NCBI RefSeq assembly: GCF_025384765.1
Contig: NZ_VHLL01000003.1
Span: forward strand, 186,001-250,000
Reading direction: 5' to 3'
Length of the DNA stretch: 64,000 bases
Source: Methanoculleus formosensis
GTDB lineage: Archaea; Halobacteriota; Methanomicrobia; Methanomicrobiales; Methanoculleaceae
The translations under genes were made by a program, and so were the position numbers. Numbering within the stretch: the stretch's first letter is position 1; each line of letters begins with the position of its first letter. Positions 1 to 64,000 of this stretch are shown here, piece by piece. The notes under the pieces are model-generated. The model saw nothing but the letters and a program-made list of their open reading frames with translations. It made no database searches and had not been told where the DNA came from.

Positions 1-276
1 GTGAGCGGTCGGCCTGCACGAGAACCTTGAAAGCATTTTCCCGCCCCGCCCGCCCGCAACCAGCCCAAAACCATCTCCGCCCATGTCGAGATGCCGACGG
101 GAGGGGCAGAGGGCGTCCTCTTCGCTTTCGGGACGCATTTCGGCGGCAATGCCCTGTGCAGCATCAGACACCGCCCGGAAAATTCGAGCTCGCCGGGATC
201 GGGAAACTCTTCCCGCCAGTCCCAGCAGCCTTCCCCAGGTTCTCCCGGTGAGGGGCTCATGCCCGTGGATAGAATA
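1..276. other. Gene-free left edge
   Basis: GC-rich sequence with overlapping short open frames in several phases. None has recognisable domains or a convincing ribosome-binding site. It could include the tail of a gene that starts outside the window, but I cannot support one. Confidence 0.4.
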
Positions 277-465
277 GAGGTCGTCCCAAAAAGATCTCCG
301 AACCTTCGGTATACCCTAACCGGAGCCCTTAATTCCCAGGTATCCGCCATCTGAGCCACATTCTGAGCCAGGGGGATGAAACGGCTTCCCATTGGGTATC
401 GCCACACGGGGGAGGGTCCGGGAGGGGGTGTCCCCCTCCCAGCAATAGCGTTTTGGGACAACTTC
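277..465 (+). mobile_element. MITE-like element, copy A (189 bp)
   Basis: The left end reads GAGGTCGTCCCAAAA. The right end, reverse-complemented, reads GAAGTTGTCCCAAAA, so the terminal inverted repeats match at 13 of 15 positions. ATA lies directly before (274-276) and directly after (466-468), which fits a 3-bp target duplication. The element carries no gene. Near-identical elements sit at 43209-43396 and, inverted, at 47772-47960. The right half holds a G/C-run palindrome near 420-440 and a TATCGCCA core that is shared with other repeats in the window. It would need a transposase acting in trans. Confidence 0.85.
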
Positions 466-804
466 ATACACTGCGTATGTTTAGCCGGGCACTGCGCGAT
501 CTGGAACGGTGCCCAAAAACGAAATCTCCGTCGTCTCCTGCTCATGGACGCCGGCATCCCACAGGGCTTCTTTCTCCGGACAGTTTTGCATCGTTTCGGT
601 GCGGTTTGCCGATCTCACCACTATAGTTCCAGGGGGATTTATTCTCACCGACAAATATAATTGCACCATAATATAATCGACGCTGGCAGCTGTCCGCCCC
701 GGCGTATCTCACCCGCTCGATCACCGGGCTTGCGGCGACCCGGGCCCGGTGAGCCGGAACGGGGTCGTGGGGACGACGGCTCGACGGTATATGAGGTGAT
801 ATCC
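466..804. other. Gene-free stretch with a likely promoter
   Basis: There is no convincing gene. An AT-rich patch around 651-680 (AAATATAATT and CATAATATAATC) is a plausible TATA region for the downstream LURP-one-type gene. That would leave a leader of roughly 100 bases. Confidence 0.4.
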
Positions 805-1341
805 ATGATGCGAAGGAGAGCAGAAGGCGGCCCGCGAGGGCGCGAAGAGGCCGGCGGGGCACACCGCTATAAGATGCACGAGAAACTCGTCTCCATCGGG
901 GACGACTACTGGATCGAGGACGCGGCCGGAGAGCGGGCGTTCAAGGTGGACGGGAAAGCGCTCCGCGTGCGGAACACGCTGGTCATCCAGAGCAGGGAGG
1001 GGCAGGACCTCTACACGATCCAGGAGCGGATGCTCCGGATCAAGGATACGATGGAGATCGAGAAGGGCGGGGGCGGCACGGCGGCGACGATCAAGAAGGC
1101 GCTGATCGCGCCGCTCCGGGACCGGTGGACGGTCAGTATCCCCGGAGGGGAGGATTGGGATGTCCAGGGGAACATCCTCGACCACGAGTACCATATCGAG
1201 GCCGGGCGGCGGGAGCGGGTTGCCGAGATCTCGAAGAAGTGGTTCCGGGTCCGGGATACCTACGGCGTGGAGGTGGAGCCGGGGCACGACGACGCGCTCG
1301 TCCTCGCCGTGACGGCGGCGCTCGACCAGATGGCGCATTAG
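805..1341 (+). CDS. LURP-one-related (LOR/YxjI-type) protein
   Basis: A 178-residue protein. The stretch from about residue 24 (MHEKLVSIGDDYWIED) to the end has the repeated short beta-strand pattern of the LURP-one-related/tubby-C-like fold: a FKVDGKALRVRNTL segment, an IKDTMEIEK segment and a final VRDTYGVEV strand. The start chosen is ATG 805 because GAGGTGAT at 793-800 lies just upstream. The same frame stays open further 5' but the sequence there does not look like protein. Family members are thought to be soluble beta-barrel proteins that bind lipids or nucleotides, and the function here is unknown. It is monocistronic, followed by about 320 bases without a gene. Confidence 0.75.
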   Translation: MMRRRAEGGPRGREEAGGAHRYKMHEKLVSIGDDYWIEDAAGERAFKVDGKALRVRNTLVIQSREGQDLYTIQERMLRIKDTMEIEKGGGGTAATIKKALIAPLRDRWTVSIPGGEDWDVQGNILDHEYHIEAGRRERVAEISKKWFRVRDTYGVEVEPGHDDALVLAVTAALDQMAH

Positions 1342-1664
1342 GCGGCTATTGGAGGAGGAAAGAGCGAAGGGCAGTCAGCAGGGCCGTCGCGGCAGCAGGG
1401 CTGAACACGGAGCCCGATTGGGGGACGGTTCTTATCATGGCGAGTATCCGGATATTCGGGCTCACCGGAATTATATGCTTATATTTTTATGCCTGGTGGC
1501 CTATCGGAATCCTGACCCGCCGCCGGTCTGCGCACTTCCGGAGAGAGACGCAAAGCGTGCAGGTAGAAGCGTTCTATCGATGCAGTTGTATTGCGGCAGG
1601 GGGGGCACTGGATCACGGGGTGCAGGCAGGCAACCCATGCAGTTTGTTATAGGAGGCATAGAAT
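1342..1664. other. Leader/intergenic region before the DUF6325-like gene
   Basis: No gene is seen. A clear AT-rich promoter-like stretch lies at 1470-1490 (TTATATGCTTATATTTTTAT). If it is used, the downstream mRNA would have a leader of about 150 bases. A strong ribosome-binding site, AGGAGGC, lies at 1651-1657. Confidence 0.5.
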
Positions 1665-2228
1665 ATGGCTGAAGTTATGTATGGACCGATGCAGCTCCTG
1701 GTCATCGGGTTCAAAAACCCGGACTTCCACGGCCAGATCCGGCAGGTGCTCGGCTCGGCGATGGAGAAGGGCGTCATCAGGCTGATCGATCTCCGGTTCG
1801 TATGGAAGGACGCAGACGGTAACGTCAAGGGGATGGAGGCGACACAACTCGACGATGTGGAGCGGGAGCGCTTCGGCGCCGCCGTCGGCGCACTCATCGG
1901 CCTTGGGGCCGGCGGGGAGGAAGGCGTACAGGCCGGCTGGGAAGCCGGCACCACGGCGGCCGCCCGGCATACCTTCGGGATGACCGAGGAGAACGTCCGG
2001 AAGATAGCGAATATCATCCCGAACAACAATGCCGCCGCGATCTTCCTTATCGAGCACATCTGGGCGAAGGACCTCAAGCAGGCGCTCCGGGATGCCCATG
2101 GATACCTCATCGCCGATGGTATAGTCACACCGGAAGCCCTCGTGCTCGCCGGCGCGGCGCTTCGGGGAGCGGTCGAAGCGGCCGAAGCGGAGGAGCAGAA
2201 GAAGCCGATCGCGGCACCTGCTCGCTGA
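1665..2228 (+). CDS. Conserved hypothetical protein, DUF6325/DUF1269-like
   Basis: A 187-residue protein that starts at ATG 1665, nine bases after AGGAGG. The N-terminal part (about 1-65) looks like a ferredoxin-like alpha/beta domain: LLVIGFKNPDF, then GVIRLIDLRFVWKDADG. A glycine/alanine-rich helix-like segment follows at about 70-97, then a second alpha/beta half beginning near NIIPNNNAAAIFLIEHIWAKDL. This order fits the DUF6325/DUF1269 family, small membrane-associated or soluble proteins of unknown function. The C-terminus is an Ala/Glu-rich tail. The gene converges on the minus-strand gene that ends at 2256. The family name is by eye and moderate in certainty. Confidence 0.65.
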   Translation: MAEVMYGPMQLLVIGFKNPDFHGQIRQVLGSAMEKGVIRLIDLRFVWKDADGNVKGMEATQLDDVERERFGAAVGALIGLGAGGEEGVQAGWEAGTTAAARHTFGMTEENVRKIANIIPNNNAAAIFLIEHIWAKDLKQALRDAHGYLIADGIVTPEALVLAGAALRGAVEAAEAEEQKKPIAAPAR

Positions 2229-2249
2229 GGGGGGCCGGTATCGGCTCGC

Positions 2250-2257
2250 TTTTTTTT
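2250..2257 (+). terminator. T-rich terminator (T8)
   Basis: A run of eight T follows the stop at 2228 by about 20 bases. Short T-runs commonly end transcription in archaea. The run overlaps the stop codon of the convergent gene. Confidence 0.45.
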
Positions 2258-2729
2258 ATCTCTCTGCCTGGAGGCCAAGGGCAACAGCGATCTCACCGAG
2301 GGCGGCCTTTTCCGGATCGCTGAACGCAACGCCGTGCTCTTTGGCTGCCAGGGCCACCTTTTCGCCTATCTGCAATAACCACCTCTTATAGGACTCGGCC
2401 TCGTCCGGCGGTACCGTAGCGAGAGCGGTGGCGGCGGATCTGCAGGCTGCAATGGTCCTGCTCCTATACCCCATCTGATCCTGTTTCATCAGATTCTGCT
2501 GCTCTTTGATCAGCTCCCCGGCCCGGGGTTGCATGCCGGCAGAGACAAGGCCGACCAGTTCGCTTCCGCTCGCCGCTGCCAGCCGGGGCGGTTCTTCTAA
2601 CATGGCTCTGGTCTCGCCCCATGCACCCAGGAGAGATGGTGCTGCGGCCATTACTGTTATGGAAACCGCGTACGGCAGGCTCTCAAGGTTCTTCCAGTCA
2701 TCGTCTCCGAAATACTCCCTTATGGGCAT
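2256..2729 (-). CDS. Hypothetical protein, Ala-rich, helical
   Basis: A 157-residue protein if it starts at the ATG at 2729, which GAAGGGTCC precedes. A TTG start 14 codons upstream (2771) is also possible but lacks a ribosome-binding site. The sequence starts MPIREYFGDDDWKNLESLP and continues with long predicted helices rich in Ala, Glu and Gln, among them a segment GELIKEQQNLMKQDQMGYRS. There is no signal peptide, metal motif or known catalytic motif. I do not recognise the family. The repeated helix pattern suggests a soluble helical bundle. It has no obvious operon partner. Confidence 0.6.
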   Translation of the reverse strand: MPIREYFGDDDWKNLESLPYAVSITVMAAAPSLLGAWGETRAMLEEPPRLAAASGSELVGLVSAGMQPRAGELIKEQQNLMKQDQMGYRSRTIAACRSAATALATVPPDEAESYKRWLLQIGEKVALAAKEHGVAFSDPEKAALGEIAVALGLQAER

Positions 2730-3208
2730 GGACCCTTCGACGCTGTAACGGAATATAAAGAGATCTCCCAACGGGTTCTGTTGCCCATGCGGGACGCCGG
2801 AACCGCAGGTCTGCTATCGGGCATCCTTGTGATCATCGTCTCCGCCGGGGCCACGCTATCTTCCGGGCTGCAGGGATTCGTGATCCGGGAGTAACCGCAT
2901 GGGGTCGCCTGCATGCAACGAGTCCCTGCATCTGCCTCCGGGTTCCTGAAGGCGGGTATGGGTCCGGCACGCTTTCATTAAGCCCTTAAGTCCTCAATGC
3001 CCCCGGCTTTGCGCCGCCCCCCGGACACAGGGATTCTATGACGAGAACTATAATCCTCAACGCCCGGAGATAGTGTTATGAACCCGGCCGCCAGCAAATC
3101 GATGCATCTACGGATCTCTGTATAGCAGCACGGTTAATCCGGAGGGGAACAACTCCAATCGGTACCGGGAGATCCTGAGACGGGACCGGGTGATGAGGAG
3201 GGGCACGG
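2730..3208. other. Intergenic region
   Basis: No supported gene. A short plus-strand open frame at 2787-2894 would encode a hydrophobic 35-residue peptide (ATG 2787 to TAA), but it has no ribosome-binding site. Just before the next gene, TGATGAGGAGGGG at 3191-3203 is a strong ribosome-binding site. Confidence 0.4.
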
Positions 3209-4111
3209 TTGAGCACGCTTGAGTCGTATCTCGATGCGTTGCACCAGGGGGTCTTTCAGGTCGTCGTACCGAAGGCCCTGGTGACCGAGCCGCTCGAGCC
3301 GGGCTGGAAACGGTCCGCCATCAACGTACCGAGTCCGGGGACGATCGCGAGTTACCGGAGGGGTCAGTACCATGCTCACGAGACCGCCTCGGAGTATCGT
3401 GTCCACATGGACAGGTACGACCCGGAGAAGAGCCTTATTATGCATCTGATCGACGACGCCCCTCTGGTCCTCATGATCCACGAGACGATGGAGACGATCT
3501 TCGTGACGGGCGGAGATGCGACCCGGAAAGATCCCCGGCAGCGCCTTCTCGACCAGCGCGTGAGCTGGAAACTCCAGATGGGCCTCGGTGCGGTCCTGCT
3601 CGCGATAGGCGCCGTCCTCCTCCTCCTGGCAGTTGATGAGACCATACTCTTCTTCACCGTGATCCTGCCCTCCCTCGTCCTCATCCTCGGTCTCCTCACG
3701 ATCGTTGAGGGCGTCCGGGGGAGGGACCATAAAGAGCGTGCAGGCAGGGAGATCGTCCGGGGCGGTATGCTTGCGGGCGCCGGTCTCGTTCTCTTCGTCT
3801 TCTGGAAACTCTACCTCGTCCTCATCCTGCTGACCCTCATGGTCTGGTTCCTGTCGAGCGCTGCCGTCACGCTGCTGCGGGTGGTCCGGGAGCGCCGAAG
3901 GCTGACGAAGGGGTTCTGGTATACTCTTGGCCTGGGGGTGAGTTCGCTCGCACTCGGGCTCCTCGCAATCACCCTGCCCGACGAACTGGTTGAGATCCTG
4001 CTCGCCCTGCTCGCCGGGCTCGTCCTCATGGCGGCCGCGTTCACGCTTCTCGATGCATGGGGGTTGCGGAATGTCGCCCGCCTGATGGAAGCGGGCGGGG
4101 CCTGCCGGTGA
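3209..4111 (+). CDS. Multi-pass membrane protein, DUF308-like C-terminus
   Basis: A 300-residue protein that starts at TTG 3209, just after GAGGAGGGG. Residues 1 to about 120 are hydrophilic and alpha/beta in character. From about 120 to the end there are hydrophobic helices in pairs: GLGAVLLAIGAVLLLL, TVILPSLVLILGLLTIVEG, AGAGLVLFVFWKLYLVLILL, GLGVSSLALGLLAI and LLALLAGLVLMAAAF. The paired, glycine-spaced helices resemble HdeD/DUF308 repeats. It is probably an integral membrane protein with a cytoplasmic N-terminal domain. No catalytic residues are apparent, and no neighbour suggests a role. Confidence 0.65.
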   Translation: MSTLESYLDALHQGVFQVVVPKALVTEPLEPGWKRSAINVPSPGTIASYRRGQYHAHETASEYRVHMDRYDPEKSLIMHLIDDAPLVLMIHETMETIFVTGGDATRKDPRQRLLDQRVSWKLQMGLGAVLLAIGAVLLLLAVDETILFFTVILPSLVLILGLLTIVEGVRGRDHKERAGREIVRGGMLAGAGLVLFVFWKLYLVLILLTLMVWFLSSAAVTLLRVVRERRRLTKGFWYTLGLGVSSLALGLLAITLPDELVEILLALLAGLVLMAAAFTLLDAWGLRNVARLMEAGGACR

Positions 4112-4336
4112 ACGACCGCTCAGGTGCTTCTTCAGGAACTCCTTCTCTTTCGGAGGTGGGGAGGGTGATGTATCTATGGCGGAGGGGAGCGGTGCCGGGT
4201 TGGCGGGGGCGTTCAGGTCAGGTTCATCACGGGGGATCTCCTCCCCCGTCTTGAGGATATCCACGGCGCTGCTACCCCCATCTGTTCCGATGTCCAACAT
4301 CTGAGAGATTTTGGGGTGATCGCATGTGCTAGATAA

Positions 4337-5536
4337 TCAATTTAGGAGGGACTTCAATAGTTCATTCTCAATATCCGAGTACTTCCTCTCTATAACCTCG
4401 ATAACCCTCTCCAGATATATTTTCTTAATGTCATCTGGTGCTTGGATCGAGTCGTTCAATACCTGCGGCCTGCTAAGCAGAGATCCCGAGTAATCTCGAT
4501 CTGCATAGTGGAATGCCCGACCCTGTCCGAGAGCAAAGACAAATTTGCGTATCGCTATTTTTGGGATAGTACCGTTCGTTTTTTCAAAGATGTGATCTAC
4601 CATATCGTGCATGGAAACGGGCTGTTTCGAAGAGAGTAATGTATAAAGTTTCTCAGAAAGTTCATCCCTCACCGTAGGGTCTTTTGGGTATCGGAGGGCT
4701 TTGTACAGGAAATCACCAATCTGAAGTGATTTATCGATACCGACATTTTCGATCTCTGTAAGATCCTTCAAATATGCCTGAGGATGCCCGGTTTCGGGGT
4801 CTGCTTCAATTTTCTCAACGACATCCCCTTCCAAAGATTCAATGAACTGCTTGAACGAAGAAAATCCAAGCTGCTTCTCAGAAAAAGAAGGTTGTAACCG
4901 AACAAGTTGTGGTTTGAGTTGGGATAGCAGTATGGGGTCCTCGAATGGCCGGTTCTTGATAAACCGGATGAGCAATTCCCGTCCCGAAAGTTTGTTGATA
5001 TTTTCATCTAACCGTTGGTTTGCCCCCAATTCGGCATCTTCGGCAACATCTTCGTCGATACCCAACAATTCTTCGAGTGATTTATACTCCGTGCAGTTTT
5101 CTTTTATTACAGTCCCTACAGAATTGTCAAACCCAATGACGTACACTCGCTTACCGCGTGAAAGCACCCGACGGATAAGAGGGATGAAATCAGTATCACC
5201 GGAACCGAGTATGAACACGTCGATTATTGGGAATAGTTGCATATCCTCCAGTAGATCGATGGCAAGCTGCAGGTCAGCTCCGTTTTTTCCCTGGGAACTG
5301 GTCTGCGGGAGATGTCTCATCTCAAAACCATGTTTCACTAGTTTTCTCTCGTATTGATGAACTATTTCCTGTGACCAGTCCGCATATGACTTTTTGATAC
5401 AAATGTTACCAAGACTTGTTGCGAAATCGAGAATCGGGCGTAAGAGAAGTGGTTTTTCACGAGAGGGGTACGTCTGTTCTGCCGAAATTGCAAGATTTTC
5501 GAAATCAAGATAGATGGCAACGTTATTATTGTTCAT
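4337..5536 (-). CDS. NYN-domain nuclease with C-terminal LOTUS/OST-HTH-like domains
   Basis: A 399-residue protein. Residues 1-160 form a NYN (PIN-like) RNase domain with the expected acidic residues: D11 in LDFENL, D88 in GADLQLAIDLL, and D114 and D116 in GSGDTDFIPL. Residues about 182-260 (LSGRELLIRFIKNRP onwards) and about 270-360 look like two OST-HTH/LOTUS winged-helix modules, which in this family bind RNA. This resembles the LabA/MARF1 class, so I infer an RNA-cleaving or RNA-binding role. The gene is visibly more AT-rich than its neighbours and stands alone between gene-free flanks, which hints at acquisition by transfer. Confidence 0.85.
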   Translation of the reverse strand: MNNNNVAIYLDFENLAISAEQTYPSREKPLLLRPILDFATSLGNICIKKSYADWSQEIVHQYERKLVKHGFEMRHLPQTSSQGKNGADLQLAIDLLEDMQLFPIIDVFILGSGDTDFIPLIRRVLSRGKRVYVIGFDNSVGTVIKENCTEYKSLEELLGIDEDVAEDAELGANQRLDENINKLSGRELLIRFIKNRPFEDPILLSQLKPQLVRLQPSFSEKQLGFSSFKQFIESLEGDVVEKIEADPETGHPQAYLKDLTEIENVGIDKSLQIGDFLYKALRYPKDPTVRDELSEKLYTLLSSKQPVSMHDMVDHIFEKTNGTIPKIAIRKFVFALGQGRAFHYADRDYSGSLLSRPQVLNDSIQAPDDIKKIYLERVIEVIERKYSDIENELLKSLLN

Positions 5537-5891
5537 GGGATCGACCTTCAGAGAGATGTGATATTTTCTCGTTGCAATGCATCATTTTCTGCGATCATAC
5601 CTTTCGGTGTCGGGAATCTGTTGATTCCATCTAGAATATGGTTAATGCGGTTGGTTATCTGAATATTAATCCGGAGCCCGATCCCGGCGCTTTAATCTGG
5701 GTTTCTCCACTTTAGATCACTTATATCTACCGATTTGGATAAGCAACGGATAAAATGTCCTAATGGGTCTCTGAGTCACGGTGGCACATATCGAATGATC
5801 ACGCCGGTGAATGAGTATCCAAAGTGTTCATCCCAATACACGAGATTGTATTGAGCATTTGTTTCAAGCGATCGTTTCATCAAAAGAAGTA
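5537..5891. other. AT-rich intergenic region
   Basis: It lies between the NYN gene (transcribed leftwards) and tRNA-Glu (also leftwards). Patches such as TGAATATTAATCC near 5661 could be the NYN promoter. No gene or clear repeat is seen. Confidence 0.4.
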
Positions 5892-5964
5892 TGCTGCTAA
5901 GGGGATTCGAACCCCTGTCGTCGGCGTGAAAGGCCGACATGATTGGCCCCTACACTATAGCAGC
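5892..5964 (-). tRNA. tRNA-Glu (TTC)
   Basis: A 73-nt cloverleaf. The acceptor stem is GCTGCTA/TAGCAGC with discriminator A. The anticodon stem TCGGC/GCCGA encloses the loop CTTTCAC, giving anticodon TTC. The T arm is AGGGGTTCGAATCCCCT. No CCA is encoded. The acceptor stem is the same as in the second Glu tRNA at 50872-50946. Confidence 0.93.
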
Positions 5965-6039
5965 GAATCGTTGCACCGAAGTGCTATACAACTTGGGCGT
6001 GAGGAGATAAAAAAGTTATGGCAGGGAACCTGAGTCCCC

Positions 6040-6909
6040 TTACCCGTCGATCGGGGATCCTTCCTTCTGGGTGACGGCCTTGAAGGCCGCCATCAGCTGC
6101 CGGGTGATGGGGCCGGGCTTGCCGTTCCCGATGACGCGGCCGTCGATCTCGCGGATCGGGCCGACCTCCGCCGCGGTTCCGGTGACGAAGACCTCGTCGG
6201 CGGTGTAGAGGTCGAAGTAGCCGAGGTTCCGCTCGAGGAGGGTGATGCCCATCGATTCCGCGATCTCGAGGACGACCGCCCGGGTGATGCCGCGCAGGTT
6301 GTTCAGGGTCGGCGGGGTGATGATGGCGCCGTCCTTGACGACGAAGATGTTGTCCCCCGAGCCCTCGGCGATGTAGCCCTTGGTGTCGAAGAAGATCGCC
6401 TCGTCGACGCCGCGGTAGTTCGCCTCGATCTTCGCGAGGATGTTATTCAGGTAGTTCAGGCTCTTGACGTTCGGCGGCATCGACTCCGGCGGGGTGCGGC
6501 GGACCGAGACGCAGACTGCCCGGAGCCCCTTCTCGTAGAGGTCGCCATACATCGCGCCCCAGGTGACGGCGATGACGATGACGGTCGGCACCTTGCACTT
6601 CCGGGGGTCGAGACCGAGGTCGCCCTTGCCCCTCGTCACGATCGGGCGGATGTAGGCGTCCCGCAGGTTGTTCTTCCGGAGCGTCTCCTTGATCGCCTCG
6701 GCCATCTCCTCCTTCGTGATCGGGACGGCGAGGTCGATCGCCTTCGCCGAGTCGTAGAGCCGTGCGATGTGCTCATCGAGACGGAAGACCCTGCCGTTGT
6801 AGGCCCGTATCCCCTCGAAAACACCGTCGCCGTAAAGGAGCCCGTGGTCGAAGACCGAGACCTTCGCCTCCTCTTCGGGGACGTATTTGCCGTCAAGGTA
6901 AATGATCAT
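6040..6909 (-). CDS. ilvE: Branched-chain amino acid aminotransferase
   Basis: A 289-residue fold-type IV PLP enzyme that transfers the amino group between glutamate and the 2-oxo acids of Val, Leu and Ile. Motifs seen: [19 protein letters not shown] at 17-35, YIRPIVTRG near 86-94, the likely PLP lysine K149 in [10 protein letters not shown], and the phosphate-binding EGSGDNIF loop near 182-189. Length is normal for the family. It lies 92 bases downstream of cfbB on the same strand but has no functional link with F430, and it may have its own promoter. A D-amino acid transaminase is less likely because the motifs match IlvE. Confidence 0.92.
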
Positions 6910-7001
6910 GGAATCAGTGTAGTATCGGTAAGTTAGTATGTTTTGTGCTTCGTGCTCCCGGCAGGGGTCAGCGGCGGCCCGGGAGATACTGCGGGGCTCG
7001 C

Positions 7002-8363
7002 TTAACCCCGGCAGCAGTCCACAAAGTGCGCGAGCATACCCCTGCTCGTCACCGGGTGGAGGTGCGTGTAACTCCCGATCGTCCGGTCCCGGACCGCGCC
7101 GTCGAACCCGTCCCGGATCCCGCTCCCCCGGCTCAGCCGGTAGGCGAAGCGCGTCTCCGGCGCGAGGTCGACGCTGCTGTAGTGGAACTCGTGGCCGCGG
7201 AACGCCGCCTCGCCCACGGGGCTTTTCGCCGCGCTCGTCCCGACGACGTAGCCGAGCATCCGGCGGGCCGGCATCCTCGTTGTGCCCTTAAAGACCCCGG
7301 CGAGTTCGTAGGTCTCTCCCGACCCCGCGAACCCCGGAGCGAGCACCATCCGGTCGGTGAGGTAGATGAGCCCCCCGCACTCCGCGTAGATCGGCACCCC
7401 GTTCCGCGAGACCTCCCGGAGCCCCTCCCGCATCGCGGTGTTCGCCTCGAGTTCCGCGCCGAAGAGTTCCGGGTAGCCGCCGCCGAGGATGTAGCCGTCG
7501 GCCTCCGGCAATGGGTCGTGGACAGGGGAGAACGGAACCGTCTCGGCCCCGCACGACGCGAGGACGTCGAAGAGGTCGGCGTAGTAGAAGTTGAAGGCCT
7601 CGTCGAGCGCGACCCCGATCCGGACGTCCGGCTCGACAGCCGCGTAGACGGAACTCTCCTCCGCCGGCGGTTCGCCCTCGCGTGCGAGCGCGAGGAGGGC
7701 GTCCAGGTCGACGTGATCGGCGATCATCCGCTTCACCGTCTCGATGCGCGAGAGGAACTCGCCGTGCTCCTGCCCTTCCCGGTAGGGGACGAGGCCGAGG
7801 TGGCGCATCGCAAGTTCCATCTCCTCCGTGCGGGGGATGACCCCGACGACGGGGATGCCGCAGTAGTGCTCGATCGCACGGACGGCCTTCTCCCGGTGGC
7901 GGGTCCCGGTGATGTTGTTCAGGATGACTCCACGGATATCGACGTCCGGGTCGAACGCCAGAAAGCCCTTCACGATCGCCGCCGCGCTCCGGGTGATGCT
8001 CCGGGCGTTGACGACGAGAATGACCGGCAGGTCGAGTTGTTTCGCGATCGCGGCCGTGCTCCCGAGGTCGGTGAGCGCTTCTGCGCCCTCGAAGAGCCCC
8101 CGCACCCCCTCGACGACGGCGACATCCGCTCCCCGGCACCCGTGGGCATAGACCGCCCGGACCTCGTCCGGGCTCATCACGTAGCCGTCCAGGTTCCGGC
8201 AGGGCCGGCCCGTCACCCCGGTGAGGTAGGAGGGGTCGATGTAGTCCATCCCCACCTTGAAGGTCTGGACGGCCCGGTCGGTCGAGAGGAGGGCCGAGAG
8301 CGCCAGGGTGACGCTCGTCTTCCCGCTCCCGGAGCGGTCGCCGGCGACGAGGAAGGACTTCAT
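7002..8363 (-). CDS. cfbB: Ni-sirohydrochlorin a,c-diamide synthase
   Basis: A 453-residue member of the cobyrinic acid a,c-diamide synthase family. The N-terminal amidation domain has a P-loop ([11 protein letters not shown], about 8-18), and [12 protein letters not shown] follows near 38-49. The C-terminal class I glutamine amidotransferase-like domain has its nucleophile at C329 in [10 protein letters not shown]. In methanogens this enzyme amidates the a and c side chains of Ni-sirohydrochlorin using glutamine and ATP. It is the last gene of the cfbA-E-D-B run and overlaps cfbD by four bases. CobB/CbiA of cobalamin synthesis is the alternative, but the neighbours argue for F430. Confidence 0.92.
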
Positions 8364-9424
8364 CGCATGCTCCGGAGAACCGCCCCAAACTCGCTCTCGA
8401 CGATATCCCGGACGCCGAGGGTCTTCGGGTGCAGGTCGATCTCGACCATGACGTGCCGGTGCCCCATCTCCCGGAGCGGCGCCACCTGTCGGGGGCCGTT
8501 CGTGATCGAGAAGACCTCGATGCCTTCCGTGTACTCCGGCGGGACGGCGTGCGGCACTCCGACGATGAGGGCGAAGTCGGGGTCGAGTTCCCGGATCCGC
8601 TCCCCGATAGCGGGGCCGTTCGCCCCGTACTCGTCGAGCGCCCCGAGGAGTCCGGGGTCGACCCCGCGCTCCCGCATGCCGCCGAGGATCCGTTCGGCGT
8701 CCTCCCTGACCTTCGGGAGGCCGCGGTCTTCGAGGTTTGCGAGATACGTGATGGCGGCGTCCGGGCAGGCGTCGTGGAGCGCGATGAGTTCGTCGGCGAA
8801 CATGTAGGCGGTCTCCTTCTTCGCGTTCATGACCGCGACGCCCCTCGCACCCGAGTCGGCGAGGTCGACGAGCCGCTCTGCCGCAACGTGCTTGAGATCG
8901 CCGCGCTCGGGCTCGATGTAGGCTCGTGAAGCCGCTCCCCGGAGCCTCTCCACCTCGTTTGCCTTCGCTAATAGGTAGCGCTGCCGTTCAAGTTCTTCGG
9001 CGCTGATCCAGCCCGCGGCAGCGGCGGGCTCGAGCGTCGCGAGCACCCCGTCGATGTTCTCCCGGAACCCGGCATGGATATCCACGGCGATCGCCGGGGT
9101 CTCGACCTCCGCATCGTGGATCGCAGACTGGAGGTCTTCCCCGATGATCATCGAGACACAGGTCCCGACGACCGCTATCCGCCGGGGTGCAAACTCCTTC
9201 TCCGCGTGGCGGAGCACCCGCATCAGGGGGTCGTGCCCGCCGAATATGAACTCGTTGTCGGCAAGCGACGTCGTCAGCACCCGCATGCCGTCCTCTTCGA
9301 GGAGACGGGCGTGTTTGAACGAACAGCCCGACGGGCCGTGGAGGATCGCCACGTCCACCCCCAGGTCGCGGGCGGTATACAGCGCCGCGACGATAGAACT
9401 CGGTCTTGGTTGAATGTAGTCCAT
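8360..9424 (-). CDS. cfbD: Ni-sirohydrochlorin a,c-diamide reductive cyclase, NifD-like subunit
   Basis: A 354-residue nitrogenase-component-1-like protein, shorter than NifD as is usual for CfbD. Cysteines expected to hold a [4Fe-4S] cluster are seen at C34 (GPSGCSFKHAR) and C89 (VVGTCVSMIIGEDL). With its NifH-like partner CfbC it catalyses the six-electron reduction and lactam-ring closure that give 15,17(3)-seco-F430-17(3)-acid. No cfbC gene lies in this window. It sits three bases after cfbE and overlaps cfbB, so the genes are probably translationally coupled. Confidence 0.92.
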   Translation of the reverse strand: MDYIQPRPSSIVAALYTARDLGVDVAILHGPSGCSFKHARLLEEDGMRVLTTSLADNEFIFGGHDPLMRVLRHAEKEFAPRRIAVVGTCVSMIIGEDLQSAIHDAEVETPAIAVDIHAGFRENIDGVLATLEPAAAAGWISAEELERQRYLLAKANEVERLRGAASRAYIEPERGDLKHVAAERLVDLADSGARGVAVMNAKKETAYMFADELIALHDACPDAAITYLANLEDRGLPKVREDAERILGGMRERGVDPGLLGALDEYGANGPAIGERIRELDPDFALIVGVPHAVPPEYTEGIEVFSITNGPRQVAPLREMGHRHVMVEIDLHPKTLGVRDIVESEFGAVLRSMR

Positions 9425-9427
9425 GCT

Positions 9428-10585
9428 TTATCTCCACATCTTTACCGCGAGGACGATCGCGCCCGCCGGGGTGATCTTCCTCGCGGCATCGAGCCCCTCC
9501 TCAAGCGTCGCCGCGGGATACCCCTCCCCGACGTAGACCGTCGCGGTCGGCCTGACGGTCGATACCGTCCGCAGGATCTCGTTCCTGGAGAACCCCTCGC
9601 AGACCGCCCGCGCCTCTTCGCCGATGACGAGGGTCAGGGCGCCGTCGCCTGAGAGTTCCCTCGCGTAGCGGGCGGCTTCAACGGTGGTCATCATGTTCGT
9701 TCCGCTGTTTGCGTTGTCGACGATCAGGATATCCCCCTCCCGCCGTGCCGCCATCCGGCCGGGGAGGGCGGCAAACCCCCCAAGAGGGGATGGGTCGACC
9801 CCGAGGATGCAGGCGGTCGCGGCCGCGAGCGCGAGCGGTGTCCGGTAGCCCGGAAGGGCGTAGAGCGGGTTTTCAAACGACCCGCGGATCCCGTTCCCGG
9901 AGTAGCGGCAGACCGCCCCCTCGGAGGATACCATACTCCCGGCCGCGACCGCTCCCGGGAGATCGAGCCCCGGCGGGAGCACGACCGTCCGTGCCCGGGA
10001 AAGCAGCCGGCATTTCTCCGTGATCGCGTTCTTCTTCCCCGCCGCGACCGGATAGTCCTCCGATGATGCCAGCACCGCCACGTCCCCGGCGGCGGTGACC
10101 CCAAGCGACTCCTCGGCGACCAGCCAGCCCCCGATCCGTTCCGCCTCGCGGACTGCCGGGATAAGGGAGGCGGGCGTGATGCTCTTCCTCCAGAGCCGCT
10201 CCCGTTCCGGGTAACGGTAGGTCCCGGTCGAGGTGTGCAGGATGCCCGGGCCCGGCAGCAGCGCCGCGAGGGCGTGGGCGGTTGTGGTCTTCCCCCGCGC
10301 CCCGGTGATCTCGATGAAGGGGTGCGGGAGCCGGCCGTCGCCGAGAACCCATTTCACCATCTCGTGATGCGAGACTGCGGGGCCGTGGCATCGCAGGAGC
10401 GGGTGATCGGGATCGAGGTGGACCGGTGCGGTGACCAGGTCGTAGGTCCGGGCGAGCGCCTCCTCGACCGTGATGCCGGTCTGCCCCCGGTAGACGTCCA
10501 CCTCGTCCACCTGGTGGCCGGCATCCCGGAGTGCTCCGGCGAGGTCCGCCCCGCCGTGGATGGTATCCAGCACCAGGATTCGCAT
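9428..10585 (-). CDS. cfbE: Coenzyme F430 synthetase (Mur-ligase family)
   Basis: A 385-residue MurD/MurF-like ligase with the ATP-binding motif GARGKTTT at 95-102. The N-terminal domain begins MRILVLDTIHGGADLAG, as typical for CfbE. A family-type segment IVDNANSGTNMMTTVEA follows later. It closes the last carbocyclic ring of F430 by ATP-dependent activation of the propionate group. It begins five bases after cfbA and is followed three bases later by cfbD. Because the gene sits among cfbA, cfbD and cfbB, I prefer this over a peptidoglycan-type ligase. Confidence 0.92.
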   Translation of the reverse strand: MRILVLDTIHGGADLAGALRDAGHQVDEVDVYRGQTGITVEEALARTYDLVTAPVHLDPDHPLLRCHGPAVSHHEMVKWVLGDGRLPHPFIEITGARGKTTTAHALAALLPGPGILHTSTGTYRYPERERLWRKSITPASLIPAVREAERIGGWLVAEESLGVTAAGDVAVLASSEDYPVAAGKKNAITEKCRLLSRARTVVLPPGLDLPGAVAAGSMVSSEGAVCRYSGNGIRGSFENPLYALPGYRTPLALAAATACILGVDPSPLGGFAALPGRMAARREGDILIVDNANSGTNMMTTVEAARYARELSGDGALTLVIGEEARAVCEGFSRNEILRTVSTVRPTATVYVGEGYPAATLEEGLDAARKITPAGAIVLAVKMWR

Positions 10586-10590
10586 GCTCT

Positions 10591-10998
10591 TCAGGGTTTC
10601 AGTTCGGCGATCGCATCGGACGCATTCTTCAGCATCAGTTCGGCGAGAAGCGGGTCGCTGCCGATGGGGTTTGCGTAGACGAGCGGCACCGTCTTCCCGT
10701 TCAGCTGGAACTCGCCCTTCCGCTCCCCTTTCGGGAGGCCGATGATCTCGGGGATGTCCTGTTCGATGTGGACGCCTCTTGCGAGGAAGAGCGGGACGAC
10801 GACCAGCATATCGATATCCTCGCTCCGGAACGCCTCGAGCTGCTCCCCAACCGTCGGGGTGTTGAGGCTCATGAACCCGGGTTTGACGATGTAGCCGTCT
10901 GACTTCTCGGCGATGAACTTCGCGGTGGTCTCGATCAGTTCCTTATTGTAGGGGAGCTTGCTCCCGTGTCCGACCAGTAACATGCCTTTCATAGTCAT
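10591..10998 (-). CDS. cfbA: Sirohydrochlorin nickelochelatase
   Basis: A 135-residue small CbiX-type (CbiXS) chelatase, half the length of bacterial chelatases, which in archaea act as homodimers. Metal-binding histidines are seen at H11 (VGHGSKLPYN) and H77 (ARGVHIEQDI). It inserts Ni2+ into sirohydrochlorin, the first committed step of F430 synthesis, and members may also insert cobalt. It is the first gene of the operon. The start could be ATG 10998, 10992 or 10983. I use 10998 because a TATA-like element lies about 25 bases upstream, which suggests a leaderless transcript. Confidence 0.93.
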   Translation of the reverse strand: MTMKGMLLVGHGSKLPYNKELIETTAKFIAEKSDGYIVKPGFMSLNTPTVGEQLEAFRSEDIDMLVVVPLFLARGVHIEQDIPEIIGLPKGERKGEFQLNGKTVPLVYANPIGSDPLLAELMLKNASDAIAELKP

Positions 10999-11017
10999 AT
11001 GTTACAAGGTAATACGA

Positions 11018-11031
11018 TACGATATTAAAAT
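11018..11031 (-). promoter_or_regulatory. TATA-like promoter of the cfb operon
   Basis: On the minus strand the sequence reads TTTTAATATCG. It lies about 25 bases before the cfbA ATG at 10998, the spacing expected if transcription starts at or very near the start codon. Confidence 0.5.
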
Positions 11032-11285
11032 AATTACCGATTGGTTCTAAGGGCCCCGGTTCAAGATCCATCCGGCGGCTGACTTCAGGCAGGGGATCGC
11101 CCACTGCATCGACCGGCTCTTCACGCACCGGCGGCTCGTGCAGAGCAGGTTTAATACTCCATCCGCCGATGCCTTCCACTGAGTAAACGCCGATACGGAT
11201 ACTGTCCACCCGATCGATGCCGTCTCGGAAGACCGGCCCCGACCCGACACAAATATCCTCTCACACCGCCAACTGATGGAGAAGT

Positions 11286-12425
11286 ATGATGGAAGCATAT
11301 GATCGTTTTGAGCTCCTCATAAACGATCGGATCGTGAAAACACCGGTGGCGATCGCATCCATGGCCGGGATCGTGGATGCGGCGTACGTCCTCGAGCGGG
11401 CGGATCACGTCGGGGCGGCTTTCATCGGAGGCTACTCCATCGACGCTGCCACCATCGAGGCAAGCCGGCGGATGGCCGGGGAGGGCCGAAAAGAGTTCTT
11501 ATACGACGACCCGCTCGAAGCGCTCGGCCGCGAGATCGACGCCCTGAAACAGAGCGACGTCGTTACGGGTCTCAACCTCCGCGGGAGCACGCCCGCCTCC
11601 TACGCCGGGGTCGCCCGGGCGTTCGAGGACGCGGTGGTCTACGAGATCGACGCCCACTGCCGGCAGCCGGCGATGATCGAGGCCGGGTGCGGCGAATATC
11701 TTCTCCAGCACCCGGGGAGACTCGTTGAGATCGTCGGGGCGCTGAAGGCCGAGGACGTGACCGTCTCGGTGAAGATCCGGGCGGGTGTCGCCGCCGACGA
11801 CGCCGCTCTCGCCCGCACCGTCTGGAAGGCGGGAGCGGATATCCTCCACGTCGACCTGATGGACTTCGGGCACAACAAAGTCCGCCAGATCAGGAACGCC
11901 TCCCCCCTGACGCTGATCGCGAACAACTCCATCACCACCTTCGATAAAGCAATGGACGCCTTCTCCCACGGGGCCGACCTCGTCTCGCTCGCCCGGAAGT
12001 CCGACCCCTGGACGCTTGCCGGACTCGATGCCGCTATCACCCGGTCGGCCGAGGAGGGGGGCTGGTACAATGCCCCGAAACAGCTCTGCCGCGGCGGCGA
12101 TATCAGGGCGCTCGCTTTCTGCTGCATGCCGGTGAAGGCCTGTCCGCTCCTCCCGGCCCTCGAGAGGGTCGGGCTCTCTCGCGACGACTACCTGAAGTTC
12201 AAGCAGGAGGCGGCGAAGGAGACCCCGCTCGAAGACGGGAAGAGCACCTGCTTCGGGAGCCTCGCCTGGTGCTGCAAGATCAGTTCACCCTGCATGTTCC
12301 GCAACATGACGCTTGAGAAGAAGGGCCTCTCTGCGCGCGAGTACATGCGGTGCAAGCACCACCTCGCGGAAAAGATCATACACAGGATATTCGATGAAGA
12401 AGAGCCCGTCGATGAATCGAGCTGA
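11286..12425 (+). CDS. Methanogenesis marker protein 9 (TIM-barrel with Cys-rich C-terminus)
   Basis: A 379-residue protein. Residues about 15-265 form a dihydroorotate-dehydrogenase/tRNA-dihydrouridine-synthase-like TIM barrel, with segments such as VSVKIRAGV and GADILHVDLMDFGHNKVRQI. From about 275 there is a cysteine-rich domain with CCMPVKACP, SLAWCCKISSPC and YMRCKHH, probably binding an Fe-S cluster or zinc. This C-terminal domain defines methanogenesis marker 9, a family restricted to methanogens and of unknown reaction. It overlaps the CitG-like gene downstream. AAATATCC near 11250 may be the TATA element. A role in a methanogen-specific cofactor pathway is inferred. Confidence 0.85.
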   Translation: MMEAYDRFELLINDRIVKTPVAIASMAGIVDAAYVLERADHVGAAFIGGYSIDAATIEASRRMAGEGRKEFLYDDPLEALGREIDALKQSDVVTGLNLRGSTPASYAGVARAFEDAVVYEIDAHCRQPAMIEAGCGEYLLQHPGRLVEIVGALKAEDVTVSVKIRAGVAADDAALARTVWKAGADILHVDLMDFGHNKVRQIRNASPLTLIANNSITTFDKAMDAFSHGADLVSLARKSDPWTLAGLDAAITRSAEEGGWYNAPKQLCRGGDIRALAFCCMPVKACPLLPALERVGLSRDDYLKFKQEAAKETPLEDGKSTCFGSLAWCCKISSPCMFRNMTLEKKGLSAREYMRCKHHLAEKIIHRIFDEEEPVDESS

Positions 12426-13218
12426 ACGTGCGCAGATGGCGATGATGCTCGAGGTCTCCGCCTACCCGAAACCCGGGAACGTGGACAGGTGCCACGACTA
12501 TTCGGACACCCATCTCGAGCACTTCCTCGCTTCGACGATCCTCGCCCGCCCGGTCTTTGATAAGGCCGAGAAGACCGGCGGCAGGGTCGGAAGCCTCATC
12601 CGGGAGGCAGTCAGCGCGACGAACGGGCATTCCGGGGGGAATACCCATTTCGGGGCGTTCATCCTCCTCATCCCTTTCGTCCTCGGGGGCGATATCGAGG
12701 GGGCGCGAGCAGTCATCGCCGCAACCGACGTCGAGGACGCGGTCGAGTTCTACGCGGCGTTCGGCCTCACGAGCGTCCGGATGGCGGAGAGCGACGACCT
12801 GGACGTGAACGATCCGGCCTCGGTCGCCGCCATCCGGGAGCGGGGGATGACCCTTGCCGATCTCATGGCCTACTCAGCGCCCCGGGATATGGTCGCCCGG
12901 GAGTGGACGAACGGGTTCGCCCTGACCCGGCGGTGCGCCGACCTGCTCCACGCGCACGGGTGCGGCAGGGAGTCGATCGTTGCGGCGTTCCTCGATCTCC
13001 TCGCGACTGAGCCGGACACCTTCATCGCGAAGAAGCACGGGGAGGCCATGGCGGAGAAGACGATGCGGGCCGCGGCGGAGGTGCTCGACGGGAAGCGGGA
13101 TCTCGCCGCATTCGATGCGGAGTGTGTCGCAGCCGGGATCAACCCGGGATCGATCGCCGACATCACCATCGCCGGGATATACGTGGCGCTCGGGGAGGGG
13201 TGGCAATGGGACTGCTGA
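12394..13218 (+). CDS. Triphosphoribosyl-dephospho-CoA synthase (CitG/MdcB)-like protein
   Basis: A 274-residue protein of the CitG family, recognised by LEVSAYPKPGNVDR, by GGNTHFGAFILLIPF, and by the long helical remainder. Bacterial CitG joins ATP and dephospho-CoA to make the prosthetic-group precursor of citrate lyase. No citrate or malonate lyase genes are present here, so the archaeal protein probably acts on another nucleotide or cofactor. I chose ATG 12394; ATG 12412 is equally possible. It overlaps the marker 9 gene at its start and the DUF447 gene at its end, so the three are one operon. Confidence 0.85.
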   Translation: MKKSPSMNRAERAQMAMMLEVSAYPKPGNVDRCHDYSDTHLEHFLASTILARPVFDKAEKTGGRVGSLIREAVSATNGHSGGNTHFGAFILLIPFVLGGDIEGARAVIAATDVEDAVEFYAAFGLTSVRMAESDDLDVNDPASVAAIRERGMTLADLMAYSAPRDMVAREWTNGFALTRRCADLLHAHGCGRESIVAAFLDLLATEPDTFIAKKHGEAMAEKTMRAAAEVLDGKRDLAAFDAECVAAGINPGSIADITIAGIYVALGEGWQWDC

Positions 13219-13775
13219 CCGAGGGGATCAACGAGGTGATCGCGACCACCGACCACAACGCCGCTCCGATGGGGATCATCAACCGGAACGGCTCGCTCCA
13301 CATGGTCCTCTTCCGGGGGAGTCACACCGCCCGGAACATCGCCCGCGACCGGTGGGTGGTGGCGAACTTCGTCTTCGATCCGGTGATCTACGTCAGAACC
13401 GCATTCGACGACCTCCCACTGGATGCGTTCGTCTCCGAGGAGATCGACGGGACGACCGTCTCCCGTCTCCGTGACGTGGAGGCCTGGGCCGCGTTTGCCG
13501 CCGACGTGGAGCGGTCGGGCGGCGAGGCGTTTGTCGCGCGGCTCAGCCCCTTGAAAGAGGAGGTGCTCGGTCTCCGGCTGCATCCGGTGAACCGGGGGTT
13601 TGCAAGCATCGTAGACGCGACGGTCCATGCCACCCGTTACGTCAAGAACCGCGATCCCTGGCTCGGGCAGCTTATCGAGCACCACAGCGCCCTTGTCAGG
13701 AAGTGCGGCGGCGCCCGGGAATGGGAGGCGCTCGAACTCCTCGAAGGGTATATCGCCGATCCGACCCGCGAGTGA
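13206..13775 (+). CDS. DUF447 family protein (flavin-reductase-like split barrel)
   Basis: A 189-residue protein that starts at ATG 13206 after GGGGAGGGGTGGCA and overlaps the CitG-like gene by 13 bases. The N-terminal half (MGLLTEGINEVIATT, then NAAPMGIINRNG and RNIARDRWVVANFV) has the FMN-binding split-barrel look of DUF447. The C-terminal half is helical (HPVNRGFASIVDATVHATRY). The family is widespread in methanogens and its function is not settled. Position suggests that it acts with the marker 9 and CitG-like proteins. No membrane segment or signal peptide is seen. Confidence 0.85.
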   Translation: MGLLTEGINEVIATTDHNAAPMGIINRNGSLHMVLFRGSHTARNIARDRWVVANFVFDPVIYVRTAFDDLPLDAFVSEEIDGTTVSRLRDVEAWAAFAADVERSGGEAFVARLSPLKEEVLGLRLHPVNRGFASIVDATVHATRYVKNRDPWLGQLIEHHSALVRKCGGAREWEALELLEGYIADPTRE

Positions 13776-13891
13776 GAGGCGGGCCTCTTCCCCGGGAGTG
13801 TGTATCCTCACCGGGTTTCATATTTTGCAACATATAATAATATCTATATATGAGAGCCGACCACGAACCGCCCGCAGGGAGGTACCTGGTA

Positions 13892-14338
13892 ATGGCGAAG
13901 ATCTTTGATACGTTGCAGAACGATGGCAGGTTCGGCCGGCTGGTCGAGATCATCCAGACCCTCGGCGAGGAGAAGACGCTGCAGGGCGAAGGGCCGATGA
14001 CGTTTTTTGCTCCGGTCGACTCGGCGTGGGATGCGATCCCCGAACCGAACCAGTCGATGATCATGAACGACAGACAGATGCTCTCGCACCTGATCGACTT
14101 CTTCACGATCAGCAATCACAAGTGCACGCTTGAGGCGCTCCTCAAAAAGAACGTCGTGCAGACCGTCGAAGGAAACAACATCATGGTCAGGAAGACCGAC
14201 CGGGGTACGCAGGTGGACACGGCTGTCGTACTCGAGGGAGACATCGAGGCGGAGAACGGGATCATCCATGTCCTGGACAGCGTTCCTTTTGCGACGCTTG
14301 CAGAGGCCGAACAGGCCTACCTGTCGACGAACGTTTGA
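13892..14338 (+). CDS. Fasciclin-domain protein 1 (no signal peptide)
   Basis: A 148-residue single fasciclin (FAS1) domain. Typical features are the MTFFAPVDSAWDAIP (H1) box and, near the end, ENGIIHVLDSVPF. It starts at ATG 13892 after GGGAGGTACCTGGTA. It has no signal peptide or lipobox, although most FAS1 proteins are extracellular. It is the most divergent of four tandem paralogues (this one and those starting at 14491, 15015 and 15501). An AT-rich promoter stretch lies at 13827-13852. The role is unknown; FAS1 domains usually mediate adhesion. Confidence 0.88.
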   Translation: MAKIFDTLQNDGRFGRLVEIIQTLGEEKTLQGEGPMTFFAPVDSAWDAIPEPNQSMIMNDRQMLSHLIDFFTISNHKCTLEALLKKNVVQTVEGNNIMVRKTDRGTQVDTAVVLEGDIEAENGIIHVLDSVPFATLAEAEQAYLSTNV

Positions 14339-14343
14339 ACCCG

Positions 14344-14382
14344 GGCCGGAGAGCATCGTCCGGCCAAAAACCCTTCTTTTTC
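14344..14382 (+). terminator. Hairpin plus T-rich terminator
   Basis: A 7-bp inverted repeat, GGCCGGA (14344-14350) and TCCGGCC (14359-14365), is followed by a short A/C stretch and then a T-rich run. It sits six bases after the fasciclin 1 stop. Confidence 0.5.
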
Positions 14383-14455
14383 TTCCCGGCAAAAGACGGC
14401 GGCAGGATACAGCGCTCCTCTCACTGGATGCCCTCTAAACTTCTATATCCGTAAT

Positions 14456-14464
14456 TTTATATAT
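14456..14464 (+). promoter_or_regulatory. TATA box of fasciclin gene 2
   Basis: TTTATATAT lies about 27-35 bases upstream of ATG 14491. Comparable elements precede paralogues 3 and 4. Confidence 0.6.
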
Positions 14465-14490
14465 CTGGCAAAATAACCCGGGGGTTACCC

Positions 14491-14916
14491 ATGAAGAGTA
14501 TCATCGAGACAGCCCGGGAAGACGACCGGTTGAGCACCTCCGTAGCGATGCTGCAGGCCGGAGGGAAGGCGGAGATGCTCCAGGGAGGGGAGTATACCGC
14601 GTTGTTCCCAACGAACGAGGCATATTCCGATTTCTCCCGGGAGGCGATGGAGAGCATCACGGCCGATCGGGAGCGGCTTTCCGGTATGATCCTGTACCAT
14701 GTGATCCAGGGCAAGCTCACCACGCACGAACTCGCGCAGATGGAGGCGATCCGAACGCTGCAGGGCGACCACCTGGATCTCACGGGGCCTCCCGGAGCGA
14801 TACGGGTGAACGATGCCACCGTCATCCAGCCCGATGTCGAGTGCACGAACGGCATCTATCATGTCATCGACAGGGTGCTCCTGCCGCAGGTGGTCGAGGC
14901 GCGGGTGAAGCGATAG
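14491..14916 (+). CDS. Fasciclin-domain protein 2
   Basis: A 141-residue single FAS1 domain that begins MKSIIETAREDDRLS. Features are GEYTALFPTNEAYSDF, ILYHVIQGKLTTHEL, and ECTNGIYHVIDRVLLP near the end. It lacks a signal peptide. Paralogues 3 and 4 share the same first residues (MKSI) and the C-terminal CTNGI(C/Y)H motif, so this trio arose by duplication. It has its own TATA box at 14456-14464, so it is probably transcribed independently. A cytoplasmic location is inferred from the lack of a secretion signal. Confidence 0.9.
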   Translation: MKSIIETAREDDRLSTSVAMLQAGGKAEMLQGGEYTALFPTNEAYSDFSREAMESITADRERLSGMILYHVIQGKLTTHELAQMEAIRTLQGDHLDLTGPPGAIRVNDATVIQPDVECTNGIYHVIDRVLLPQVVEARVKR

Positions 14917-14970
14917 GTTCCCGGCGGTGTAGATCGGCCGGCTCACCGGGCCGTGCGGGGCTGCCCGTAG

Positions 14971-14980
14971 TTATATATAT
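14971..14980 (+). promoter_or_regulatory. TATA box of fasciclin gene 3
   Basis: TTATATATAT lies 35-44 bases upstream of ATG 15015. A GGGAG ribosome-binding site at 15001-15005 follows. Confidence 0.65.
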
Positions 14981-15014
14981 CGTGCCCCTCCATCTCCCGC
15001 GGGAGTTGGTTCGC

Positions 15015-15449
15015 ATGAAGAGTATCCTCGCGACCCTGCGTGACTCGGGATCGTTTGACGTCTTTCTTGACCTTGTACGGGCGGCCGGCATGGAGGAGCG
15101 GTTCGAGAGCGACGGGCCTTATACGCTCTTCGTCCCGGACGACGATGTCTTCCGCGAGATCCACCGGCCCGAACTCGAGGCCATCCTCCGGAACGCCGAC
15201 CGACTCGGCGATACCCTGAACTACCATACCGTCCCCGGTGTGCACTCCATGATCGATCTCCTCGGCATAGGGACGCTCCGATCGCTCCAGGGCGATGACC
15301 TGACCGTGGAGATTGTGCCGGAGGGGGTGCTGATCAACGGCGCGGCGGTCGTGGAGTCCGATGCGTGGTGCACGAACGGGATCTGCCACGCGGTCTCCGC
15401 GCTGCTCCTGCCGCCGCCCGTTGCAAGAACGGTCGCCGTACACGGGTAG
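15015..15449 (+). CDS. Fasciclin-domain protein 3
   Basis: A 144-residue single FAS1 domain. It starts at ATG 15015 (MKSILATLRDSGSFDVF), with GGGAG nine bases upstream and a TATA box at 14971. The H1 box is GPYTLFVPDDDVFREI, the central LNYHTVPG matches the family YH motif, and the end carries CTNGICHAVSALLLP. No signal peptide. It is closest in sequence to paralogue 4. Length is normal for one FAS1 repeat. Confidence 0.9.
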   Translation: MKSILATLRDSGSFDVFLDLVRAAGMEERFESDGPYTLFVPDDDVFREIHRPELEAILRNADRLGDTLNYHTVPGVHSMIDLLGIGTLRSLQGDDLTVEIVPEGVLINGAAVVESDAWCTNGICHAVSALLLPPPVARTVAVHG

Positions 15450-15455
15450 CCGGAA

Positions 15456-15465
15456 CATATAAATA
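15456..15465 (+). promoter_or_regulatory. TATA box of fasciclin gene 4
   Basis: CATATAAATA lies 36-45 bases upstream of ATG 15501, almost the same spacing as for gene 3. A purine-rich GGAGAGAG precedes the start codon. Confidence 0.65.
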
Positions 15466-15500
15466 ACCCGGCACGGTTAGGTGCGCGTGGAGAGAGCAAC

Positions 15501-15926
15501 ATGAAGAGTATCATCGAAACCCTGGAGGACTCCGAGAACCTCGCCGTTTTTCTCGATCTGGTCAGGATAGCAGGAATGGAACCGATGCTCCGCGAGCGGG
15601 GGCCATTCACGGTCTTCGTCCCGACGGACGAGGCGTTCTCACGGGTTCCGAAGGACCGGATGGATGAGATACGGCAGGATACGGACAAACTCTTCCTCAT
15701 CGTGAGTTACCATGTCGTGCCGGGACAGTTGACATCGGAGGATCTCCGGTCCATCGCCGCCGTACGGTCGAGCCTCGGGACGGATCTCGTCATACGGTCG
15801 TCCGACCGGGGGATCACCGTCAACAGTGTCCCGCTCGTCGAGACCGACGCGTTCTGCACGAACGGGATCTGCCACGCCATCGCCTCGGCGCTCGTCCCGC
15901 CGACACTGGAGATCGTTACCCCTTGA
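15501..15926 (+). CDS. Fasciclin-domain protein 4
   Basis: A 141-residue single FAS1 domain (MKSIIETLEDSENLAVFLD). It has the H1 box GPFTVFVPTDEAFSRVP, the central VSYHVVPGQLTSEDL and the C-terminal CTNGICHAIASALVPP. No signal peptide. It is the last of the tandem set and converges with the UV endonuclease gene, whose stop is at 15931. The conserved central YHxxPG and terminal motifs suggest that the fold is intact. Confidence 0.9.
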   Translation: MKSIIETLEDSENLAVFLDLVRIAGMEPMLRERGPFTVFVPTDEAFSRVPKDRMDEIRQDTDKLFLIVSYHVVPGQLTSEDLRSIAAVRSSLGTDLVIRSSDRGITVNSVPLVETDAFCTNGICHAIASALVPPTLEIVTP

Positions 15927-15930
15927 CCGG

Positions 15931-16836
15931 CTACCGCTCTCGCGGCAGGCGGAACCGCCCGTCCCGGCGGGCGATCCCGACGGCGGCAAGAGCGCTCTTC
16001 TCCTTATCCTTGATCTCAAGCATGATGTCCATATCCGCCGGTGCGGTCGCGGCGAGGAACCGCTCGAAGTCGGCAGCATCAAGGCTCTCCGCGTGCCGGC
16101 CCTTTCGTCCGCCGGGCATCGGGGTGCTGTAATCGACCATCGGGATGCCGTCGCGGGGCCGCCAGGTCGCGCCGGAGAGTTCGACCGCTTCGGCCACCCC
16201 GGCGCCGGAGGGATTGACCTGGTGGTGGAAGACGTCGAAGAGCACCGGGATGCCGGTCTCCTCGTGGATGCGGAGGCAGTCGGCCAGGGTGTAGCGCGAG
16301 TCGTCGTTCTCGACGACCAACCGGCGAATGATGCTCTCGTCGAGCCCGGAAGACACGCTTGTAAATCGTTTCATGGCGGACCCGGGGTCGCCGTAGACCC
16401 CGCCGACATGGATCTGGATCTTCGCGGTCTCATCGAGGTGCATGGCGTCGAGAAGAGCGGCGTGGTAACTGAGCTCAGCGATGCTCTTACCGACGATATC
16501 GGGGTCTTTCGCGTTGATGACGACGAACTGATCGGGATGCATTGAGATCCGCATATCGTTCTCGCGAACGAACCGGCCGATATCGCGAAACCTCTCCGCG
16601 AAGGTCTCCTGCCAGTCGGCGGTGCAGACCGGGTGCGATGCGAACGGCACGAGGCCGGAGCCGATCCGGAAGAAGAGGAGGCACTCTCTCTGGTTGAAGC
16701 GGAGGATCTCTCCAAGACACCTGAGGTTCTCCCGGACGGTCTCCTCCAGCCGTTCGCCGGAGTAGGAGGAGAGCCGGAACGTGCGGCCCGAGGAGCAGCC
16801 GATGCTCCGGTTGATGCACGGGTAGCCGATCTTCAT
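15931..16836 (-). CDS. uvsE: UV damage endonuclease (UvsE/UVDE)
   Basis: A 301-residue TIM-barrel endonuclease that nicks DNA 5' of UV photoproducts and some other lesions. Recognised by MKIGYPCINRSIGCSSGRTFRL at the start, MRISMHPDQFVVINA near 95-110, KIQIHVGGVYGDP, RRLVVENDDSRY and VLFDVFHHQVNPSG. These carry the His, Glu and Asp metal ligands of the family. Length is normal for the core enzyme. It is followed upstream on the same strand by a DNA glycosylase and a large nuclease-helicase, so this part of the window is rich in DNA-repair genes. Confidence 0.92.
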   Translation of the reverse strand: MKIGYPCINRSIGCSSGRTFRLSSYSGERLEETVRENLRCLGEILRFNQRECLLFFRIGSGLVPFASHPVCTADWQETFAERFRDIGRFVRENDMRISMHPDQFVVINAKDPDIVGKSIAELSYHAALLDAMHLDETAKIQIHVGGVYGDPGSAMKRFTSVSSGLDESIIRRLVVENDDSRYTLADCLRIHEETGIPVLFDVFHHQVNPSGAGVAEAVELSGATWRPRDGIPMVDYSTPMPGGRKGRHAESLDAADFERFLAATAPADMDIMLEIKDKEKSALAAVGIARRDGRFRLPRER

Positions 16837-16869
16837 TTCATCAAGGGTGGCGCCCGCCAGACTTCAACC

Positions 16870-17754
16870 TTACCGGCAGGTATACGCGCCCTCGCTCTCG
16901 GCGACGAACCCCTCGCGGGCGAGGTCGCCGAGGATCCGCTTCACCCGCCCGGGCTCTTCGCAGAGCCGGAGGATCACCTCCTTCTCCGTGACCGTCCCTT
17001 CATCGAGGACGAGCGCGAGGATCCTTCCTCTGATCTGGCGGTCGGACCCCTCGAACCGGCTCTGGCGGGAGTAGGACGCGCTTCTCCGGTTCGGGTTCGC
17101 CGTCCGCTTCTTCAAGACCGTACCATAATCCATCAACGCACTATACCACTCCCGCGGGTTTTCGCGGTAAAGCGTCCTCTCCACGAGCGGGAGGATCTCG
17201 TCGTCCCGGACGCCTTCCCGGTCCTGGAAGAAGAAGTGGATGAAGATCCGCCGGATGTTCGTCTCGACATAGACCACCGGCATGTTGAACGCATACGCAG
17301 AGATCGCCGCCGCGGTCGCCTTCCCGATCCCGGGGAAGGTCGCGAGCGTCTCGACGTCGGCGGGGAGCCTGCCGCCGTACTCCTCCGTCACGCGCCGTGC
17401 GGTCTCCTGGAGCGCGATTGCCCGGCGGTTGTAGCCCATCCCCTGCCAGGCGCGGAGCACCTCGCTTCTCCGGGCACGGGCAAGGCTCTCGAAGTCCGGG
17501 AACTGCTCGATGAACTCCCGGTACTTCACGGCGACCCGCTCGACCTGCGTCTGCTGGAGCATGATCTCAGAGACCAGGATCCGGTAGGGATCGGTGGTGT
17601 GCCGCCAGGGGAGGTCGCGACCGTGGGCGCGGTAGTAGGAGAGGATGAGGTCGCGGAAGAGGGCAATGGCGTCCGGAGTGGGCCCGTGCGCCCGGGTCTC
17701 TTCGAGGATCCGCTGTTCGAGGTCGTTCTGGTCGGGGTCGAGGCTACCGATCAC
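16870..17754 (-). CDS. MutY-like A/G-specific adenine glycosylase (HhH-GPD) without Fe-S loop
   Basis: HhH-GPD base-excision glycosylase of 294 residues from the GTG at 17754. The frame is open to a TTG at 17835, and the start is uncertain. Seen: LPWRHTTDPYRILVSEIMLQQTQVERV, typical of MutY; the hairpin TFPGIGKATAAAI; the helix NMPVVYVETNIRRIF; and the catalytic aspartate in YSALMDYGTVLKK. The four-cysteine [4Fe-4S] loop of classical MutY is absent. In its place stands NPNRRSASYSRQSRFEGSDR, as in the clade of cluster-less homologues. A C-terminal winged-helix-like region follows. It probably removes adenine mispaired with 8-oxoG. Mig-type thymine glycosylase is the alternative. Confidence 0.82.
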   Translation of the reverse strand: MIGSLDPDQNDLEQRILEETRAHGPTPDAIALFRDLILSYYRAHGRDLPWRHTTDPYRILVSEIMLQQTQVERVAVKYREFIEQFPDFESLARARRSEVLRAWQGMGYNRRAIALQETARRVTEEYGGRLPADVETLATFPGIGKATAAAISAYAFNMPVVYVETNIRRIFIHFFFQDREGVRDDEILPLVERTLYRENPREWYSALMDYGTVLKKRTANPNRRSASYSRQSRFEGSDRQIRGRILALVLDEGTVTEKEVILRLCEEPGRVKRILGDLAREGFVAESEGAYTCR

Positions 17755-18264
17755 GGTATATCGTTTGTCTGACAGGGGCAAATAGGTTGGGCCTATGGTC
17801 TGTAAGGTGATGAAGTTGCATTTTCCCCGGCTCAAAAGGACATTTCTTCGTATCTATAGAGGTTTAAATTCTAAGTCTGACCGATGAAATCGGTATTGGG
17901 TCTATAGCAGATCCATACTCGGCTTTCCACTTGGTATCGCCATTGGGGGAGGCGGCTCGCGGGGAGGGGGGAGGATCCCCCCTCCCCCGTCTCCAACGCC
18001 CATCTCAGGTGCTTTGGATCTGGTTAAGGAGATCTTCCCTTCACCCCCACCCCGCCCGCGCTTCGCGCTCCTCCCCCGCCCCTCGGGGCGGGGGCAGTGC
18101 GTGGCGATGTCCAGTGGAAATCCGTGTATGGATTTTTTACAGGCTCAACACAAATTTCATTGATCTAGATCAGAATTTAAACCCCTATAATACGAGGAGT
18201 TATGCTTCTGGGCAGAAATCCGTTAGAACGCTCTCATTCTCACAACGCGAACCCCCTCGCCCTC
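17755..18264. other. Gene-free region with repeat D
   Basis: It holds the possible 5' extension of the glycosylase frame (to 17835), then AT-rich sequence, and the 223-bp inverted-repeat element at 17911-18133. Between 18130 and 18200 there is another AT-rich patch (GATTTTTTAC and TAGATCAGAATTTAAA). No gene is supported. Confidence 0.5.
17911..18133. repeat. Repeat D: 223-bp element with ~33-bp inverted ends
   Basis: The left end (17911-17943, ATCCATACTCGGCTTTCCAC onwards) and the reverse complement of the right end (18101-18133, ATCCATACACGGATTTCCAC onwards) match at most positions through a TATCGCCA/CATCGCCA core. Inside are G/C-run hairpins, including CCCCCGCCCC/GGGGCGGGGG at about 18073-18094. 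The right half recurs at 54571-54661. The TATCGCCA core is also found in the MITE copies. Confidence 0.7.
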
Positions 18265-21200
18265 TCACTCCACCCGCGCCCGCATCACCGTGAGCCGGAC
18301 GCCGTCCCCCCCTTCGAGGGGAAACGTCCGCTCCTCCCCGTGAGCCCGGCAGAACTCCTGGAGGTCGAGCATCTGCCGAAACCCCGCCGCCGCCTTCTCG
18401 TTCTGCACCAGTTCCAGCGGCGGCTCGAGGAGCGGCCGGGGCAGGAAGACCACGCACTTCGCCCGGCTCCGGGTCAGGGATACGTTCAGGCGGTTTCTGC
18501 TGTAGATGAACTCGGCCTCGCGGAGGGCGGTCTCGACGTCGCTCACGCCGTAACTGATGATCGCGCTCTTTGCCTCCTGGCCCTGCATCTTGTCGACGGT
18601 GTCCACGAACGGCGGATACATCCAGGCCCGCACCCCATCAAGACCGGTCTTGATGGCACCGATCTGCGCGTGGTGCGGGCTGACGATGAAGAGGCCGTGC
18701 CGCCAGAACCGGTAATCCCCGTCCTCCGTCGCCGGATATGGTTCTCCTGAACCGGGATCGAGGAGCCGTTCCCGGAGCGCTCCGGCGAGCCGGGCGACCA
18801 GCGCCGCCTCGACCGGGTTCTCCACCGTCGTCCGGACGCCCTCGAGGACGCAGAGCACGAGCGGGTATGCCGGGTTGATGGCCCACTCCACCCACTCCTC
18901 CAGCGGCGGAGCCGGTGCGAGGGCGATCTGCTGCCGCGCTATCGCGTCGGTTGCGGGGACGTACCCGGTGCCGTAGAGCGTCTCCGCCGGGAACCCCGAG
19001 AGGGTGCGGTTCATCCGCCAGTTCTCCTGGAGCTGGCAGGTGTAGACGGGGCGGGAGGGGTCGTCGCGGTGCCGGAGGTAGGCGAAGACGGAGTCCTCGA
19101 GCCCGGGGAGGCCGTCAACCGGTGCCGGATACACCCCCTGGATGACCGGCGGGAGCTGGAGGTCGTCCCCCGCGAGGACGAGCCGTCCGCCCGACCCGAG
19201 CATCGGGAGCACCATCGCGAGCTCCGTCGCCCGCATCTGCGACGCTTCGTCGACGATCAGGAGGTCCAGAGACGGGAGGGACTTCTCCAGTCGGGCGAAA
19301 CCGTGCACCGTCCCGCCGAGGAGGAGGGCGGGGTAGCCGACGACGGTCTCCGCCCGGTCGTGGGCCAACACCTCAAGGCACCGCTCTCCGCCGGGTGTCC
19401 GGATCTCTCTCAGTTTGTAGATCGGAAGGCCGGCGGTGAGGCCGAACTCGTCGACCGAGGCCTGCACCTTGACGAGCAGGTTCTCGACGGCCGCGTGGGT
19501 GAACGCCGCAACCCCGACCCGGATCCGCTCTCCGTGCGCCCGCCGGGCTTTGACGAGCGAGAGGATTGCCGTCGCGAGGAAATGCGTCTTCCCGGTTCCG
19601 GGCGGCCCCCAGACCAGGGTCAGACGGTTCTCCGTCACGTGGGAGAACGCCCTGATCTGGCTCCTCGTGAACCCGGCATCGCGGACGAGGTTCTCAGCAT
19701 CGCTGGCGACCGCCCCGGACTCACCGGTCGGCATGGCGAATCCTCGCGGGTCGCGGAGGAGTCGGACGAAATCGTTCTCCGGCTGCTCGTCGAGAGCAAG
19801 GAGGCGGTCGATGGAGCGCGGGGCGGTGAAGTCCGTGAACCGGGGGTGGAGCACCGCGAGGTCCCCTTCGGCAAAGGGGACGTGATCGCGGGGGTAGGTC
19901 ACCTCCAGCACAAGCCCCCTGACCTCCCCGGCCGTCCGGTCGGCGATGGTGTCGCGGACCCTTGCGAAGCAGACCCCGCTGTTCCCGGGGTTCGGGCTCG
20001 CCCGGTAGCGGAGGTCGTCGAACGCCCGCTCTGCCTCCTCGCCCGCCTCGCTCTCCCGCACCAGGAGGTAGCTGAACGCCCGCGACTGCTCGAAGAACGC
20101 GAGATCCAGGGGGGCGAGCATCTTCCAGAAGTTTCCTTCGCTCTTCCTGAGAGGAATGCTGACGCCGTCCCGGACCCTCGCTGCCCGCGGCCCGCTCCGC
20201 AGTTCCTGTACCTGCCGGGCACCCATCGTCGACTCATACTCCGCGATGAAGAGGAGACGGGAGATCTCGGACGTCGCGGCGTCCCACGAACCCGGGAACA
20301 GGAACTTCTCCGCCCACCGAGAGAGATTCTCTTTCGTCCGTTCGCGGAGCCCGTCGAGGACGCTCCCCGCGGCGAGCAGGCGGCGCGAGACCTCCTGCCG
20401 GACCCAGTCGATAGCCTCCGGCCGGTTCCCGTGCCAGGCCATGATGATGGCGTCGCTCTTCATGGCGTTGCCATGCTCGCTCCAGAAGAGGGAGCCCGGA
20501 TCGAGCCGGTACGCGAACCGGGAAGAGGGGATCGCCGCAAGAACCTCGGGCAGGCGGAGGGCGAACGGGACGGGAAGCGCGAGCAGCCGCCGGATCTCCC
20601 GTGTCAAAACGACTATCGGGAAGGGGACGGACGTACTCGGGTGACTGGTCCCGAGGGCGATGCCGGGGTCCTGGTAGTAGAACCGCAGTCTGAGAGCGTC
20701 CTCTGCACTCACGGGGTCGTCGAGCGCCTCGTCAAGCAGCCGGGTGAAGAGTTCCTCTTCGTAGGTATCGTAGACGTAGGTCTGCACCGACTCCTGCCCC
20801 GCCCAGTCGCGGCCCCGGTTGTACCCGTCGACGGCTGCGAGTTCCGCGGCGAGAGCCCGGACGAACTCCCGGCGCACCCGGGTGCAGTCGCCGGGGTCTT
20901 TTGCGACATAGATCGCTTCGTGCGACGGCGTCCCGTAGACCGCCCTGCCCCTGCTCCGCCGGAACCCGAGGGCGTATACCCGGCCGGAGACAGGATCCTT
21001 CTGGAGCGTCAGGGTGACGGCGATATCCTCGTAGACGGGGAGCGCAAACGTTGTCGCGGCGAGCGGGACGATCTCTCCCGTGGAGAGCGCCCGGACGGTC
21101 GCCCGCAGGCGGTCGCCCTGCCCGGCGAGCGACCCGCAGTTGTCGAGGTGGCGGTCGCCCTCCGGGTCGCGGAGGAGCCCGGTGAGGTCGGAGAGCGTGT

Positions 21201-22044
21201 TGACCGGGAGCCCGCCGTTCCACGGGGCTTCCCGCAGGTAGCGCCGCCCGGCAGACGAGAGGCCCGGGATCTGCGATACCGAGGAGGAGGCTTTTGCCTC
21301 GGCGCGACAGTGGGCGTAGAACGCGCAGGACTCGCACCGCGAAGTGAGGTGCCAGGGCACGTCTCTCGCCGGTCCGGCCAGGATGCCCGGGAGGCGGTGG
21401 CGGAGGAACTCCTCGATCACTCGCCTGTTGAGGTGTAGATCGAAAGGTTCCGGTTCATCCTCCCCGTAGAGCCAGATCCCCGCCTGGTTCCGGTCGACCG
21501 GGAGATCGAGCCCGAGCAGGTCCAGGGCGTGATCGAGGATCAGGACGTACAGCGCTGCCTGGATCCGGTGACTGACGCTGAGTTCTTCGCTTGCTTTGAT
21601 GTCGATGATGGCGAGGCGCCCTTCTTCGTCGGCCCGGATGAGGTCGGGGCGACAGGGTGAGAACCGGTGCACCCCGGGATCGAGGCCGTAGCCCTTCAGG
21701 AAGTGGACCGAGACCGGGATGGTCGTCTGGTAGATCGCCTCGCCCGGGGAGAGGAGGGGGAGGAGGTTGAAACTCTCCTCGATGGAGAATGACCGCCCGG
21801 AGATCGGCCCCGTCCCGTCCGGGAGCCGTACCCTGCCCGTGAGTTTCGTCCGGACCACTTCCTCCTCCCACCGGATGCCGGCCTCAAGGAGGGCTCGCGT
21901 CACCGGGCTCGTATCGATCGCGGTCGCCGGGATGCCGGCTCCGGGGCGCTCCGGCTCCGGGGTCGCATGGTAGCGGAGGTAGCGTTCGCAGTCGTGGTAG
22001 AAGAACCGGCCGATGAGCGACGGGCTGAGGTTGAAGCGTGGCAT
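18265..22044 (-). CDS. Dna2-like fusion: Fe-S RecB/Cas4-type nuclease + SF1B helicase
   Basis: A 1259-residue protein. The N-terminal domain is a PD-(D/E)XK nuclease with an Fe-S clasp: C19, then D134, D148-x-K150, the Q162-x3-Y166 motif, and C237, C240, C246. This matches the Cas4/AddB/Dna2 arrangement and TM0106-type RecB-like nucleases. The C-terminal domain is a superfamily 1B helicase: Walker A GPPGTGKT at 813-820, Walker B VDEASQ (D932, E933), GDDLQLPPV, VDKMQGQEA and NVSLTRSRAK. A long middle region of about 300-780 has no recognised fold. It probably unwinds and degrades DNA in repair or in defence. It lies next to a HEPN-MNT pair. Confidence 0.88.
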   Translation of the reverse strand: MPRFNLSPSLIGRFFYHDCERYLRYHATPEPERPGAGIPATAIDTSPVTRALLEAGIRWEEEVVRTKLTGRVRLPDGTGPISGRSFSIEESFNLLPLLSPGEAIYQTTIPVSVHFLKGYGLDPGVHRFSPCRPDLIRADEEGRLAIIDIKASEELSVSHRIQAALYVLILDHALDLLGLDLPVDRNQAGIWLYGEDEPEPFDLHLNRRVIEEFLRHRLPGILAGPARDVPWHLTSRCESCAFYAHCRAEAKASSSVSQIPGLSSAGRRYLREAPWNGGLPVNTLSDLTGLLRDPEGDRHLDNCGSLAGQGDRLRATVRALSTGEIVPLAATTFALPVYEDIAVTLTLQKDPVSGRVYALGFRRSRGRAVYGTPSHEAIYVAKDPGDCTRVRREFVRALAAELAAVDGYNRGRDWAGQESVQTYVYDTYEEELFTRLLDEALDDPVSAEDALRLRFYYQDPGIALGTSHPSTSVPFPIVVLTREIRRLLALPVPFALRLPEVLAAIPSSRFAYRLDPGSLFWSEHGNAMKSDAIIMAWHGNRPEAIDWVRQEVSRRLLAAGSVLDGLRERTKENLSRWAEKFLFPGSWDAATSEISRLLFIAEYESTMGARQVQELRSGPRAARVRDGVSIPLRKSEGNFWKMLAPLDLAFFEQSRAFSYLLVRESEAGEEAERAFDDLRYRASPNPGNSGVCFARVRDTIADRTAGEVRGLVLEVTYPRDHVPFAEGDLAVLHPRFTDFTAPRSIDRLLALDEQPENDFVRLLRDPRGFAMPTGESGAVASDAENLVRDAGFTRSQIRAFSHVTENRLTLVWGPPGTGKTHFLATAILSLVKARRAHGERIRVGVAAFTHAAVENLLVKVQASVDEFGLTAGLPIYKLREIRTPGGERCLEVLAHDRAETVVGYPALLLGGTVHGFARLEKSLPSLDLLIVDEASQMRATELAMVLPMLGSGGRLVLAGDDLQLPPVIQGVYPAPVDGLPGLEDSVFAYLRHRDDPSRPVYTCQLQENWRMNRTLSGFPAETLYGTGYVPATDAIARQQIALAPAPPLEEWVEWAINPAYPLVLCVLEGVRTTVENPVEAALVARLAGALRERLLDPGSGEPYPATEDGDYRFWRHGLFIVSPHHAQIGAIKTGLDGVRAWMYPPFVDTVDKMQGQEAKSAIISYGVSDVETALREAEFIYSRNRLNVSLTRSRAKCVVFLPRPLLEPPLELVQNEKAAAGFRQMLDLQEFCRAHGEERTFPLEGGDGVRLTVMRARVE

Positions 22045-22162
22045 GGACGAACCCGGGGGAAGCCCCCGTTATGACTCATCTGTTTGTGCCGTCGCGGGAA
22101 AATGGTTGGTATCCGGGTTTTTTTGCTACCGGGATGGCATATGGGGCAGGTCGAGATCTCCG

Positions 22163-22579
22163 TCAACGGAGAAGATCCTCAACGGCACTGAGGAATGATT
22201 CTGCACGAGAGACGGCATTTTCTGCCTCCAGTTGCGAGACCGTGCCTGCCATATCATAGACCACGGCGTGTCGCCTCCTCCGCATCCGATCAAGGGCGTC
22301 CACGCTCTCATTGTTGAGGAACTGCCCGGCAAATTGAACCACCGTGGCATGCTGGTTGTTTCCCGCCGGGCGGTAGCCCTTTGAGAACATAAGCGCCCTT
22401 GCGGCCTGTAACATGGCGTTATACGCGATCGTATAAGCCCAATCGGCGTTACTGGTAAGGGCGTTTTTCGCAACCGAGACATCCCTGTGCGCCAGGCCGA
22501 TAGCGTTCTCCACCGCCTTTGGATCCGGAGGGAGTTTCCTGATCAGCCCCTGTCGCTCCAGGTCTTCAACCTTCGCCAA
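22163..22579 (-). CDS. HEPN-domain toxin (HepT-like)
   Basis: A 138-residue helical HEPN protein that starts at TTG 22579 after GGTGATGC and overlaps the upstream nucleotidyltransferase gene by 14 bases. Helix pattern: VENAIGLAHRDVSVAKNAL, then DWAYTIAYNAMLQAARALMF, then the catalytic R98-x5-H104 segment followed by Y108 (RMRRRRHAVVYD). HEPN toxins cleave RNA and are neutralised when the partner nucleotidyltransferase AMPylates a nearby tyrosine. The textbook HepT pattern is R-x4-H-x-Y, so the spacing here is unusual. An RNase role is inferred. It is the second gene of the pair. Confidence 0.87.
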   Translation of the reverse strand: MAKVEDLERQGLIRKLPPDPKAVENAIGLAHRDVSVAKNALTSNADWAYTIAYNAMLQAARALMFSKGYRPAGNNQHATVVQFAGQFLNNESVDALDRMRRRRHAVVYDMAGTVSQLEAENAVSRAESFLSAVEDLLR

Positions 22580-23126
22580 TCAGCATCACCCTTGGTTCGT
22601 TGAGCACGTTCATGACGAACGGATCGCCCTCGGCGATCCTCTGATCCATCTCCTCTCTCGGGAAGAGAACATAGTTTATCTCTCTTCCAAGTGCTGCTTC
22701 TGTCTCCCGGACGACGGGCATCAGGAGGTCTTCATCGACATCTCCGACGATGAAGAGGTCGATGTCGCTTGTCGCACCAGCCTTTCCACTGGCGAAGGAG
22801 CCGAAGATGAAGACGGTATCAACGCCGCCGACGCCGGCGAGGCGTTCTCGTACGACCTTTGCCACTCCTTCGGTCTTGAGGATGATAGCGGTCAACTCGT
22901 GGTAGATCGGAAAATTCTTATTTACCACGTAGTACCGTGCATTGCCGCGGCGGGTACTCGTCAGAAGGCCAATCTCCTCGAGGTTTGCGAGTTCCCGCCG
23001 GACAGCGTTGAGGTTCTCTCCGGTCATCCGCTGAACCTCTCGGAGATAGATCTCGCGCTCCGGGTTCAGGAGGAAGAGGGTTAGGAGTTTCACCCGGGTC
23101 TTCGAGGGAATGAGCCGTTCGAGCAC
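22566..23126 (-). CDS. Winged-helix + MNT nucleotidyltransferase antitoxin (MntA-like)
   Basis: A 186-residue protein. Residues 1-75 are an ArsR-like winged helix (REIYLREVQRMTGENLNAVR, then LTSTRRGNARYYVV). Residues about 75-180 are a minimal nucleotidyltransferase with GSFASGKAGATSDID at 109-123, giving the catalytic D121 and D123. I chose the GTG at 23126: no ATG is in frame, and a TATA-like element about 25 bases upstream suggests a leaderless message. The HTH plus the palindrome at 23135-23146 points to autoregulation. In type VII systems MntA AMPylates the HEPN toxin. It is probably co-transcribed with that toxin. Confidence 0.87.
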   Translation of the reverse strand: MLERLIPSKTRVKLLTLFLLNPEREIYLREVQRMTGENLNAVRRELANLEEIGLLTSTRRGNARYYVVNKNFPIYHELTAIILKTEGVAKVVRERLAGVGGVDTVFIFGSFASGKAGATSDIDLFIVGDVDEDLLMPVVRETEAALGREINYVLFPREEMDQRIAEGDPFVMNVLNEPRVMLIGEG

Positions 23127-23134
23127 GAATACAT

Positions 23135-23165
23135 ATTGTATACAATCGTATATATAATGTATACG
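23135..23165 (-). promoter_or_regulatory. Promoter with two operator-like palindromes for the HEPN-MNT pair
   Basis: ATTGTATACAAT at 23135-23146 is a perfect 12-bp palindrome. At 23147-23165, CGTATA and TATACG flank an AT-rich centre that overlaps the probable TATA element. The sites lie between the TATA region and the GTG start at 23126, as expected for repression by the HTH-containing antitoxin. Confidence 0.6.
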
Positions 23166-23194
23166 ATGCTCCGGTGCAGGGGCCGGACCGCCCC

Positions 23195-23815
23195 TCACCC
23201 GGTCACGTTCTCCGTCACATTCACAGCGGTCTCATTCTCCGTCACGTTCGCGACGGTCTCGTCTGCCGGCAATAGGATCACGTCAGGCGGGATCATGACC
23301 GCATCGATGGCATGGATGACGCCGTTCGCGGCAGGGATATCCGCCCGGATCACCCGTGCACCGTTCACCGTCACGCTCTCGCCGGCGGCGTCGACGGCGA
23401 TCGGACTGCCCTGGACGGTTGGAACGGTATCGTTTGCAGCAATCCCGGCTGCCGTATACCTCCCCGGGGCCATGTGGTAGAGCAGGGTCTCGGCGAGGAT
23501 GCCCTTCGGGTCGTCGAAGAGTTCTGCCATCGCGGTCTCCGGGATCCGGCTGAACGCCTCGTCCGTCGGCGCGAAGACGGTGTAGGGCCCCGGTCCTGCG
23601 AGCGTCCCCCCGAGTCCGGCGGTATCGAGCGCCTGGGCGAACGCCGAGAAGTTGCCGTCCCGGGCCAGCACCTCGCCGACCGTCAGGTTCTCGCCGACCG
23701 GCGTCTCGTTCGTCCGGTTCAGGCCGCCGTCTCCCTGCGGGCCCGTGCAGCCGCAGATGAGAACCGCCGCCCCGATAGCCAGAACGGATATGAACAGCGT
23801 GTAGTTCGTTCGCAT
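23195..23815 (-). CDS. Fasciclin-domain lipoprotein
   Basis: A 206-residue secreted protein. Residues 1-24 are a signal peptide ending in a lipobox-like LICGCTG, so lipid anchoring to the membrane is likely. Residues about 45-180 form one FAS1 domain, with GPYTVFAPTDEAFSRIP, LLYHMAPGRYTAAGI and AANGVIHAIDAVMIPP. The C-terminus is rich in Asn/Thr/Val with NVTENVTG-type sequons, suited to N-glycosylation. Unlike the four fasciclin genes at 13.9-15.9 kb, this one is exported. A role in cell-surface adhesion is inferred from the family. The start is ATG 23815. Confidence 0.9.
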   Translation of the reverse strand: MRTNYTLFISVLAIGAAVLICGCTGPQGDGGLNRTNETPVGENLTVGEVLARDGNFSAFAQALDTAGLGGTLAGPGPYTVFAPTDEAFSRIPETAMAELFDDPKGILAETLLYHMAPGRYTAAGIAANDTVPTVQGSPIAVDAAGESVTVNGARVIRADIPAANGVIHAIDAVMIPPDVILLPADETVANVTENETAVNVTENVTG

Positions 23816-23878
23816 GGCTCACCCTGGAGACTCTATGCTCCGTCCCTCCTCTCTCTCCCTACATAAAGTATCGGTCGC

Positions 23879-25336
23879 CTACTTCCAGAGCGTCAGGGTC
23901 GAGACGACGTGCCGGACGGGATCATAGACCCTGACGGTATCGTTGCCGGTATCGGCGATGTACCAGAGTCCCCTGAGATCGGCGAGACCGCCCGGTCCGC
24001 TCAGCCTCGCGTCCCCGGAGAGGCCGTCCCGGTAGCCGCGCTCGCCGTCTCCCGCCCGGGTGAGAACCCACCCGGTCGCAAGGTCGAGGTGCTTGATCTT
24101 GTTGTTGCCGGAGTCGGCGATATAGAGCGACCCGTCGCTGTAGGCGACACCCATCGGACGATTGATGTGTGCCATCCCGGCGATCGTGTCGAGGTCGCCG
24201 AAGTCGTCGGGGGAGTGGCCGATGCGGGTCTCGACCATTCCCCGCTTGATGCGGCGGATCGCCGAAGCCCCGCTGTCGGCGATGTAGAGCGCCTCGCCGT
24301 CGGTGGCGATCCCGGCAGGCCCGATGAAGGCGGCCTTTCCAAGCGGCCCGTCGACCAGCCCCTTCCGGCCCGACCCGGCATACGGCTCCACCTCATAGGT
24401 GGCGAGATCCATCCGCCAGATCTGGTTCGCCCCCGCCATCGCGACGTAGAGATGGCCGCCGAGCAGTGCGAGATCCCGCGGCGCGTTCAGCGCGGTCCCG
24501 GTGCCCGGCCCGCCGGACGACAGGGCGGCAAGCCCCGTCCCGGCGATCGTCGCGACCTCCCGCTCCGTCCAGGAGACCCGGCGGATCGTGTGGTTCCCGG
24601 CATCCGCAACATAGAGGATGCCCGCCTCTTCGTCGAATTCGAGGCCTTCCGGGAGGTAGAAGGCAGCCTCGTGGAACGATCCGTCGGCGTTTCCGGCAGC
24701 CCCGGTCCCGATCGTCTCCAGGATTTTTCCTTTGGGATCGGCGACGACGATCCGGTTGTGACCGGTGTCGCTGATGAAGAGGCGCATCCCGGGGTTGTCC
24801 GCCGCTACCTTACCGGGGCGATACAGGCTCGTCTCCCGTGCCGTCTCCGGAGCGGTTCCTGATGGCAACCGCTCTCTCTCAAGCAGGCCCTGCTCTCCGA
24901 ACTCCGCCGCCATCTGCTCGATCTTCGGGTTGAGCCTCCCGTAAAGCCCTTCGGCGGCGGTCTTCCCGACCACGTTCCCCACCGGGTCGATGAGGACGAA
25001 GGTCGGCCAGTCCCGGACGCCGAAGGCTTCCCAGAGCCGTCGGTCGCGGTCGATGGCGACGGGGCGCTCCAACCCGGCACGGCGCACGGCCTCCCGGAAG
25101 TTCCCGGCGACTGCAGCGGACTCAAACCCGGAGTGATGGACTTCGACGGTCACCAGCCCGGGATGCCGCTCCTCGAGCCGCCGGAGATCCGGCGCCAGCC
25201 GCATGCAGTTCGAACAGGTGAACGTCAAGAAGGAGAGCAGCACCACCCTGCCGGCGAGATCGCGGAGAGAGAGGGGGCGGTCGACGTTGTGCCACTCGAT
25301 ATCGGGGGGGAGATCAGGGGCAGCCATCGGTCTCAT
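23879..25336 (-). CDS. Thioredoxin-like + NHL-repeat beta-propeller protein
   Basis: A 485-residue protein. Residues 1-150 are a TlpA/AhpC-like thioredoxin fold with a C41-S-N-C44 motif (LTFTCSNCMRLAPDL) and a DWPTFVLIDPVG cis-Pro region. Residues about 165-485 contain five or six NHL repeats, for example GLEFDEEAGILYVADAGNHT, GVAYSDGSLYIADSGNN and LADLRGLWYIADTGND, forming a propeller. The architecture resembles NHLRC2. No signal peptide is evident, so it is probably cytoplasmic. Substrate unknown; the CxxC pair suggests thiol redox activity. The alternative start MAAPDLP lies three codons downstream. Confidence 0.85.
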   Translation of the reverse strand: MRPMAAPDLPPDIEWHNVDRPLSLRDLAGRVVLLSFLTFTCSNCMRLAPDLRRLEERHPGLVTVEVHHSGFESAAVAGNFREAVRRAGLERPVAIDRDRRLWEAFGVRDWPTFVLIDPVGNVVGKTAAEGLYGRLNPKIEQMAAEFGEQGLLERERLPSGTAPETARETSLYRPGKVAADNPGMRLFISDTGHNRIVVADPKGKILETIGTGAAGNADGSFHEAAFYLPEGLEFDEEAGILYVADAGNHTIRRVSWTEREVATIAGTGLAALSSGGPGTGTALNAPRDLALLGGHLYVAMAGANQIWRMDLATYEVEPYAGSGRKGLVDGPLGKAAFIGPAGIATDGEALYIADSGASAIRRIKRGMVETRIGHSPDDFGDLDTIAGMAHINRPMGVAYSDGSLYIADSGNNKIKHLDLATGWVLTRAGDGERGYRDGLSGDARLSGPGGLADLRGLWYIADTGNDTVRVYDPVRHVVSTLTLWK

Positions 25337-25381
25337 GCGACACCCTGTAGCGCTTCAGAGTAATGAATGTTGGCGGGGACC

Positions 25382-26290
25382 TCACGCCGGCGGCTCCGCG
25401 TACACCGCCCGCGGCGCGGCGAGCATCTCCTCGCAGAAGGCAATCGCCCCCGGGACCCTGCTCTTCTGGTAGACCACGGGTTTGATGCGGGGTGTCTTCA
25501 CGCCGCCGATCGTCTCGAAGACCTGTGGCCAGGGCAGACTGTCGGCAACCGATGGAGGGCGGAGATCGTTATGGATGTGGAACGCCTGCAGGGCATCGGG
25601 CGGAACCTCGCCGAGCGATCCGGGGAACTCCTCTTTCGCGGCGGCGTGGAGGTGCCAGGGGTCGAGCACTATCCCGGCCAGTCCGGCGATCTCAGGATGG
25701 AGGTCGTTGAGAGTCGCCCAGAACATCCGCATCTGACTCGCCGTGGAGATGCCCTGGTCTTTATGATGTTCGAGCAGCACCAGCGGTTCCGCCCCGAAAG
25801 CGTTCCAATGGGTGACGATCAGGGCGTGCATCCCCGCGATGATATCGGCGTGGGTGTTCTTCCGATCGCCGGGGTGTATCTCGATGATCTCCGGAGGGAT
25901 ACCCAGGACGTCCTCGATCTCAAGGAGCATATCACCGAAAGCGGCCACCCAGTCCGGGTCGCGCCACCGGAGGCTTGCCGTCGCCTGCCGGCCGTGCGGG
26001 GTTCTCCGGGGGATGGCCGGTTCGGTGTGCAGGAGATACCTGAGGGCGCCCGGAAGGGTCGTATCCCGGTCGTAGAGGAGTTCGACGGACGACCGATTGA
26101 GCATCGACCCGACATCCTGCCCCGTCCGCTCCACCTCCGTCTGGTTCTTGATGAAGTCGGCGGGGATCTCGATGTATCTACACCCCAGCGGTTCGGCAAG
26201 GCGCCAGCGCTCAAGGAGCCCGCCCCGCTGAGTTGCTTCCGTGACGTTCGGGTAGATGTATTCTGCACCCGGCATGATGGTTTCCGTCAT
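25382..26290 (-). CDS. TIM-barrel protein, xylose-isomerase/endonuclease IV-like
   Basis: A 302-residue protein from ATG 26290 (MTETIMPGAEYIYPNVTEATQ). The frame continues upstream, but that part overlaps other signals and does not look like protein. Motifs consistent with an AP-endonuclease-2-like barrel: LGCRYIEIPADFI, IIEIHPGDRKN, VLLEHHKDQG, GIVLDPWHLHAAA and AFHIHNDLRP. These supply His, Glu and Asp residues that could bind metals. I do not recognise the exact family; sugar isomerase/epimerase-type enzymes are the nearest guess. The small Cys-rich gene precedes it on the same strand, 113 bases upstream. Confidence 0.7.
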   Translation of the reverse strand: MTETIMPGAEYIYPNVTEATQRGGLLERWRLAEPLGCRYIEIPADFIKNQTEVERTGQDVGSMLNRSSVELLYDRDTTLPGALRYLLHTEPAIPRRTPHGRQATASLRWRDPDWVAAFGDMLLEIEDVLGIPPEIIEIHPGDRKNTHADIIAGMHALIVTHWNAFGAEPLVLLEHHKDQGISTASQMRMFWATLNDLHPEIAGLAGIVLDPWHLHAAAKEEFPGSLGEVPPDALQAFHIHNDLRPPSVADSLPWPQVFETIGGVKTPRIKPVVYQKSRVPGAIAFCEEMLAAPRAVYAEPPA

Positions 26291-26403
26291 GGCGGGCGGC
26301 CTACAAAAACGTTGGGGATCCCGATCCTGCGTCGTCTCCTTTTGCCGGGCGCCGGCGGGGCGGGCGAGGCCGCCGGAGTTATTGCCGGACGAACGGCGTA
26401 ACC

Positions 26404-26601
26404 TTACTGTGCAGGCCCCGGCCTTCTGCGCCTGTCGAGAACCTGCGGGCAGACGAACAGTACGTCCACGGGAGCGTGGATGTAGGTGCAGTAGGCGCAC
26501 CCGGGGTCGTAGTACATGCATGAAGGGCAACCCCATCGTTGCGGCTTCATCTCGTCCTGCAGCAGCAAGCCTCCTGTTGCGCCATCGTGCAGCGTATCCA
26601 T
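26404..26601 (-). CDS. Small Cys-rich protein (65 aa), unrecognised
   Basis: From ATG 26601, preceded by GGGAGAGGAGG, the frame encodes 65 residues. Cysteines at 25, 28, 34, 37 and 50 lie in WGCPSCMYYDPGCAYCTYIH and LFVCPQ, which look like a zinc- or iron-binding knuckle. The rest is hydrophilic, with a basic C-terminus (RRRRPGPAQ). I do not recognise the family. It lies between the TIM-barrel gene and the UbiA-like gene, all on the minus strand. A repeated 12-bp motif (26721-26751) lies upstream. Expression is not certain. Confidence 0.5.
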   Translation of the reverse strand: MDTLHDGATGGLLLQDEMKPQRWGCPSCMYYDPGCAYCTYIHAPVDVLFVCPQVLDRRRRPGPAQ

Positions 26602-26720
26602 CCTCCTCTCCCGTGCCCCGGGATATCGTGCATCGGGGTTACTCTTCAGCGGATCGCTGTCGCCGGGTGATCTCATGTCGTACTCTAGGATGTTCCCCGG
26701 CTGCCAGACATTTGTTGCGT

Positions 26721-26751
26721 CGATGAATCTTCACCACTCCGATGAATCTTC
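26721..26751. repeat. Direct repeat CGATGAATCTTC x2
   Basis: CGATGAATCTTC occurs at 26721-26732 and again at 26740-26751, separated by ACCACTC. A related sequence (GAAGATTCACCACTTCGATGAATC) lies at 27714-27737. The two sites lie upstream of two minus-strand genes. Confidence 0.6.
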
Positions 26752-26759
26752 AGAGCGGT

Positions 26760-27671
26760 TCATGCCGGGAGATGCGGGACCACAAGGGTGAGGAGGTAGA
26801 GGAAAGCAGCCAGCAAGATGAACTGTCCGTCGGCAAGCAGTTCAAAGAGGAGTTTTTCCTCCACAAGTCGATGGAAACAAAGAAGATACCCCTGAACGTA
26901 GCCTATGCCCGTAGCCAGCAGCAGTACCGGATAGATGCCCGGTAAGAGCCCGCCAGCAAGCACCAGCGTGGTTCCGATGATTACGTTCATCGCCGTGAGG
27001 AGAAGAAGCGTCCTTTGGGGGCCGAGGATCGTCGGGAGGGTTTTGATACCCGATGCCAGATCCCCCTCCACGTCCCGTATGTCAAAGACTACGGTATTGA
27101 TGAAGACCGGGAAAAAGAAGAAGATGCCGGCGATGCAGGTGGCGGCACCCGCGGGGAGGCCAGCATGGCAGGCCGGCAGGAGGGCCGGGGGGGCTGCCCA
27201 GGAGAACGCGACGACAAGGCTCTTCATCAAGGGCACCTCTTTTAACCGCCGGAACCCGAACCCGGGGGGAAAGAGGGGTACGCTGTAGACGATTCCGGCG
27301 ACCAGGGGTATGGTCGTGACGAGCAGGCTGTCAAAGCCCTGGAAAGCGGCGAGGCAGAGGGCGATGACATAAGCGCCGATTGCAGAATGGAAGAGGACGG
27401 TCTCATACTCCTTCGTGAAAGCATACCGTTCCGCGTGATTTATTGCGTCTTCGTCCTCGTCGGTCTTGCGGTTGAGATTGTAGACGGCGAACACGACAAG
27501 CATCAGTATTGTCGCCGCAACCGGGTCGAAGGGGAGGTCATGCAGGAGGCACGAGATATACACCATCGCCATTCCTGCTACAGACAGATACAGGGAACTG
27601 TACACGAAAATCTGGAAAACGATCTCCAGGGTTGGTTGGATCAGGGTGGCACGATTTGAGAATCCGAACAT
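26760..27671 (-). CDS. UbiA-family prenyltransferase-like membrane protein
   Basis: A 303-residue protein with about eight hydrophobic helices. The first aspartate-rich motif is NLNRKTDEDED (N65, D71, D73, D75), followed by INHAERY. The second is FDIRDVEGD. Both match UbiA-type enzymes that attach isoprenoid chains to aromatic or other acceptors. The variant of motif 1, with NR-TD-ED and then N-x-ER, is seen in a little-studied UbiA subgroup, so the acceptor is unknown. It is separate from the DGGGP synthase at 53571. A TATA-like AATAAATATT lies about 25-40 bases upstream at 27694-27706. Confidence 0.82.
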   Translation of the reverse strand: MFGFSNRATLIQPTLEIVFQIFVYSSLYLSVAGMAMVYISCLLHDLPFDPVAATILMLVVFAVYNLNRKTDEDEDAINHAERYAFTKEYETVLFHSAIGAYVIALCLAAFQGFDSLLVTTIPLVAGIVYSVPLFPPGFGFRRLKEVPLMKSLVVAFSWAAPPALLPACHAGLPAGAATCIAGIFFFFPVFINTVVFDIRDVEGDLASGIKTLPTILGPQRTLLLLTAMNVIIGTTLVLAGGLLPGIYPVLLLATGIGYVQGYLLCFHRLVEEKLLFELLADGQFILLAAFLYLLTLVVPHLPA

Positions 27672-27707
27672 GGAATGGTTTTCAGGGAACCAGTGAATAT
27701 TTATTAC

Positions 27708-27737
27708 TTCGACGAAGATTCACCACTTCGATGAATC
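27708..27737 (-). promoter_or_regulatory. Possible regulatory motif upstream of the UbiA-like gene
   Basis: On the minus strand, GATTCATCGAAGTGGTGAAT is followed by CTTCGTC and then the AT-rich TATA region. A near copy lies at 26721-26751. The position just upstream of the TATA element suits a transcription-factor site. Confidence 0.4.
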
Positions 27738-27926
27738 ACAGTATTTGAACATACTGCTCAAGCAGAGGGTTGGACAGGCAGGAGCGATGCATTCGCTCTT
27801 CCCCCTTCCCGCTCAACGAACCTGAAAACGGTCGGACTTTGAACGAGCGTATATCCCGGGGCATGGAACGACCGTTATACCGGGTCATATCAAGCGCCGG
27901 GGGAGAGGTTCCCAGGAAAAAGATAA

Positions 27927-28748
27927 TCAGGAGATTTTCAGCGGTCTGGAATCTGCTTTGTAGTGCTGGAAGAGTCGCTCGCCCCAGGAGACTGCCGCCG
28001 CGTCGGTGCCGACGAGGTCTGTGCTGGCATCATATTTTCCCGTATCGCGCCTGTACAGGCCCAGCGAGATATATTCGTCCGTCACGGTCATCCCGAGGCG
28101 GATAGGTGAAGGATAGACGTACAGCTTGAAGTTCTCAGGCCTGCTCAGGGTTTCCAGCACCGCCTCGTACTGGGAGGTCAATCTTTTAGCGAGTTCTTCG
28201 GAGACGACAATCTCGATTGGCGTGCTACTTATAGCCGCCTCCTTAATCGCGTCTACATGAACCGGGCTCATAATCGATGATACACCGTGGATCCAGGATG
28301 CCTTCCGGAGTATGGTTTGAAAGACCGTGTACACGGCAAAGATGTTCTCCTCAACATCCTTTACCATCTCCGTGTTATACAGGTGCTCAATCTCATTCAG
28401 AAGTTTGGGGGGTATGCCCTCGATCTCGTGTTCGATCCAGAACTCGCGGTGGTGTTGCACTGTACCCATGAGCGTAACCGCCCGTTCGATCTTCGGCTCG
28501 ACGATCCTGCCTATGGGAGTGAGTGCATACTCGCCCCTTGCCGATTCGACGTAATGCAGGGCCTCGAGCTGCCGGATCTTCGGGATGAGCGCCTGCGACG
28601 AACTCCCCGTGACCTCGCGAAGGGTCGAGAGCGGTTTGCTCCCGCTGCCGAGCGCGAGCAGCACCTGCGTCAGCAATCTCGACCGAAATATTGCCTGAAC
28701 GTCGTCGTGGTACTCGTTGTAGATCTCGAGGGGAGATGTTTCCTTCAT
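27927..28748 (-). CDS. Winged-helix transcriptional regulator, DUF1724 type
   Basis: A 273-residue protein from ATG 28748 (MKETSPLEIYNEYHDDVQA). Residues about 20-95 form a winged helix: LLTQVLLALGSGSKPLSTLREVTG, SQALIPKIRQLEAL, then ALTPIGRIV. The C-terminal part, about 110-273, is the DUF1724-like domain common in methanogen regulators (WIEHEIEGIPPKLLNEI, FQTILRKASWIHGVSS, IEIVVSEELAKRL). This domain may sense a ligand. The gene is divergent from the ComEC-like lipoprotein gene. Two palindromes lie just before the start, which suggests autoregulation. Confidence 0.88.
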   Translation of the reverse strand: MKETSPLEIYNEYHDDVQAIFRSRLLTQVLLALGSGSKPLSTLREVTGSSSQALIPKIRQLEALHYVESARGEYALTPIGRIVEPKIERAVTLMGTVQHHREFWIEHEIEGIPPKLLNEIEHLYNTEMVKDVEENIFAVYTVFQTILRKASWIHGVSSIMSPVHVDAIKEAAISSTPIEIVVSEELAKRLTSQYEAVLETLSRPENFKLYVYPSPIRLGMTVTDEYISLGLYRRDTGKYDASTDLVGTDAAAVSWGERLFQHYKADSRPLKIS

Positions 28749-28752
28749 CGTG

Positions 28753-28780
28753 CTTACAGGTAAGAGGTGCCGGTCGGCAC
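28753..28780 (-). promoter_or_regulatory. Two operator-like palindromes before the regulator gene
   Basis: CTTAC-AG-GTAAG at 28753-28764 and GTGCCG-GT-CGGCAC at 28767-28780 are perfect inverted repeats side by side, 4 to 32 bases upstream of ATG 28748. Autoregulation is inferred. Confidence 0.5.
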
Positions 28781-28911
28781 ATATCACCCTTTCTGTTCCC
28801 GCGTGCTCCTGCAGTAAGCATTTCTCCTGTTCAGCCCGCCGGACGGCTGCATGCCCGCAAAGGTGGATACTGTGCCAATGCCCGACCTCAGCAAACTTAT
28901 AGCCTGGCACC

Positions 28912-28927
28912 CTCTACTTGTGTAGAG
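28912..28927 (+). promoter_or_regulatory. Palindrome at the probable transcription start of the ComEC-like gene
   Basis: CTCTAC-TTGT-GTAGAG is a perfect 6-bp inverted repeat. It lies about 15-30 bases after a TATA-like ACTTATAG (28895-28902) and just before ATG 28932. It could be an operator. Confidence 0.45.
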
Positions 28928-28931
28928 AGCA

Positions 28932-30191
28932 ATGTCGTCCATACCTACACGATACCTGATCAGTATCGCACTCTGTGCATGCACCGTCGCCTGCATCATC
29001 GCCGCAGGCTGCTCTGCCCCCTCGGGGCAACCGGAGATCGGCTCCGATCTCTCCGGCGATCTTGTCGTTCACTTCCTCGACGTCGGCCAGGGGGACTCGA
29101 TCCTTCTTCAGTTCCGCGATAAGACCATGCTCATCGACGCCGGCGAGCGCGGGATGGCGGACCGCATCATCGCCTACTTAGGCGACCAGAACGTTGAACG
29201 GCTCGACGTGGTGGTGGCAACCCACGCGCACTCCGACCATATCGGAGGCCTCCGCGATGTTATCTCCGCCTACCCGGTCGGCGAGTTCGTCGACGCTGCG
29301 CAGCCGCACTCGACCGCGACCTACGAGAACCTGCTCGCCCTGATCGAGGAGGAGGGGATACCATACACGGCGGCGGAGCGCGGGCAGACGATCGCCCTCG
29401 ACCCCGACCTCGAGATCCTGATTCTGAACCCGGCCGCTGAGCCAATCGGCGAGATCAACCAGGATTCGGTCGTCCTGAAGGTTACCTACAACGAGATCTC
29501 CTACCTCTTTGTGGGCGACGCCGAGAAGCCTGCGGAAGAGAGCATGATGGAGGCCGGGCTCGACCTCGATGCCGACGTCCTGAAGGTCGGCCACCACGCG
29601 AGCCGGTATGGCACTTCGGCGGAGTTCCTCTCCGCAGTCAGCCCCGCGATCAGCATCATCCAGGTCGGTGCGGGGAACGACTACGGTCACCCCCACGAGG
29701 AAGCGGTCGAACGCATCGAGGCGACCGGCTCGCGCATCTACCGGACCGACCTCGACGGGACAGTCGTCGTCGCCACCGACGGCACGAAGCTCACCGTTGC
29801 AGCCGGCGGGGCACCTGCCGCCACCGTGACGGCCCTGCCGGCGACGATCGCCACCGCGACAGCAACCCCGACGACGACGCCGGCCCCCTCCTCCGGCATC
29901 TACATCGCCGATCTGGACCTCCAGGAGGAGTGGGTCTCCGTCGCGAACGCGGATGAGACAGCAGTCAACCTCACCGGCTGGACGATCGCCGACGAGGGGA
30001 CGCGCAACACCTACACCTTCCCGCTCTTCACGCTCAATCCGGGCGCAGACGTCACCGTCCACTCCGGCGCCGGTAACGACACCGCAACTGATCTCTACTG
30101 GGGCCGGTCGAGTGCGGTCTGGAACAACGACGGCGACACCGCCACGCTCGCCGACGCGAACGGCACCGTCGTCAGCACCCTGGAGCGGTGA
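28932..30191 (+). CDS. Secreted ComEC-like metallo-beta-lactamase protein with lamin-tail domain
   Basis: A 419-residue protein. Residues 1-27 are a signal peptide with a lipobox-like IIAAGCSA. Residues about 43-285 form a ComEC/Rec2-type metallo-beta-lactamase fold: FLDVGQGDSILLQ, the metal motif THAHSDHIGG, FVGDAEK, KVGHHASRYG and HPHEEAVERI. A Thr/Ala/Pro-rich linker follows (about 300-325). Residues about 330-419 resemble a lamin-tail domain (WVSVANADETAVNLTGWTI). It is probably a surface-anchored hydrolase, perhaps acting on nucleic acid or phosphodiesters. It overlaps the DUF3006 gene, a pairing also known in bacteria. Confidence 0.9.
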   Translation: MSSIPTRYLISIALCACTVACIIAAGCSAPSGQPEIGSDLSGDLVVHFLDVGQGDSILLQFRDKTMLIDAGERGMADRIIAYLGDQNVERLDVVVATHAHSDHIGGLRDVISAYPVGEFVDAAQPHSTATYENLLALIEEEGIPYTAAERGQTIALDPDLEILILNPAAEPIGEINQDSVVLKVTYNEISYLFVGDAEKPAEESMMEAGLDLDADVLKVGHHASRYGTSAEFLSAVSPAISIIQVGAGNDYGHPHEEAVERIEATGSRIYRTDLDGTVVVATDGTKLTVAAGGAPAATVTALPATIATATATPTTTPAPSSGIYIADLDLQEEWVSVANADETAVNLTGWTIADEGTRNTYTFPLFTLNPGADVTVHSGAGNDTATDLYWGRSSAVWNNDGDTATLADANGTVVSTLER

Positions 30192-30193
30192 CC

Positions 30194-30436
30194 ATGGCGG
30201 AGGATGAGTCGGCCTTCCGGGTGAGCCTCGACCGCTTCGAGGAGGGCCTTGCCGTCCTCCTCGTCCGCGAGGAGGAGCGGGTCCGCTTTACGCTTCCCCG
30301 CTCCCTCCTCCCCGCCGGCGCCCGGGAGGGCGACATCCTGGAGGTCGCAGTCCGCCGGGACGTCGCGGCGACCGAAGCGGCCCGGCAACGAGTTTCGGAG
30401 AGGATCGCGCGGCTGAAGAGTCGTAGCGGCCAGTAA
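30194..30436 (+). CDS. DUF3006 family protein
   Basis: An 80-residue protein from ATG 30194, eight bases after GGAG. A GTG six bases upstream is too close to that site. Features: FRVSLDRFEEGLAVLLV, then RVRFTLPRSLLPAGAREGDILEV, the small SH3-like strand pattern of DUF3006. The C-terminus is a charged helix. It directly follows the metallo-beta-lactamase gene. DUF3006 proteins often accompany ComEC-like hydrolases, which supports joint function. No signal peptide. Confidence 0.85.
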   Translation: MAEDESAFRVSLDRFEEGLAVLLVREEERVRFTLPRSLLPAGAREGDILEVAVRRDVAATEAARQRVSERIARLKSRSGQ

Positions 30437-30444
30437 CCCCTCCC

Positions 30445-30451
30445 TTTTTTT
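30445..30451 (+). terminator. T7 terminator after the DUF3006 gene
   Basis: A run of seven T follows CCCCTCCC nine bases past the stop at 30436. It probably ends the ComEC-like/DUF3006 transcript before the reductase gene at 30478. Confidence 0.45.
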
Positions 30452-30477
30452 ATCCCGCCGCACCTACGAGAGCACCG

Positions 30478-31575
30478 ATGCAGGACCGGTGCGATCTCCT
30501 CGTCGTCGGTGCAGGCCCCGCCGGCAGCACCGCGGCACGCTACGCGGCGGAGGCGGGACTCGACGTCCTTCTGATCGACAGGAAGGAAGAGATCGGTATC
30601 CCCGTCTGCTGCGGGGAGTTCAACGCGTCACCTGCAGTGCTCGCGAAAGCGCTCCCGAACGCCCCGGGCCTCGACGAACTCTTCCCGGTCGATCCCGGGC
30701 TGATCCGGCAGGAGATCCGGGGGGCCGTCGCCGTCTCCCCCCGCGGCCGGGAGTACGAGTTTGATCTCTTCGGCTACACCGTCGACCGGGATGCCTTCGA
30801 CCGGCACCTCGCGGATGCGGCCGTCCGTGCAGGCGCCGTGCTTCGTTCGGATACGGCGTTCTTCGGCCGGGAAGGCCGGCAGGTGACAACCAGCCGGGGC
30901 GAGGTCGAGGCCCGGGTCGTCATCGCCGCGGACGGCCCGCTCTCCCACGTATGCCGCTCGGCCGGGATGGAGCAAAACGCCGCCCTCGCCCCCGCCATCA
31001 CCTGCCGGGTCGACGGGGAGTTCGGCGACCGGATCCGGCTCTACTTCGGGAACAAGATTGCACCAGGCGGGTACGCGTGGATCTTCCCGAAACTGGGGTG
31101 CGCGAACGTCGGACTCGGCGTGCAGAAGAGAGGCACCCCGGTTCCGGTTCTCCTGAGGACGTTCCTCGCGCGGATGGGGTTTGCCGGTCGGGACGTCATG
31201 GCCGGATTCGTGCCTGTCTCCGGCCCCATCCAGGTGACCGTCCGCGAGAACGTCCTCGCCGTCGGCGATGCCGCCGGCCACGTCGTCGCCTCCAACGGCG
31301 GGGGTATCGCGACCGCGATGATCTGCGGGCGGCTTGCCGGGCTTGCGGCGGCACGCCACCTGCTCCGCGGCGAACCGCTCGTGGCCTACGAGCGGGAGTG
31401 GCGTTCGGCGATAGGCCAGGAGCTTCTCGCCGCCGCAAGGACAAAGAGGATGGCCGACCCGGTTCTCGGCTCGGACTTTCTCCTCGAGCGGACGATGAGC
31501 CTCCTCGGCGGCCGCGGCATTGCAGACGTCGTCATCCGCGGTGGTCTCCGAAAGGCTCATGCCCCGCGGGAGTGA
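30478..31575 (+). CDS. Geranylgeranyl reductase-family flavoprotein
   Basis: A 365-residue FAD-dependent enzyme. It has the dinucleotide-binding VVGAGPAGSTAARYAAEAG (9-27), PVCCGEF at about 41-47, and the second flavin motif LAVGDAAGHVVASNGGGIATAM near 260-281. It matches digeranylgeranylglycerophospholipid reductases, which saturate the isoprenoid chains of archaeal membrane lipids. Archaea usually carry several paralogues, so the exact substrate is uncertain. Its TGA overlaps the ATG of the next gene (TGATG), so translation is probably coupled. Confidence 0.88.
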   Translation: MQDRCDLLVVGAGPAGSTAARYAAEAGLDVLLIDRKEEIGIPVCCGEFNASPAVLAKALPNAPGLDELFPVDPGLIRQEIRGAVAVSPRGREYEFDLFGYTVDRDAFDRHLADAAVRAGAVLRSDTAFFGREGRQVTTSRGEVEARVVIAADGPLSHVCRSAGMEQNAALAPAITCRVDGEFGDRIRLYFGNKIAPGGYAWIFPKLGCANVGLGVQKRGTPVPVLLRTFLARMGFAGRDVMAGFVPVSGPIQVTVRENVLAVGDAAGHVVASNGGGIATAMICGRLAGLAAARHLLRGEPLVAYEREWRSAIGQELLAAARTKRMADPVLGSDFLLERTMSLLGGRGIADVVIRGGLRKAHAPRE

Positions 31576-32276
31576 TGGACACAGAGATGCACCGCTGGCT
31601 TACGTGGAACCTGCCGGGGATCGAGGGGCGGCTCGCGACGCTCAGGGAGGATCTCGTACGGGAGACTCCGGCGCTCCCTCCGGGAGAGAGCGGAAAGTTC
31701 GGGCGCTGGGTCCGGGAGATCGAGACCGTCCTCGCGAAGGCGGCCATGATCACGGGGACGGTGCAACCGGAGGTCGAGGCTGACCTCGGCTACTCGCTCG
31801 GGGATCGCGAGCAGTTCGTCATTGCCATGTTCCGCCCGAGCACCCGCAACCTCTTTGACGAGATCGCGGAGGATGCCCGGAGCGGTGACTGGTGCACCCT
31901 CATCGATGCCGACCTGCGGGACCTTGCGCACCTCCACGAGGCAGCCGGGGCGCTCGCGTGGATCGGCGATGCTGCCCTGAAGATCGGTCTCCTTCCGGCA
32001 ATCTGGGATCCCGATCTCGCGAAAGCGGGAGTCCTGACCCAGAACCGGAAGGCATACGACCGAAACTCGAACCTCGCCCTGCTCTGCGACCGCTGGAACC
32101 TCTACGAGCACCGGATTCACTTCGATACGGAGATCCCGAGGAGCACACGAACGATCAACCACGCCAAGGGGACGCTGGTCGAATCGGTCTTCGGGATCCT
32201 CTTCCTCAGGGAGGGGCTGAAAGGAGTTGCATCCGCGACGGAACTTCTCAGGCCACCTCCCCCGCGGCGGCGGTAA
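31575..32276 (+). CDS. RNase III-like (Mini-III-type) protein
   Basis: A 233-residue protein that starts at the ATG within TGATG. The N-terminal part (1-110) is helical and unassigned. Residues about 115-225 resemble a ribonuclease III catalytic domain: ALAWIGDAALKIGLLP corresponds to the RNase III signature helix, and HAKGTLVESVFGILFLREG corresponds to the second acidic motif. The D in IGD and the E in VES would bind magnesium. The signature lacks the Glu of classical RNase III, as in Mini-III enzymes (AYIGDAVYE). No dsRNA-binding domain is present. An RNA-processing role is inferred. Confidence 0.72.
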   Translation: MDTEMHRWLTWNLPGIEGRLATLREDLVRETPALPPGESGKFGRWVREIETVLAKAAMITGTVQPEVEADLGYSLGDREQFVIAMFRPSTRNLFDEIAEDARSGDWCTLIDADLRDLAHLHEAAGALAWIGDAALKIGLLPAIWDPDLAKAGVLTQNRKAYDRNSNLALLCDRWNLYEHRIHFDTEIPRSTRTINHAKGTLVESVFGILFLREGLKGVASATELLRPPPPRRR

Positions 32277-32318
32277 CCGGAAAGGTTATGGCTCCCGGAC
32301 TCCCCGTCACGCTTCGAG

Positions 32319-32606
32319 GTGATCGAACTGGTCGATGTTGTCAAGGCCGACGGCAGGAGGGAACCGTTCGTGCGGGAGAAGGTGGTCGTGAGCGCGCTGA
32401 AATCCGGAGCGCCACCACAGGAGGCAAGGGCGATCGGCGAGGCCGTCGAACGGACTGCCTACGACGGGATGCCCTCAAGCGAGATCCGGAGCCGGGTGCT
32501 CGAGCAACTCCATGACCGGAACCCGGAGTGGGAGGAGAACTGGCTCGTCTACGACCGCGCCGTGAAGAGACGCGGGGCGGCGGCCGTAGGGGTGCCTGCC
32601 CGCTGA
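32319..32606 (+). CDS. Standalone ATP-cone domain protein
   Basis: A 95-residue protein starting at GTG 32319. It is an almost bare ATP-cone: VVKADGRREPFVREKVVVSAL, GAPPQEARAIGEAVE, SSEIRSRVLEQLHDRNPEW and a final helix LVYDRAVKRRG. ATP-cones sense ATP/dATP in ribonucleotide reductases and in NrdR. Here no catalytic or zinc domain is attached, so a small nucleotide-sensing regulator is inferred. It lies 42 bases after the RNase III-like gene on the same strand. Confidence 0.85.
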   Translation: MIELVDVVKADGRREPFVREKVVVSALKSGAPPQEARAIGEAVERTAYDGMPSSEIRSRVLEQLHDRNPEWEENWLVYDRAVKRRGAAAVGVPAR

Positions 32607-32975
32607 TCCCGTCCTTTTTCCCGCGGAGTTCACCTCCCCGGCGCGCTCCCGCACCCCACCGGCTCTCCGGGAGCCCGGATACCCGCCGAACGGGCTTTTA
32701 AACCGCCTGAGAGGAACGTTTTACCGCCCGTTTCGATCCGCCGGATGCGAAGATATATTTACTGATCCGCGCCCACATTTTTCTTGTATTGCCCTATAGT
32801 GCCAGGAAATCGGATAGTTGGGACGACCATCAACCGGCCGCTTTCTCTTCCGTCGCATCTCCCGGGTGCATCCGGCAATCAAAATCCGCAGACAGGCACG
32901 ATGCCCAAACCGTCTTAGAAACGGTTCCCCATCTCTCCGGGACCGGCGGCGCGGGCACGCCAGCAGGCGATATGT
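32607..32975. other. Intergenic region before the MATE gene
   Basis: No gene is supported. AAGATATATTTACTGATCC at about 32750 could be a promoter for the downstream exporter, although it would leave a leader of nearly 200 bases. TTCTTGTATTGCCC at 32781 is a second AT-rich patch. Confidence 0.4.
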
Positions 32976-34394
32976 ATGCCGACAAGTGACTCAGAAGACG
33001 ATATACCCTCAAGTAGTAACCAGAAAGAAACAGAAGGAACAAAGATACTCCTCGCCGATCCGAAGACCGCGATCCTCAGGCTCTCAGTGCCGATGATGAT
33101 CGCGATGACCCTCATGACCCTCTACAACGTCGTCGACGCGTTCTGGGTCGCGGGTCTCGGTGCAGACGCTCTTGCCGCCGTCGGGTTCTCATTCCCGCTC
33201 TTCATAATAACCATCGGGTTAGCAAGCGGCCTCGGGACCGGCGGGGAAGCGGCGCTCGCCCGGATGATCGGCGCACGCGACAGGGCCGGCGCGAGCAGCG
33301 TTGCGATGCACACAATCCTCCTGATGACCGTGCTCGCCGTCGTCGTCACCATCCCGCTCTACCTCTTTGCCCATGACATCTTCGTCCTCATGGGAGCGGG
33401 CGACGCCGTCGGTCTCGCCACAAAATACGCACAGATCCTCTTCCTCGGGACGTTCGCCCTCCTCTTCGGCGAGGTCGCCTACGCGCTCATGCACGGCGAA
33501 GGAGATGCAAAACGGACGATGTACGCCATGGCGCTCGGCGCGGTGGCGAACGTCATCCTCGACCCGATCCTGATCTACGGGTTCCATATGGGGATCGCCG
33601 GTGCGGCCTCGGCGACCATCATCGCAGAGATCATCGCTGCCATCCCGATGGTCTACTGGCTCTTCGTGAAGAGAGACACCTACATATCTCTCCGCTTCCG
33701 GGAGTTCTGCCCGAACCGGGCGGTCACGCGGGACGTCCTGCAGGTCGGTTTCCCCGCAGCAGCCGAGCAGCTGGCGCTCGCCCTGATGGCCCTGATCCTG
33801 AACGGCGTCATCGTCCTCATAGCAAGCACCGACGGCGTCGCCGTCTACTCGGTCGGGTGGCGGGTCGTGAGCATCGGTCTGACGCCGATCCTCGCAATAG
33901 CATCGGCGGTGGTTGCGGTCACCGCCGCCACCTACGGGGCACATGCGTACGCACGGATGGAGACCGCGCTCCGGTTCGCCGCAAAACTCGGTCTCGGGAT
34001 CGGTCTCGGGCTTGCCGCGGCCACGTTCGTCTTCGCCCCCCTGATCGCCGAACTCTTCACGGCGGGCGACGCCGCCGGGCTCGCCCCGGAACTGACGACA
34101 TACCTCCGGGTCACGAGCCTCGTCTACCCCATGGTCGGGTTCGGTCTCTTTGCGGCGTCGTTCTTCCAGGGGACGGGCCTCGGAGCACGCTCTCTTACGA
34201 TCACGCTTCTGCAGAACATCGTCCTCTCCATCCTCTTTGCCTGGATATTTGCAACCGTTCTCGGGCTCGGCCTCTCCGGCATCTGGTGGGGAGTTGCCGC
34301 AGGAAACGCGATCGGTGCAGCGCTCGGATATGCCTGGGCGCGCCGGTATTCGGCAGGGCTCCTGATCGGGCAGGCCGGAGCGACGGCGGCGTGA
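32976..34394 (+). CDS. MATE-family multidrug/Na+ antiporter
   Basis: A 472-residue membrane protein with about twelve hydrophobic helices in two related halves, typical of MATE exporters. The N-terminal half begins LLADPKTAILRLSVPMMIAMTLMTLYNVVDAFWVAGLG and has GLASGLGTGGEAALARMIGA. The second half repeats the pattern at PAAAEQLALALMALILNGVIVLIAS. The first about 28 residues are a hydrophilic, Ser/Asp/Glu-rich cytoplasmic tail. ATG 32972 lies in another frame and is not the start. It is probably a drug or cation-coupled exporter; the substrate cannot be read from sequence. Confidence 0.9.
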   Translation: MPTSDSEDDIPSSSNQKETEGTKILLADPKTAILRLSVPMMIAMTLMTLYNVVDAFWVAGLGADALAAVGFSFPLFIITIGLASGLGTGGEAALARMIGARDRAGASSVAMHTILLMTVLAVVVTIPLYLFAHDIFVLMGAGDAVGLATKYAQILFLGTFALLFGEVAYALMHGEGDAKRTMYAMALGAVANVILDPILIYGFHMGIAGAASATIIAEIIAAIPMVYWLFVKRDTYISLRFREFCPNRAVTRDVLQVGFPAAAEQLALALMALILNGVIVLIASTDGVAVYSVGWRVVSIGLTPILAIASAVVAVTAATYGAHAYARMETALRFAAKLGLGIGLGLAAATFVFAPLIAELFTAGDAAGLAPELTTYLRVTSLVYPMVGFGLFAASFFQGTGLGARSLTITLLQNIVLSILFAWIFATVLGLGLSGIWWGVAAGNAIGAALGYAWARRYSAGLLIGQAGATAA

Positions 34395-34756
34395 GGGAGC
34401 CGGGGTGCAGTATCTCGCAAATTGCAGCGAAGATGCAAAGGAAAGTTGACAGTACCCGGACACCGGAGTTCGAAGCCTGATGGCTTCTCATGCTCGCTAC
34501 ACTCGCACTTCGCAACCGAATGGTTACTCAAACTCCGGATGGTCCGTCCATTTTCCTTCGCGTTCTTCGCGGCTTCGCGTGAGTTAGCAGTATATAAGCG
34601 ATGATATGGCCTCACGCGAAGAACGCGAAGCCGCGAAGTGCGACCTCCCCTGTGGGGAGGGAGCATGAGCACCGCCAGGTGCGAAGGGGGGTTGGCGGTT
34701 TGCCCTCAAGGGGACTTCCTCAACTATGTTGGTGAAATACGGTGGTGTGAAGGGTC
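34395..34756. repeat. Intergenic region rich in inverted repeats
   Basis: Two related, oppositely oriented segments lie at about 34556-34584 (TTCGCGTTCTTCGCGGCTTC) and 34610-34638 (GCGAAGAACGCGAAGCCGCG). Between them is an AT-rich stretch (AGCAGTATATAAGCGATG). Upstream, 34468-34540 holds a weaker imperfect inverted repeat around GGAGTTCGAAG and ACTCAAACTCC. A GC hairpin CCTCCCC-TGT-GGGGAGG lies at about 34645-34661. No gene is supported. Confidence 0.5.
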
Positions 34757-36358
34757 TCACTCCTCATATCCGTCGGCCCCGTCGTGCACCACTTCACGCA
34801 GCGTGAATTGGAACGACGCACCGAGGTCGGGCCTGCCTTCCACCCTGTCCTCGACCCAGATCCTGCCGCCGTAGCGCTCGACGAGCATCCCGACGATGTA
34901 GAGGCCGAGCCCTTCCCCGCATCCCCGGCCCCTGCCCTGCCTGAACCGGTCGAAGAGCCTCTCCTTAACCTCGTCGGGGATGCCGGGGCCGGTGTCCTCC
35001 ACGATCACCACCACCGTCTGATCCTCATCGAGGCAGTCCTCCACGCGGATCGCGATCCTGGCGTCCGGCCCGCCGTGGAACACGGCGTTGCCGATGAGGT
35101 TCGTAAAGACCTCGGGGAGCAGGTCGTCGGCCCAGACCTCAGCCGTGGTGCCGTCAAAAGAGATGGGGGTCTCCGGTGTGCGCTCGATCCCCGCGTTGAT
35201 CACGCCGCCGAGATGGACCGCCTTCAGGTCGGACGGTTCCTGGTGGATACGGCGGATGGTCGAGACGTTCTGGAGGATGCCGCTGCTTTTGCGGATGCTC
35301 TCCTTGAGTCCCCGCGCGTACCGGGCGGCATCGCCCTCCAGCGCATCGAGCAGAAGGTCACAGTAGAGGTTCGCGACGTTCTCCGCGTTCTTGATGTCGT
35401 GGGTCATGACGTCCAGATAGAGGTTCGTCTCGCGGTGGGCCGCCTCAAGCCGCTTGTAGAGCATGCTCCGCAGAACACCTGAACCGATCTCCTTCCCGAT
35501 CGCTTCGAGGAGGCGGCGTTCCTCGTCCCTGAACCCCTTGACCCTCCTGCTCCCGAGGAAGAGCGCCCCGACCACGACCGACTCCGCAAGGATCGGGATG
35601 CAGGCGAGGGTTGCGATCCCGAGCGAGGCGAGGATCTCCTCCTCGATCGCGCCTCCCTCGCCCGACACCTCAAGGTAGCGCGGCTGCCCGGCGACGAAGA
35701 CGAAGTTCCAGGGCCAGTGGTGAACTTTGATCGTCCTGTTCCGGGCGAGGTAGGTCTCCGGGACGCCGCGGTGGTAGCGCGTGAGCGCCACCGTCCGGTC
35801 CGGGTTCAGGAGGTACGTCAGCCCCAGGTCGAACCCGAGCAGATCGAGGGTCTTTGAGAGCGACGCTTCGAGCAGTTCGTCGAGCGAGAGGGACGACGCG
35901 GATACTCCCATGATCTGATTCAGAACCTGGAGTTGCCGGTTCGCGGAGAGCAACCCTTCGTTTGCCGGTCTTTGCTCGGTGACGTCCCGCATGCAGAGCA
36001 CCCACATCCCTGCGAACGCTCCCCGCTCGATCCTCCGGCTGGAGAAGAGGATCTGCCGCTCTTCCCCCCCTGAGCCCTGCACCGAGAGGTCGAGACCGGG
36101 TATCCCGGTATTCATCGTGGCGAGGAGTCGATCGACTGCATCCCTCTCCTGCAGGAGCGGCGCCAGATGTGCATCGAGGACGCTGTGAGCGTCGAACCCC
36201 AGGATCTCCTCTTCGCTTGTAGAGAGGAGAACCATGGCAAATGCATTTGCCCAGAGCACCTGCATCTTTCGATCGAGCACAAGGATACCCGCGCCGGGCT
36301 CATCGAGAATCTGAAACGTCTCTTGAGATATGGTAGATATCGAATCCGCTCTATTCAT
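34757..36358 (-). CDS. PAS-GAF sensor histidine kinase
   Basis: A 533-residue protein. I chose the ATG at 36358, preceded by GGGGAGTGATACCTGT, because the upstream frame does not look like protein. Domains: a PAS domain (about 10-125, ILVLDRKMQVLWANAFAMVLL); a GAF-like domain (about 145-305, LDLLGFDLGLTYLLNPD, GIATLACIPI); a phosphoacceptor helix with MTHDIKNAENV; and an HATPase domain with NLIGNAVFHG, VEDTGPGIPD and GEGLGLYIVGML. No membrane segment is evident, so it is a soluble sensor. No response regulator is adjacent. Confidence 0.88.
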   Translation of the reverse strand: MNRADSISTISQETFQILDEPGAGILVLDRKMQVLWANAFAMVLLSTSEEEILGFDAHSVLDAHLAPLLQERDAVDRLLATMNTGIPGLDLSVQGSGGEERQILFSSRRIERGAFAGMWVLCMRDVTEQRPANEGLLSANRQLQVLNQIMGVSASSLSLDELLEASLSKTLDLLGFDLGLTYLLNPDRTVALTRYHRGVPETYLARNRTIKVHHWPWNFVFVAGQPRYLEVSGEGGAIEEEILASLGIATLACIPILAESVVVGALFLGSRRVKGFRDEERRLLEAIGKEIGSGVLRSMLYKRLEAAHRETNLYLDVMTHDIKNAENVANLYCDLLLDALEGDAARYARGLKESIRKSSGILQNVSTIRRIHQEPSDLKAVHLGGVINAGIERTPETPISFDGTTAEVWADDLLPEVFTNLIGNAVFHGGPDARIAIRVEDCLDEDQTVVVIVEDTGPGIPDEVKERLFDRFRQGRGRGCGEGLGLYIVGMLVERYGGRIWVEDRVEGRPDLGASFQFTLREVVHDGADGYEE

Positions 36359-36591
36359 ACAGGTATCACTCCCCGACGTCTTTATTTTGTAAATATTATA
36401 TAAATAAATAATATTCCCGTAATAAGTGATTTGCGGTGGTGGGCCGGCCGGTGCCGGACCGTCTGCACTCTTGATCGGCCGCGCGTATCTGGCCGTTGCC
36501 ATGCCGCCGGCCGCACCCTGCCGTTCCGTGCCGTGATCCCTGCCGCCTCTCGTGACGGGGATCGCGCATCCTCCACCGGGATCCATCTCGC

Positions 36592-38040
36592 CTAAAGGAT
36601 CCCTGTCCTCTCGAGTGCCGGCGAGAGCGCCGTCAGGTGACCCTGAACGCAGACCGTCTCCCGCGGGTCGGCGCCCATAGCAAGCGCCAGGAGCTCAGTG
36701 ATATGGAGCACCGGCACGCCCATGTGGTCGTAGACCAGCTCGCACCCCGGACAGTCGACGACCATCACGTCCAGGCGGTTGTTCATGAAGTCCTGGTAGA
36801 CGAGTCGGTTCAGCCGGGAGAGTTCCCGGGGGCGGCCTTTTTGGAGCCGGTCGAAGAGGTTCTTGACCCCGCCGCAGCAGTAGTGCTCCATCACGCTTTT
36901 GGTGATCCTCGCTCCCGTCGCCACTGTGAGAGCCTGCAACCCCGGCGGGACGGCAAAGGTGCCGCTCATCTTCCGGTAGTGGCAGCTGACATGCACCCCG
37001 ACGCGCAGGCCAGAAAGCCGTCTCCTGACAAGCCGCCGGATCTCGTCGAGGTAGAGGGGATAAAGGTCGAGGACGTTTGCAACCGTAAACGCCCCCGGCT
37101 CGGTCACCTCTCGCCCGATCCTCGCAAGCTCCTCGTTCACCACCTCCCTGTTGGCGTTCCGCGAGAGCATATCGAGCGCGGTAGCGTACGAGTCGCTGCA
37201 GGTCGGGCATATGCCGGTCACGGCGATCCTGGCGCCGGGTTCGAACGCGTCATGGATGACGCTGAGGTTCCGTGCGGTGAGGAGCAGCCGGTCGGCAAAA
37301 CCCGCCCCGCCCATGTAGTGAGGAGCACCCCCGCAGCAGGTCTGCATGGCTGAGGTCTCGTAGCGGATACCGAGAGCGGCAAGGATCATCTTCTGCGAGA
37401 GGTCTGCGCCGGGATAGTTGAAGGCGCAACAGGAGTTGAGGTGAAAGACCCGATCGGGACGGGCGAGCGGTTCCCTCAGCGGGGAATGTCCGGGCGCCGA
37501 GAAGGCCGATGCGTCGATCGGATGGAGGAGCAGCCGCCGGACCTCGTCGACCGCCCTCCCGTCCACCGGATACGGGTAGCGGATCGCCTTTGCGACGAAC
37601 TTCCTGAGGTTGCCCCTCTCAACGTAGAGCGGAAGGAAAGCCCGGGGAGGGAGGCCCCCCCGGTCGAGGAGCATTCGTCGAAAGATCGGCTGCAGGCGTT
37701 CCGTCTCGTAGACGGCGTTGATGATCCCGCCGACACTGACGGAGCGCGGACAGATGGTTTCGCAGGAGTAGCACTGGACGCAGTCGGCAAGATCGACCCC
37801 CGGTCGTCCGCCTGCCTGGAGGGCTGCGGTCACCTTCCGTGCGAGATAGCCCCGGTCTCCGTTCGCTCCGGGATTGTTGATCCGTGCCGGGCAGTAGGGT
37901 GTGCAGGAACCGCAGGCGTTGCAGAGCCGGAAGTTCCGGAGCCGCGGGTCTTCTTCGTCGAGGAGATGGCGTATAACCCCGTCCGTGATTGCGCTACGGA
38001 TCATCTCCATCTCCGGTACGGGGATAGCCCTATCGAGCAT
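36592..38040 (-). CDS. HdrBC-like Fe-S fusion protein (HdrD/TfrB-like)
   Basis: A 482-residue protein from the ATG at 38040, preceded by GGGAGATCGGGC. An ATG ten codons earlier (38070) is possible but weaker. N-terminal HdrC-like part: two [4Fe-4S] motifs, C40-x2-C43-x2-C46-x3-C50 and C87-x2-C90-x2-C93-x3-C97. C-terminal HdrB-like part: two CCG domains, one with SCCAFNYPG, TCCGGAPHY and CPTC, the other with SCHYR, YCCGGV and CPGCELVYD. This is the HdrD/TfrB layout, suggesting heterodisulfide or related two-electron chemistry. No HdrE or fumarate reductase partner lies nearby. Confidence 0.85.
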   Translation of the reverse strand: MLDRAIPVPEMEMIRSAITDGVIRHLLDEEDPRLRNFRLCNACGSCTPYCPARINNPGANGDRGYLARKVTAALQAGGRPGVDLADCVQCYSCETICPRSVSVGGIINAVYETERLQPIFRRMLLDRGGLPPRAFLPLYVERGNLRKFVAKAIRYPYPVDGRAVDEVRRLLLHPIDASAFSAPGHSPLREPLARPDRVFHLNSCCAFNYPGADLSQKMILAALGIRYETSAMQTCCGGAPHYMGGAGFADRLLLTARNLSVIHDAFEPGARIAVTGICPTCSDSYATALDMLSRNANREVVNEELARIGREVTEPGAFTVANVLDLYPLYLDEIRRLVRRRLSGLRVGVHVSCHYRKMSGTFAVPPGLQALTVATGARITKSVMEHYCCGGVKNLFDRLQKGRPRELSRLNRLVYQDFMNNRLDVMVVDCPGCELVYDHMGVPVLHITELLALAMGADPRETVCVQGHLTALSPALERTGIL

Positions 38041-38289
38041 GCCCGATCTCCCGAATCGCCCCTGCTGCATGCATATACGAACGGGCAGTTGTCCCTCCCC
38101 TCAGGGAGCGGACACAGTTTAAACTAAGAGTATATCGCCTGCGGTATCGATCCATTCCTTCCCCCCAGTGAAGCTGCCGATACCTCTTGCGACGACTTAA
38201 TGGTTTGGATATGACTGCTTTCCTGCGCCTCCGGGGCAAACGGGTGCCGGAGCCCAGCTCAGGATCTGCACCCGAGGAAAAAAGTGGTG

Positions 38290-38931
38290 TTAGAGATTTT
38301 CCAACCGCTTGTTCACGGTCTCCCAGTTCACGACGTTCCAGAAGGCGTCGATGAACCCGGCCCGGTTGTTCTTGTGGTCGATGTAGTAGGCGTGCTCCCA
38401 GACGTCGAGCACCATCAGGATGTCGAGCGTCGGGTAGACGTTGTTGTTGTGCTTCTCGATCTGCATGATCATGAGACGGTCGGTCATGGCGTCGTAGGCC
38501 AGTGCCGCCCACCCGGAGCCCTCGGCGCTCGCGGCCGCCTTCGTGAACTCGGCCTTGAACCGGTCGAAGGAACCCCACTCCCGGTCTATCCGGTCAGCGA
38601 GCGCGCCGCCCGGGGTCCCGCCACCGCCCTTTCCGGCCGGGGCCATCGTCGGCCAGAAGAGAGTGTGCAGGACGTGGCCACCGATGTTGAACGAGAGCTC
38701 CTTTAAGAGCGCCTTCATATCGAGTTCTGTGCCTTCCTGTCGCGCCTTCTCCAGTCTTTCGAGGTTGGCGTTCGCTCCGGTCACGTATGCCTGGTGATGC
38801 TTATCATGGTGCAGGGAGAGTTGTTCCTTTGAGATATGCGGTTCGAGCGCATCGGCCGCATACGGTAGCGGCGGCAGCTCGTACTTCTTCAACGATGCAG
38901 TTGCCATCTTCTGTACAGCCATAGCAATCAT
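38290..38931 (-). CDS. sod: Fe/Mn superoxide dismutase
   Basis: A 213-residue enzyme that converts superoxide to hydrogen peroxide and oxygen. Metal-binding segments seen: [11 protein letters not shown] (first His), [10 protein letters not shown] (second His), and [17 protein letters not shown] (Asp and His). Length is normal. The Gly-Gly-His at the second site does not by itself settle iron versus manganese. The start is ATG 38931 or, three codons on, ATG 38922. It is probably a stand-alone oxygen-defence gene, useful to an anaerobe. Confidence 0.93.
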
Positions 38932-39254
38932 ATTTCAGAAGGAAGGGGATCTATTTAGTGTTGATCTCTCCCGGTCTACCTGAGATACGGTTCGCCCACA
39001 CCCCCCGTAATACCCGAAAATGCTGCCGGGAAGGCTGAGAGCGGCACTTCGCCATGCCGCAAAGGGGCAAGGAAGACCGTCCCGGGGCCGGAAGGATACG
39101 TTCGGCCATGCCCGAAACCTTTAACTACTCCTGTAGAGTGGATGGTATCCGGACTGCCTCGTGCCTTCCATTGCACCCGGGCCGGATCCGGTTCTCCGGG
39201 TCGCCATACAACATCGAGGCGCCCTGATGCCAGCAAGACTGCGGTGGATATTCC
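38932..39254. other. Intergenic region between sod and the glycosyltransferase
   Basis: Divergent promoter region. On the sod side, CTAAATAG lies about 25 bases upstream of the ATG (minus strand). Nothing else is recognised. Confidence 0.4.
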
Positions 39255-40793
39255 ATGAGGACGGCAGCACGTATCTCGCTCTTTACCGCCATGCTGATGG
39301 TGCTGCTCGCGATCATCCTTATCCACGATCTGCACCTCATACTGACCGGGGCCGGATGGGGGCTTTTTTCAAGGGGTCTCTCGCTCTTTCTCGTCGCCGT
39401 CACGGCGTTCGGGGTGATCCAGTTCGTGAGCTACGCCGATCACCTCCTGCGGTCGATCTATGCCTACCGCCCCACGGCACCGCAAGAGCCGGGGGCGCCG
39501 ACCCCTCCCGTCGCGGTCTTCATCCCGGTCTACAACGAGGAGTCGGACGTGGTCGAGCCCTGTGTCCGGGCATGCACAGCGATCGACTACCCGGACTTCC
39601 GCATCTTTCTCCTCGACGACTCCACAGATGCGCGGAAGCGCTCTGCGATGCAGGATATATCCCGTCGGTATGGCCTCTCTTATCTCCACCGCGACCACAG
39701 GGACGGGTTCAAGGCGGGAGCGATCAATCAAGCCCTCTCGCATCTCGATGCCGGTACACCCTACCTCCTGGTCATCGACGCCGACCAGCGGGTGAGGCCG
39801 GAGATCCTCGCCGACCTCGTCCCCATCCTTGAGGACGACCCGGCCATATCCTTCGTCCAGACCCCGCAGTTCTTCCGAACGGAGCCCCATGACCCGATAA
39901 GCGTCACGTTCTCCTACCAGCAGCACATCTACAACAAACACGTCTGCAGGGGACTCTCCGTCAACGACACCGCGATGCTGACAGGCTCGAACTGCCTCTT
40001 CCGGGCGAACCATCTCGCCGCCGTCGGAGGGATGGACGAGGCATGCATCGCTGAAGACATCGCCACGTCGTTTGTGTACCACCTCAAGGGCCGGCGGGGA
40101 GTCTTTCTCGATGCAGTCTACGCGGAGGGCGTTGCGCCGCCGGACCTCGCCGCATACTTCACGCAGCAACTCCGCTGGGCATACGGGAACACCCAACTTC
40201 TCGGGACGATCCTCCGGCAGCTCGTAACGCAGCCCCGGAGCATGACCGCAGCGCACTGGCTTGAGTTCCTCATTATGGTCTCGATCTACCTGCTTGGAGG
40301 GGTGAACGTGGTGCTCTTTCTCCTCCCGGTCGCCACACTCCTCTTCGGTATCCCGATCCTCCCCGTCTGGGTTCCCCCGGCCTTTGCCGTGGTGCTCGTC
40401 GTGGTGATCGCGATCCAGGTCGTCGTCAGCATCCGCGAGCGGCACTACTCCCTCCATGACCTCGCGTTCTCGCAGGCGATCTTCAACACCCTCGCCTTCG
40501 TATACGCCCGGGCGATCTGGTACGCCGTCTCGGGAAAGGAACTCCCGTTCGTCGTGACGCCGAAGGTGGTTTCGGGGTCCGCCGCCCGTGTCGGAATAGG
40601 ACCGGTTCTCATCGTGATTGCGGCCGTCCTGGTATCTATGGCCGTCGGCATCATGCGGGCGGTCGCGCTCGGCCCGGACTCCGGCACGGCGATCCCGCTC
40701 TTCTGGGCCTGCTACACGCTCGCGGTCCTCTCGTCGTTTCTGGTGGTCTGGCGAAAGGACGGGAGACGGTTGGCAAGGAAGATTGCTGAGTGA
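39255..40793 (+). CDS. BcsA-like family 2 glycosyltransferase (membrane)
   Basis: A 512-residue processive-type glycosyltransferase. Two N-terminal helices (7-30, 38-60) precede the GT2 domain: VAVFIPVYNEESDVVE (about 86-101), FLLDDSTD, YLLVIDADQRV (DxD), a TGSNCLFRANHL segment, CIAEDIATSF as the catalytic acid region, and QQLRWAYGN (QxxRW). At least four further helices follow. This order matches cellulose-synthase/hyaluronan-synthase-type enzymes, which polymerise and export a sugar chain. No PilZ domain or partner subunit is seen. The polymer is unknown. Confidence 0.9.
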   Translation: MRTAARISLFTAMLMVLLAIILIHDLHLILTGAGWGLFSRGLSLFLVAVTAFGVIQFVSYADHLLRSIYAYRPTAPQEPGAPTPPVAVFIPVYNEESDVVEPCVRACTAIDYPDFRIFLLDDSTDARKRSAMQDISRRYGLSYLHRDHRDGFKAGAINQALSHLDAGTPYLLVIDADQRVRPEILADLVPILEDDPAISFVQTPQFFRTEPHDPISVTFSYQQHIYNKHVCRGLSVNDTAMLTGSNCLFRANHLAAVGGMDEACIAEDIATSFVYHLKGRRGVFLDAVYAEGVAPPDLAAYFTQQLRWAYGNTQLLGTILRQLVTQPRSMTAAHWLEFLIMVSIYLLGGVNVVLFLLPVATLLFGIPILPVWVPPAFAVVLVVVIAIQVVVSIRERHYSLHDLAFSQAIFNTLAFVYARAIWYAVSGKELPFVVTPKVVSGSAARVGIGPVLIVIAAVLVSMAVGIMRAVALGPDSGTAIPLFWACYTLAVLSSFLVVWRKDGRRLARKIAE

Positions 40794-40835
40794 ACATCCG
40801 GAGCAGAAAGAAAAGAATTGTTTAGGGAGAGGATC

Positions 40836-42878
40836 TTAGCGGAACCGCTGCCAGAGGATTCTCCCCATCACCCGGAAGGTGAAATCCAGTTCGTCGAAGA
40901 TCGGGATACCGTTCTCTTTGAGGATTTTACGGCCCCGTTCCATCGAGTCGCCGCCGAGCAGCGTCCCGACGATCATGTTCTCGGTCTTCTCGGAGAACCG
41001 GATGATCTGGTTTGCGAACTGTTCTGAGCCGATGACCAGGTTCGGGAACCCGACGACGAAGGCGATGTCCCAGCAGTCCTGGTATTTTGCGAGCACGCTG
41101 AACGTCTGCTCGAACCGCTTCTCGTTGGCGTCGCCGAGGAGGTCGATCGGGTTGTTCTTGTTCCAGAATTCAGGCAGAAGATCGTTGAGTTCCTTCAAGA
41201 CCTGCGGCGGGAGAGTGATCAGGTCGATGCCGTAGCGCTCGGCGTAGTCGGAGGAGAGAACGGCGAACCCACCGGCGTTCGTGATCACGACCGCCCGCTT
41301 GCCGCGGGGGTAGCCCTTCGGGGTCGCCAGCATCTCCGCGACCTGGAACGTGCCGGAGAGGGTGTGGACGGGGATCACCCCGGACTCGCGGAAGGCTTCC
41401 ATGTAGACGTCATACGACCCCGAGAGCGAACCCGTGTGGGACGAGGCCGCCGCCTGTCCCTTTACGGATGAACCGGCCTTGATCGCCACGACGGGTTTGG
41501 TCTTCGCGACCTCGCTGACCACCTTCATGAAGGTCTTGCCGTCCTGGATCTCCTCGACGTAGAGGATGATGCCCTTGGTCTTCGGGTCGCGCTCTACGAA
41601 CCTGAGGTAGTCGATGAAGTTGAGGTCTGCCTGGTTGCCGACCGAGACGACCGCGGAGAACCCGATGTCCTGCTTGATGCTCCAGTCGACCACCGTGTTG
41701 ACGATGGCTCCGCTCTGGGAGATGAAGGCGATGTTGCCGGGTTTCGGGGACTCGTGGACGTAGGTGGTGTCGATGCCCTTCGGGGGGATGATCATGCCGA
41801 GGCAGTTCGGGCCGATGATCCGGGTGCCGTAACGCTTTGCGATCTCTATGACCCGGTCCTCGAGCGCTTTCCCTCCCTCGCCCATCTCCTTGAACCCGGC
41901 GGTGATGATGACCGCCATGACGACGCCCTTCTGCCCGCACTCCTCGATGACGCTCGGGACGTGTTTCGCCGGGACGGTGATGACCGCCATATCGACGGGG
42001 TTCGGGATTTCGAGGATGGAGGCATACGCTTTGAGCCCCTGGACCTCCGGGCGTTTGTTGTTCACCGGGTAGAGCTGTCCGGGGAAGTGGAGGAGGTTGT
42101 GCATCACGGCGTAGCCCATCTTCTTGGGTTCGGACGAGGCTCCGATGACCGCGATCGACCGGGGGGTGAAGTACTCGACCGGCACGAAGGGCCGCTCTTT
42201 CGCCACCTTCTCGACTGCTTCGTCGTCGACGAAGATACGGGCGTCGACGATGCAGGCTCCCGACTCGTAGAGCCTGACCGGATTGATGTCGAACTCCACG
42301 ACATGCGTGTTCTCGGCGAAGAAGCAGTTGATCGCCCACATGATCTGGACGAGCGTCTCCTCGTCTCGCGGCTTTGACCCCCGGTAGCCCTGGATGATCG
42401 GGTAACCGTGGATCTCCCTGATCATCTGCCGGATGGTCTCCTCGGTGATCGGCAGGATCCGCAGGGTGACGTCCTTCATCAACTCGACGAGGGTGCCTCC
42501 CATACCGAAGGTGAGCACCTTCCCGAAGGCCGGGTCGGTCTTCCCGCCGATGATCAGCTCAAGCCCCGGCGCCGCCTGCTGCTCGACGATGACGCCTTTG
42601 ATCTCGGCATCAGGGTTGTACGCCTTCGCGTTTGAGACGATCTTGTCGAACGCCTCTTCCGCAGCCTGCTTTGAGGATATACTGACGATAACGCCGCCTG
42701 CATCGCTCTTGTGGACGATCTGGGGCGAGTGGATCTTCATGACGACCGGGAACCCGATCTTCTCCGCCGTCTTGCCTGCTTCTGCAGGGGTCTTGACGAT
42801 CGCGTGTTCGGGTACCGGCACACCGTATTGTTTCAGGAGATCGTACGATTCGAACTCGCTCAGCATTCTTTTGACCAT
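40836..42878 (-). CDS. ADP-forming acetyl-CoA synthetase (fused subunits)
   Basis: A 680-residue acyl-CoA synthetase (NDP-forming). Residues 1 to about 215 are an ATP-grasp (beta-subunit-like) domain: PVVMKIHSPQIVHKSDAGGV, GMGGTLVELMKDV. Residues about 225 to the end are the CoA-binding and ligase (alpha-subunit-like) part: VIGASSEPKKMGYAV, RIIGPNCLGMI, FISQSGAIV and SSHTGSLSG with the phosphohistidine. The beta-alpha order is the reverse of many bacterial fusions. It interconverts acetyl-CoA and acetate with ATP formation. Start at ATG 42878 after GAGGAGACACC. Other acyl-CoA substrates are possible. Confidence 0.9.
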   Translation of the reverse strand: MVKRMLSEFESYDLLKQYGVPVPEHAIVKTPAEAGKTAEKIGFPVVMKIHSPQIVHKSDAGGVIVSISSKQAAEEAFDKIVSNAKAYNPDAEIKGVIVEQQAAPGLELIIGGKTDPAFGKVLTFGMGGTLVELMKDVTLRILPITEETIRQMIREIHGYPIIQGYRGSKPRDEETLVQIMWAINCFFAENTHVVEFDINPVRLYESGACIVDARIFVDDEAVEKVAKERPFVPVEYFTPRSIAVIGASSEPKKMGYAVMHNLLHFPGQLYPVNNKRPEVQGLKAYASILEIPNPVDMAVITVPAKHVPSVIEECGQKGVVMAVIITAGFKEMGEGGKALEDRVIEIAKRYGTRIIGPNCLGMIIPPKGIDTTYVHESPKPGNIAFISQSGAIVNTVVDWSIKQDIGFSAVVSVGNQADLNFIDYLRFVERDPKTKGIILYVEEIQDGKTFMKVVSEVAKTKPVVAIKAGSSVKGQAAASSHTGSLSGSYDVYMEAFRESGVIPVHTLSGTFQVAEMLATPKGYPRGKRAVVITNAGGFAVLSSDYAERYGIDLITLPPQVLKELNDLLPEFWNKNNPIDLLGDANEKRFEQTFSVLAKYQDCWDIAFVVGFPNLVIGSEQFANQIIRFSEKTENMIVGTLLGGDSMERGRKILKENGIPIFDELDFTFRVMGRILWQRFR

Positions 42879-43950
42879 GGTGTCTCCTCATGTCTTTGAG
42901 TATGCTACTCTGGTGCTTCTGTGATCCTGCGAGTTCATCTTCCCTGAACGATGGGCCGTTTTCGGGAATGCAGAACCAGCAAGTAGGAATGAACTGTAAA
43001 GCGTGGTCTCATATTTGGTTTATAGGTTTTGTAATGATTCTACATGATAAATACCCCGGAGAGGGTGTCGAATACCGATAAAACCCTGCCGAATTGAAAT
43101 TTAAGCGACATAATGCCTCTATTTTTGGATATCATGTGAGATCTCTTCTGTGGATGCCCAACCGTGGGAGCCAGGATCTTCGCCGAAAAATGCCGTCCGG
43201 GAGAGAGGGAGGTCGTCCCAAAAAGATCTCCGAACCTTCGGTATACCTTAACCGAGTCCTTCCTTCCCGGTTATCTATCATTTGAACCACATTCTGGACA
43301 AGAAGGGTGAAACGGTTTTCCATTGGATATCGCCACTCGGGGGAGGATCCGGGAGAGGGTGTCCCCCTCCCGGCAATAGCGTTTTGGGACAACTTCAGGA
43401 TCTCGTGCCCGGTACGTGCCAGGGGTGTGCTGTCCGGGAAGTCGCGGTCGGACATCTCCCGGTGCTCCGTGAACAGGGGGCGTCGGGGTGAATAGACCAC
43501 TCGAGATGATAAAGGTAACATTGTTGTTCAGGCGCCTGCACGATCCTCTTTCAGGAAAGAGGTGCCGCACCCTCCCGGCCATCCAATATAAATGCGTTTC
43601 GAATCTATCTCACTCTTTCTCCAGAGCGAGGAAATCAGCCATCTGAGATCGCGTGGTCAAACCGCTATTCTGAAGAATGAACGGTATAATCTCCGAAACG
43701 TTCCATTATCTGCGGATGTCTTCTGGCAAAGATTATATCTCTGTTCAAGCACCGGGCTAGATCCCGCCTCTGGTATATAGCCCGATCGTTATGCAAGATG
43801 CACTCTGCAGCCTTTCCAGACGAAAAATCGTTCGATAGATATCTTTAAATATTGGCGGGTTCCCGGGGGGGATGCGGAGTCAAAATCGGGCCCACCCTGA
43901 AACCGGCAACCTCGAAGAAGGCTTCGCAATGTTAGTGAGGAGAAATAGAC
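42879..43950. other. Gene-free kilobase with MITE copy B
   Basis: No convincing gene. It holds AT-rich promoter-like sequence near 43010-43130 and the 188-bp MITE copy B at 43209-43396. Further AT-rich patches include CCAATATAAATGCG near 43582 and ATCTTTAAATATTGG near 43841. The last is a good TATA candidate for the TasA-like gene at 43951, about 100 bases downstream. Confidence 0.5.
43209..43396 (+). mobile_element. MITE-like element, copy B (188 bp)
   Basis: The left end is GAGGTCGTCCCAAAA. The right end, reverse-complemented, is GAAGTTGTCCCAAAA, identical to copy A at both ends. AGG flanks it on both sides (43206-43208 and 43397-43399), a 3-bp target duplication. The interior closely follows copy A, with scattered substitutions. 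It lies about 550 bases upstream of the TasA/SipW-like cluster. Confidence 0.85.
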
Positions 43951-44604
43951 ATGAAAGCATATCTTGTCAGTTTCCTGCTCGTCGGACTTGCTCTCGGCGG
44001 GATGGGACTTGGAACGTTTGCCTGGTTTACAGACCAGGAGACTGTAGAGAACAACGTCATTGCGACCGGCAATGTCGATCTGAAGGCATGGACTGAGGAT
44101 TGCTGGGGGAGGGTAGCACCGCTGAATGTCGACAATCTGGTCCCCAGTAAGAATACCTGGACGCCTGCGGGCGACATTAAACTCCAGAACGATGGAACTG
44201 TCCCCCTGAAGTGGAAGGCATACCTTGTCAAAACCGGTGGAGACCTCCCGACAGACGACAAACTCGAGTTCAAGTTTAAGAAGACTTCATGGCTTAACAG
44301 CGCGCCCGGTGAGGCCGCCGCCGATATAGAAGCCGCTGATGCCGAGCTCGACTCCCTGTTCCCGGGTGCCTCCAAAGTCTACACATGGTCGCAGATCTCC
44401 AACGCCGAGACCACTGAACTGAACTCGGACAACTTCGGGGGCGCGATGAACGACATCAATCCGTTTACCCGGACTCTCAGTGTCCATGTGAAGCTGGATG
44501 AGAACGCAGGGAATGTCTATTCCAACAAGGATGTAACATTCAAGGTAATCTTCATCGCGACGCAGACCGACAACCCCGGCTGGGCACAGACCTCTCCCGT
44601 GTGA
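43951..44604 (+). CDS. TasA/CalY-like secreted protein with SipW-type signal peptide
   Basis: A 217-residue protein. It starts at ATG 43951 after GTGAGGAGAAATAGAC. Residues 1-26 form a signal peptide that runs directly into GTFAWFTDQETVENN, the hallmark of SipW-dependent substrates (TasA, camelysin). The mature part is a beta-rich domain, with ATGNVDLKAWTEDCW, DIKLQNDGTVPLKWKAYLVKTGG and LSVHVKLDENAG. TasA forms extracellular fibres in Bacillus biofilms; a similar surface or fibre role is inferred here. The dedicated signal peptidase is encoded downstream at 45604. Confidence 0.88.
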   Translation: MKAYLVSFLLVGLALGGMGLGTFAWFTDQETVENNVIATGNVDLKAWTEDCWGRVAPLNVDNLVPSKNTWTPAGDIKLQNDGTVPLKWKAYLVKTGGDLPTDDKLEFKFKKTSWLNSAPGEAAADIEAADAELDSLFPGASKVYTWSQISNAETTELNSDNFGGAMNDINPFTRTLSVHVKLDENAGNVYSNKDVTFKVIFIATQTDNPGWAQTSPV

Positions 44605-45010
44605 TCCCTGAAAGATCTCTATCTACCACCAATCATGGACAGGAAGCAAGTGAGAAGGGATGGATACGATGCCTCCAAAGCCATCGCTACGCTTCCCCCT
44701 CCTCCTTCGCCTCATCCTGGAAAACGATCGCAACCGCCGTACGTGGGGGTATCGGCAGCGTCGAACTCTCGATGCCCCCTCCGGCGAATGCCGGCGACAC
44801 CATCACGCTCAGACCGCGGTGGGATGAGAACCTGCCAGGAATCTTCCACAAAACGCTCTTCAGGGATGATGAAGCGATCCGGAACCCGGGCAGAACTTAA
44901 TCTGGCCTCTTCCCGTGCGGGAGCAGCGGTGCGTGTCGTATTTCGAGCTGCAGGCAACGTGACCTGCTGCCCTTCACCCACGAACGCCATGATACAGAGA
45001 GCTGTGAGCG
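44605..45010. other. Gap inside the SipW/TasA-like cluster, possible gene remnant
   Basis: There is no intact gene with a good start. Stretches in two frames look protein-like: one ending at 44900 (ELSMPPPANAGDTITLRPRW) and one ending at 45018 (AAVRVVFRAAGNV). They could be parts of a frameshifted third secreted-protein gene. No ribosome-binding site supports expression. Promoter elements for the gene at 45011 are not obvious. Confidence 0.3.
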
Positions 45011-45607
45011 ATGAATAAGGCATACGTACTTCTGGTAATTATCAGTTGCGCCGGTGTGCTCCTGCTCGCGGGCACCACCCCGACCGGGGCGTGGTTCTCG
45101 GAGACGGAGGTGATCGAAGGGATCACCATCACCACCGGGTCGTGGAGCGATGCCGGCAGCCTGATAGTAACTGCCGATCAGGCCCTGCTCAAGCCGCCGG
45201 CAGGCAACCATGCAAAGACCGTCCTCTCCGGCATCACCGCGAGCAACACCGGATCTGAGCCGCTGGAAGTTACGGGCATCCGGGTCTCATGGGACCCCGA
45301 TGGCGGCGAGACGATCCGCCAGGCGGCGTTTACCCGCGGAAAGGGCGGTGAAGCCCCTCGTGCGGGGCCGCACGGGGCAGGTTCCGACCCGGGATCTGCC
45401 GGCGGCGAAGGGTTTACCGCCTTCTGGTCGGGGGAAGCGGCATCCGGCCAGGTCCTCGACGGCCGGCTTCTGCTGGACCCGTCAACACAAAATGATCCCG
45501 CACGAGGAGTCCTGCTCTCGTTTGACTCGAACATGGAGGGGAAGACCCTTGTGTGTACCCTCATCCTGGACGACGAGAGCGAGAAGGAGGTCCGGGTGCG
45601 GTTATGA
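45011..45607 (+). CDS. Second secreted protein with SipW-type signal peptide
   Basis: A 198-residue protein. Residues 1-27 form a hydrophobic signal (VLLVIISCAGVLLLAGT) followed by GAWFSETEVIEG, again the SipW-type WF-x-(D/E) motif. The mature part is beta-rich (ITASNTGSEPLEVTGIRVSW). It includes a low-complexity Gly/Ala/Pro insertion near 112-130. The C-terminal VCTLILDDESEKEVRVRL resembles the last strand of a TasA-type domain. It overlaps the signal peptidase gene by four bases (ATGA), so the two are translationally coupled. Confidence 0.82.
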   Translation: MNKAYVLLVIISCAGVLLLAGTTPTGAWFSETEVIEGITITTGSWSDAGSLIVTADQALLKPPAGNHAKTVLSGITASNTGSEPLEVTGIRVSWDPDGGETIRQAAFTRGKGGEAPRAGPHGAGSDPGSAGGEGFTAFWSGEAASGQVLDGRLLLDPSTQNDPARGVLLSFDSNMEGKTLVCTLILDDESEKEVRVRL

Positions 45608-46608
45608 TCCGGGTCGATCGGATCTGGAGGGTGATCGCCGTCCTCCTCGGCATGGTGATCCTGGCGGGTCTCTTCCTCTTCTTCGGGCCCGGCATGACGC
45701 TCATGATCGTCCTGAGCGGGAGCATGGCGCCTCTCATGCTGCCCGGGGACGCCATCGTTGTCGCTCCCGCGGACCCTGACCGCCTCGAGATCGGGGACGT
45801 CGTCGTCTTCCAGTATCCCGGAGAGGACGAACGCATGGTCATCACCCACCGGATCGTCGGTATCGATACAGATACCGGCCTTTATTCGACCAGGGGGGAC
45901 GCGAATAACGCCCCCGACCGTTTCTTCACCTCAAAGGACGATATCATCGGCAGACCGGTCTTTCTCATCCCGTTCGTCGGGTTTGCATCCGAGATGAAGA
46001 AGCAGATCATCCTCCTGATGGTTATCCTCCCTTCCCTGATGCTGGCCCTTCTGGAGACGAGAAGACTCGCGCGAGGTTCCCATTCCTCCCGCCTGCTCTC
46101 CCGGGAGAGTCCGGTACCGAAAGGGCAGATCTTCTCGATCCAGTACCCCCGGCTCTTTCTCCTCCTCTCCGTCGTTCTGGCCATCTTTCTCCTGCTGATC
46201 ATGCCCTCTCTCTCCGGGATACAGACCTACAGTCCCACCGCAGGCTCCCCTGATCTTCAGGGTCAGCACCTGACGATAGAGGGCAGGGGACTGATTCCGG
46301 AACTCTACCTGGTCTGCACGCCCGGCGAGCAAGGAACTCCTGCCTACGGGGTTGTGCAGCCCGGCGAGACGGTCACCGTCCCGGTCGCCGGGACAGACCC
46401 GGACTTCACCGTAGCCAGAGCCCCATACATCCTTCCGGCATTCTGGTTTGTGGGGCTTGCCGGGGTGAATCCCTATCTGCCGGTCCTCTCGCTTGCAGTT
46501 CTGCCGGGAGCCCTTCTGACACTCGCCCTGCACCCGCTCTGGGCGAAGGAAAAATTCGTGAAATCGCGCCGTAAAAGGAGGCTTGTTGAACGTGTACTGG
46601 AGAATTAG
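45604..46608 (+). CDS. SipW-like signal peptidase I (archaeal/ER type)
   Basis: A 334-residue membrane peptidase. An N-terminal anchor (about 8-30) is followed by the catalytic serine box VLSGSMAPLMLPGD and then by THRIVGI, which has His in place of the bacterial Lys. STRGDANNAPD carries the conserved Asp. The His variant marks the ER/archaeal/SipW class. Further transmembrane helices follow at about 130-150, 185-205 and near the C-terminus (LPAFWFVGLAG, VLPGALLTLAL). These extend well beyond the usual SipW length. It probably matures the two neighbouring substrates. The start ATG overlaps the preceding stop. Confidence 0.88.
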   Translation: MIRVDRIWRVIAVLLGMVILAGLFLFFGPGMTLMIVLSGSMAPLMLPGDAIVVAPADPDRLEIGDVVVFQYPGEDERMVITHRIVGIDTDTGLYSTRGDANNAPDRFFTSKDDIIGRPVFLIPFVGFASEMKKQIILLMVILPSLMLALLETRRLARGSHSSRLLSRESPVPKGQIFSIQYPRLFLLLSVVLAIFLLLIMPSLSGIQTYSPTAGSPDLQGQHLTIEGRGLIPELYLVCTPGEQGTPAYGVVQPGETVTVPVAGTDPDFTVARAPYILPAFWFVGLAGVNPYLPVLSLAVLPGALLTLALHPLWAKEKFVKSRRKRRLVERVLEN

Positions 46609-47632
46609 AAAATTCCAATCACTGACTTCAGAGAAGTTTACGCTGGTATTGCCGATCGTTATCGTATGTGTCATCATATCGGGATTTTTCGTGTATTCGA
46701 GCTGGTATATGCCGGAGTACAGGGATGTGACCGTCGATCTCCCCTGGTACTCCATAGGTGGCGAGTACGAGTACCGGGCGGTCGTCTCGGAGGGAAACCC
46801 ACTCTGGCCGGTTGGTACGACACTGACGGACAACCCCGTCTACTTCTTCGCGGCAACCCCGGAGCTGCAGACGACATTCACCTTCCTTGCCGAAGGGGAG
46901 GACGTGGATCTGGATGTGGTCTCGCATACGGTAGCGATTCTGTCGATGAAGGAGTCGGAGACGACCTACTGGAGCAAAGAGGTGGTGATCGCCGAGAATG
47001 CAGGGCCGCTAAAGTCAGGAGTATACCAGAACTCGTTCACTCTGGACATGGAGGATATGCAGCAGCGGATGAACGAGATCAGGGAGTACCTGGGCTTTCA
47101 ACGGGGAACCCCGGTCGTCGATCTCGTCACCACGACTGTATTCTCCGGAACGGTTGACGGGAAACAAGTCAACGAACACCGGGAGTATCTGATGCCCATC
47201 ACCCTGGGGGCAGGCCACTACAGCATATCAGATAACCGGAGTTTCGCCGAAGCGGTCACGGCGCGGCAGACAGAGACGATCGCGGTCTATCCCCCTCCAC
47301 ACCAGCAGTACGCCGCAGTGTTTCTCCTGCTGGTCTCGGTGGGTATGCTTCTCTGGGTCGTAATTTCACGGTCCCCGCGCTTCAAGCCCTCCGCCGATAC
47401 ACTTCAGGCGCTGGAGCAGGAAGCGGTGCATGCCCGGTATCGCGACTGGATGAGCCAGGGCAGGTTCGACCATAGTATCACAGCGCACAGAATTGAACTC
47501 GGTTCGCTTGAGGATATCATCAGTGCGGCGGTCGATATGAATCAGCGTGTCATCTATGACGATGACGAGAAGACCTACTTCTTCCTCCACGATGCCATCC
47601 TCTACGTCTACGAGCCGGCCGATTCAAGGTAG
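46592..47632 (+). CDS. DUF5305 membrane protein
   Basis: A 346-residue protein. AAGGAGG ends at 46581, so GTG 46592 is spaced best; TTG 46586 or 46583 would be alternatives. It has a transmembrane helix near 17-38, a large extracellular beta-rich domain (about 40-250, ending near MPITLGAGHYSISD), a second helix (VFLLLVSVGMLLWVVI) and a cytoplasmic tail of about 80 residues. This is the DUF5305 layout. The family co-occurs with SipW-like peptidases and TasA-like proteins in archaea. A role as assembly or anchoring factor for the secreted proteins is inferred. Confidence 0.82.
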   Translation: MYWRIRKFQSLTSEKFTLVLPIVIVCVIISGFFVYSSWYMPEYRDVTVDLPWYSIGGEYEYRAVVSEGNPLWPVGTTLTDNPVYFFAATPELQTTFTFLAEGEDVDLDVVSHTVAILSMKESETTYWSKEVVIAENAGPLKSGVYQNSFTLDMEDMQQRMNEIREYLGFQRGTPVVDLVTTTVFSGTVDGKQVNEHREYLMPITLGAGHYSISDNRSFAEAVTARQTETIAVYPPPHQQYAAVFLLLVSVGMLLWVVISRSPRFKPSADTLQALEQEAVHARYRDWMSQGRFDHSITAHRIELGSLEDIISAAVDMNQRVIYDDDEKTYFFLHDAILYVYEPADSR

Positions 47633-47655
47633 CCCAGCGGGGTGGCCGGTTCTTC

Positions 47656-47661
47656 TTTTTT
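47656..47661 (+). terminator. T6 terminator after the DUF5305 gene
   Basis: TTCTTCTTTTTT begins 18 bases past the stop at 47632 and probably ends the TasA/SipW-like transcript. Confidence 0.45.
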
Positions 47662-47771
47662 GTTCGTGGCTCCGGTTATCCGGTGGCCCGGGAGGAGAGC
47701 CGGCGGGGATTTTTCAGGCGGTTCACCGGCATATCTTTTCCGGATCTCATGCTGCTGGAGTTTATGCTCCT

Positions 47772-47960
47772 GAGGTTGTCCCAAAATCCCTTTGCCGGGA
47801 GGGGGACACCCCCTCCCGATCCCTCCCCCGAGTGGCGATACCCGATGGGAAGCCGTTTCACCCTCTTTGCCCAGGATAGAGAACAGAGGGGAGAAACCTC
47901 AGAGGTGGGTGTTCCGACCGGGGGGTAAGGGACGTTCAAGATCTTTTTCGGGATGACCTC
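47772..47960 (-). mobile_element. MITE-like element, copy C (189 bp, inverted)
   Basis: Read on the minus strand it begins GAGGTCATCCCGAAAA. Its other end, on the plus strand, is GAGGTTGTCCCAAAA. CCT flanks it on both sides (47769-47771 and 47961-47963), a 3-bp target duplication. The right half matches copies A and B closely, including the TATCGCCA core and the GGGGGTGTCCCCCTCCC palindrome. The left half has diverged. It lies 139 bases after the DUF5305 stop. Confidence 0.85.
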
Positions 47961-48107
47961 CCTGGCAAGTGAGCAGACCCCCGGAACCTTAACCGAGGCG
48001 GGCACCGGATACCGGACGCCTGCAGGGCCGTTAGGCCGGACATGTGAAGGTTCCGGCGACGCCGGGCGTATGCTGGCGCTACAGTACGCGCCGATGGAAT
48101 CGGTTAC

Positions 48108-48506
48108 CTATCCCTCATATGTCCTGACCTTCAGCCCCGGAACGCGGGTGAAGTGACTGTCCCGTGTGACGATCTCGCCGTCGCCCGCGAGCGTGATTGC
48201 GGCAATCACCTCGTCGAAATCCCCGATCCGACTTCCCCTTGCCTGGAGTTCGGCAGCGAGGGTGCCGAAGATCCGGTAGGTCTCCTCGGTGATCGGCAGT
48301 TCGATCAGCGCCCGCGTGATCGCTTCGACTTCCCGGAGGTTCTCCTGCACCGATGTTGAGAGGAACGCCCCGCGGTAGAGTTCGAGGGCGTTGATTGCGG
48401 TGGTTGCAAGGGGCAGCCCTTCTCGCTCCATCGCCTTGAGTGTCCTCATCGCCTCCGGGTCATGTCGGATCAGGTCGATGAGGAACGATGTATCAAGCGT
48501 CGGCAT
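48108..48506 (-). CDS. vapC: VapC-type PIN-domain toxin
   Basis: A 132-residue PIN RNase. Acidic residues: D5 (LDTSFLIDLIR), E42 in INALELYRGA, D95-D98 (IGDFDEVIAAITL) and a final TRDSHF segment with D115. This is the complete VapC set. It overlaps the antitoxin gene by 14 bases and is translated second. PIN toxins cleave tRNA, rRNA or mRNA and are held inactive by the cognate VapB. It is probably co-transcribed with its antitoxin. No degradation is apparent. Confidence 0.9.
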   Translation of the reverse strand: MPTLDTSFLIDLIRHDPEAMRTLKAMEREGLPLATTAINALELYRGAFLSTSVQENLREVEAITRALIELPITEETYRIFGTLAAELQARGSRIGDFDEVIAAITLAGDGEIVTRDSHFTRVPGLKVRTYEG

Positions 48507-48732
48507 CGAGGTCGACCTCTCGCATCGAAGCCTTTCGCATCTCGCGCGAGGCTTCCGCGACCGAGTCAGCCAGCGCGGGGTTCGGCCCGAGTTCTTTGAG
48601 GATCTCCGAGAGTTTCTTCTTCGGCAGGGTATACTTCAGGATCACTTCGGAAAAACTCATGTTGGAGGGGCCTTTTAGCCGCGAGAGCCTCTCGTATGCG
48701 TCGTCGCTGATACTGATCGTCCTGGTTCCCAT
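48493..48732 (-). CDS. vapB: VapB-like antitoxin
   Basis: A 79-residue protein from ATG 48732 (MGTRTISISDDAYERLSRLKG), preceded by AGGT. The frame is open further upstream, but that part is not convincing. The N-terminal strand and helix resemble the ribbon-helix-helix antitoxins that bind DNA. The C-terminal half (KKKLSEILKELGPNP, then SREMRKASMREVDLD) is a charged helix that would wrap around the toxin. It lies upstream of the vapC gene and overlaps it by 14 bases. Confidence 0.85.
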   Translation of the reverse strand: MGTRTISISDDAYERLSRLKGPSNMSFSEVILKYTLPKKKLSEILKELGPNPALADSVAEASREMRKASMREVDLDADA

Positions 48733-48786
48733 ACCTGTGTATGTGTATGTGCATGTATTTAGATCCTCCCGTCGCAAGAGGATCCT

Positions 48787-49995
48787 TCAAAACCTCACCA
48801 GCCCCCGTCTCCCGATCAGCATCCACCCTGCGAGACACACGACCCCGACCGCCACGTTGATCGCCCCGAGGCCGAGGACGAGATTCTCCCCGGCAAGGAA
48901 GACGAGAACCATCCCGGCGCTGCCGAAGACGAGGCCTGAGCAGTTGATCAGGGCGGATGCGGAGCCGGTATCCTCCTCCTGCTGGTCGAGCATCAGGAAC
49001 GCTCCCGGGGAACGCACAGAGCTCCCCATCAGGGAGGCGGGAAAGAGGGCGAGGGCAAAGACAAGCGGTCCCAGGCTCCCGAAGAGGCAGACGAGGACGC
49101 CCCCGGCGACCATGACAGCGAACCCGGACGCGACGATCGTCCTGCGGGAGATATGTCGGGAGAGCCAGAGATAGAGGAACGGGCCGGCAATCAGGGCAAT
49201 GGCGTTGAGGGCAAAGTAGAAGCTGTACCCCTGCTCCGAGAGCCCGAACCCCTCCTGGTAGATATACGACGAGGCGGAGACGAACGCGAGCGATGCAGTG
49301 CTCACGAGCGAGAAGACGATGAGGAGCGAGGCGAAACCGGGGTTCTTGAGCACCGTCCCGAGCCGGCGGACGGACTGCTTCATGGTGCCGGCATACCGCG
49401 AGGGGATGGTCTCCTGGAGGAGGAGGCCGCCGACCATCGAGACGACCCCGATGAGGGCAAGCACCACGAAGAGGCCCCGCCACGATGTGTAGGGGAGCAT
49501 GAACGCCCCGAGGACCGGGGCGACGGCGGGCGAGATGACGACCATCGACTGGACGATCGCAAGGACTGACTCCCTCTTCCTCCCGTCGTAGACGTCCTTG
49601 ACCATCGCGGTCGCGACTGCAGCAGCGGCGCTCCCCCCGACTGCCTGGAGGATGCGGAAGGCGATCAGGTGCCATATCGCGAGCGACGCAGCGCAGCCGA
49701 TGCTTGCGGCGATGTAGAGCGCGAGCCCGGCAAGCAGGACGGGCCGGCGGCCGTATTTGTCGGAGAGCGGCCCCCAGAAGAGCAGCCCGAGGCTGAAGAA
49801 GAGGAAGAAGAGGATCAGCGTCAGGTTGGTGAGGCCGGCGGAGACGCCGAAGTAGTCCCCCATGCCGGGAAGGGCGGGGAGGTAGAGGTCGGTCGAGAGC
49901 GGGACGAAAGCGGAGAGCAGTGCGATAAGAACAACAAGACCGCGATCCCCGAGATATTTCTGGGAGATCTTCTCTCGGTCCTGGGATTTGTCCAT
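48787..49995 (-). CDS. Bcr/CflA-type MFS drug exporter
   Basis: A 402-residue protein with twelve hydrophobic helices. It has the Bcr/CflA features: SAFVPLSTDLYLPALPGMGDYFG at the N-terminus and the loop motif GPLSDKYGRRPVLLAG (motif A). RILQAVGGSAAAAVATAMVKD contains a motif-B-like Arg, and VVISPAVAPVLGAFM is motif C. It probably exports small drugs or metabolites in exchange for protons. The start is ATG 49995. It lies just upstream of the VapBC genes on the same strand, with 54 bases between. Confidence 0.9.
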   Translation of the reverse strand: MDKSQDREKISQKYLGDRGLVVLIALLSAFVPLSTDLYLPALPGMGDYFGVSAGLTNLTLILFFLFFSLGLLFWGPLSDKYGRRPVLLAGLALYIAASIGCAASLAIWHLIAFRILQAVGGSAAAAVATAMVKDVYDGRKRESVLAIVQSMVVISPAVAPVLGAFMLPYTSWRGLFVVLALIGVVSMVGGLLLQETIPSRYAGTMKQSVRRLGTVLKNPGFASLLIVFSLVSTASLAFVSASSYIYQEGFGLSEQGYSFYFALNAIALIAGPFLYLWLSRHISRRTIVASGFAVMVAGGVLVCLFGSLGPLVFALALFPASLMGSSVRSPGAFLMLDQQEEDTGSASALINCSGLVFGSAGMVLVFLAGENLVLGLGAINVAVGVVCLAGWMLIGRRGLVRF

Positions 49996-50352
49996 GGGAG
50001 CGCCTCGGGGGCAGGTGTCGAAGAACAGGATGCTATGGGGCCTTCGCCTGCCTCCGCTTATACGTTGAACTTGCCCATAGTTCTAGATTGGCATTCCCGG
50101 GCCGTCCGGTCACGGCCGGCGGCTCCCGGGAAGGATTTTGCAGGTTCCTGCAACGGCCGGAAGCGCGGCCGGGGGCAACCCTGCTCGTTCACGACTCGCC
50201 GGCAAACAGCCTCTCTTCGCGCCCTACCCCTGCGAACACTATCCTGATCGTCGAAAGAGGCCCATGGTCAGCGAACGCTGTGAGCGCCTCCTTCGCCCAC
50301 CTTACGGATATATACGATCAGCGCCTCAACCGGGCGCCCGGAGGATGCAAGG
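49996..50352. other. Intergenic region
   Basis: No gene or repeat is recognised. CTTATACGTTGAAC near 50058 may be a promoter for the exporter gene (minus) or for an unknown transcript. The sequence just before 50353 contains GGAGGATGCAAGG, the ribosome-binding site of the YkgJ-like gene. Confidence 0.4.
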
Positions 50353-50829
50353 ATGGAGAACCCACCGGACAATCTCTGCGTCACGCGATGCCCCAACCAG
50401 CGCTGTTGTAAACAGTTGAGCGGCCTTATGCTGACGAGAGACGAGTACGAGACGCTGTTCAAGAGCCACGAGGAGAACCTTCTCGTGAAGCAATCCGACG
50501 ACATTTACGTCATAACGCCGAGAGACGGTGCCGCCTGTCCGCACTTATTTCAGGACGGCTGCGCCGTCTATCCGGACAGGCCGCTTGACTGTCGGCTATA
50601 TCCGTACATGATGACGGGGGTTGCGAGGAATGGGGATCGGCTCAAGGTTTTCCTGAAGGGCAGTCTGCGTTGCCCATTAGCGGTGGCGCTGATGCCGGAG
50701 GCCGAGGCGCGGGCGCTTGTCACGGAGTTCTGGAGAAAGGCTGCCGGGGAAGGGATGGATATCATCGTCCGACCTGAGTCGGAACTTGTCTACCAGCTCC
50801 GGTCCTGGATCCGGGCGTTAACTCGTTGA
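50353..50829 (+). CDS. YkgJ/CxxC-type metal-binding protein
   Basis: A 158-residue protein starting at ATG 50353 after GGAGGATGCAAGG. It has the YkgJ pattern: an N-terminal CVTRCPNQRCC, then CPHLFQDGCAVYPDRPLDCRLYP, then a later Cys in SLRCPLAVA. These cysteines probably bind Zn or an Fe-S cluster. The C-terminal half is helical. The family is widespread in archaea and bacteria and has no firm function. No signal peptide. It is followed by tRNA-Glu on the opposite strand. Confidence 0.85.
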   Translation: MENPPDNLCVTRCPNQRCCKQLSGLMLTRDEYETLFKSHEENLLVKQSDDIYVITPRDGAACPHLFQDGCAVYPDRPLDCRLYPYMMTGVARNGDRLKVFLKGSLRCPLAVALMPEAEARALVTEFWRKAAGEGMDIIVRPESELVYQLRSWIRALTR

Positions 50830-50871
50830 GCGGGAAGTTGCCGTGCGAAAGAACGGTTCGGGAGAACAGAA

Positions 50872-50946
50872 TGCTGCTATGGGGATTCGAACCCCAGTCG
50901 CAGGAGTGAGAGTCCTGCATGATTGGCCGGTCTACACTATAGCAGC
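50872..50946 (-). tRNA. tRNA-Glu (CTC)
   Basis: A 75-nt cloverleaf. Acceptor stem GCTGCTA/TAGCAGC, discriminator A. The anticodon stem CAGGA/TCCTG encloses CTCTCAC, giving anticodon CTC. T arm TGGGGTTCGAATCCCCA. The acceptor stem is identical to that of the TTC isoacceptor at 5892-5964. No CCA is encoded. Confidence 0.93.
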
Positions 50947-51134
50947 GCATTGCACCAACGTGCTCTAAATTATTAGTCTTTATCGTATTTAAACCTGTCT
51001 TGAACCCTACCTTCTCCGGCCGTCCCTCGGACCGGACAATCTGAACCCTATATGGGGCGGAATTTTCCCTTCGCTCCCTGATTTCCATCACAGACACCAA
51101 TAAGTAGCTTCCCCGCATACCTGTATCGGCAGCA

Positions 51135-52250
51135 ATGAGCAGTGTCGAAGAGCAGATACGTGAACTTGAGGACGAGCTCAAGAATACCCCGTACAACAAG
51201 GCGACCTCGAAGCATATCGGTCGCGTCAAGGCGAAACTCGCAAAGATCCGTGACGATGCGGTAGCCCGGGCCATGGCCTCCTCGGGCGGGGGCGAGGGCT
51301 ACTCCGTGAAGAAGTCGGGAGACGCCACTGTCGTCCTGGTCGGCTTCCCGTCCGTCGGTAAGAGTACGCTGCTCAACAGGCTCACCGGTTCTGACCTCAG
51401 CGAGACGGCGGCCTACGCCTTCACGACCGTCTCGGTCATCCCGGGCTCGATGGAGCACCGGGGCGCAAAGATCCAGATCCTGGATATCCCCGGCCTGATC
51501 GCCGGTGCGGCCATGGGCAAAGGCCGCGGGAAAGAGGTTATCGCCGTCGTCCGTTCCGCCGACCTGATCCTGGTCCTGGTCGACGTCTTCAACGAGAAGC
51601 ACGTGGACGTCCTCCTCCGGGAGCTCCACGACTCCGGCATCCGGATCAACCGGCCAAAACCCGATATCACCATCAAGAAGGCCGGATCGGGCGGTATCCG
51701 GCTGAACACCGTCGGCGCCGTCGACCTCGATCTCGAGGAGATCCGTGCAATCCTGGCAGAGAACAAGATCGTCAACGCCGATGTCCTGATTCGTAGCGAT
51801 GTCACGCAGGACGACTTCATCGACGCAATGATCGGGAACCGCGTCTACGTCCCCGCGTTCATCGCGGTCAATAAGGTCGACCTGGTGGAAGAGAAGACCC
51901 GGGCGAAGATCGAGGGCGAGTTGGCCGAGCGGTTCGGTGATGCGCCGATCATGATATCCGCCCACAGCGGCTACCACATCGAAGAACTCAAAGACGCCAT
52001 ATTCGAGAACCTGGGCTTCATGCGGGTCTACTTGAAACCCGTCGGCGGCCCTGCGGATATGGAAGAACCGTTGATCATCAGGAGCCCCGCAACGATCGAG
52101 GATGTCTGCAACCGCCTTCACCGGGACTTCGCCGACAAGTTCCGCTACGCAAAAGTCTGGGGCGATTCGGCCAAACACGACGCGCAACGCGTCGGCATCA
52201 CCCACCAGCTCGCGGACGGGGACGTCCTCACCGTCGTCACCCGCCGCTGA
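51135..52250 (+). CDS. DRG-family GTPase with TGS domain
   Basis: A 371-residue developmentally regulated GTP-binding (DRG/Obg-like) protein. N-terminal helices (1-60), then the G domain: G1 GFPSVGKSTLL (about 74-84), the switch region AYAFTTVSVIPG, G3 LDIPGLIAGAA, and G4 NKVD near 249. The C-terminal TGS domain has the family ending VTHQLADGDVLTVV-type segment (VGITHQLADGDVL). Archaeal DRGs associate with ribosomes and are thought to assist translation. The 3' end overlaps the convergent trm1 gene by 14 bases. Confidence 0.93.
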   Translation: MSSVEEQIRELEDELKNTPYNKATSKHIGRVKAKLAKIRDDAVARAMASSGGGEGYSVKKSGDATVVLVGFPSVGKSTLLNRLTGSDLSETAAYAFTTVSVIPGSMEHRGAKIQILDIPGLIAGAAMGKGRGKEVIAVVRSADLILVLVDVFNEKHVDVLLRELHDSGIRINRPKPDITIKKAGSGGIRLNTVGAVDLDLEEIRAILAENKIVNADVLIRSDVTQDDFIDAMIGNRVYVPAFIAVNKVDLVEEKTRAKIEGELAERFGDAPIMISAHSGYHIEELKDAIFENLGFMRVYLKPVGGPADMEEPLIIRSPATIEDVCNRLHRDFADKFRYAKVWGDSAKHDAQRVGITHQLADGDVLTVVTRR

Positions 52251-53352
52251 TCACTTCTTCGAGGACCGGGAGCGGCGCATCGGTCTTTATCGCCGTTCCC
52301 GAGTAGTGTGCGCGGCTTGCCTGGTAGCCGAGAGCCTGCAACCGCCCGATGACACTCTCGATCCCGGCAGGAGAGAGCCGCAGGCGTTTTGCGACGACGT
52401 GGTAGTCGTAGTGGCTCGACGTATCGAGTTCCTGGCGGCAGGTCGCGAGCAGCCGCCCGATCCGCGTCCCGGTCCCGGCCGTGATGCCGGGGAGCGCCTC
52501 CTGCATCGCGGCAAGCGTCGTATCGTCGTTGATCCTCCCCGTCCAGAGTGGGCCGACCGGCACCAGATCTGCGCCGCAGATCGGGCACCTCCCGGGCTCC
52601 GGGAGCATCCCTGTCATCTCCGAGCGGTAGAGGCAGTCTGGGCACTGCATCACGTAACCGATCCGCGCAAGCGTCCTGTCGGCCGCCGCCGCCCCATAGC
52701 GGATACGGAGGTGCAGGCGGTGGAAGTGCTCGTGCGCGTAGCAGAAGAGGGGTTCAAAGCCCCGATCGTACTTGATCACCTCGCGTGCCACGAACCCGAG
52801 CAGCGTCCGGAGACCGACCTCGGCGTGATACTCGGTGTTTCTCGGGCGGGAGAAGTAACGGCGCATCCCGGCCTTCAGGTGCGCCCCGCAGAGCGGCGCG
52901 GTGTCGGTGGCAGTGACGAAGAGGTGCCGTGCGGCGCTCCGGGCCGCGGCGTCGACGAACGGCGCCGGCGTCCCGAAGGGGTCGAGGTCGACCGTATCAA
53001 ACCTTCTCTCGCTCATCAGTGCGTTCGCATCCTTCCGGGTCACCTCGACGGCGAGACCCAGCGCATCGGCGTTCCGCCGGGCGAGATCGACCGCCGTCTC
53101 GCTCCGGTCGTTGATCGTCACCGGTATCCCGACCTCGTGCGCCACCCGGAGCCCCCGGACGCCGGACGCCCCCATGGCGTCGAGGTAACTTTCGGGCCGC
53201 AGGACAGAGAGCAGGAGGATGGTAGCGTCCCGGTTCATCTCCATGCGCGAGTTATAAAAGACCGGGCCGCTTCCCGGTGGGAACTGGAGGTGAGGATCCT
53301 GTCTGGGTACAAGAAAACGGGTTCTCCCTTCGGCAACCTCGACAACGTCCAT
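52237..53352 (-). CDS. trm1: tRNA (guanine26-N2)-dimethyltransferase
   Basis: A 371-residue Trm1. N-terminal PVFYNSRMEMNRDATILLL is a family signature. The SAM-binding domain follows (YLDAMGASGVRGLR, VTINDRSETAVDLARRN), with the catalytic-type motif TVDLDPFGTPAPFVDAA. A zinc-ribbon near 240-262 (CPDCLYRS, CPICGADLV) follows. It methylates G26 of tRNAs to m2G and m2,2G. Start at ATG 53352. Its 3' end overlaps the DRG gene, so the pair is convergent. Confidence 0.92.
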   Translation of the reverse strand: MDVVEVAEGRTRFLVPRQDPHLQFPPGSGPVFYNSRMEMNRDATILLLSVLRPESYLDAMGASGVRGLRVAHEVGIPVTINDRSETAVDLARRNADALGLAVEVTRKDANALMSERRFDTVDLDPFGTPAPFVDAAARSAARHLFVTATDTAPLCGAHLKAGMRRYFSRPRNTEYHAEVGLRTLLGFVAREVIKYDRGFEPLFCYAHEHFHRLHLRIRYGAAAADRTLARIGYVMQCPDCLYRSEMTGMLPEPGRCPICGADLVPVGPLWTGRINDDTTLAAMQEALPGITAGTGTRIGRLLATCRQELDTSSHYDYHVVAKRLRLSPAGIESVIGRLQALGYQASRAHYSGTAIKTDAPLPVLEEVISGG

Positions 53353-53422
53353 GCTTCCCGAAAAGGTGGATGCTCGATACGCTTATACCTTCTTATGTGT
53401 AATACTCTTACTCCGAGGGTAT

Positions 53423-53497
53423 GGGCTTGTGGCCTAGTCCGGACATGGCGTCAGCCTCCTAAGCTGAATGTCGGGGGTTCAAATCCCCTCAAGCCCG
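53423..53497 (+). tRNA. tRNA-Arg (CCT)
   Basis: A 75-nt cloverleaf. Acceptor stem GGGCTTG/CAAGCCC with discriminator G. The anticodon stem TCAGC/GCTGA encloses CTCCTAA, giving anticodon CCT. T arm GGGGGTTCAAATCCCC. No CCA is encoded. It sits between trm1 (minus) and the DGGGP synthase gene (plus). Confidence 0.93.
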
Positions 53498-53570
53498 TTG
53501 TTTTTCCAGATTCAACCCCGATAGACCATCGGGTTATTTATCGTCCGCCATAAAACCTTACTCTTCGATA

Positions 53571-54410
53571 ATGAGCGCCTCCGCATACATCCGGATCACC
53601 CGTCCGCACAACGCCGTCGTTGCCGGCCTTACCGCGCTCATCGGCTACCTCATCGCCACGGGCACGCTCACGCCGCCGTCGCTCCTGCTCGCCGTGATCG
53701 TCGCGCTCATCACCGCTGGCGGGAACGTCATCAACGACGTCTGCGACGTTGAGATCGACCGGATCAACCGCCCCGAACGCCCCATACCGGCAGGGGAGAT
53801 CAGCCTCGCCGGTGCAAGGGCGTATGCAGCAGTTCTCTTTGCCGGGGGCATCGCGCTCGCCACCCTGACACCGCCGCTCTGCCTTGCTATCGCCATCATA
53901 AACTCCACCATCCTCGTCGCCTACGCCGTCCGGCTGAAACGCATCCCCGTCCTCGGCAACGGAGCCGTCGCCTACCTGACGGCGAGCGTCTTCCTCTTCG
54001 GCGGAGCGTTTGCGGGCATCGAGGGGCTGGTCCGGAACCTCTCGCTCGCGGCGATCACGTTCCTTGCGACCATTGCACGGGAACTCCTGAAAGATGCAGA
54101 AGACGTCGACGGGGATGCGGCGGGGGGCGCACGCACCTTGCCCATGATCGTCGGCGTCCGGAGGACGGGGATCTTCGCGTTCGCCTGCGCCTGCGGCGCC
54201 GTGGTGGTGAGCCTCCTCCCCTCCGGCGACTGGTGGGGCCTCTTTTACCTCGCCGGCATCGCGGTCGTGGATCTCGTCATCCTCTTCGGGGCCTTCCGGG
54301 GCCTTCAATGCACGACGCCGGGATGTGTCCGTGAGTCCGGTGCGACATCGATCCTGCGAATGGGGATGTTCGCCGCGCTCGCGGTCTTTGCGATCGCTGC
54401 GGTGATCTGA
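53571..54410 (+). CDS. Digeranylgeranylglyceryl phosphate synthase (UbiA family)
   Basis: A 279-residue membrane prenyltransferase. It has both Asp-rich motifs of DGGGP synthase: NVINDVCDVEIDRINRPERPIPAG near 54-75, and DAEDVDGDAAGGARTLPM near 178-195. It has eight or nine hydrophobic helices and normal length. It adds the second geranylgeranyl chain to GGGP in archaeal membrane-lipid synthesis. The start codon is ATG 53571, with the N-terminal SASAYIRITRPHNAVVAGLTA. The lipid reductase at 30478 would act later in the same pathway. Confidence 0.9.
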   Translation: MSASAYIRITRPHNAVVAGLTALIGYLIATGTLTPPSLLLAVIVALITAGGNVINDVCDVEIDRINRPERPIPAGEISLAGARAYAAVLFAGGIALATLTPPLCLAIAIINSTILVAYAVRLKRIPVLGNGAVAYLTASVFLFGGAFAGIEGLVRNLSLAAITFLATIARELLKDAEDVDGDAAGGARTLPMIVGVRRTGIFAFACACGAVVVSLLPSGDWWGLFYLAGIAVVDLVILFGAFRGLQCTTPGCVRESGATSILRMGMFAALAVFAIAAVI

Positions 54411-54881
54411 GCGCGGGAACCCCCGGTAGTTCAATACCTTCATCCGGCCGTCCCACTCATCGCACTCCCGCCCGGCCCCTCTTCATGCCTTCAGTGCTCG
54501 ATCTCCGTCCTTTCAGGACGTCGTTCACCCAATAGCGATACTCACCACGATCCACAGGATGGGGAGAACCGTACACGGCTTTCTGTGGATATCGCCACGC
54601 ACTGCCCCCGCCCCTTACGGGCGGGGGAGGAGCGCGAAGCGCGGGCGGGGTGGGGGGTCACAGATAACAACACGTGCGGCGGAGACAGGAGAAAGGGCTA
54701 CAGATAGAGCCTTACGCGATAGAGGCAGGAGCGCGGGCTACGGGAAACGACAGACTCAGCCGAAGGTGTAAATATCCGGCGAACATGGGCCGGCAAAGAC
54801 AGATGCGACCCTGTAATCTTCAAATAATCGCACTGATAATTTTATCAGGTTGTGGGCCGAGCTGTTACCCAGGAGAACTTC
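54411..54881. other. Intergenic region with repeat E
   Basis: Repeat copy E lies at 54571-54661. Around 54763-54790 and 54826-54850 there is AT-rich sequence (AATATCCGGC and ATAATTTTATCAGG), the latter a likely promoter for the bactofilin gene. No gene is supported, although the repeat contains open frames. Confidence 0.5.
54571..54661 (+). repeat. Repeat E: half-copy of repeat D
   Basis: From TACACGGCTTTCTGTGGATA through ATCGCCACGCACTGCCCCCG to GCGGGCGGGGTGGGGGGTCA, it matches the reverse complement of the right half of repeat D (about 18043-18130). A CCCCCGCCC/GGGCGGGGG hairpin lies at about 54604-54627. The matching inverted partner is not clear, so this looks like a solo end. Confidence 0.65.
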
Positions 54882-55292
54882 ATGAAAGTTTACCGGCACG
54901 GGGACACATACATAGCACCGAAAGGTTCCTTTTTTGACGGAAACGTGAAGATAGACGGGAATTTCATCACCCCTCCCGAGACGCACGTCTGGGGCAATAT
55001 GGTCGTTTCCGGCCGCCTCGAACTCGGGCCGGGTTCGACGGTCGGCGGGTTCATCGAGGCCGACAGCATCGTCATCGGCCATGACGCCAGGATAAAAGGG
55101 CCGATCAGGGTTCTGGAGACAGCCACCATCTGCGACAATGCGTGCCTCCATTCGATCAAGGCGGGAGGGAACATCACCCTCCGGCCGGGGGTCAGGGTCG
55201 GTGCCGTGAACAGCGACGAGACGATCTTCGTCTACGGCAAGGTCACCAGCGAGCAGTTATTCGGCAGGGCCGTGAAAGTCTACGGGGTCTGA
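54882..55292 (+). CDS. Bactofilin-like polymer-forming protein
   Basis: A 136-residue protein. It starts at ATG 54882 after AGGAGAACTTC. From about residue 18 to 130 it shows a right-handed beta-helix of short hydrophobic/Gly repeats: GNVKIDGNFITPPETHVWGN, GRLELGPGSTVGGFIEAD, RIKGPIRVLETATI and GGNITLRPGVRVGAVN. This is the bactofilin/polymer-forming pattern. Bactofilins make filaments that shape or organise cells. No membrane segment. The 3' end overlaps the convergent DUF116 gene by 36 bases. Confidence 0.82.
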   Translation: MKVYRHGDTYIAPKGSFFDGNVKIDGNFITPPETHVWGNMVVSGRLELGPGSTVGGFIEADSIVIGHDARIKGPIRVLETATICDNACLHSIKAGGNITLRPGVRVGAVNSDETIFVYGKVTSEQLFGRAVKVYGV

Positions 55293-55961
55293 TGAATGTT
55301 TGATGCCGAGCATAGCGGCATCTCTCACCGCGGCCCAGTCCGCTATCGTCTCCACGCACCCGTCTTTTAAGTTCACGACACCGAGAGCGATGATCCCTAT
55401 CCGATCGGACATATCGATCCCGTCCTTCACCTCCATGAGGCAGCCGACGCCGATGATCGCCCGCGGACGATACTTCTTTGCCATCCGCTTGATGAACGTC
55501 GAGCCCGGGACGATGAAGACCCGGTAGCCGCGCCTCTCGAGCCACGCCGTGTTCTCCCCGACCGAACACCGGCCGCAGTTGCGGCATTTGAGGCCTTCCG
55601 GCGTCAGGTTCGCCGGGCACTGCGCCGAGCGCAGGCACTGGGGCAGGAAGACCGCCCGCTGCTCCACAGGAGTCTCGGAGAAGGCCTTCGTGTTCATGGT
55701 ATTCCTGAGCGTTATGAAGAACGTGATGAGATCCTTGTCGTCCAGCCCGAGAAGTTTGCAGAACGCCTTCACGAGCCCTTCGAGAAGGACCATGCCGGGT
55801 ATCAGGATCTGCGGCAGGTAGAACTTTCCCCGGGTGATCGAGGCGGCGGCGATGATCGCGAGGGCAATCGCCGCAAGCAGCATCCCGAGGATGAGGAAGA
55901 ACGTGACCTCTCCGATGAGGGTCATCACCTGGATCCAGATCTCGGAGTCGAGGAAACTCAT
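55257..55961 (-). CDS. DUF116 membrane-anchored Cys protein
   Basis: A 234-residue protein. Two N-terminal hydrophobic helices (about 14-42, 52-66) anchor it. A Cys-rich region follows near 108-131 (LPQCLRSAQCPANL, KCRNCGRC), suited to an Fe-S cluster or zinc. Then comes an alpha/beta domain (GYRVFIVPGSTFIKRM, RAIIGVGCLMEVKDG). DUF116 is common in methanogens and of unknown function. It overlaps the mtnA gene by four bases, so it belongs to the same operon as the HdrA-like gene. The start is ATG 55961. Confidence 0.85.
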   Translation of the reverse strand: MSFLDSEIWIQVMTLIGEVTFFLILGMLLAAIALAIIAAASITRGKFYLPQILIPGMVLLEGLVKAFCKLLGLDDKDLITFFITLRNTMNTKAFSETPVEQRAVFLPQCLRSAQCPANLTPEGLKCRNCGRCSVGENTAWLERRGYRVFIVPGSTFIKRMAKKYRPRAIIGVGCLMEVKDGIDMSDRIGIIALGVVNLKDGCVETIADWAAVRDAAMLGIKHSSDPVDFHGPAE

Positions 55962-57025
55962 GGCCGGACCTCCCTATCTCTTCCGACCAGCCGGAACGAC
56001 TCCGTATACGGCGGTCGGAGCACCCCGATCTCAGTGACGATCGCATCGACGAGGTCGAGCGGAGTGGCGTCGAAGGCGTAGTTGAGCACGCCCACACCCT
56101 CGGGCGCGAGTCTTCTATCGCCGCAGGAGGTGAGTTCGGAGCGGTCTCGCTCCTCGACGGTGATATCCGCCTCTCTGTGGGAGAGGTCGAACGTTGAGAG
56201 GGGGGCCGCGACGTAGAACGGCACACCGTGGTGGCGGGCGGCGACGGCATGCATATACGTCCCGATCTTGTTGAAGACCGCGTCACCCGTGATCCGGTCG
56301 GCGCCGACGACGACGAGGTCGATCATCCCCTTGCGCATCAGGTACGCCGCCGACGAGTCGGGGATGAGGGTCACGTCGATCCCATCGCGGAGAAGTTCCC
56401 AGCAGGTGAGCCTCGAACCCTGGTTGAGCGGCCGGGTCTCGCAGGCGATCACCCGCACGTCCTTTCCGGCCTCGACCGCCGACCGGATCGTCCCGAGCGC
56501 CGTCCCCCAGCACCGGCAGGCGAGCGCTCCCGCGTTGCAGTGGGTGAGCACCGTGCACCTCTCCGGGAAGAGTTCTTCGCCGAACCCGCCGAGCCTCCGG
56601 CAGGTCAGTTCATCCTCCTCTGCGACGATCTGCGCCTCGGCGACCGCTATCTTCTTCGCCTCCGCGACCGATGCCGCGAGCGCCATCTTCCCGAGCACAC
56701 GGTCGATCCCCCACGCGAGGTTGACCGCGGTCGGGCGGGTGCCCCTGAGGAGTTCGCCCGCCCGCCCGACCTCGCCCGAGAATCGCCCGAGATCCGTCTC
56801 GGTGCTCCGGACGGCGGCGAGCGCCACGCCCATCGCGCCGGCAATCCCGAGCGCCGGCGCTCCCCGGATCTCCAGCCGCCGGATCGCCCGGGCGAGGTCG
56901 TCGACGGTCGCACACCGCATCTGCTCGTACCGGCCGGGGAGCAGGGTCTGGTCGATGTAGAGGATGCACTCGTTCTCTGCATCCCACGCGATGGTGTAGG
57001 TATCCTCCTCGTCCAGCATGCTCAT
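55958..57025 (-). CDS. mtnA: MtnA-family isomerase (5-methylthioribose-1-phosphate isomerase-like)
   Basis: A 355-residue MtnA/eIF2B-alpha-like protein. Motifs: RRLEIRGAPALGIAGAMGVA near 49-68, CTVLTHCNAGALAC with the catalytic Cys region, VIACETRPLNQGSRLT, and VVVGADRITGDAVFNKIGTY with the catalytic Asp. It isomerises phosphorylated methylthioribose, or an analogous 5-deoxyribose 1-phosphate, in salvage of SAM-derived nucleosides. It overlaps both neighbours: four bases with DUF116 and four with the HdrA-like gene. An aIF2B-like regulatory role is less likely because the catalytic residues are present. Confidence 0.88.
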   Translation of the reverse strand: MSMLDEEDTYTIAWDAENECILYIDQTLLPGRYEQMRCATVDDLARAIRRLEIRGAPALGIAGAMGVALAAVRSTETDLGRFSGEVGRAGELLRGTRPTAVNLAWGIDRVLGKMALAASVAEAKKIAVAEAQIVAEEDELTCRRLGGFGEELFPERCTVLTHCNAGALACRCWGTALGTIRSAVEAGKDVRVIACETRPLNQGSRLTCWELLRDGIDVTLIPDSSAAYLMRKGMIDLVVVGADRITGDAVFNKIGTYMHAVAARHHGVPFYVAAPLSTFDLSHREADITVEERDRSELTSCGDRRLAPEGVGVLNYAFDATPLDLVDAIVTEIGVLRPPYTESFRLVGRDREVRP

Positions 57026-58296
57026 CCCACCCTGATCGTATCGAGGAACGCGCGCATCGCCGCCGCCTCGCCCATCGCAACGGAGTCGGGGATGTCCCTC
57101 GGCGCGGTGGCGGTCCCTGCCACGTAGATCCCGGGCTTCACCGTGAGGACGGGGCCGAGTTTCTGGTCGGCGACCGCGAAGAACCCGGACTCGTCCCTCG
57201 GGATGCCGAGCATCCGGGCAACCACATCCGCCCCCGGGGCCGGTTCGAGCCCGACGGAGAGGACGACCAGGTCGGGGTGGAACATCTCTACCTCGCCGGT
57301 CTCGGTGTTCTCCGCGACCATCATCAGGCGGTCGTTCTCCTCGAGCACCTCGCCGGGGAACCCGCGGACGAACCTGACCCCGAGGTTCCTCGCCCGCTCG
57401 TAGTACTCCTCGTAGCCCTTGCCATACGCGCGGATGTCGTTATAGAAGACAACGACCTCGATATCGGGGTTCTTCTCCCGGATGAGCGTGGCGTTCTTCA
57501 TCGCGTACATGCAGCAGACCCCTGAGCAGTAGGGGCGTCCGGCGGCGAGGTCGCGGGAGCCGACGCACTGGACGAACGCCACGCTCCTCGGCGGTCTGCC
57601 GTTCGAGAGCCGTTTCAGTCTCCCGCCCGTCGGGCCGCTTGCGTTGATCATCCGCTCGAACTCAAGGCTCGTGATGACGTCAGGGATTGCGAGGTAGCGG
57701 AGTTGCCTCTTGTTTTTGGCATCGAACGTCGCGTAGCCGGTCGCGACGACGATGCTTGCCGCCTCGATCTCGAGGTGGCGCTCCTCGTCCTCGTGCAGGA
57801 TCGCCTCTTTTCCGCAGGCGTCGTAGCAGAGCCCGCACTCGATACAGTGCTCCTGGTCCTTGACGACGATGTCCGGGACCGCCTGGGCGTGGGGCTTGTA
57901 GATCGCCTTCCGCACGCCGATCCCGGCATCGAACCGGTTGTAAACCTCCACCGGGCAGATCGCGACGCAGTCCCCGCACCCGTTGCACTCGCTTTCGAGG
58001 ACGTAGCGAGGGTGTTTTCTGACCCGGACGCGGAACCTCCCCACCTCGCCCTCGATCCCCTCGACCTCGGAGCAGGTGTGGATGGTGACGTTAGGGTGCC
58101 GGGCCACCTCGACCATCTTCGGAGAGAGGATGCACATCGAGCAGTCGTTCGTGGGGAACGTCTTGTCGAGCTGGGCCATGTGCCCGCCGATGGTCGGTTC
58201 GCGCTCGATGAGGTGGACGTGGATATCGTGGTCGGCAAGGTCGAGCGCCGCCTGGATCCCCGCGACCCCGGCGCCGATGACGACGACCTCAGCCAT
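57022..58296 (-). CDS. Short HdrA-like Fe-S flavoprotein
   Basis: A 424-residue HdrA homologue, shorter than heterodisulfide reductase HdrA (about 650). It has FAD-binding GAGVAG (8-13), the HdrA-typical TNDCSMCILSPKM (C52, C55), and two inserted [4Fe-4S] motifs: C104-x2-C107-x2-C110-x3-C114 and C151-x2-C154-x2-C157-x3-C161. The second flavin motif is GIYVAGTATAPRDIPDS. The N-terminal domain and the C-terminal ferredoxin domain of full HdrA are missing. No HdrB/HdrC genes lie next to it. It overlaps the gamma-CA gene upstream and mtnA downstream. Electron partner unknown. Confidence 0.88.
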   Translation of the reverse strand: MAEVVVIGAGVAGIQAALDLADHDIHVHLIEREPTIGGHMAQLDKTFPTNDCSMCILSPKMVEVARHPNVTIHTCSEVEGIEGEVGRFRVRVRKHPRYVLESECNGCGDCVAICPVEVYNRFDAGIGVRKAIYKPHAQAVPDIVVKDQEHCIECGLCYDACGKEAILHEDEERHLEIEAASIVVATGYATFDAKNKRQLRYLAIPDVITSLEFERMINASGPTGGRLKRLSNGRPPRSVAFVQCVGSRDLAAGRPYCSGVCCMYAMKNATLIREKNPDIEVVVFYNDIRAYGKGYEEYYERARNLGVRFVRGFPGEVLEENDRLMMVAENTETGEVEMFHPDLVVLSVGLEPAPGADVVARMLGIPRDESGFFAVADQKLGPVLTVKPGIYVAGTATAPRDIPDSVAMGEAAAMRAFLDTIRVG

Positions 58297-58780
58297 GGCG
58301 GTACCTCCCTGCGAGGTTGACGTATTCGCGCGCGTTGTGGAGGATGCTCTCCTGCTGCTCGGGCGTCGTCTCCCTGACGACCTTCCCCGGCACCCCGAGG
58401 ACGAGCGAGTTTGGCGGGATCTCTTTTCCCTCCGTCACCACCGCGCCGGCGCCGATGATGGAGCCCTCACCCACCACCGCGCCGTTCAGGACGACGGCGC
58501 CCATCCCGACGAGCACCCGGTCGTGGATGGTGCAGCCGTGCAGGATGGCGCCGTGGCCGACCGAGACGCCCGTCCCTATCGTGACCCCAAATCCGGGTGT
58601 CGTGTGGACGACGGCGTTGTCCTGGATGTTTGAGCCCGGCCCCACCGTGATCGAATCCCGGTCGCCCCTGACCACGGCGCCGAACCAGACGCTCACGTCA
58701 TCGGCAAGCGTCACGTCTCCGATGACCGTTGCGTTCTCTGCGACAAAGACGCGGTTCCCCACAACCGATCCACTCTCCAT
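58289..58780 (-). CDS. Gamma-class carbonic anhydrase-like protein (CamH/YrdA)
   Basis: A 163-residue left-handed beta-helix protein with hexapeptide repeats throughout (NATVIGDVTLADDVSVWFGA onward). Three histidines that could bind the metal are seen in NAVVHTT and VGHGAILHGC. A C-terminal helix (TPEQQESILHNAREYVNL) is as in the CamH/YrdA subfamily. These may hydrate CO2 or act otherwise. The acidic loop of the classical Cam enzyme is absent. The gene overlaps the HdrA-like gene by eight bases and is first in the operon. Confidence 0.85.
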   Translation of the reverse strand: MESGSVVGNRVFVAENATVIGDVTLADDVSVWFGAVVRGDRDSITVGPGSNIQDNAVVHTTPGFGVTIGTGVSVGHGAILHGCTIHDRVLVGMGAVVLNGAVVGEGSIIGAGAVVTEGKEIPPNSLVLGVPGKVVRETTPEQQESILHNAREYVNLAGRYRHG

Positions 58781-58876
58781 AATGTGTCTACTATTGGTTG
58801 CAGCGATACAAAATGTTCTCCATAGATGATCCCCGACGGTGTGAAGCGGGGGCCGTGGAGGGAAGCCTGCACCGCT

Positions 58877-60073
58877 TCACCCGAGCATATAGATCAGCAT
58901 CGCCGAGACCCCGCCCGAGAACGTGGCGATCAGGTTCGTGCCCGAGTTCCCGATCCTGCCGCTGTTCTCGAGCGTTGCGCCCACCAGGCTGTCGACATTG
59001 GTGCCGACAAAGCCGGCGATGACCGTGACGACGACCATCCAGGGGTCGGCGACGCCCATCGCCCATGCGACGACGGCGACGATGGCGGATGCGATGACGG
59101 CCGCAACCTCGCCGCGGAGGGTCACCCCCCCGTTCGTCCCCCGCGGCACCGGCTTGAGCGTCGTGATCAGGTACGGCGCCTTCCCCGTGACCCCGATCTC
59201 GCTTGCGGCGGTATCGGCGGCGGCGGCGGAGACACTCCCCATGTAGAGCGCCACGAACGCCGGGTGGCCCGTCAACCCGAAGAGGATGGCAGCGGCGGTC
59301 GCCACCAGGCCGTTCGCGAAGACGTTGAAGTAGCCGCGTACGCCCCCGTGCTCCTGGGCAACGCCGAGCTGCTCCTTGTCGCGGTAGCGGTACCGGGTAG
59401 CCCCGGCACCGATGATGAAGAAGGTGAGCATGATCAGGAACCACCGGACGTCCGCGAAGACGATCAGGATGATCCCGATCATGGCGCCTGAGAAGAGGCC
59501 GCTGACGTCGGCCACCCGGAACCGGTAGGCGGTGTAGCCGAACCCGAACCCGATGAGCGCCGCGGCGATGAGGAGGGTCAGTTCGACCTCGAAGTTGAGT
59601 TCCTCGAAGAGGAACATCGTCATCGCGACGCCGAGCGCCTCGATCATCAGGGCATCGTCCCGCCCCCGGAGAGCCGCCCGGAGGAGCACCGCGACGACCA
59701 CCCCCATCACGACGACGAGCGGCGCGACGTACTGGAGGTAGAGCATCACCGCGATCGATACGACGATAGCGGCAACCAGGTGGTGGAGATACGACGCGTG
59801 CTTCCCTCCGGTAAGCCGGAAGGCCGCTTCCCCGATCACGACGATGCCGAGCGTGCAGGTGAAGACGAATGTCGAGAGCCAGCCGAGCCCGTAGAGCACG
59901 GCAAGCACGATGATCGAGAGCGATACGTACCGGGTATCCTTGATGAGGAAGAGAACGAGCGAGAACGGGACGAGGAAGAGCGTGAGCAGCCATGCCGGCT
60001 GGAGCAGGGGGGCCAGGCCTATGAAGGCGAGGGTGAGCACCGATGCCAGGACCAGCCCCGTCCGCTTTGTCAT
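58877..60073 (-). CDS. DUF92 family membrane protein
   Basis: A 398-residue protein with about eleven hydrophobic helices. The C-terminal half has the DUF92/TIGR00297 motifs GSVSAAAADTAASEIG, TLKPVPRGTNGGVTLRGEVAA and GTNVDSLVGATLENSG. Plant VTE6, a phytyl-phosphate kinase, belongs to this family, so a polyprenyl-phosphate kinase is a reasonable guess. The N-terminal half is a separate set of helices. The start is ATG 60073. It lies 96 bases from the gamma-CA gene and probably has its own promoter. Confidence 0.85.
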   Translation of the reverse strand: MTKRTGLVLASVLTLAFIGLAPLLQPAWLLTLFLVPFSLVLFLIKDTRYVSLSIIVLAVLYGLGWLSTFVFTCTLGIVVIGEAAFRLTGGKHASYLHHLVAAIVVSIAVMLYLQYVAPLVVVMGVVVAVLLRAALRGRDDALMIEALGVAMTMFLFEELNFEVELTLLIAAALIGFGFGYTAYRFRVADVSGLFSGAMIGIILIVFADVRWFLIMLTFFIIGAGATRYRYRDKEQLGVAQEHGGVRGYFNVFANGLVATAAAILFGLTGHPAFVALYMGSVSAAAADTAASEIGVTGKAPYLITTLKPVPRGTNGGVTLRGEVAAVIASAIVAVVAWAMGVADPWMVVVTVIAGFVGTNVDSLVGATLENSGRIGNSGTNLIATFSGGVSAMLIYMLG

Positions 60074-60260
60074 TCCTATACGATTGGAAGTTCAGGGACA
60101 AAGCCTTTAGGGTCGAACACCTGCCCTCTTCGTGGTTTCTGGCGGTGGACGTTCCGGGAAACCCCGCAGGGGGCGGCGAACCCGTGCGCTCCCGGGAATA
60201 CCCGACCGGGAAAAGCCCAACAATATATTTCACTGGGAAGAGAGAGATTATACGCTGAAA

Positions 60261-62852
60261 ATGTCGCCGTCACATCAACTACCCAAAAACTACGATATCG
60301 AAGAAGTGGAGACGCGCTGGCAGAGTACCTGGCGGGATGAGGAGAACTATTTCGATCCCGTCTCCTCAAAACCGCAGTTCATCATCGATACGCCGCCCCC
60401 CTACCCCACCGGCAACTTCCATATCGGGAACGCTTTAAACTGGTGCTATATCGACTTCATCGCGCGGTACAAGCGTATGCGCGGCTACAACGTCATGTTC
60501 CCGCAGGGGTGGGACTGCCACGGCCTCCCGACCGAGGTGAAGGTCGAGGAGACCCACGGGATCACCAAGAACGATGTACCGCGGGAGAAGTTCCGGGAGA
60601 TGTGCCGCGACCTCACGCTCACAAACATCGAGAAGATGCGGGCGACGATGCGGCGGCTCGGGTTCTCGACCGACTGGAGCCACGAATACATCACCATGCT
60701 CCCGGACTACTACAGAAAGACCCAGGCGTCGTTTTTACAGATGCTCAAGGCCGGCGACATCTACCAGAGCGAGCATCCGGTGAACTTCTGCACCCGGTGC
60801 GAGACGGCCATCGCGTTTGCCGAGGTCAACTACGCTCCCCGGACGACCAAACTCAACTACTTCGACTTCGACGGCGTCGAGATCGCCACCACCCGGCCTG
60901 AACTGCTCGCGGCCTGCGTTGCGGTGGCCGTCCACCCCGACGACGAGCGGTACCGCGGGATGAAGGGGAAGAGGCTCACCGTCCCGATCTTCGGCCACGA
61001 TGTTCCGATCATCGAGGACGTCGCGGTCGATCCGGAGTTCGGCAGCGGTGCGGTGATGATCTGTACGTTCGGCGACAAGACAGACGTCTACTGGTGGAAG
61101 CAGCACAGCCTGGATCTTCGGAAGGCAATCGACCGGCAGGGTGTCATGACCGCGACCGCGGCCCCGTATGAGGGGATGACGTCGGAGGCCTGCCGGAAAG
61201 CGATCCTCGCGGATATGGAGGAGAGCGGGATCCTGAAGCGGCAGGAGGAACTCGAACAGCGGGTGGGAACCTGCTGGCGGTGCAAGACCCCGATCGAGAT
61301 CCTCTCGGAGCGGCAGTGGTTCGTCCGGGTCCACCGGGACGATATCATGGATGCGGCACGGAGGGTCTCCTGGACGCCGGAGCACATGTTCACCCGGATG
61401 GAGAACTGGGCGGAATCCATGGAGTGGGACTGGTGCGTCTCCCGGCAGCGGATCTTCGCGACCCCGATCCCGGTCTGGTTCTGCACCGCCTGCGGCGAGA
61501 TGGTCATCCCGGCCGAGGAAGACCTCCCGATCGACCCGACCGTCGATAAGCCGAAGGCCCCCTGCCCGAAGTGCGGCGGATCGGAGTTCACCGGCGAGAA
61601 GGACGTCCTCGACACCTGGATGGACTCCTCGATATCGGCGCTCCACGTCACCGGGTGGGACGGGACCGGTAAACCGCCGTACTTCCCGGCGCAACTGCGC
61701 CCCCAGGGGCACGACATCATACGAACGTGGGCGTTCTACACGATCCTCCGGGCGAAGGCGCTGGTCGGGAGCCACCCCTGGGACGAGATCCTGGTGAACG
61801 GGATGGTGCTCGGGGAAGACGGATTCAAGATGAGCAAGAGCAGGAACAACATCATCGCTCCCGAGGAGATCGTCGGGCAGTACGGCGCCGATGCGCTCCG
61901 GCAGTGGGGTGCGGGCGGCGCGGCGACCGGCTCGGACATCATGTTCAGCTGGAACGACGTCGTTGCCGCGTCCCGGTTCCAGACCAAACTCTGGAACATC
62001 TTCCGGTTCGTCATGGGACACCTGGAGAAAGGTGCCGATCCCGAGGCGCCGGTGACGGAACTCACCGACCGGTGGCTCTTCGTCCGGCTCTCCGAGACGG
62101 TCGCGGAGGTCACCGCCGCGATGGAGGGCTACCAGTTCGACCGGGCGCTCAGGGCGATCCGGGAGTTCGCCTGGAACACGCTCGCCGACGACTACATCGA
62201 GATCGCGAAGGGGCGCCTCTATACGGACGACAGCAGCAGGGACAGCGCCTGCAGTGCGCTCCGGACGACGATGGACGTTCTCTGCCGCCTCCTTGCCCCG
62301 ATCATCCCGCACTTCGCGGAGGAGTGCTATCACAACCTCGCCGGGAGAAGCGTCCATGCGGAGGCCTGGCCGGACTTCTCATACACCGACGACGAGGCGC
62401 GGCGCCACGGCGATCTTCTGGTGAAGACGATCGCGGAACTCCGGCGCTACAAGCACGACAAGGGCATGGCGCTGAACGCCCCGCTCGGCCACGTGATGAT
62501 CTACGCGCCGGAACCGGTCGACGACGCCGGCGACGCCGGGCGGGCGCTCAACGCCGACGCCCACTGGTCCACCGGGACGCCCAGACTCGAAGAGGTCGTG
62601 AGCGGGGTGGACTTCAACATGGCAGTGATCGGGCCGACGCTCAGGAAGCAGGCGCGGGGCTTCATGCAGGCCGTGGAGGCGCTCCCGCCGGAACTGCTCA
62701 AGAACCCGCCCGCGACCGTCACGGTCGACGGCGAGGAGATCCCGGTGCCCCCCGCTTCCTTCACGCCGAAGGTCGCCTACCGGGTGGCGGGAGAAGAGGT
62801 GGACGTCCTCACGCTCGGGGACGTCGTCGTGACGATAGGGCACCAGCCCTGA
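60261..62852 (+). CDS. valS: Valyl-tRNA synthetase
   Basis: An 863-residue class Ia synthetase from ATG 60261; the frame is open 129 bases further upstream without a good start. HIGH-type motif [14 protein letters not shown] near 50-63, and KMSKS-type [10 protein letters not shown] near 525. Zinc-binding Cys groups are seen, as in [21 protein letters not shown] and CTACGEMV followed by CPKCGGSEF. An anticodon-binding helical domain and a C-terminal domain follow. It attaches valine to tRNA-Val and edits threonine. AATATATTTC at 60221-60230 is a good TATA box. It overlaps the convergent tmk gene by 44 bases. Confidence 0.95.
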
Positions 62853-63426
62853 TCTCGTCCGCGATGAACCGGGCCACCTCCTCTCTTGGAAGCAGCGCAT
62901 CGACGATGACGAACCTTGAAGGGTCGGCCGCCGCAAGGCCCAGGTAGTTCTCCTGCACCCGCGACAAAATTGCGGCGTTCTCGAAGTACTCTCTCTTTTT
63001 CTCCGGACCGAGCCGTGAGACGGCGTCATCGACGGGGAGAACCAGGAGGAACGTCCGATCGGGCCGGATCGTCCACCCCTCGTGAATCCGGCGCAGCCAG
63101 GAGAGCGGGTCGGGGATGACGCCGTCGAGGACGACCGGCTGATAGGCGAACCTTGAATCGGCGTAACGGTCGGAGATGATGAGCCTTCCCTCATTGAGCG
63201 CGGGCCGGATCAGGGTATCGATATGCGCGGCGTGGTCGGCGCAGAAGAGCAGCGCCTCGGTGATCGGGTCCATCCGCTCGGCGATCGCCCGCCGCACCGA
63301 CTCGCCGACCCAGGTGGCGCCGGGCTCGCGGGTGAAGAGGGGGTCGAGGTCGGCGAGCAGTTCCCGGAGACGGGCAAGGAGCGTGCTCTTGCCGCTCCCG
63401 TCGATCCCTTCGATGGTGATCAGCAC
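62809..63426 (-). CDS. tmk: Thymidylate kinase
   Basis: A 205-residue dTMP kinase from GTG 63426, which GGAGGGGACGGTC precedes. P-loop [13 protein letters not shown] (about 5-17). DRY motif [14 protein letters not shown] near 85-98. [13 protein letters not shown] is the dTMP/LID-type TREPG loop. It phosphorylates dTMP to dTDP for DNA synthesis. The GTG start lies just before the stop of the HisA/HisF-related gene (overlap 7 bases). The stop lies inside valS, so both ends overlap neighbours. Confidence 0.92.
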
Positions 63427-64000
63427 GACCGTCCCCTCCGGAGCCACTCGATCGGCACCGTGCCGCGGTGGACGGCGGTCGCAACGATCGCCCCGTCGAA
63501 CCCGGCGTCGGCGAGGAGATGGATGTCGTCGGTTCCCGCGACCCCGCCCCCGTAGAGGAGGCGGCCGGGGTAGCACGCCCGCAGGGCTTCGAGATCCTCC
63601 CGGTCGAGGCCGCGCTCCGTCCCCACATCGCTGATATTCAGGAGGATGCACCCCTCAAACGAGAACGCCGATGCCCGGCGGAGCATCTCCGAAGGCTTGA
63701 TGCCCCAGGGGAGCACCCTGCCCCCTTTGACGTCGATGCTCAGGTAACCGCCCCGGTAGGCTGCGAGATCCTCGATCGTCTTCGCCGCCGTCTCGGTGCC
63801 GACGACCGGTGTCACGCCGGGTACTGCCGCGCATTCGGCGGGCGACCGGCAGCCCCGATCGAGGTAGCACCGCTCGACCATCGCGGCACAGCGCCTGACG
63901 AGGTCGTCCTGCGGCGCCCTGCCCTCGAGGCTCTCGAGGTCGGCGATGTAGAGATATCGGGGCGCGAGAGCGGAAAGGTAGGCCTCCGGGTCGGCCGAAG
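63420..64000 (-). CDS. HisA/HisF-related TIM-barrel protein (truncated by window edge)
   Basis: Partial, missing its N-terminus. At least 192 residues are read in one frame from 63998 (SADPEAYLSALAPRYLYIADLESLEG) to the stop at 63420. The pattern PRYLYIADLESLEG, then GTETAAKTIEDLAAY, GYLSIDVKGGRVLPWG and LLYGGGVAGTDDIHLLADAG resembles HisA/HisF barrels with a phosphate-binding C-terminal. It matches the archaeal hisAF-related family rather than true HisA. The reaction is unknown. It overlaps tmk. Confidence 0.8.
   Translation of the reverse strand, partial: SADPEAYLSALAPRYLYIADLESLEGRAPQDDLVRRCAAMVERCYLDRGCRSPAECAAVPGVTPVVGTETAAKTIEDLAAYRGGYLSIDVKGGRVLPWGIKPSEMLRRASAFSFEGCILLNISDVGTERGLDREDLEALRACYPGRLLYGGGVAGTDDIHLLADAGFDGAIVATAVHRGTVPIEWLRRGRSC

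Follow-up and report, generated by a model that had tools for sequence, protein, structure and literature searches.

TasA-like fibres are known from Bacillus, whose biofilms are held together by a fibre of this kind, and from two hyperthermophilic archaea. A run of four genes in Methanoculleus formosensis raises the question of whether a methanogen also carries a locus for a fibre of this kind and, if so, how such fibres might be processed, started and anchored in an archaeon. The genes lie in a window of 64,000 nucleotides (the whole stretch of DNA analysed here, to whose positions all unlabelled coordinates refer), and a sequence-only reading had described them as an archaeal counterpart of the TasA-SipW system with a DUF5305 partner. 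We favour, with a probability of roughly 0.68, the view that this is a surface-fibre operon of the TasA/archaeal bundling pili type with an archaeal processing and anchoring membrane module. A fibre-locus function is likely; fibre formation is suggested by the relatives of the first gene product, and the role may extend to biofilms.

Organisation of the operon

The four open reading frames are found at the coordinates first given for them, and are listed here with the adjoining features:

43844..43851, plus strand: TATA-like box (tttaaata), about 100 nt 5′ of gene A, by consensus match only
43951..44604, plus strand: gene A, 217 aa, TasA/camelysin-family secreted protein with a SipW-type signal (PF12389, TIGR04088; by profile and fold)
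44605..45010, plus strand: A-B spacer, 406 nt, conserved, possible small ORF
45011..45607, plus strand: gene B, 198 aa, second SipW-type signal protein, of GxW type (TIGR04088, position)
45604..46608, plus strand: signal peptidase (S26), 334 aa, with two extra membrane helices and an outside domain (TIGR02228, SEC11 matches, invariant residues, hydropathy)
46592..47632, plus strand: DUF5305 protein, 346 aa (PF17231, model, fold search)

The proposal that these genes form one coupled run stands for B, the peptidase and DUF5305: B and the peptidase gene share the 4 nt of an ATGA (45604-45607), and the peptidase gene overlaps that of DUF5305, which starts with GTG, by 17 nt (46592-46608). It does not stand for A, which lies upstream of B at a distance of 406 nt. 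Eight Methanoculleus genomes have the genes in the same order, A-B-S26-DUF5305, and thus the arrangement is not due to chance; all four frames are open in all eight, and gene A is 99% identical to the copy in ‘Methanoculleus sp. UBA77’. The TATA-like box is identical in seven of the eight loci and reads TTTATATA in the remaining one. A ninth genome, from another genus, has the order A-short S26-long S26-DUF5305.

The spacer between A and B is conserved over the eight genomes and contains a possible small ORF with a conserved ATG, whose end overlaps the start of B (ATGA) in several of them. This frame is open in some relatives and broken in three of the eight, including the M. formosensis window, where the break is a one-base difference in a run of C. 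Coding was not supported by a codon-position test, in which substitutions were nearly even over the codon positions; the spacer may represent a small gene in decay, or else a leader RNA.

Gene A and the TasA superfamily

The SipW-type motif after the signal, previously noted in both secreted proteins, is present in each (GTFA-WFTDQE in A and PTGA-WFSETE in B), and both pass the NCBIfam model of the SipW-dependent signal, TIGR04088 (cut-off 19), A with 36.3 bits and B, narrowly, with 20.2. A also passes the Pfam camelysin model PF12389 (27 bits, cut-off 22.5). A profile built from 22 members of the A family, all of which match PF12389 at E 0.1 or better, matched TasA, in crystal and fibre entries, in a PDB profile search (5of1, 9.6e-7; 8aur, 1.3e-6) over positions 32-194, the mature length, with a weak further match to AbpX (9sj2, 0.025); a PDB sequence search with a single A or a single B sequence gave no matches.

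Structure prediction of A, a check that had been named beforehand, gave a fold of the TasA/AbpA type. The AlphaFold2 model (pLDDT 74, and mostly under 50 in the N-terminal donor region) found as its first match, in a PDB fold search, AbpA of the Pyrobaculum bundling pilus (7ueg, probability 0.99), with modest scores (TM 0.34-0.39, E 1.8e-3) that are supportive rather than strong, followed by weak matches to the cannula protein CanA (9hdi and 9h8b, E 0.01-0.04). Membership of A in the TasA superfamily is thus supported by profile and predicted fold, not by the motif alone, and we propose A as the predicted major fibre subunit.

Gene B resembles A only at its signal

The link to TasA had been drawn by motif for both substrates; it survives for A (profile of about 1e-6, AbpA-type fold) and is unsupported for B, whose likeness is that of the signal region only. 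The two proteins align only there and just after, hhalign found no match between their mature parts, the B profile found no significant solved relative in the PDB, and no relation of B to TasA, A or TapA was detectable beyond the signal region. Iterative profiles did join A and B, and the match was lost once the signal region was removed; it was therefore signal-driven, and B was rejected as a TasA homologue.

Loci of other lineages have a SipW-type protein, mostly with the G-x-W signature, directly upstream of the long S26 gene. Methanosarcina-like loci have much larger proteins in the position of B: one of 1343 aa (locus L083, 413-4444), whose N-terminus resembles that of B and which contains repeated PKD-like stretches, and one of 659 aa (locus L080, 2728-4707). 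Both carry SipW-type signals and are candidate fibre-tip adhesins. From its position, rather than from homology, B itself may be a cap, an initiator or a tip/adhesive subunit.

The signal peptidase and its predicted substrates

The third frame was correctly described as a His-type signal peptidase with extra membrane segments. It matches TIGR02228 (98.6 bits, cut-off 51.85), its best solved matches are SEC11 chains, and Ser40, His82, Asp99 and Asp105 are invariant in 24 sequences; the invariant residues and the TIGR02228 match identify it as an archaeal-type S26 enzyme with Ser-His catalysis. By hydropathy, two more helices lie C-terminal to the catalytic part, around an outside segment of some 80 residues (about 203-281), and this extension is conserved as a family. 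The score of the peptidase against the Bacillus SipW equivalog NF046067 (70.7 bits, cut-off 190) makes it a relative and not the same equivalog.

A and B were the only proteins above the cut-off when the genome was searched with TIGR04088, and no more than two S26 genes were found there, one in the operon and one elsewhere. As one of the two adjoins the only SipW-type signals, we infer that the operon peptidase cleaves A and B; these counts support a peptidase dedicated to the pair, with its cleavage of them a prediction.

Several TasA-like loci have a second, short S26 gene beside the long one (L029, 6978-7451; L068, 4134-4622; L078, 9417-9905; L088, 8286-8765), and the short and long enzymes may each serve different substrates.

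DUF5305 as partner of the peptidase

The fourth frame encodes, as suggested, a DUF5305 membrane protein: it matches PF17231 over 1-217 of 217 (1.2e-44, 152.8 bits against a cut-off of 29), and its model (pLDDT 89.8) has a helix at 16-39, an Ig-like beta ectodomain at 42-232, a second helix at 236-259 and a small cytosolic domain. A fold search returned generic Ig/FN3-like sandwiches only, and DUF5305 is not named in the literature searched.

The pairing of DUF5305 with a signal peptidase proved far wider than the single locus at which it was first noticed. We inspected 49 DUF5305 loci, taken from Methanoculleus, from further Methanomicrobiales and from across the phylum, a non-random sample in which relatives are not independent; a long S26 gene was at the same locus in 47 of these 49 archaeal loci, lay within 400 nt of DUF5305 in 37, and overlapped or abutted it in 17. 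Since there are few S26 genes per genome, chance adjacency of the two is negligible. DUF5305 is absent from Bacillus subtilis and Haloferax volcanii, both of which score with the SipW-type signal model, and thus SipW-type export in itself does not require it. Linkage and topology suggest that it may be an anchor.

DUF5305 might also be a sensor, standing outside the fibre base, whose ectodomain reads the secreted proteins or the envelope and whose cytosolic domain signals inward. The conserved cytosolic domain (residues about 268-340) exceeds the need of a passive anchor; however, no known signalling domain was recognised in the protein, and its strict pairing with peptidase and fibre type fits assembly equally well or better, so that we consider a sensor unlikely.

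DUF5305 follows the type of fibre locus across archaea

We compared with NCBIfam ten proteins that have GTGAFTSV-type N-termini and come from ten haloarchaeal DUF5305 loci: every one matches the fimbrial family TafE, and nine match the fimbrial family TafA as well, with scores below the equivalog cut-offs. Archaeoglobi-like genomes (an assignment that is a guess) have either DUF1102 proteins at the DUF5305 locus or, where the locus is of a second type, TasA-like proteins. When 45 DUF5305 proteins were placed in a maximum-likelihood tree, the ones encoded at TasA-like loci formed a single clade (98/94), together with two unlabelled members, L083, which carries a SipW-like protein missed by the profiles, and L086, which is at the end of a contig. 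Both types of DUF5305 occur, once each, in two genomes (G263 and G228), and each of these proteins groups by locus type and not by genome. Thus the DUF5305 tree follows locus type rather than genome, and DUF5305 tracks the substrate class, as would be expected of a cognate part of a fibre system.

We tentatively suggest, as an idea that falls somewhat short of an even chance, that the extended peptidase and DUF5305 are a general archaeal fibre-assembly platform for two or more subunit families that look unrelated: TasA-like proteins (methanogens and Archaeoglobi-like genomes) and Taf/DUF1102-like proteins (haloarchaea and Archaeoglobi-like genomes). In this platform the peptidase would cut and hand over the subunits and DUF5305 would hold the fibre base. 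If this is true, chaperone-usher machines would have a single-membrane counterpart in it. The new element is the extended peptidase and DUF5305 module, linking TasA-like and Taf-like fibre loci, and the uncharacterised DUF5305, being tied to fibre genes across the phylum, becomes a testable assembly factor.

Comparison with known fibre systems

Donor-strand assembly has been reported for both TasA and the archaeal bundling pili (PMC9674648, PMC9715654). In B. subtilis, tapA and sipW overlap by their stop and start codons, and TapA starts the fibre (PMC10151520). The Methanoculleus locus shares with TasA-TapA-SipW a TasA-family major protein, SipW-type signals, a dedicated archaeal-type signal peptidase, and the overlap of the peptidase gene with that of a minor secreted protein; it differs in its order (A-B-S26), in a peptidase with an outside domain and two more helices, in having a DUF5305 partner, and in that B is not recognisably TapA.

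The archaeal bundling pili (AbpA of Pyrobaculum calidifontis and the AbpX type of Pyrodictium) provide the best fold match for A, 7ueg, and the weak profile match, 9sj2, although their organisms, unlike Methanoculleus, are Thermoproteota. CanA of the Pyrodictium cannulae is the second-best fold family for A, but the match is weak and cannulae are tubes. Haloarchaeal Taf fimbriae (TafA, TafC, TafE) share the same pair of long S26 and DUF5305, found beside TafE/TafA-like genes, whereas the haloarchaeal secreted proteins are of another family (DUF1102/Taf) and their DUF5305 proteins lie on separate branches of the tree; NCBIfam models found no TafA, TafC or TafE protein in A or B. A literature search on Taf fimbriae gave no match in the papers searched.

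A proposed route to the fibre

We propose that A would leave through Sec and stay tethered by its signal helix until the dedicated peptidase cuts it before WFTD, which would free an N-terminal strand. By donor-strand exchange this strand could then complete the beta sandwich of the following A subunit, and a thin fibre would be built. B, produced alongside the peptidase in the way that TapA is in Bacillus, would take the part of cap, initiator or adhesive end; and the outside domain of the peptidase, with the Ig-like ectodomain of DUF5305, may be a membrane platform that receives the cut subunits and anchors the fibre. As a compact gene set from a methanogen genus, the locus bears on how TasA-like fibres are processed, started and anchored in archaea, and on methanogen attachment and aggregation.

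A and B could instead be monomeric, non-polymerising surface or S-layer-associated proteins that the dedicated peptidase frees, the camelysin label then denoting a surface protease or matrix protein. Pfam does name PF12389 a metallo-endopeptidase, and a polymer of A is a prediction; but A contains a single histidine and lacks an HExxH motif, and its relatives of known fold (TasA, AbpA and CanA) form fibres or tubes. We regard monomeric proteins as improbable and retain the fibre operon as the preferred reading.

Distribution and genomic site in Methanoculleus

A is present in eight of 35 Methanoculleus genomes, with DUF5305 above the cut-off in the same eight; the locus is facultative within the genus. 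The interval that holds it, 42879-51134, is bounded by a conserved acyl-CoA synthetase gene and by a GTPase gene. In single-contig genomes of 2.48 Mb and 2.79 Mb this interval is only 2.3-2.6 kb and contains no remnant of the operon, and in other Methanoculleus genomes it reaches up to 11 kb with unrelated genes. Thus the operon is a clean presence/absence trait at a variable site.

This patchy distribution (eight of 35), at a variable site between conserved genes, and the two flanking copies of a dispersed repeat would suit an accessory cluster that the strain gained recently, makes little use of and carries without a selected function, but the four frames open in eight genomes, the third-position excess and dN/dS of about 0.2-0.45 in B, and the conserved promoter region and overlaps make this very improbable.

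The unrelated genes of the interval in other genomes include two that stand side by side, encoding a 277-aa protein whose CxxxCxxC motif is radical-SAM-like and a 555-aa protein.

The repeat is a 110-nt inverted pair (85%) at 43291-43400 and 47768-47877. We considered these copies as ends of a transposon belonging to the operon; this was ruled out by the 38 full or partial matches to the repeat in the genome, some of them at contig ends, and the repeat is probably a MITE- or REP-like element. Directly 3′ of the operon, on the minus strand (48108-48777), is a VapBC-like toxin-antitoxin pair.
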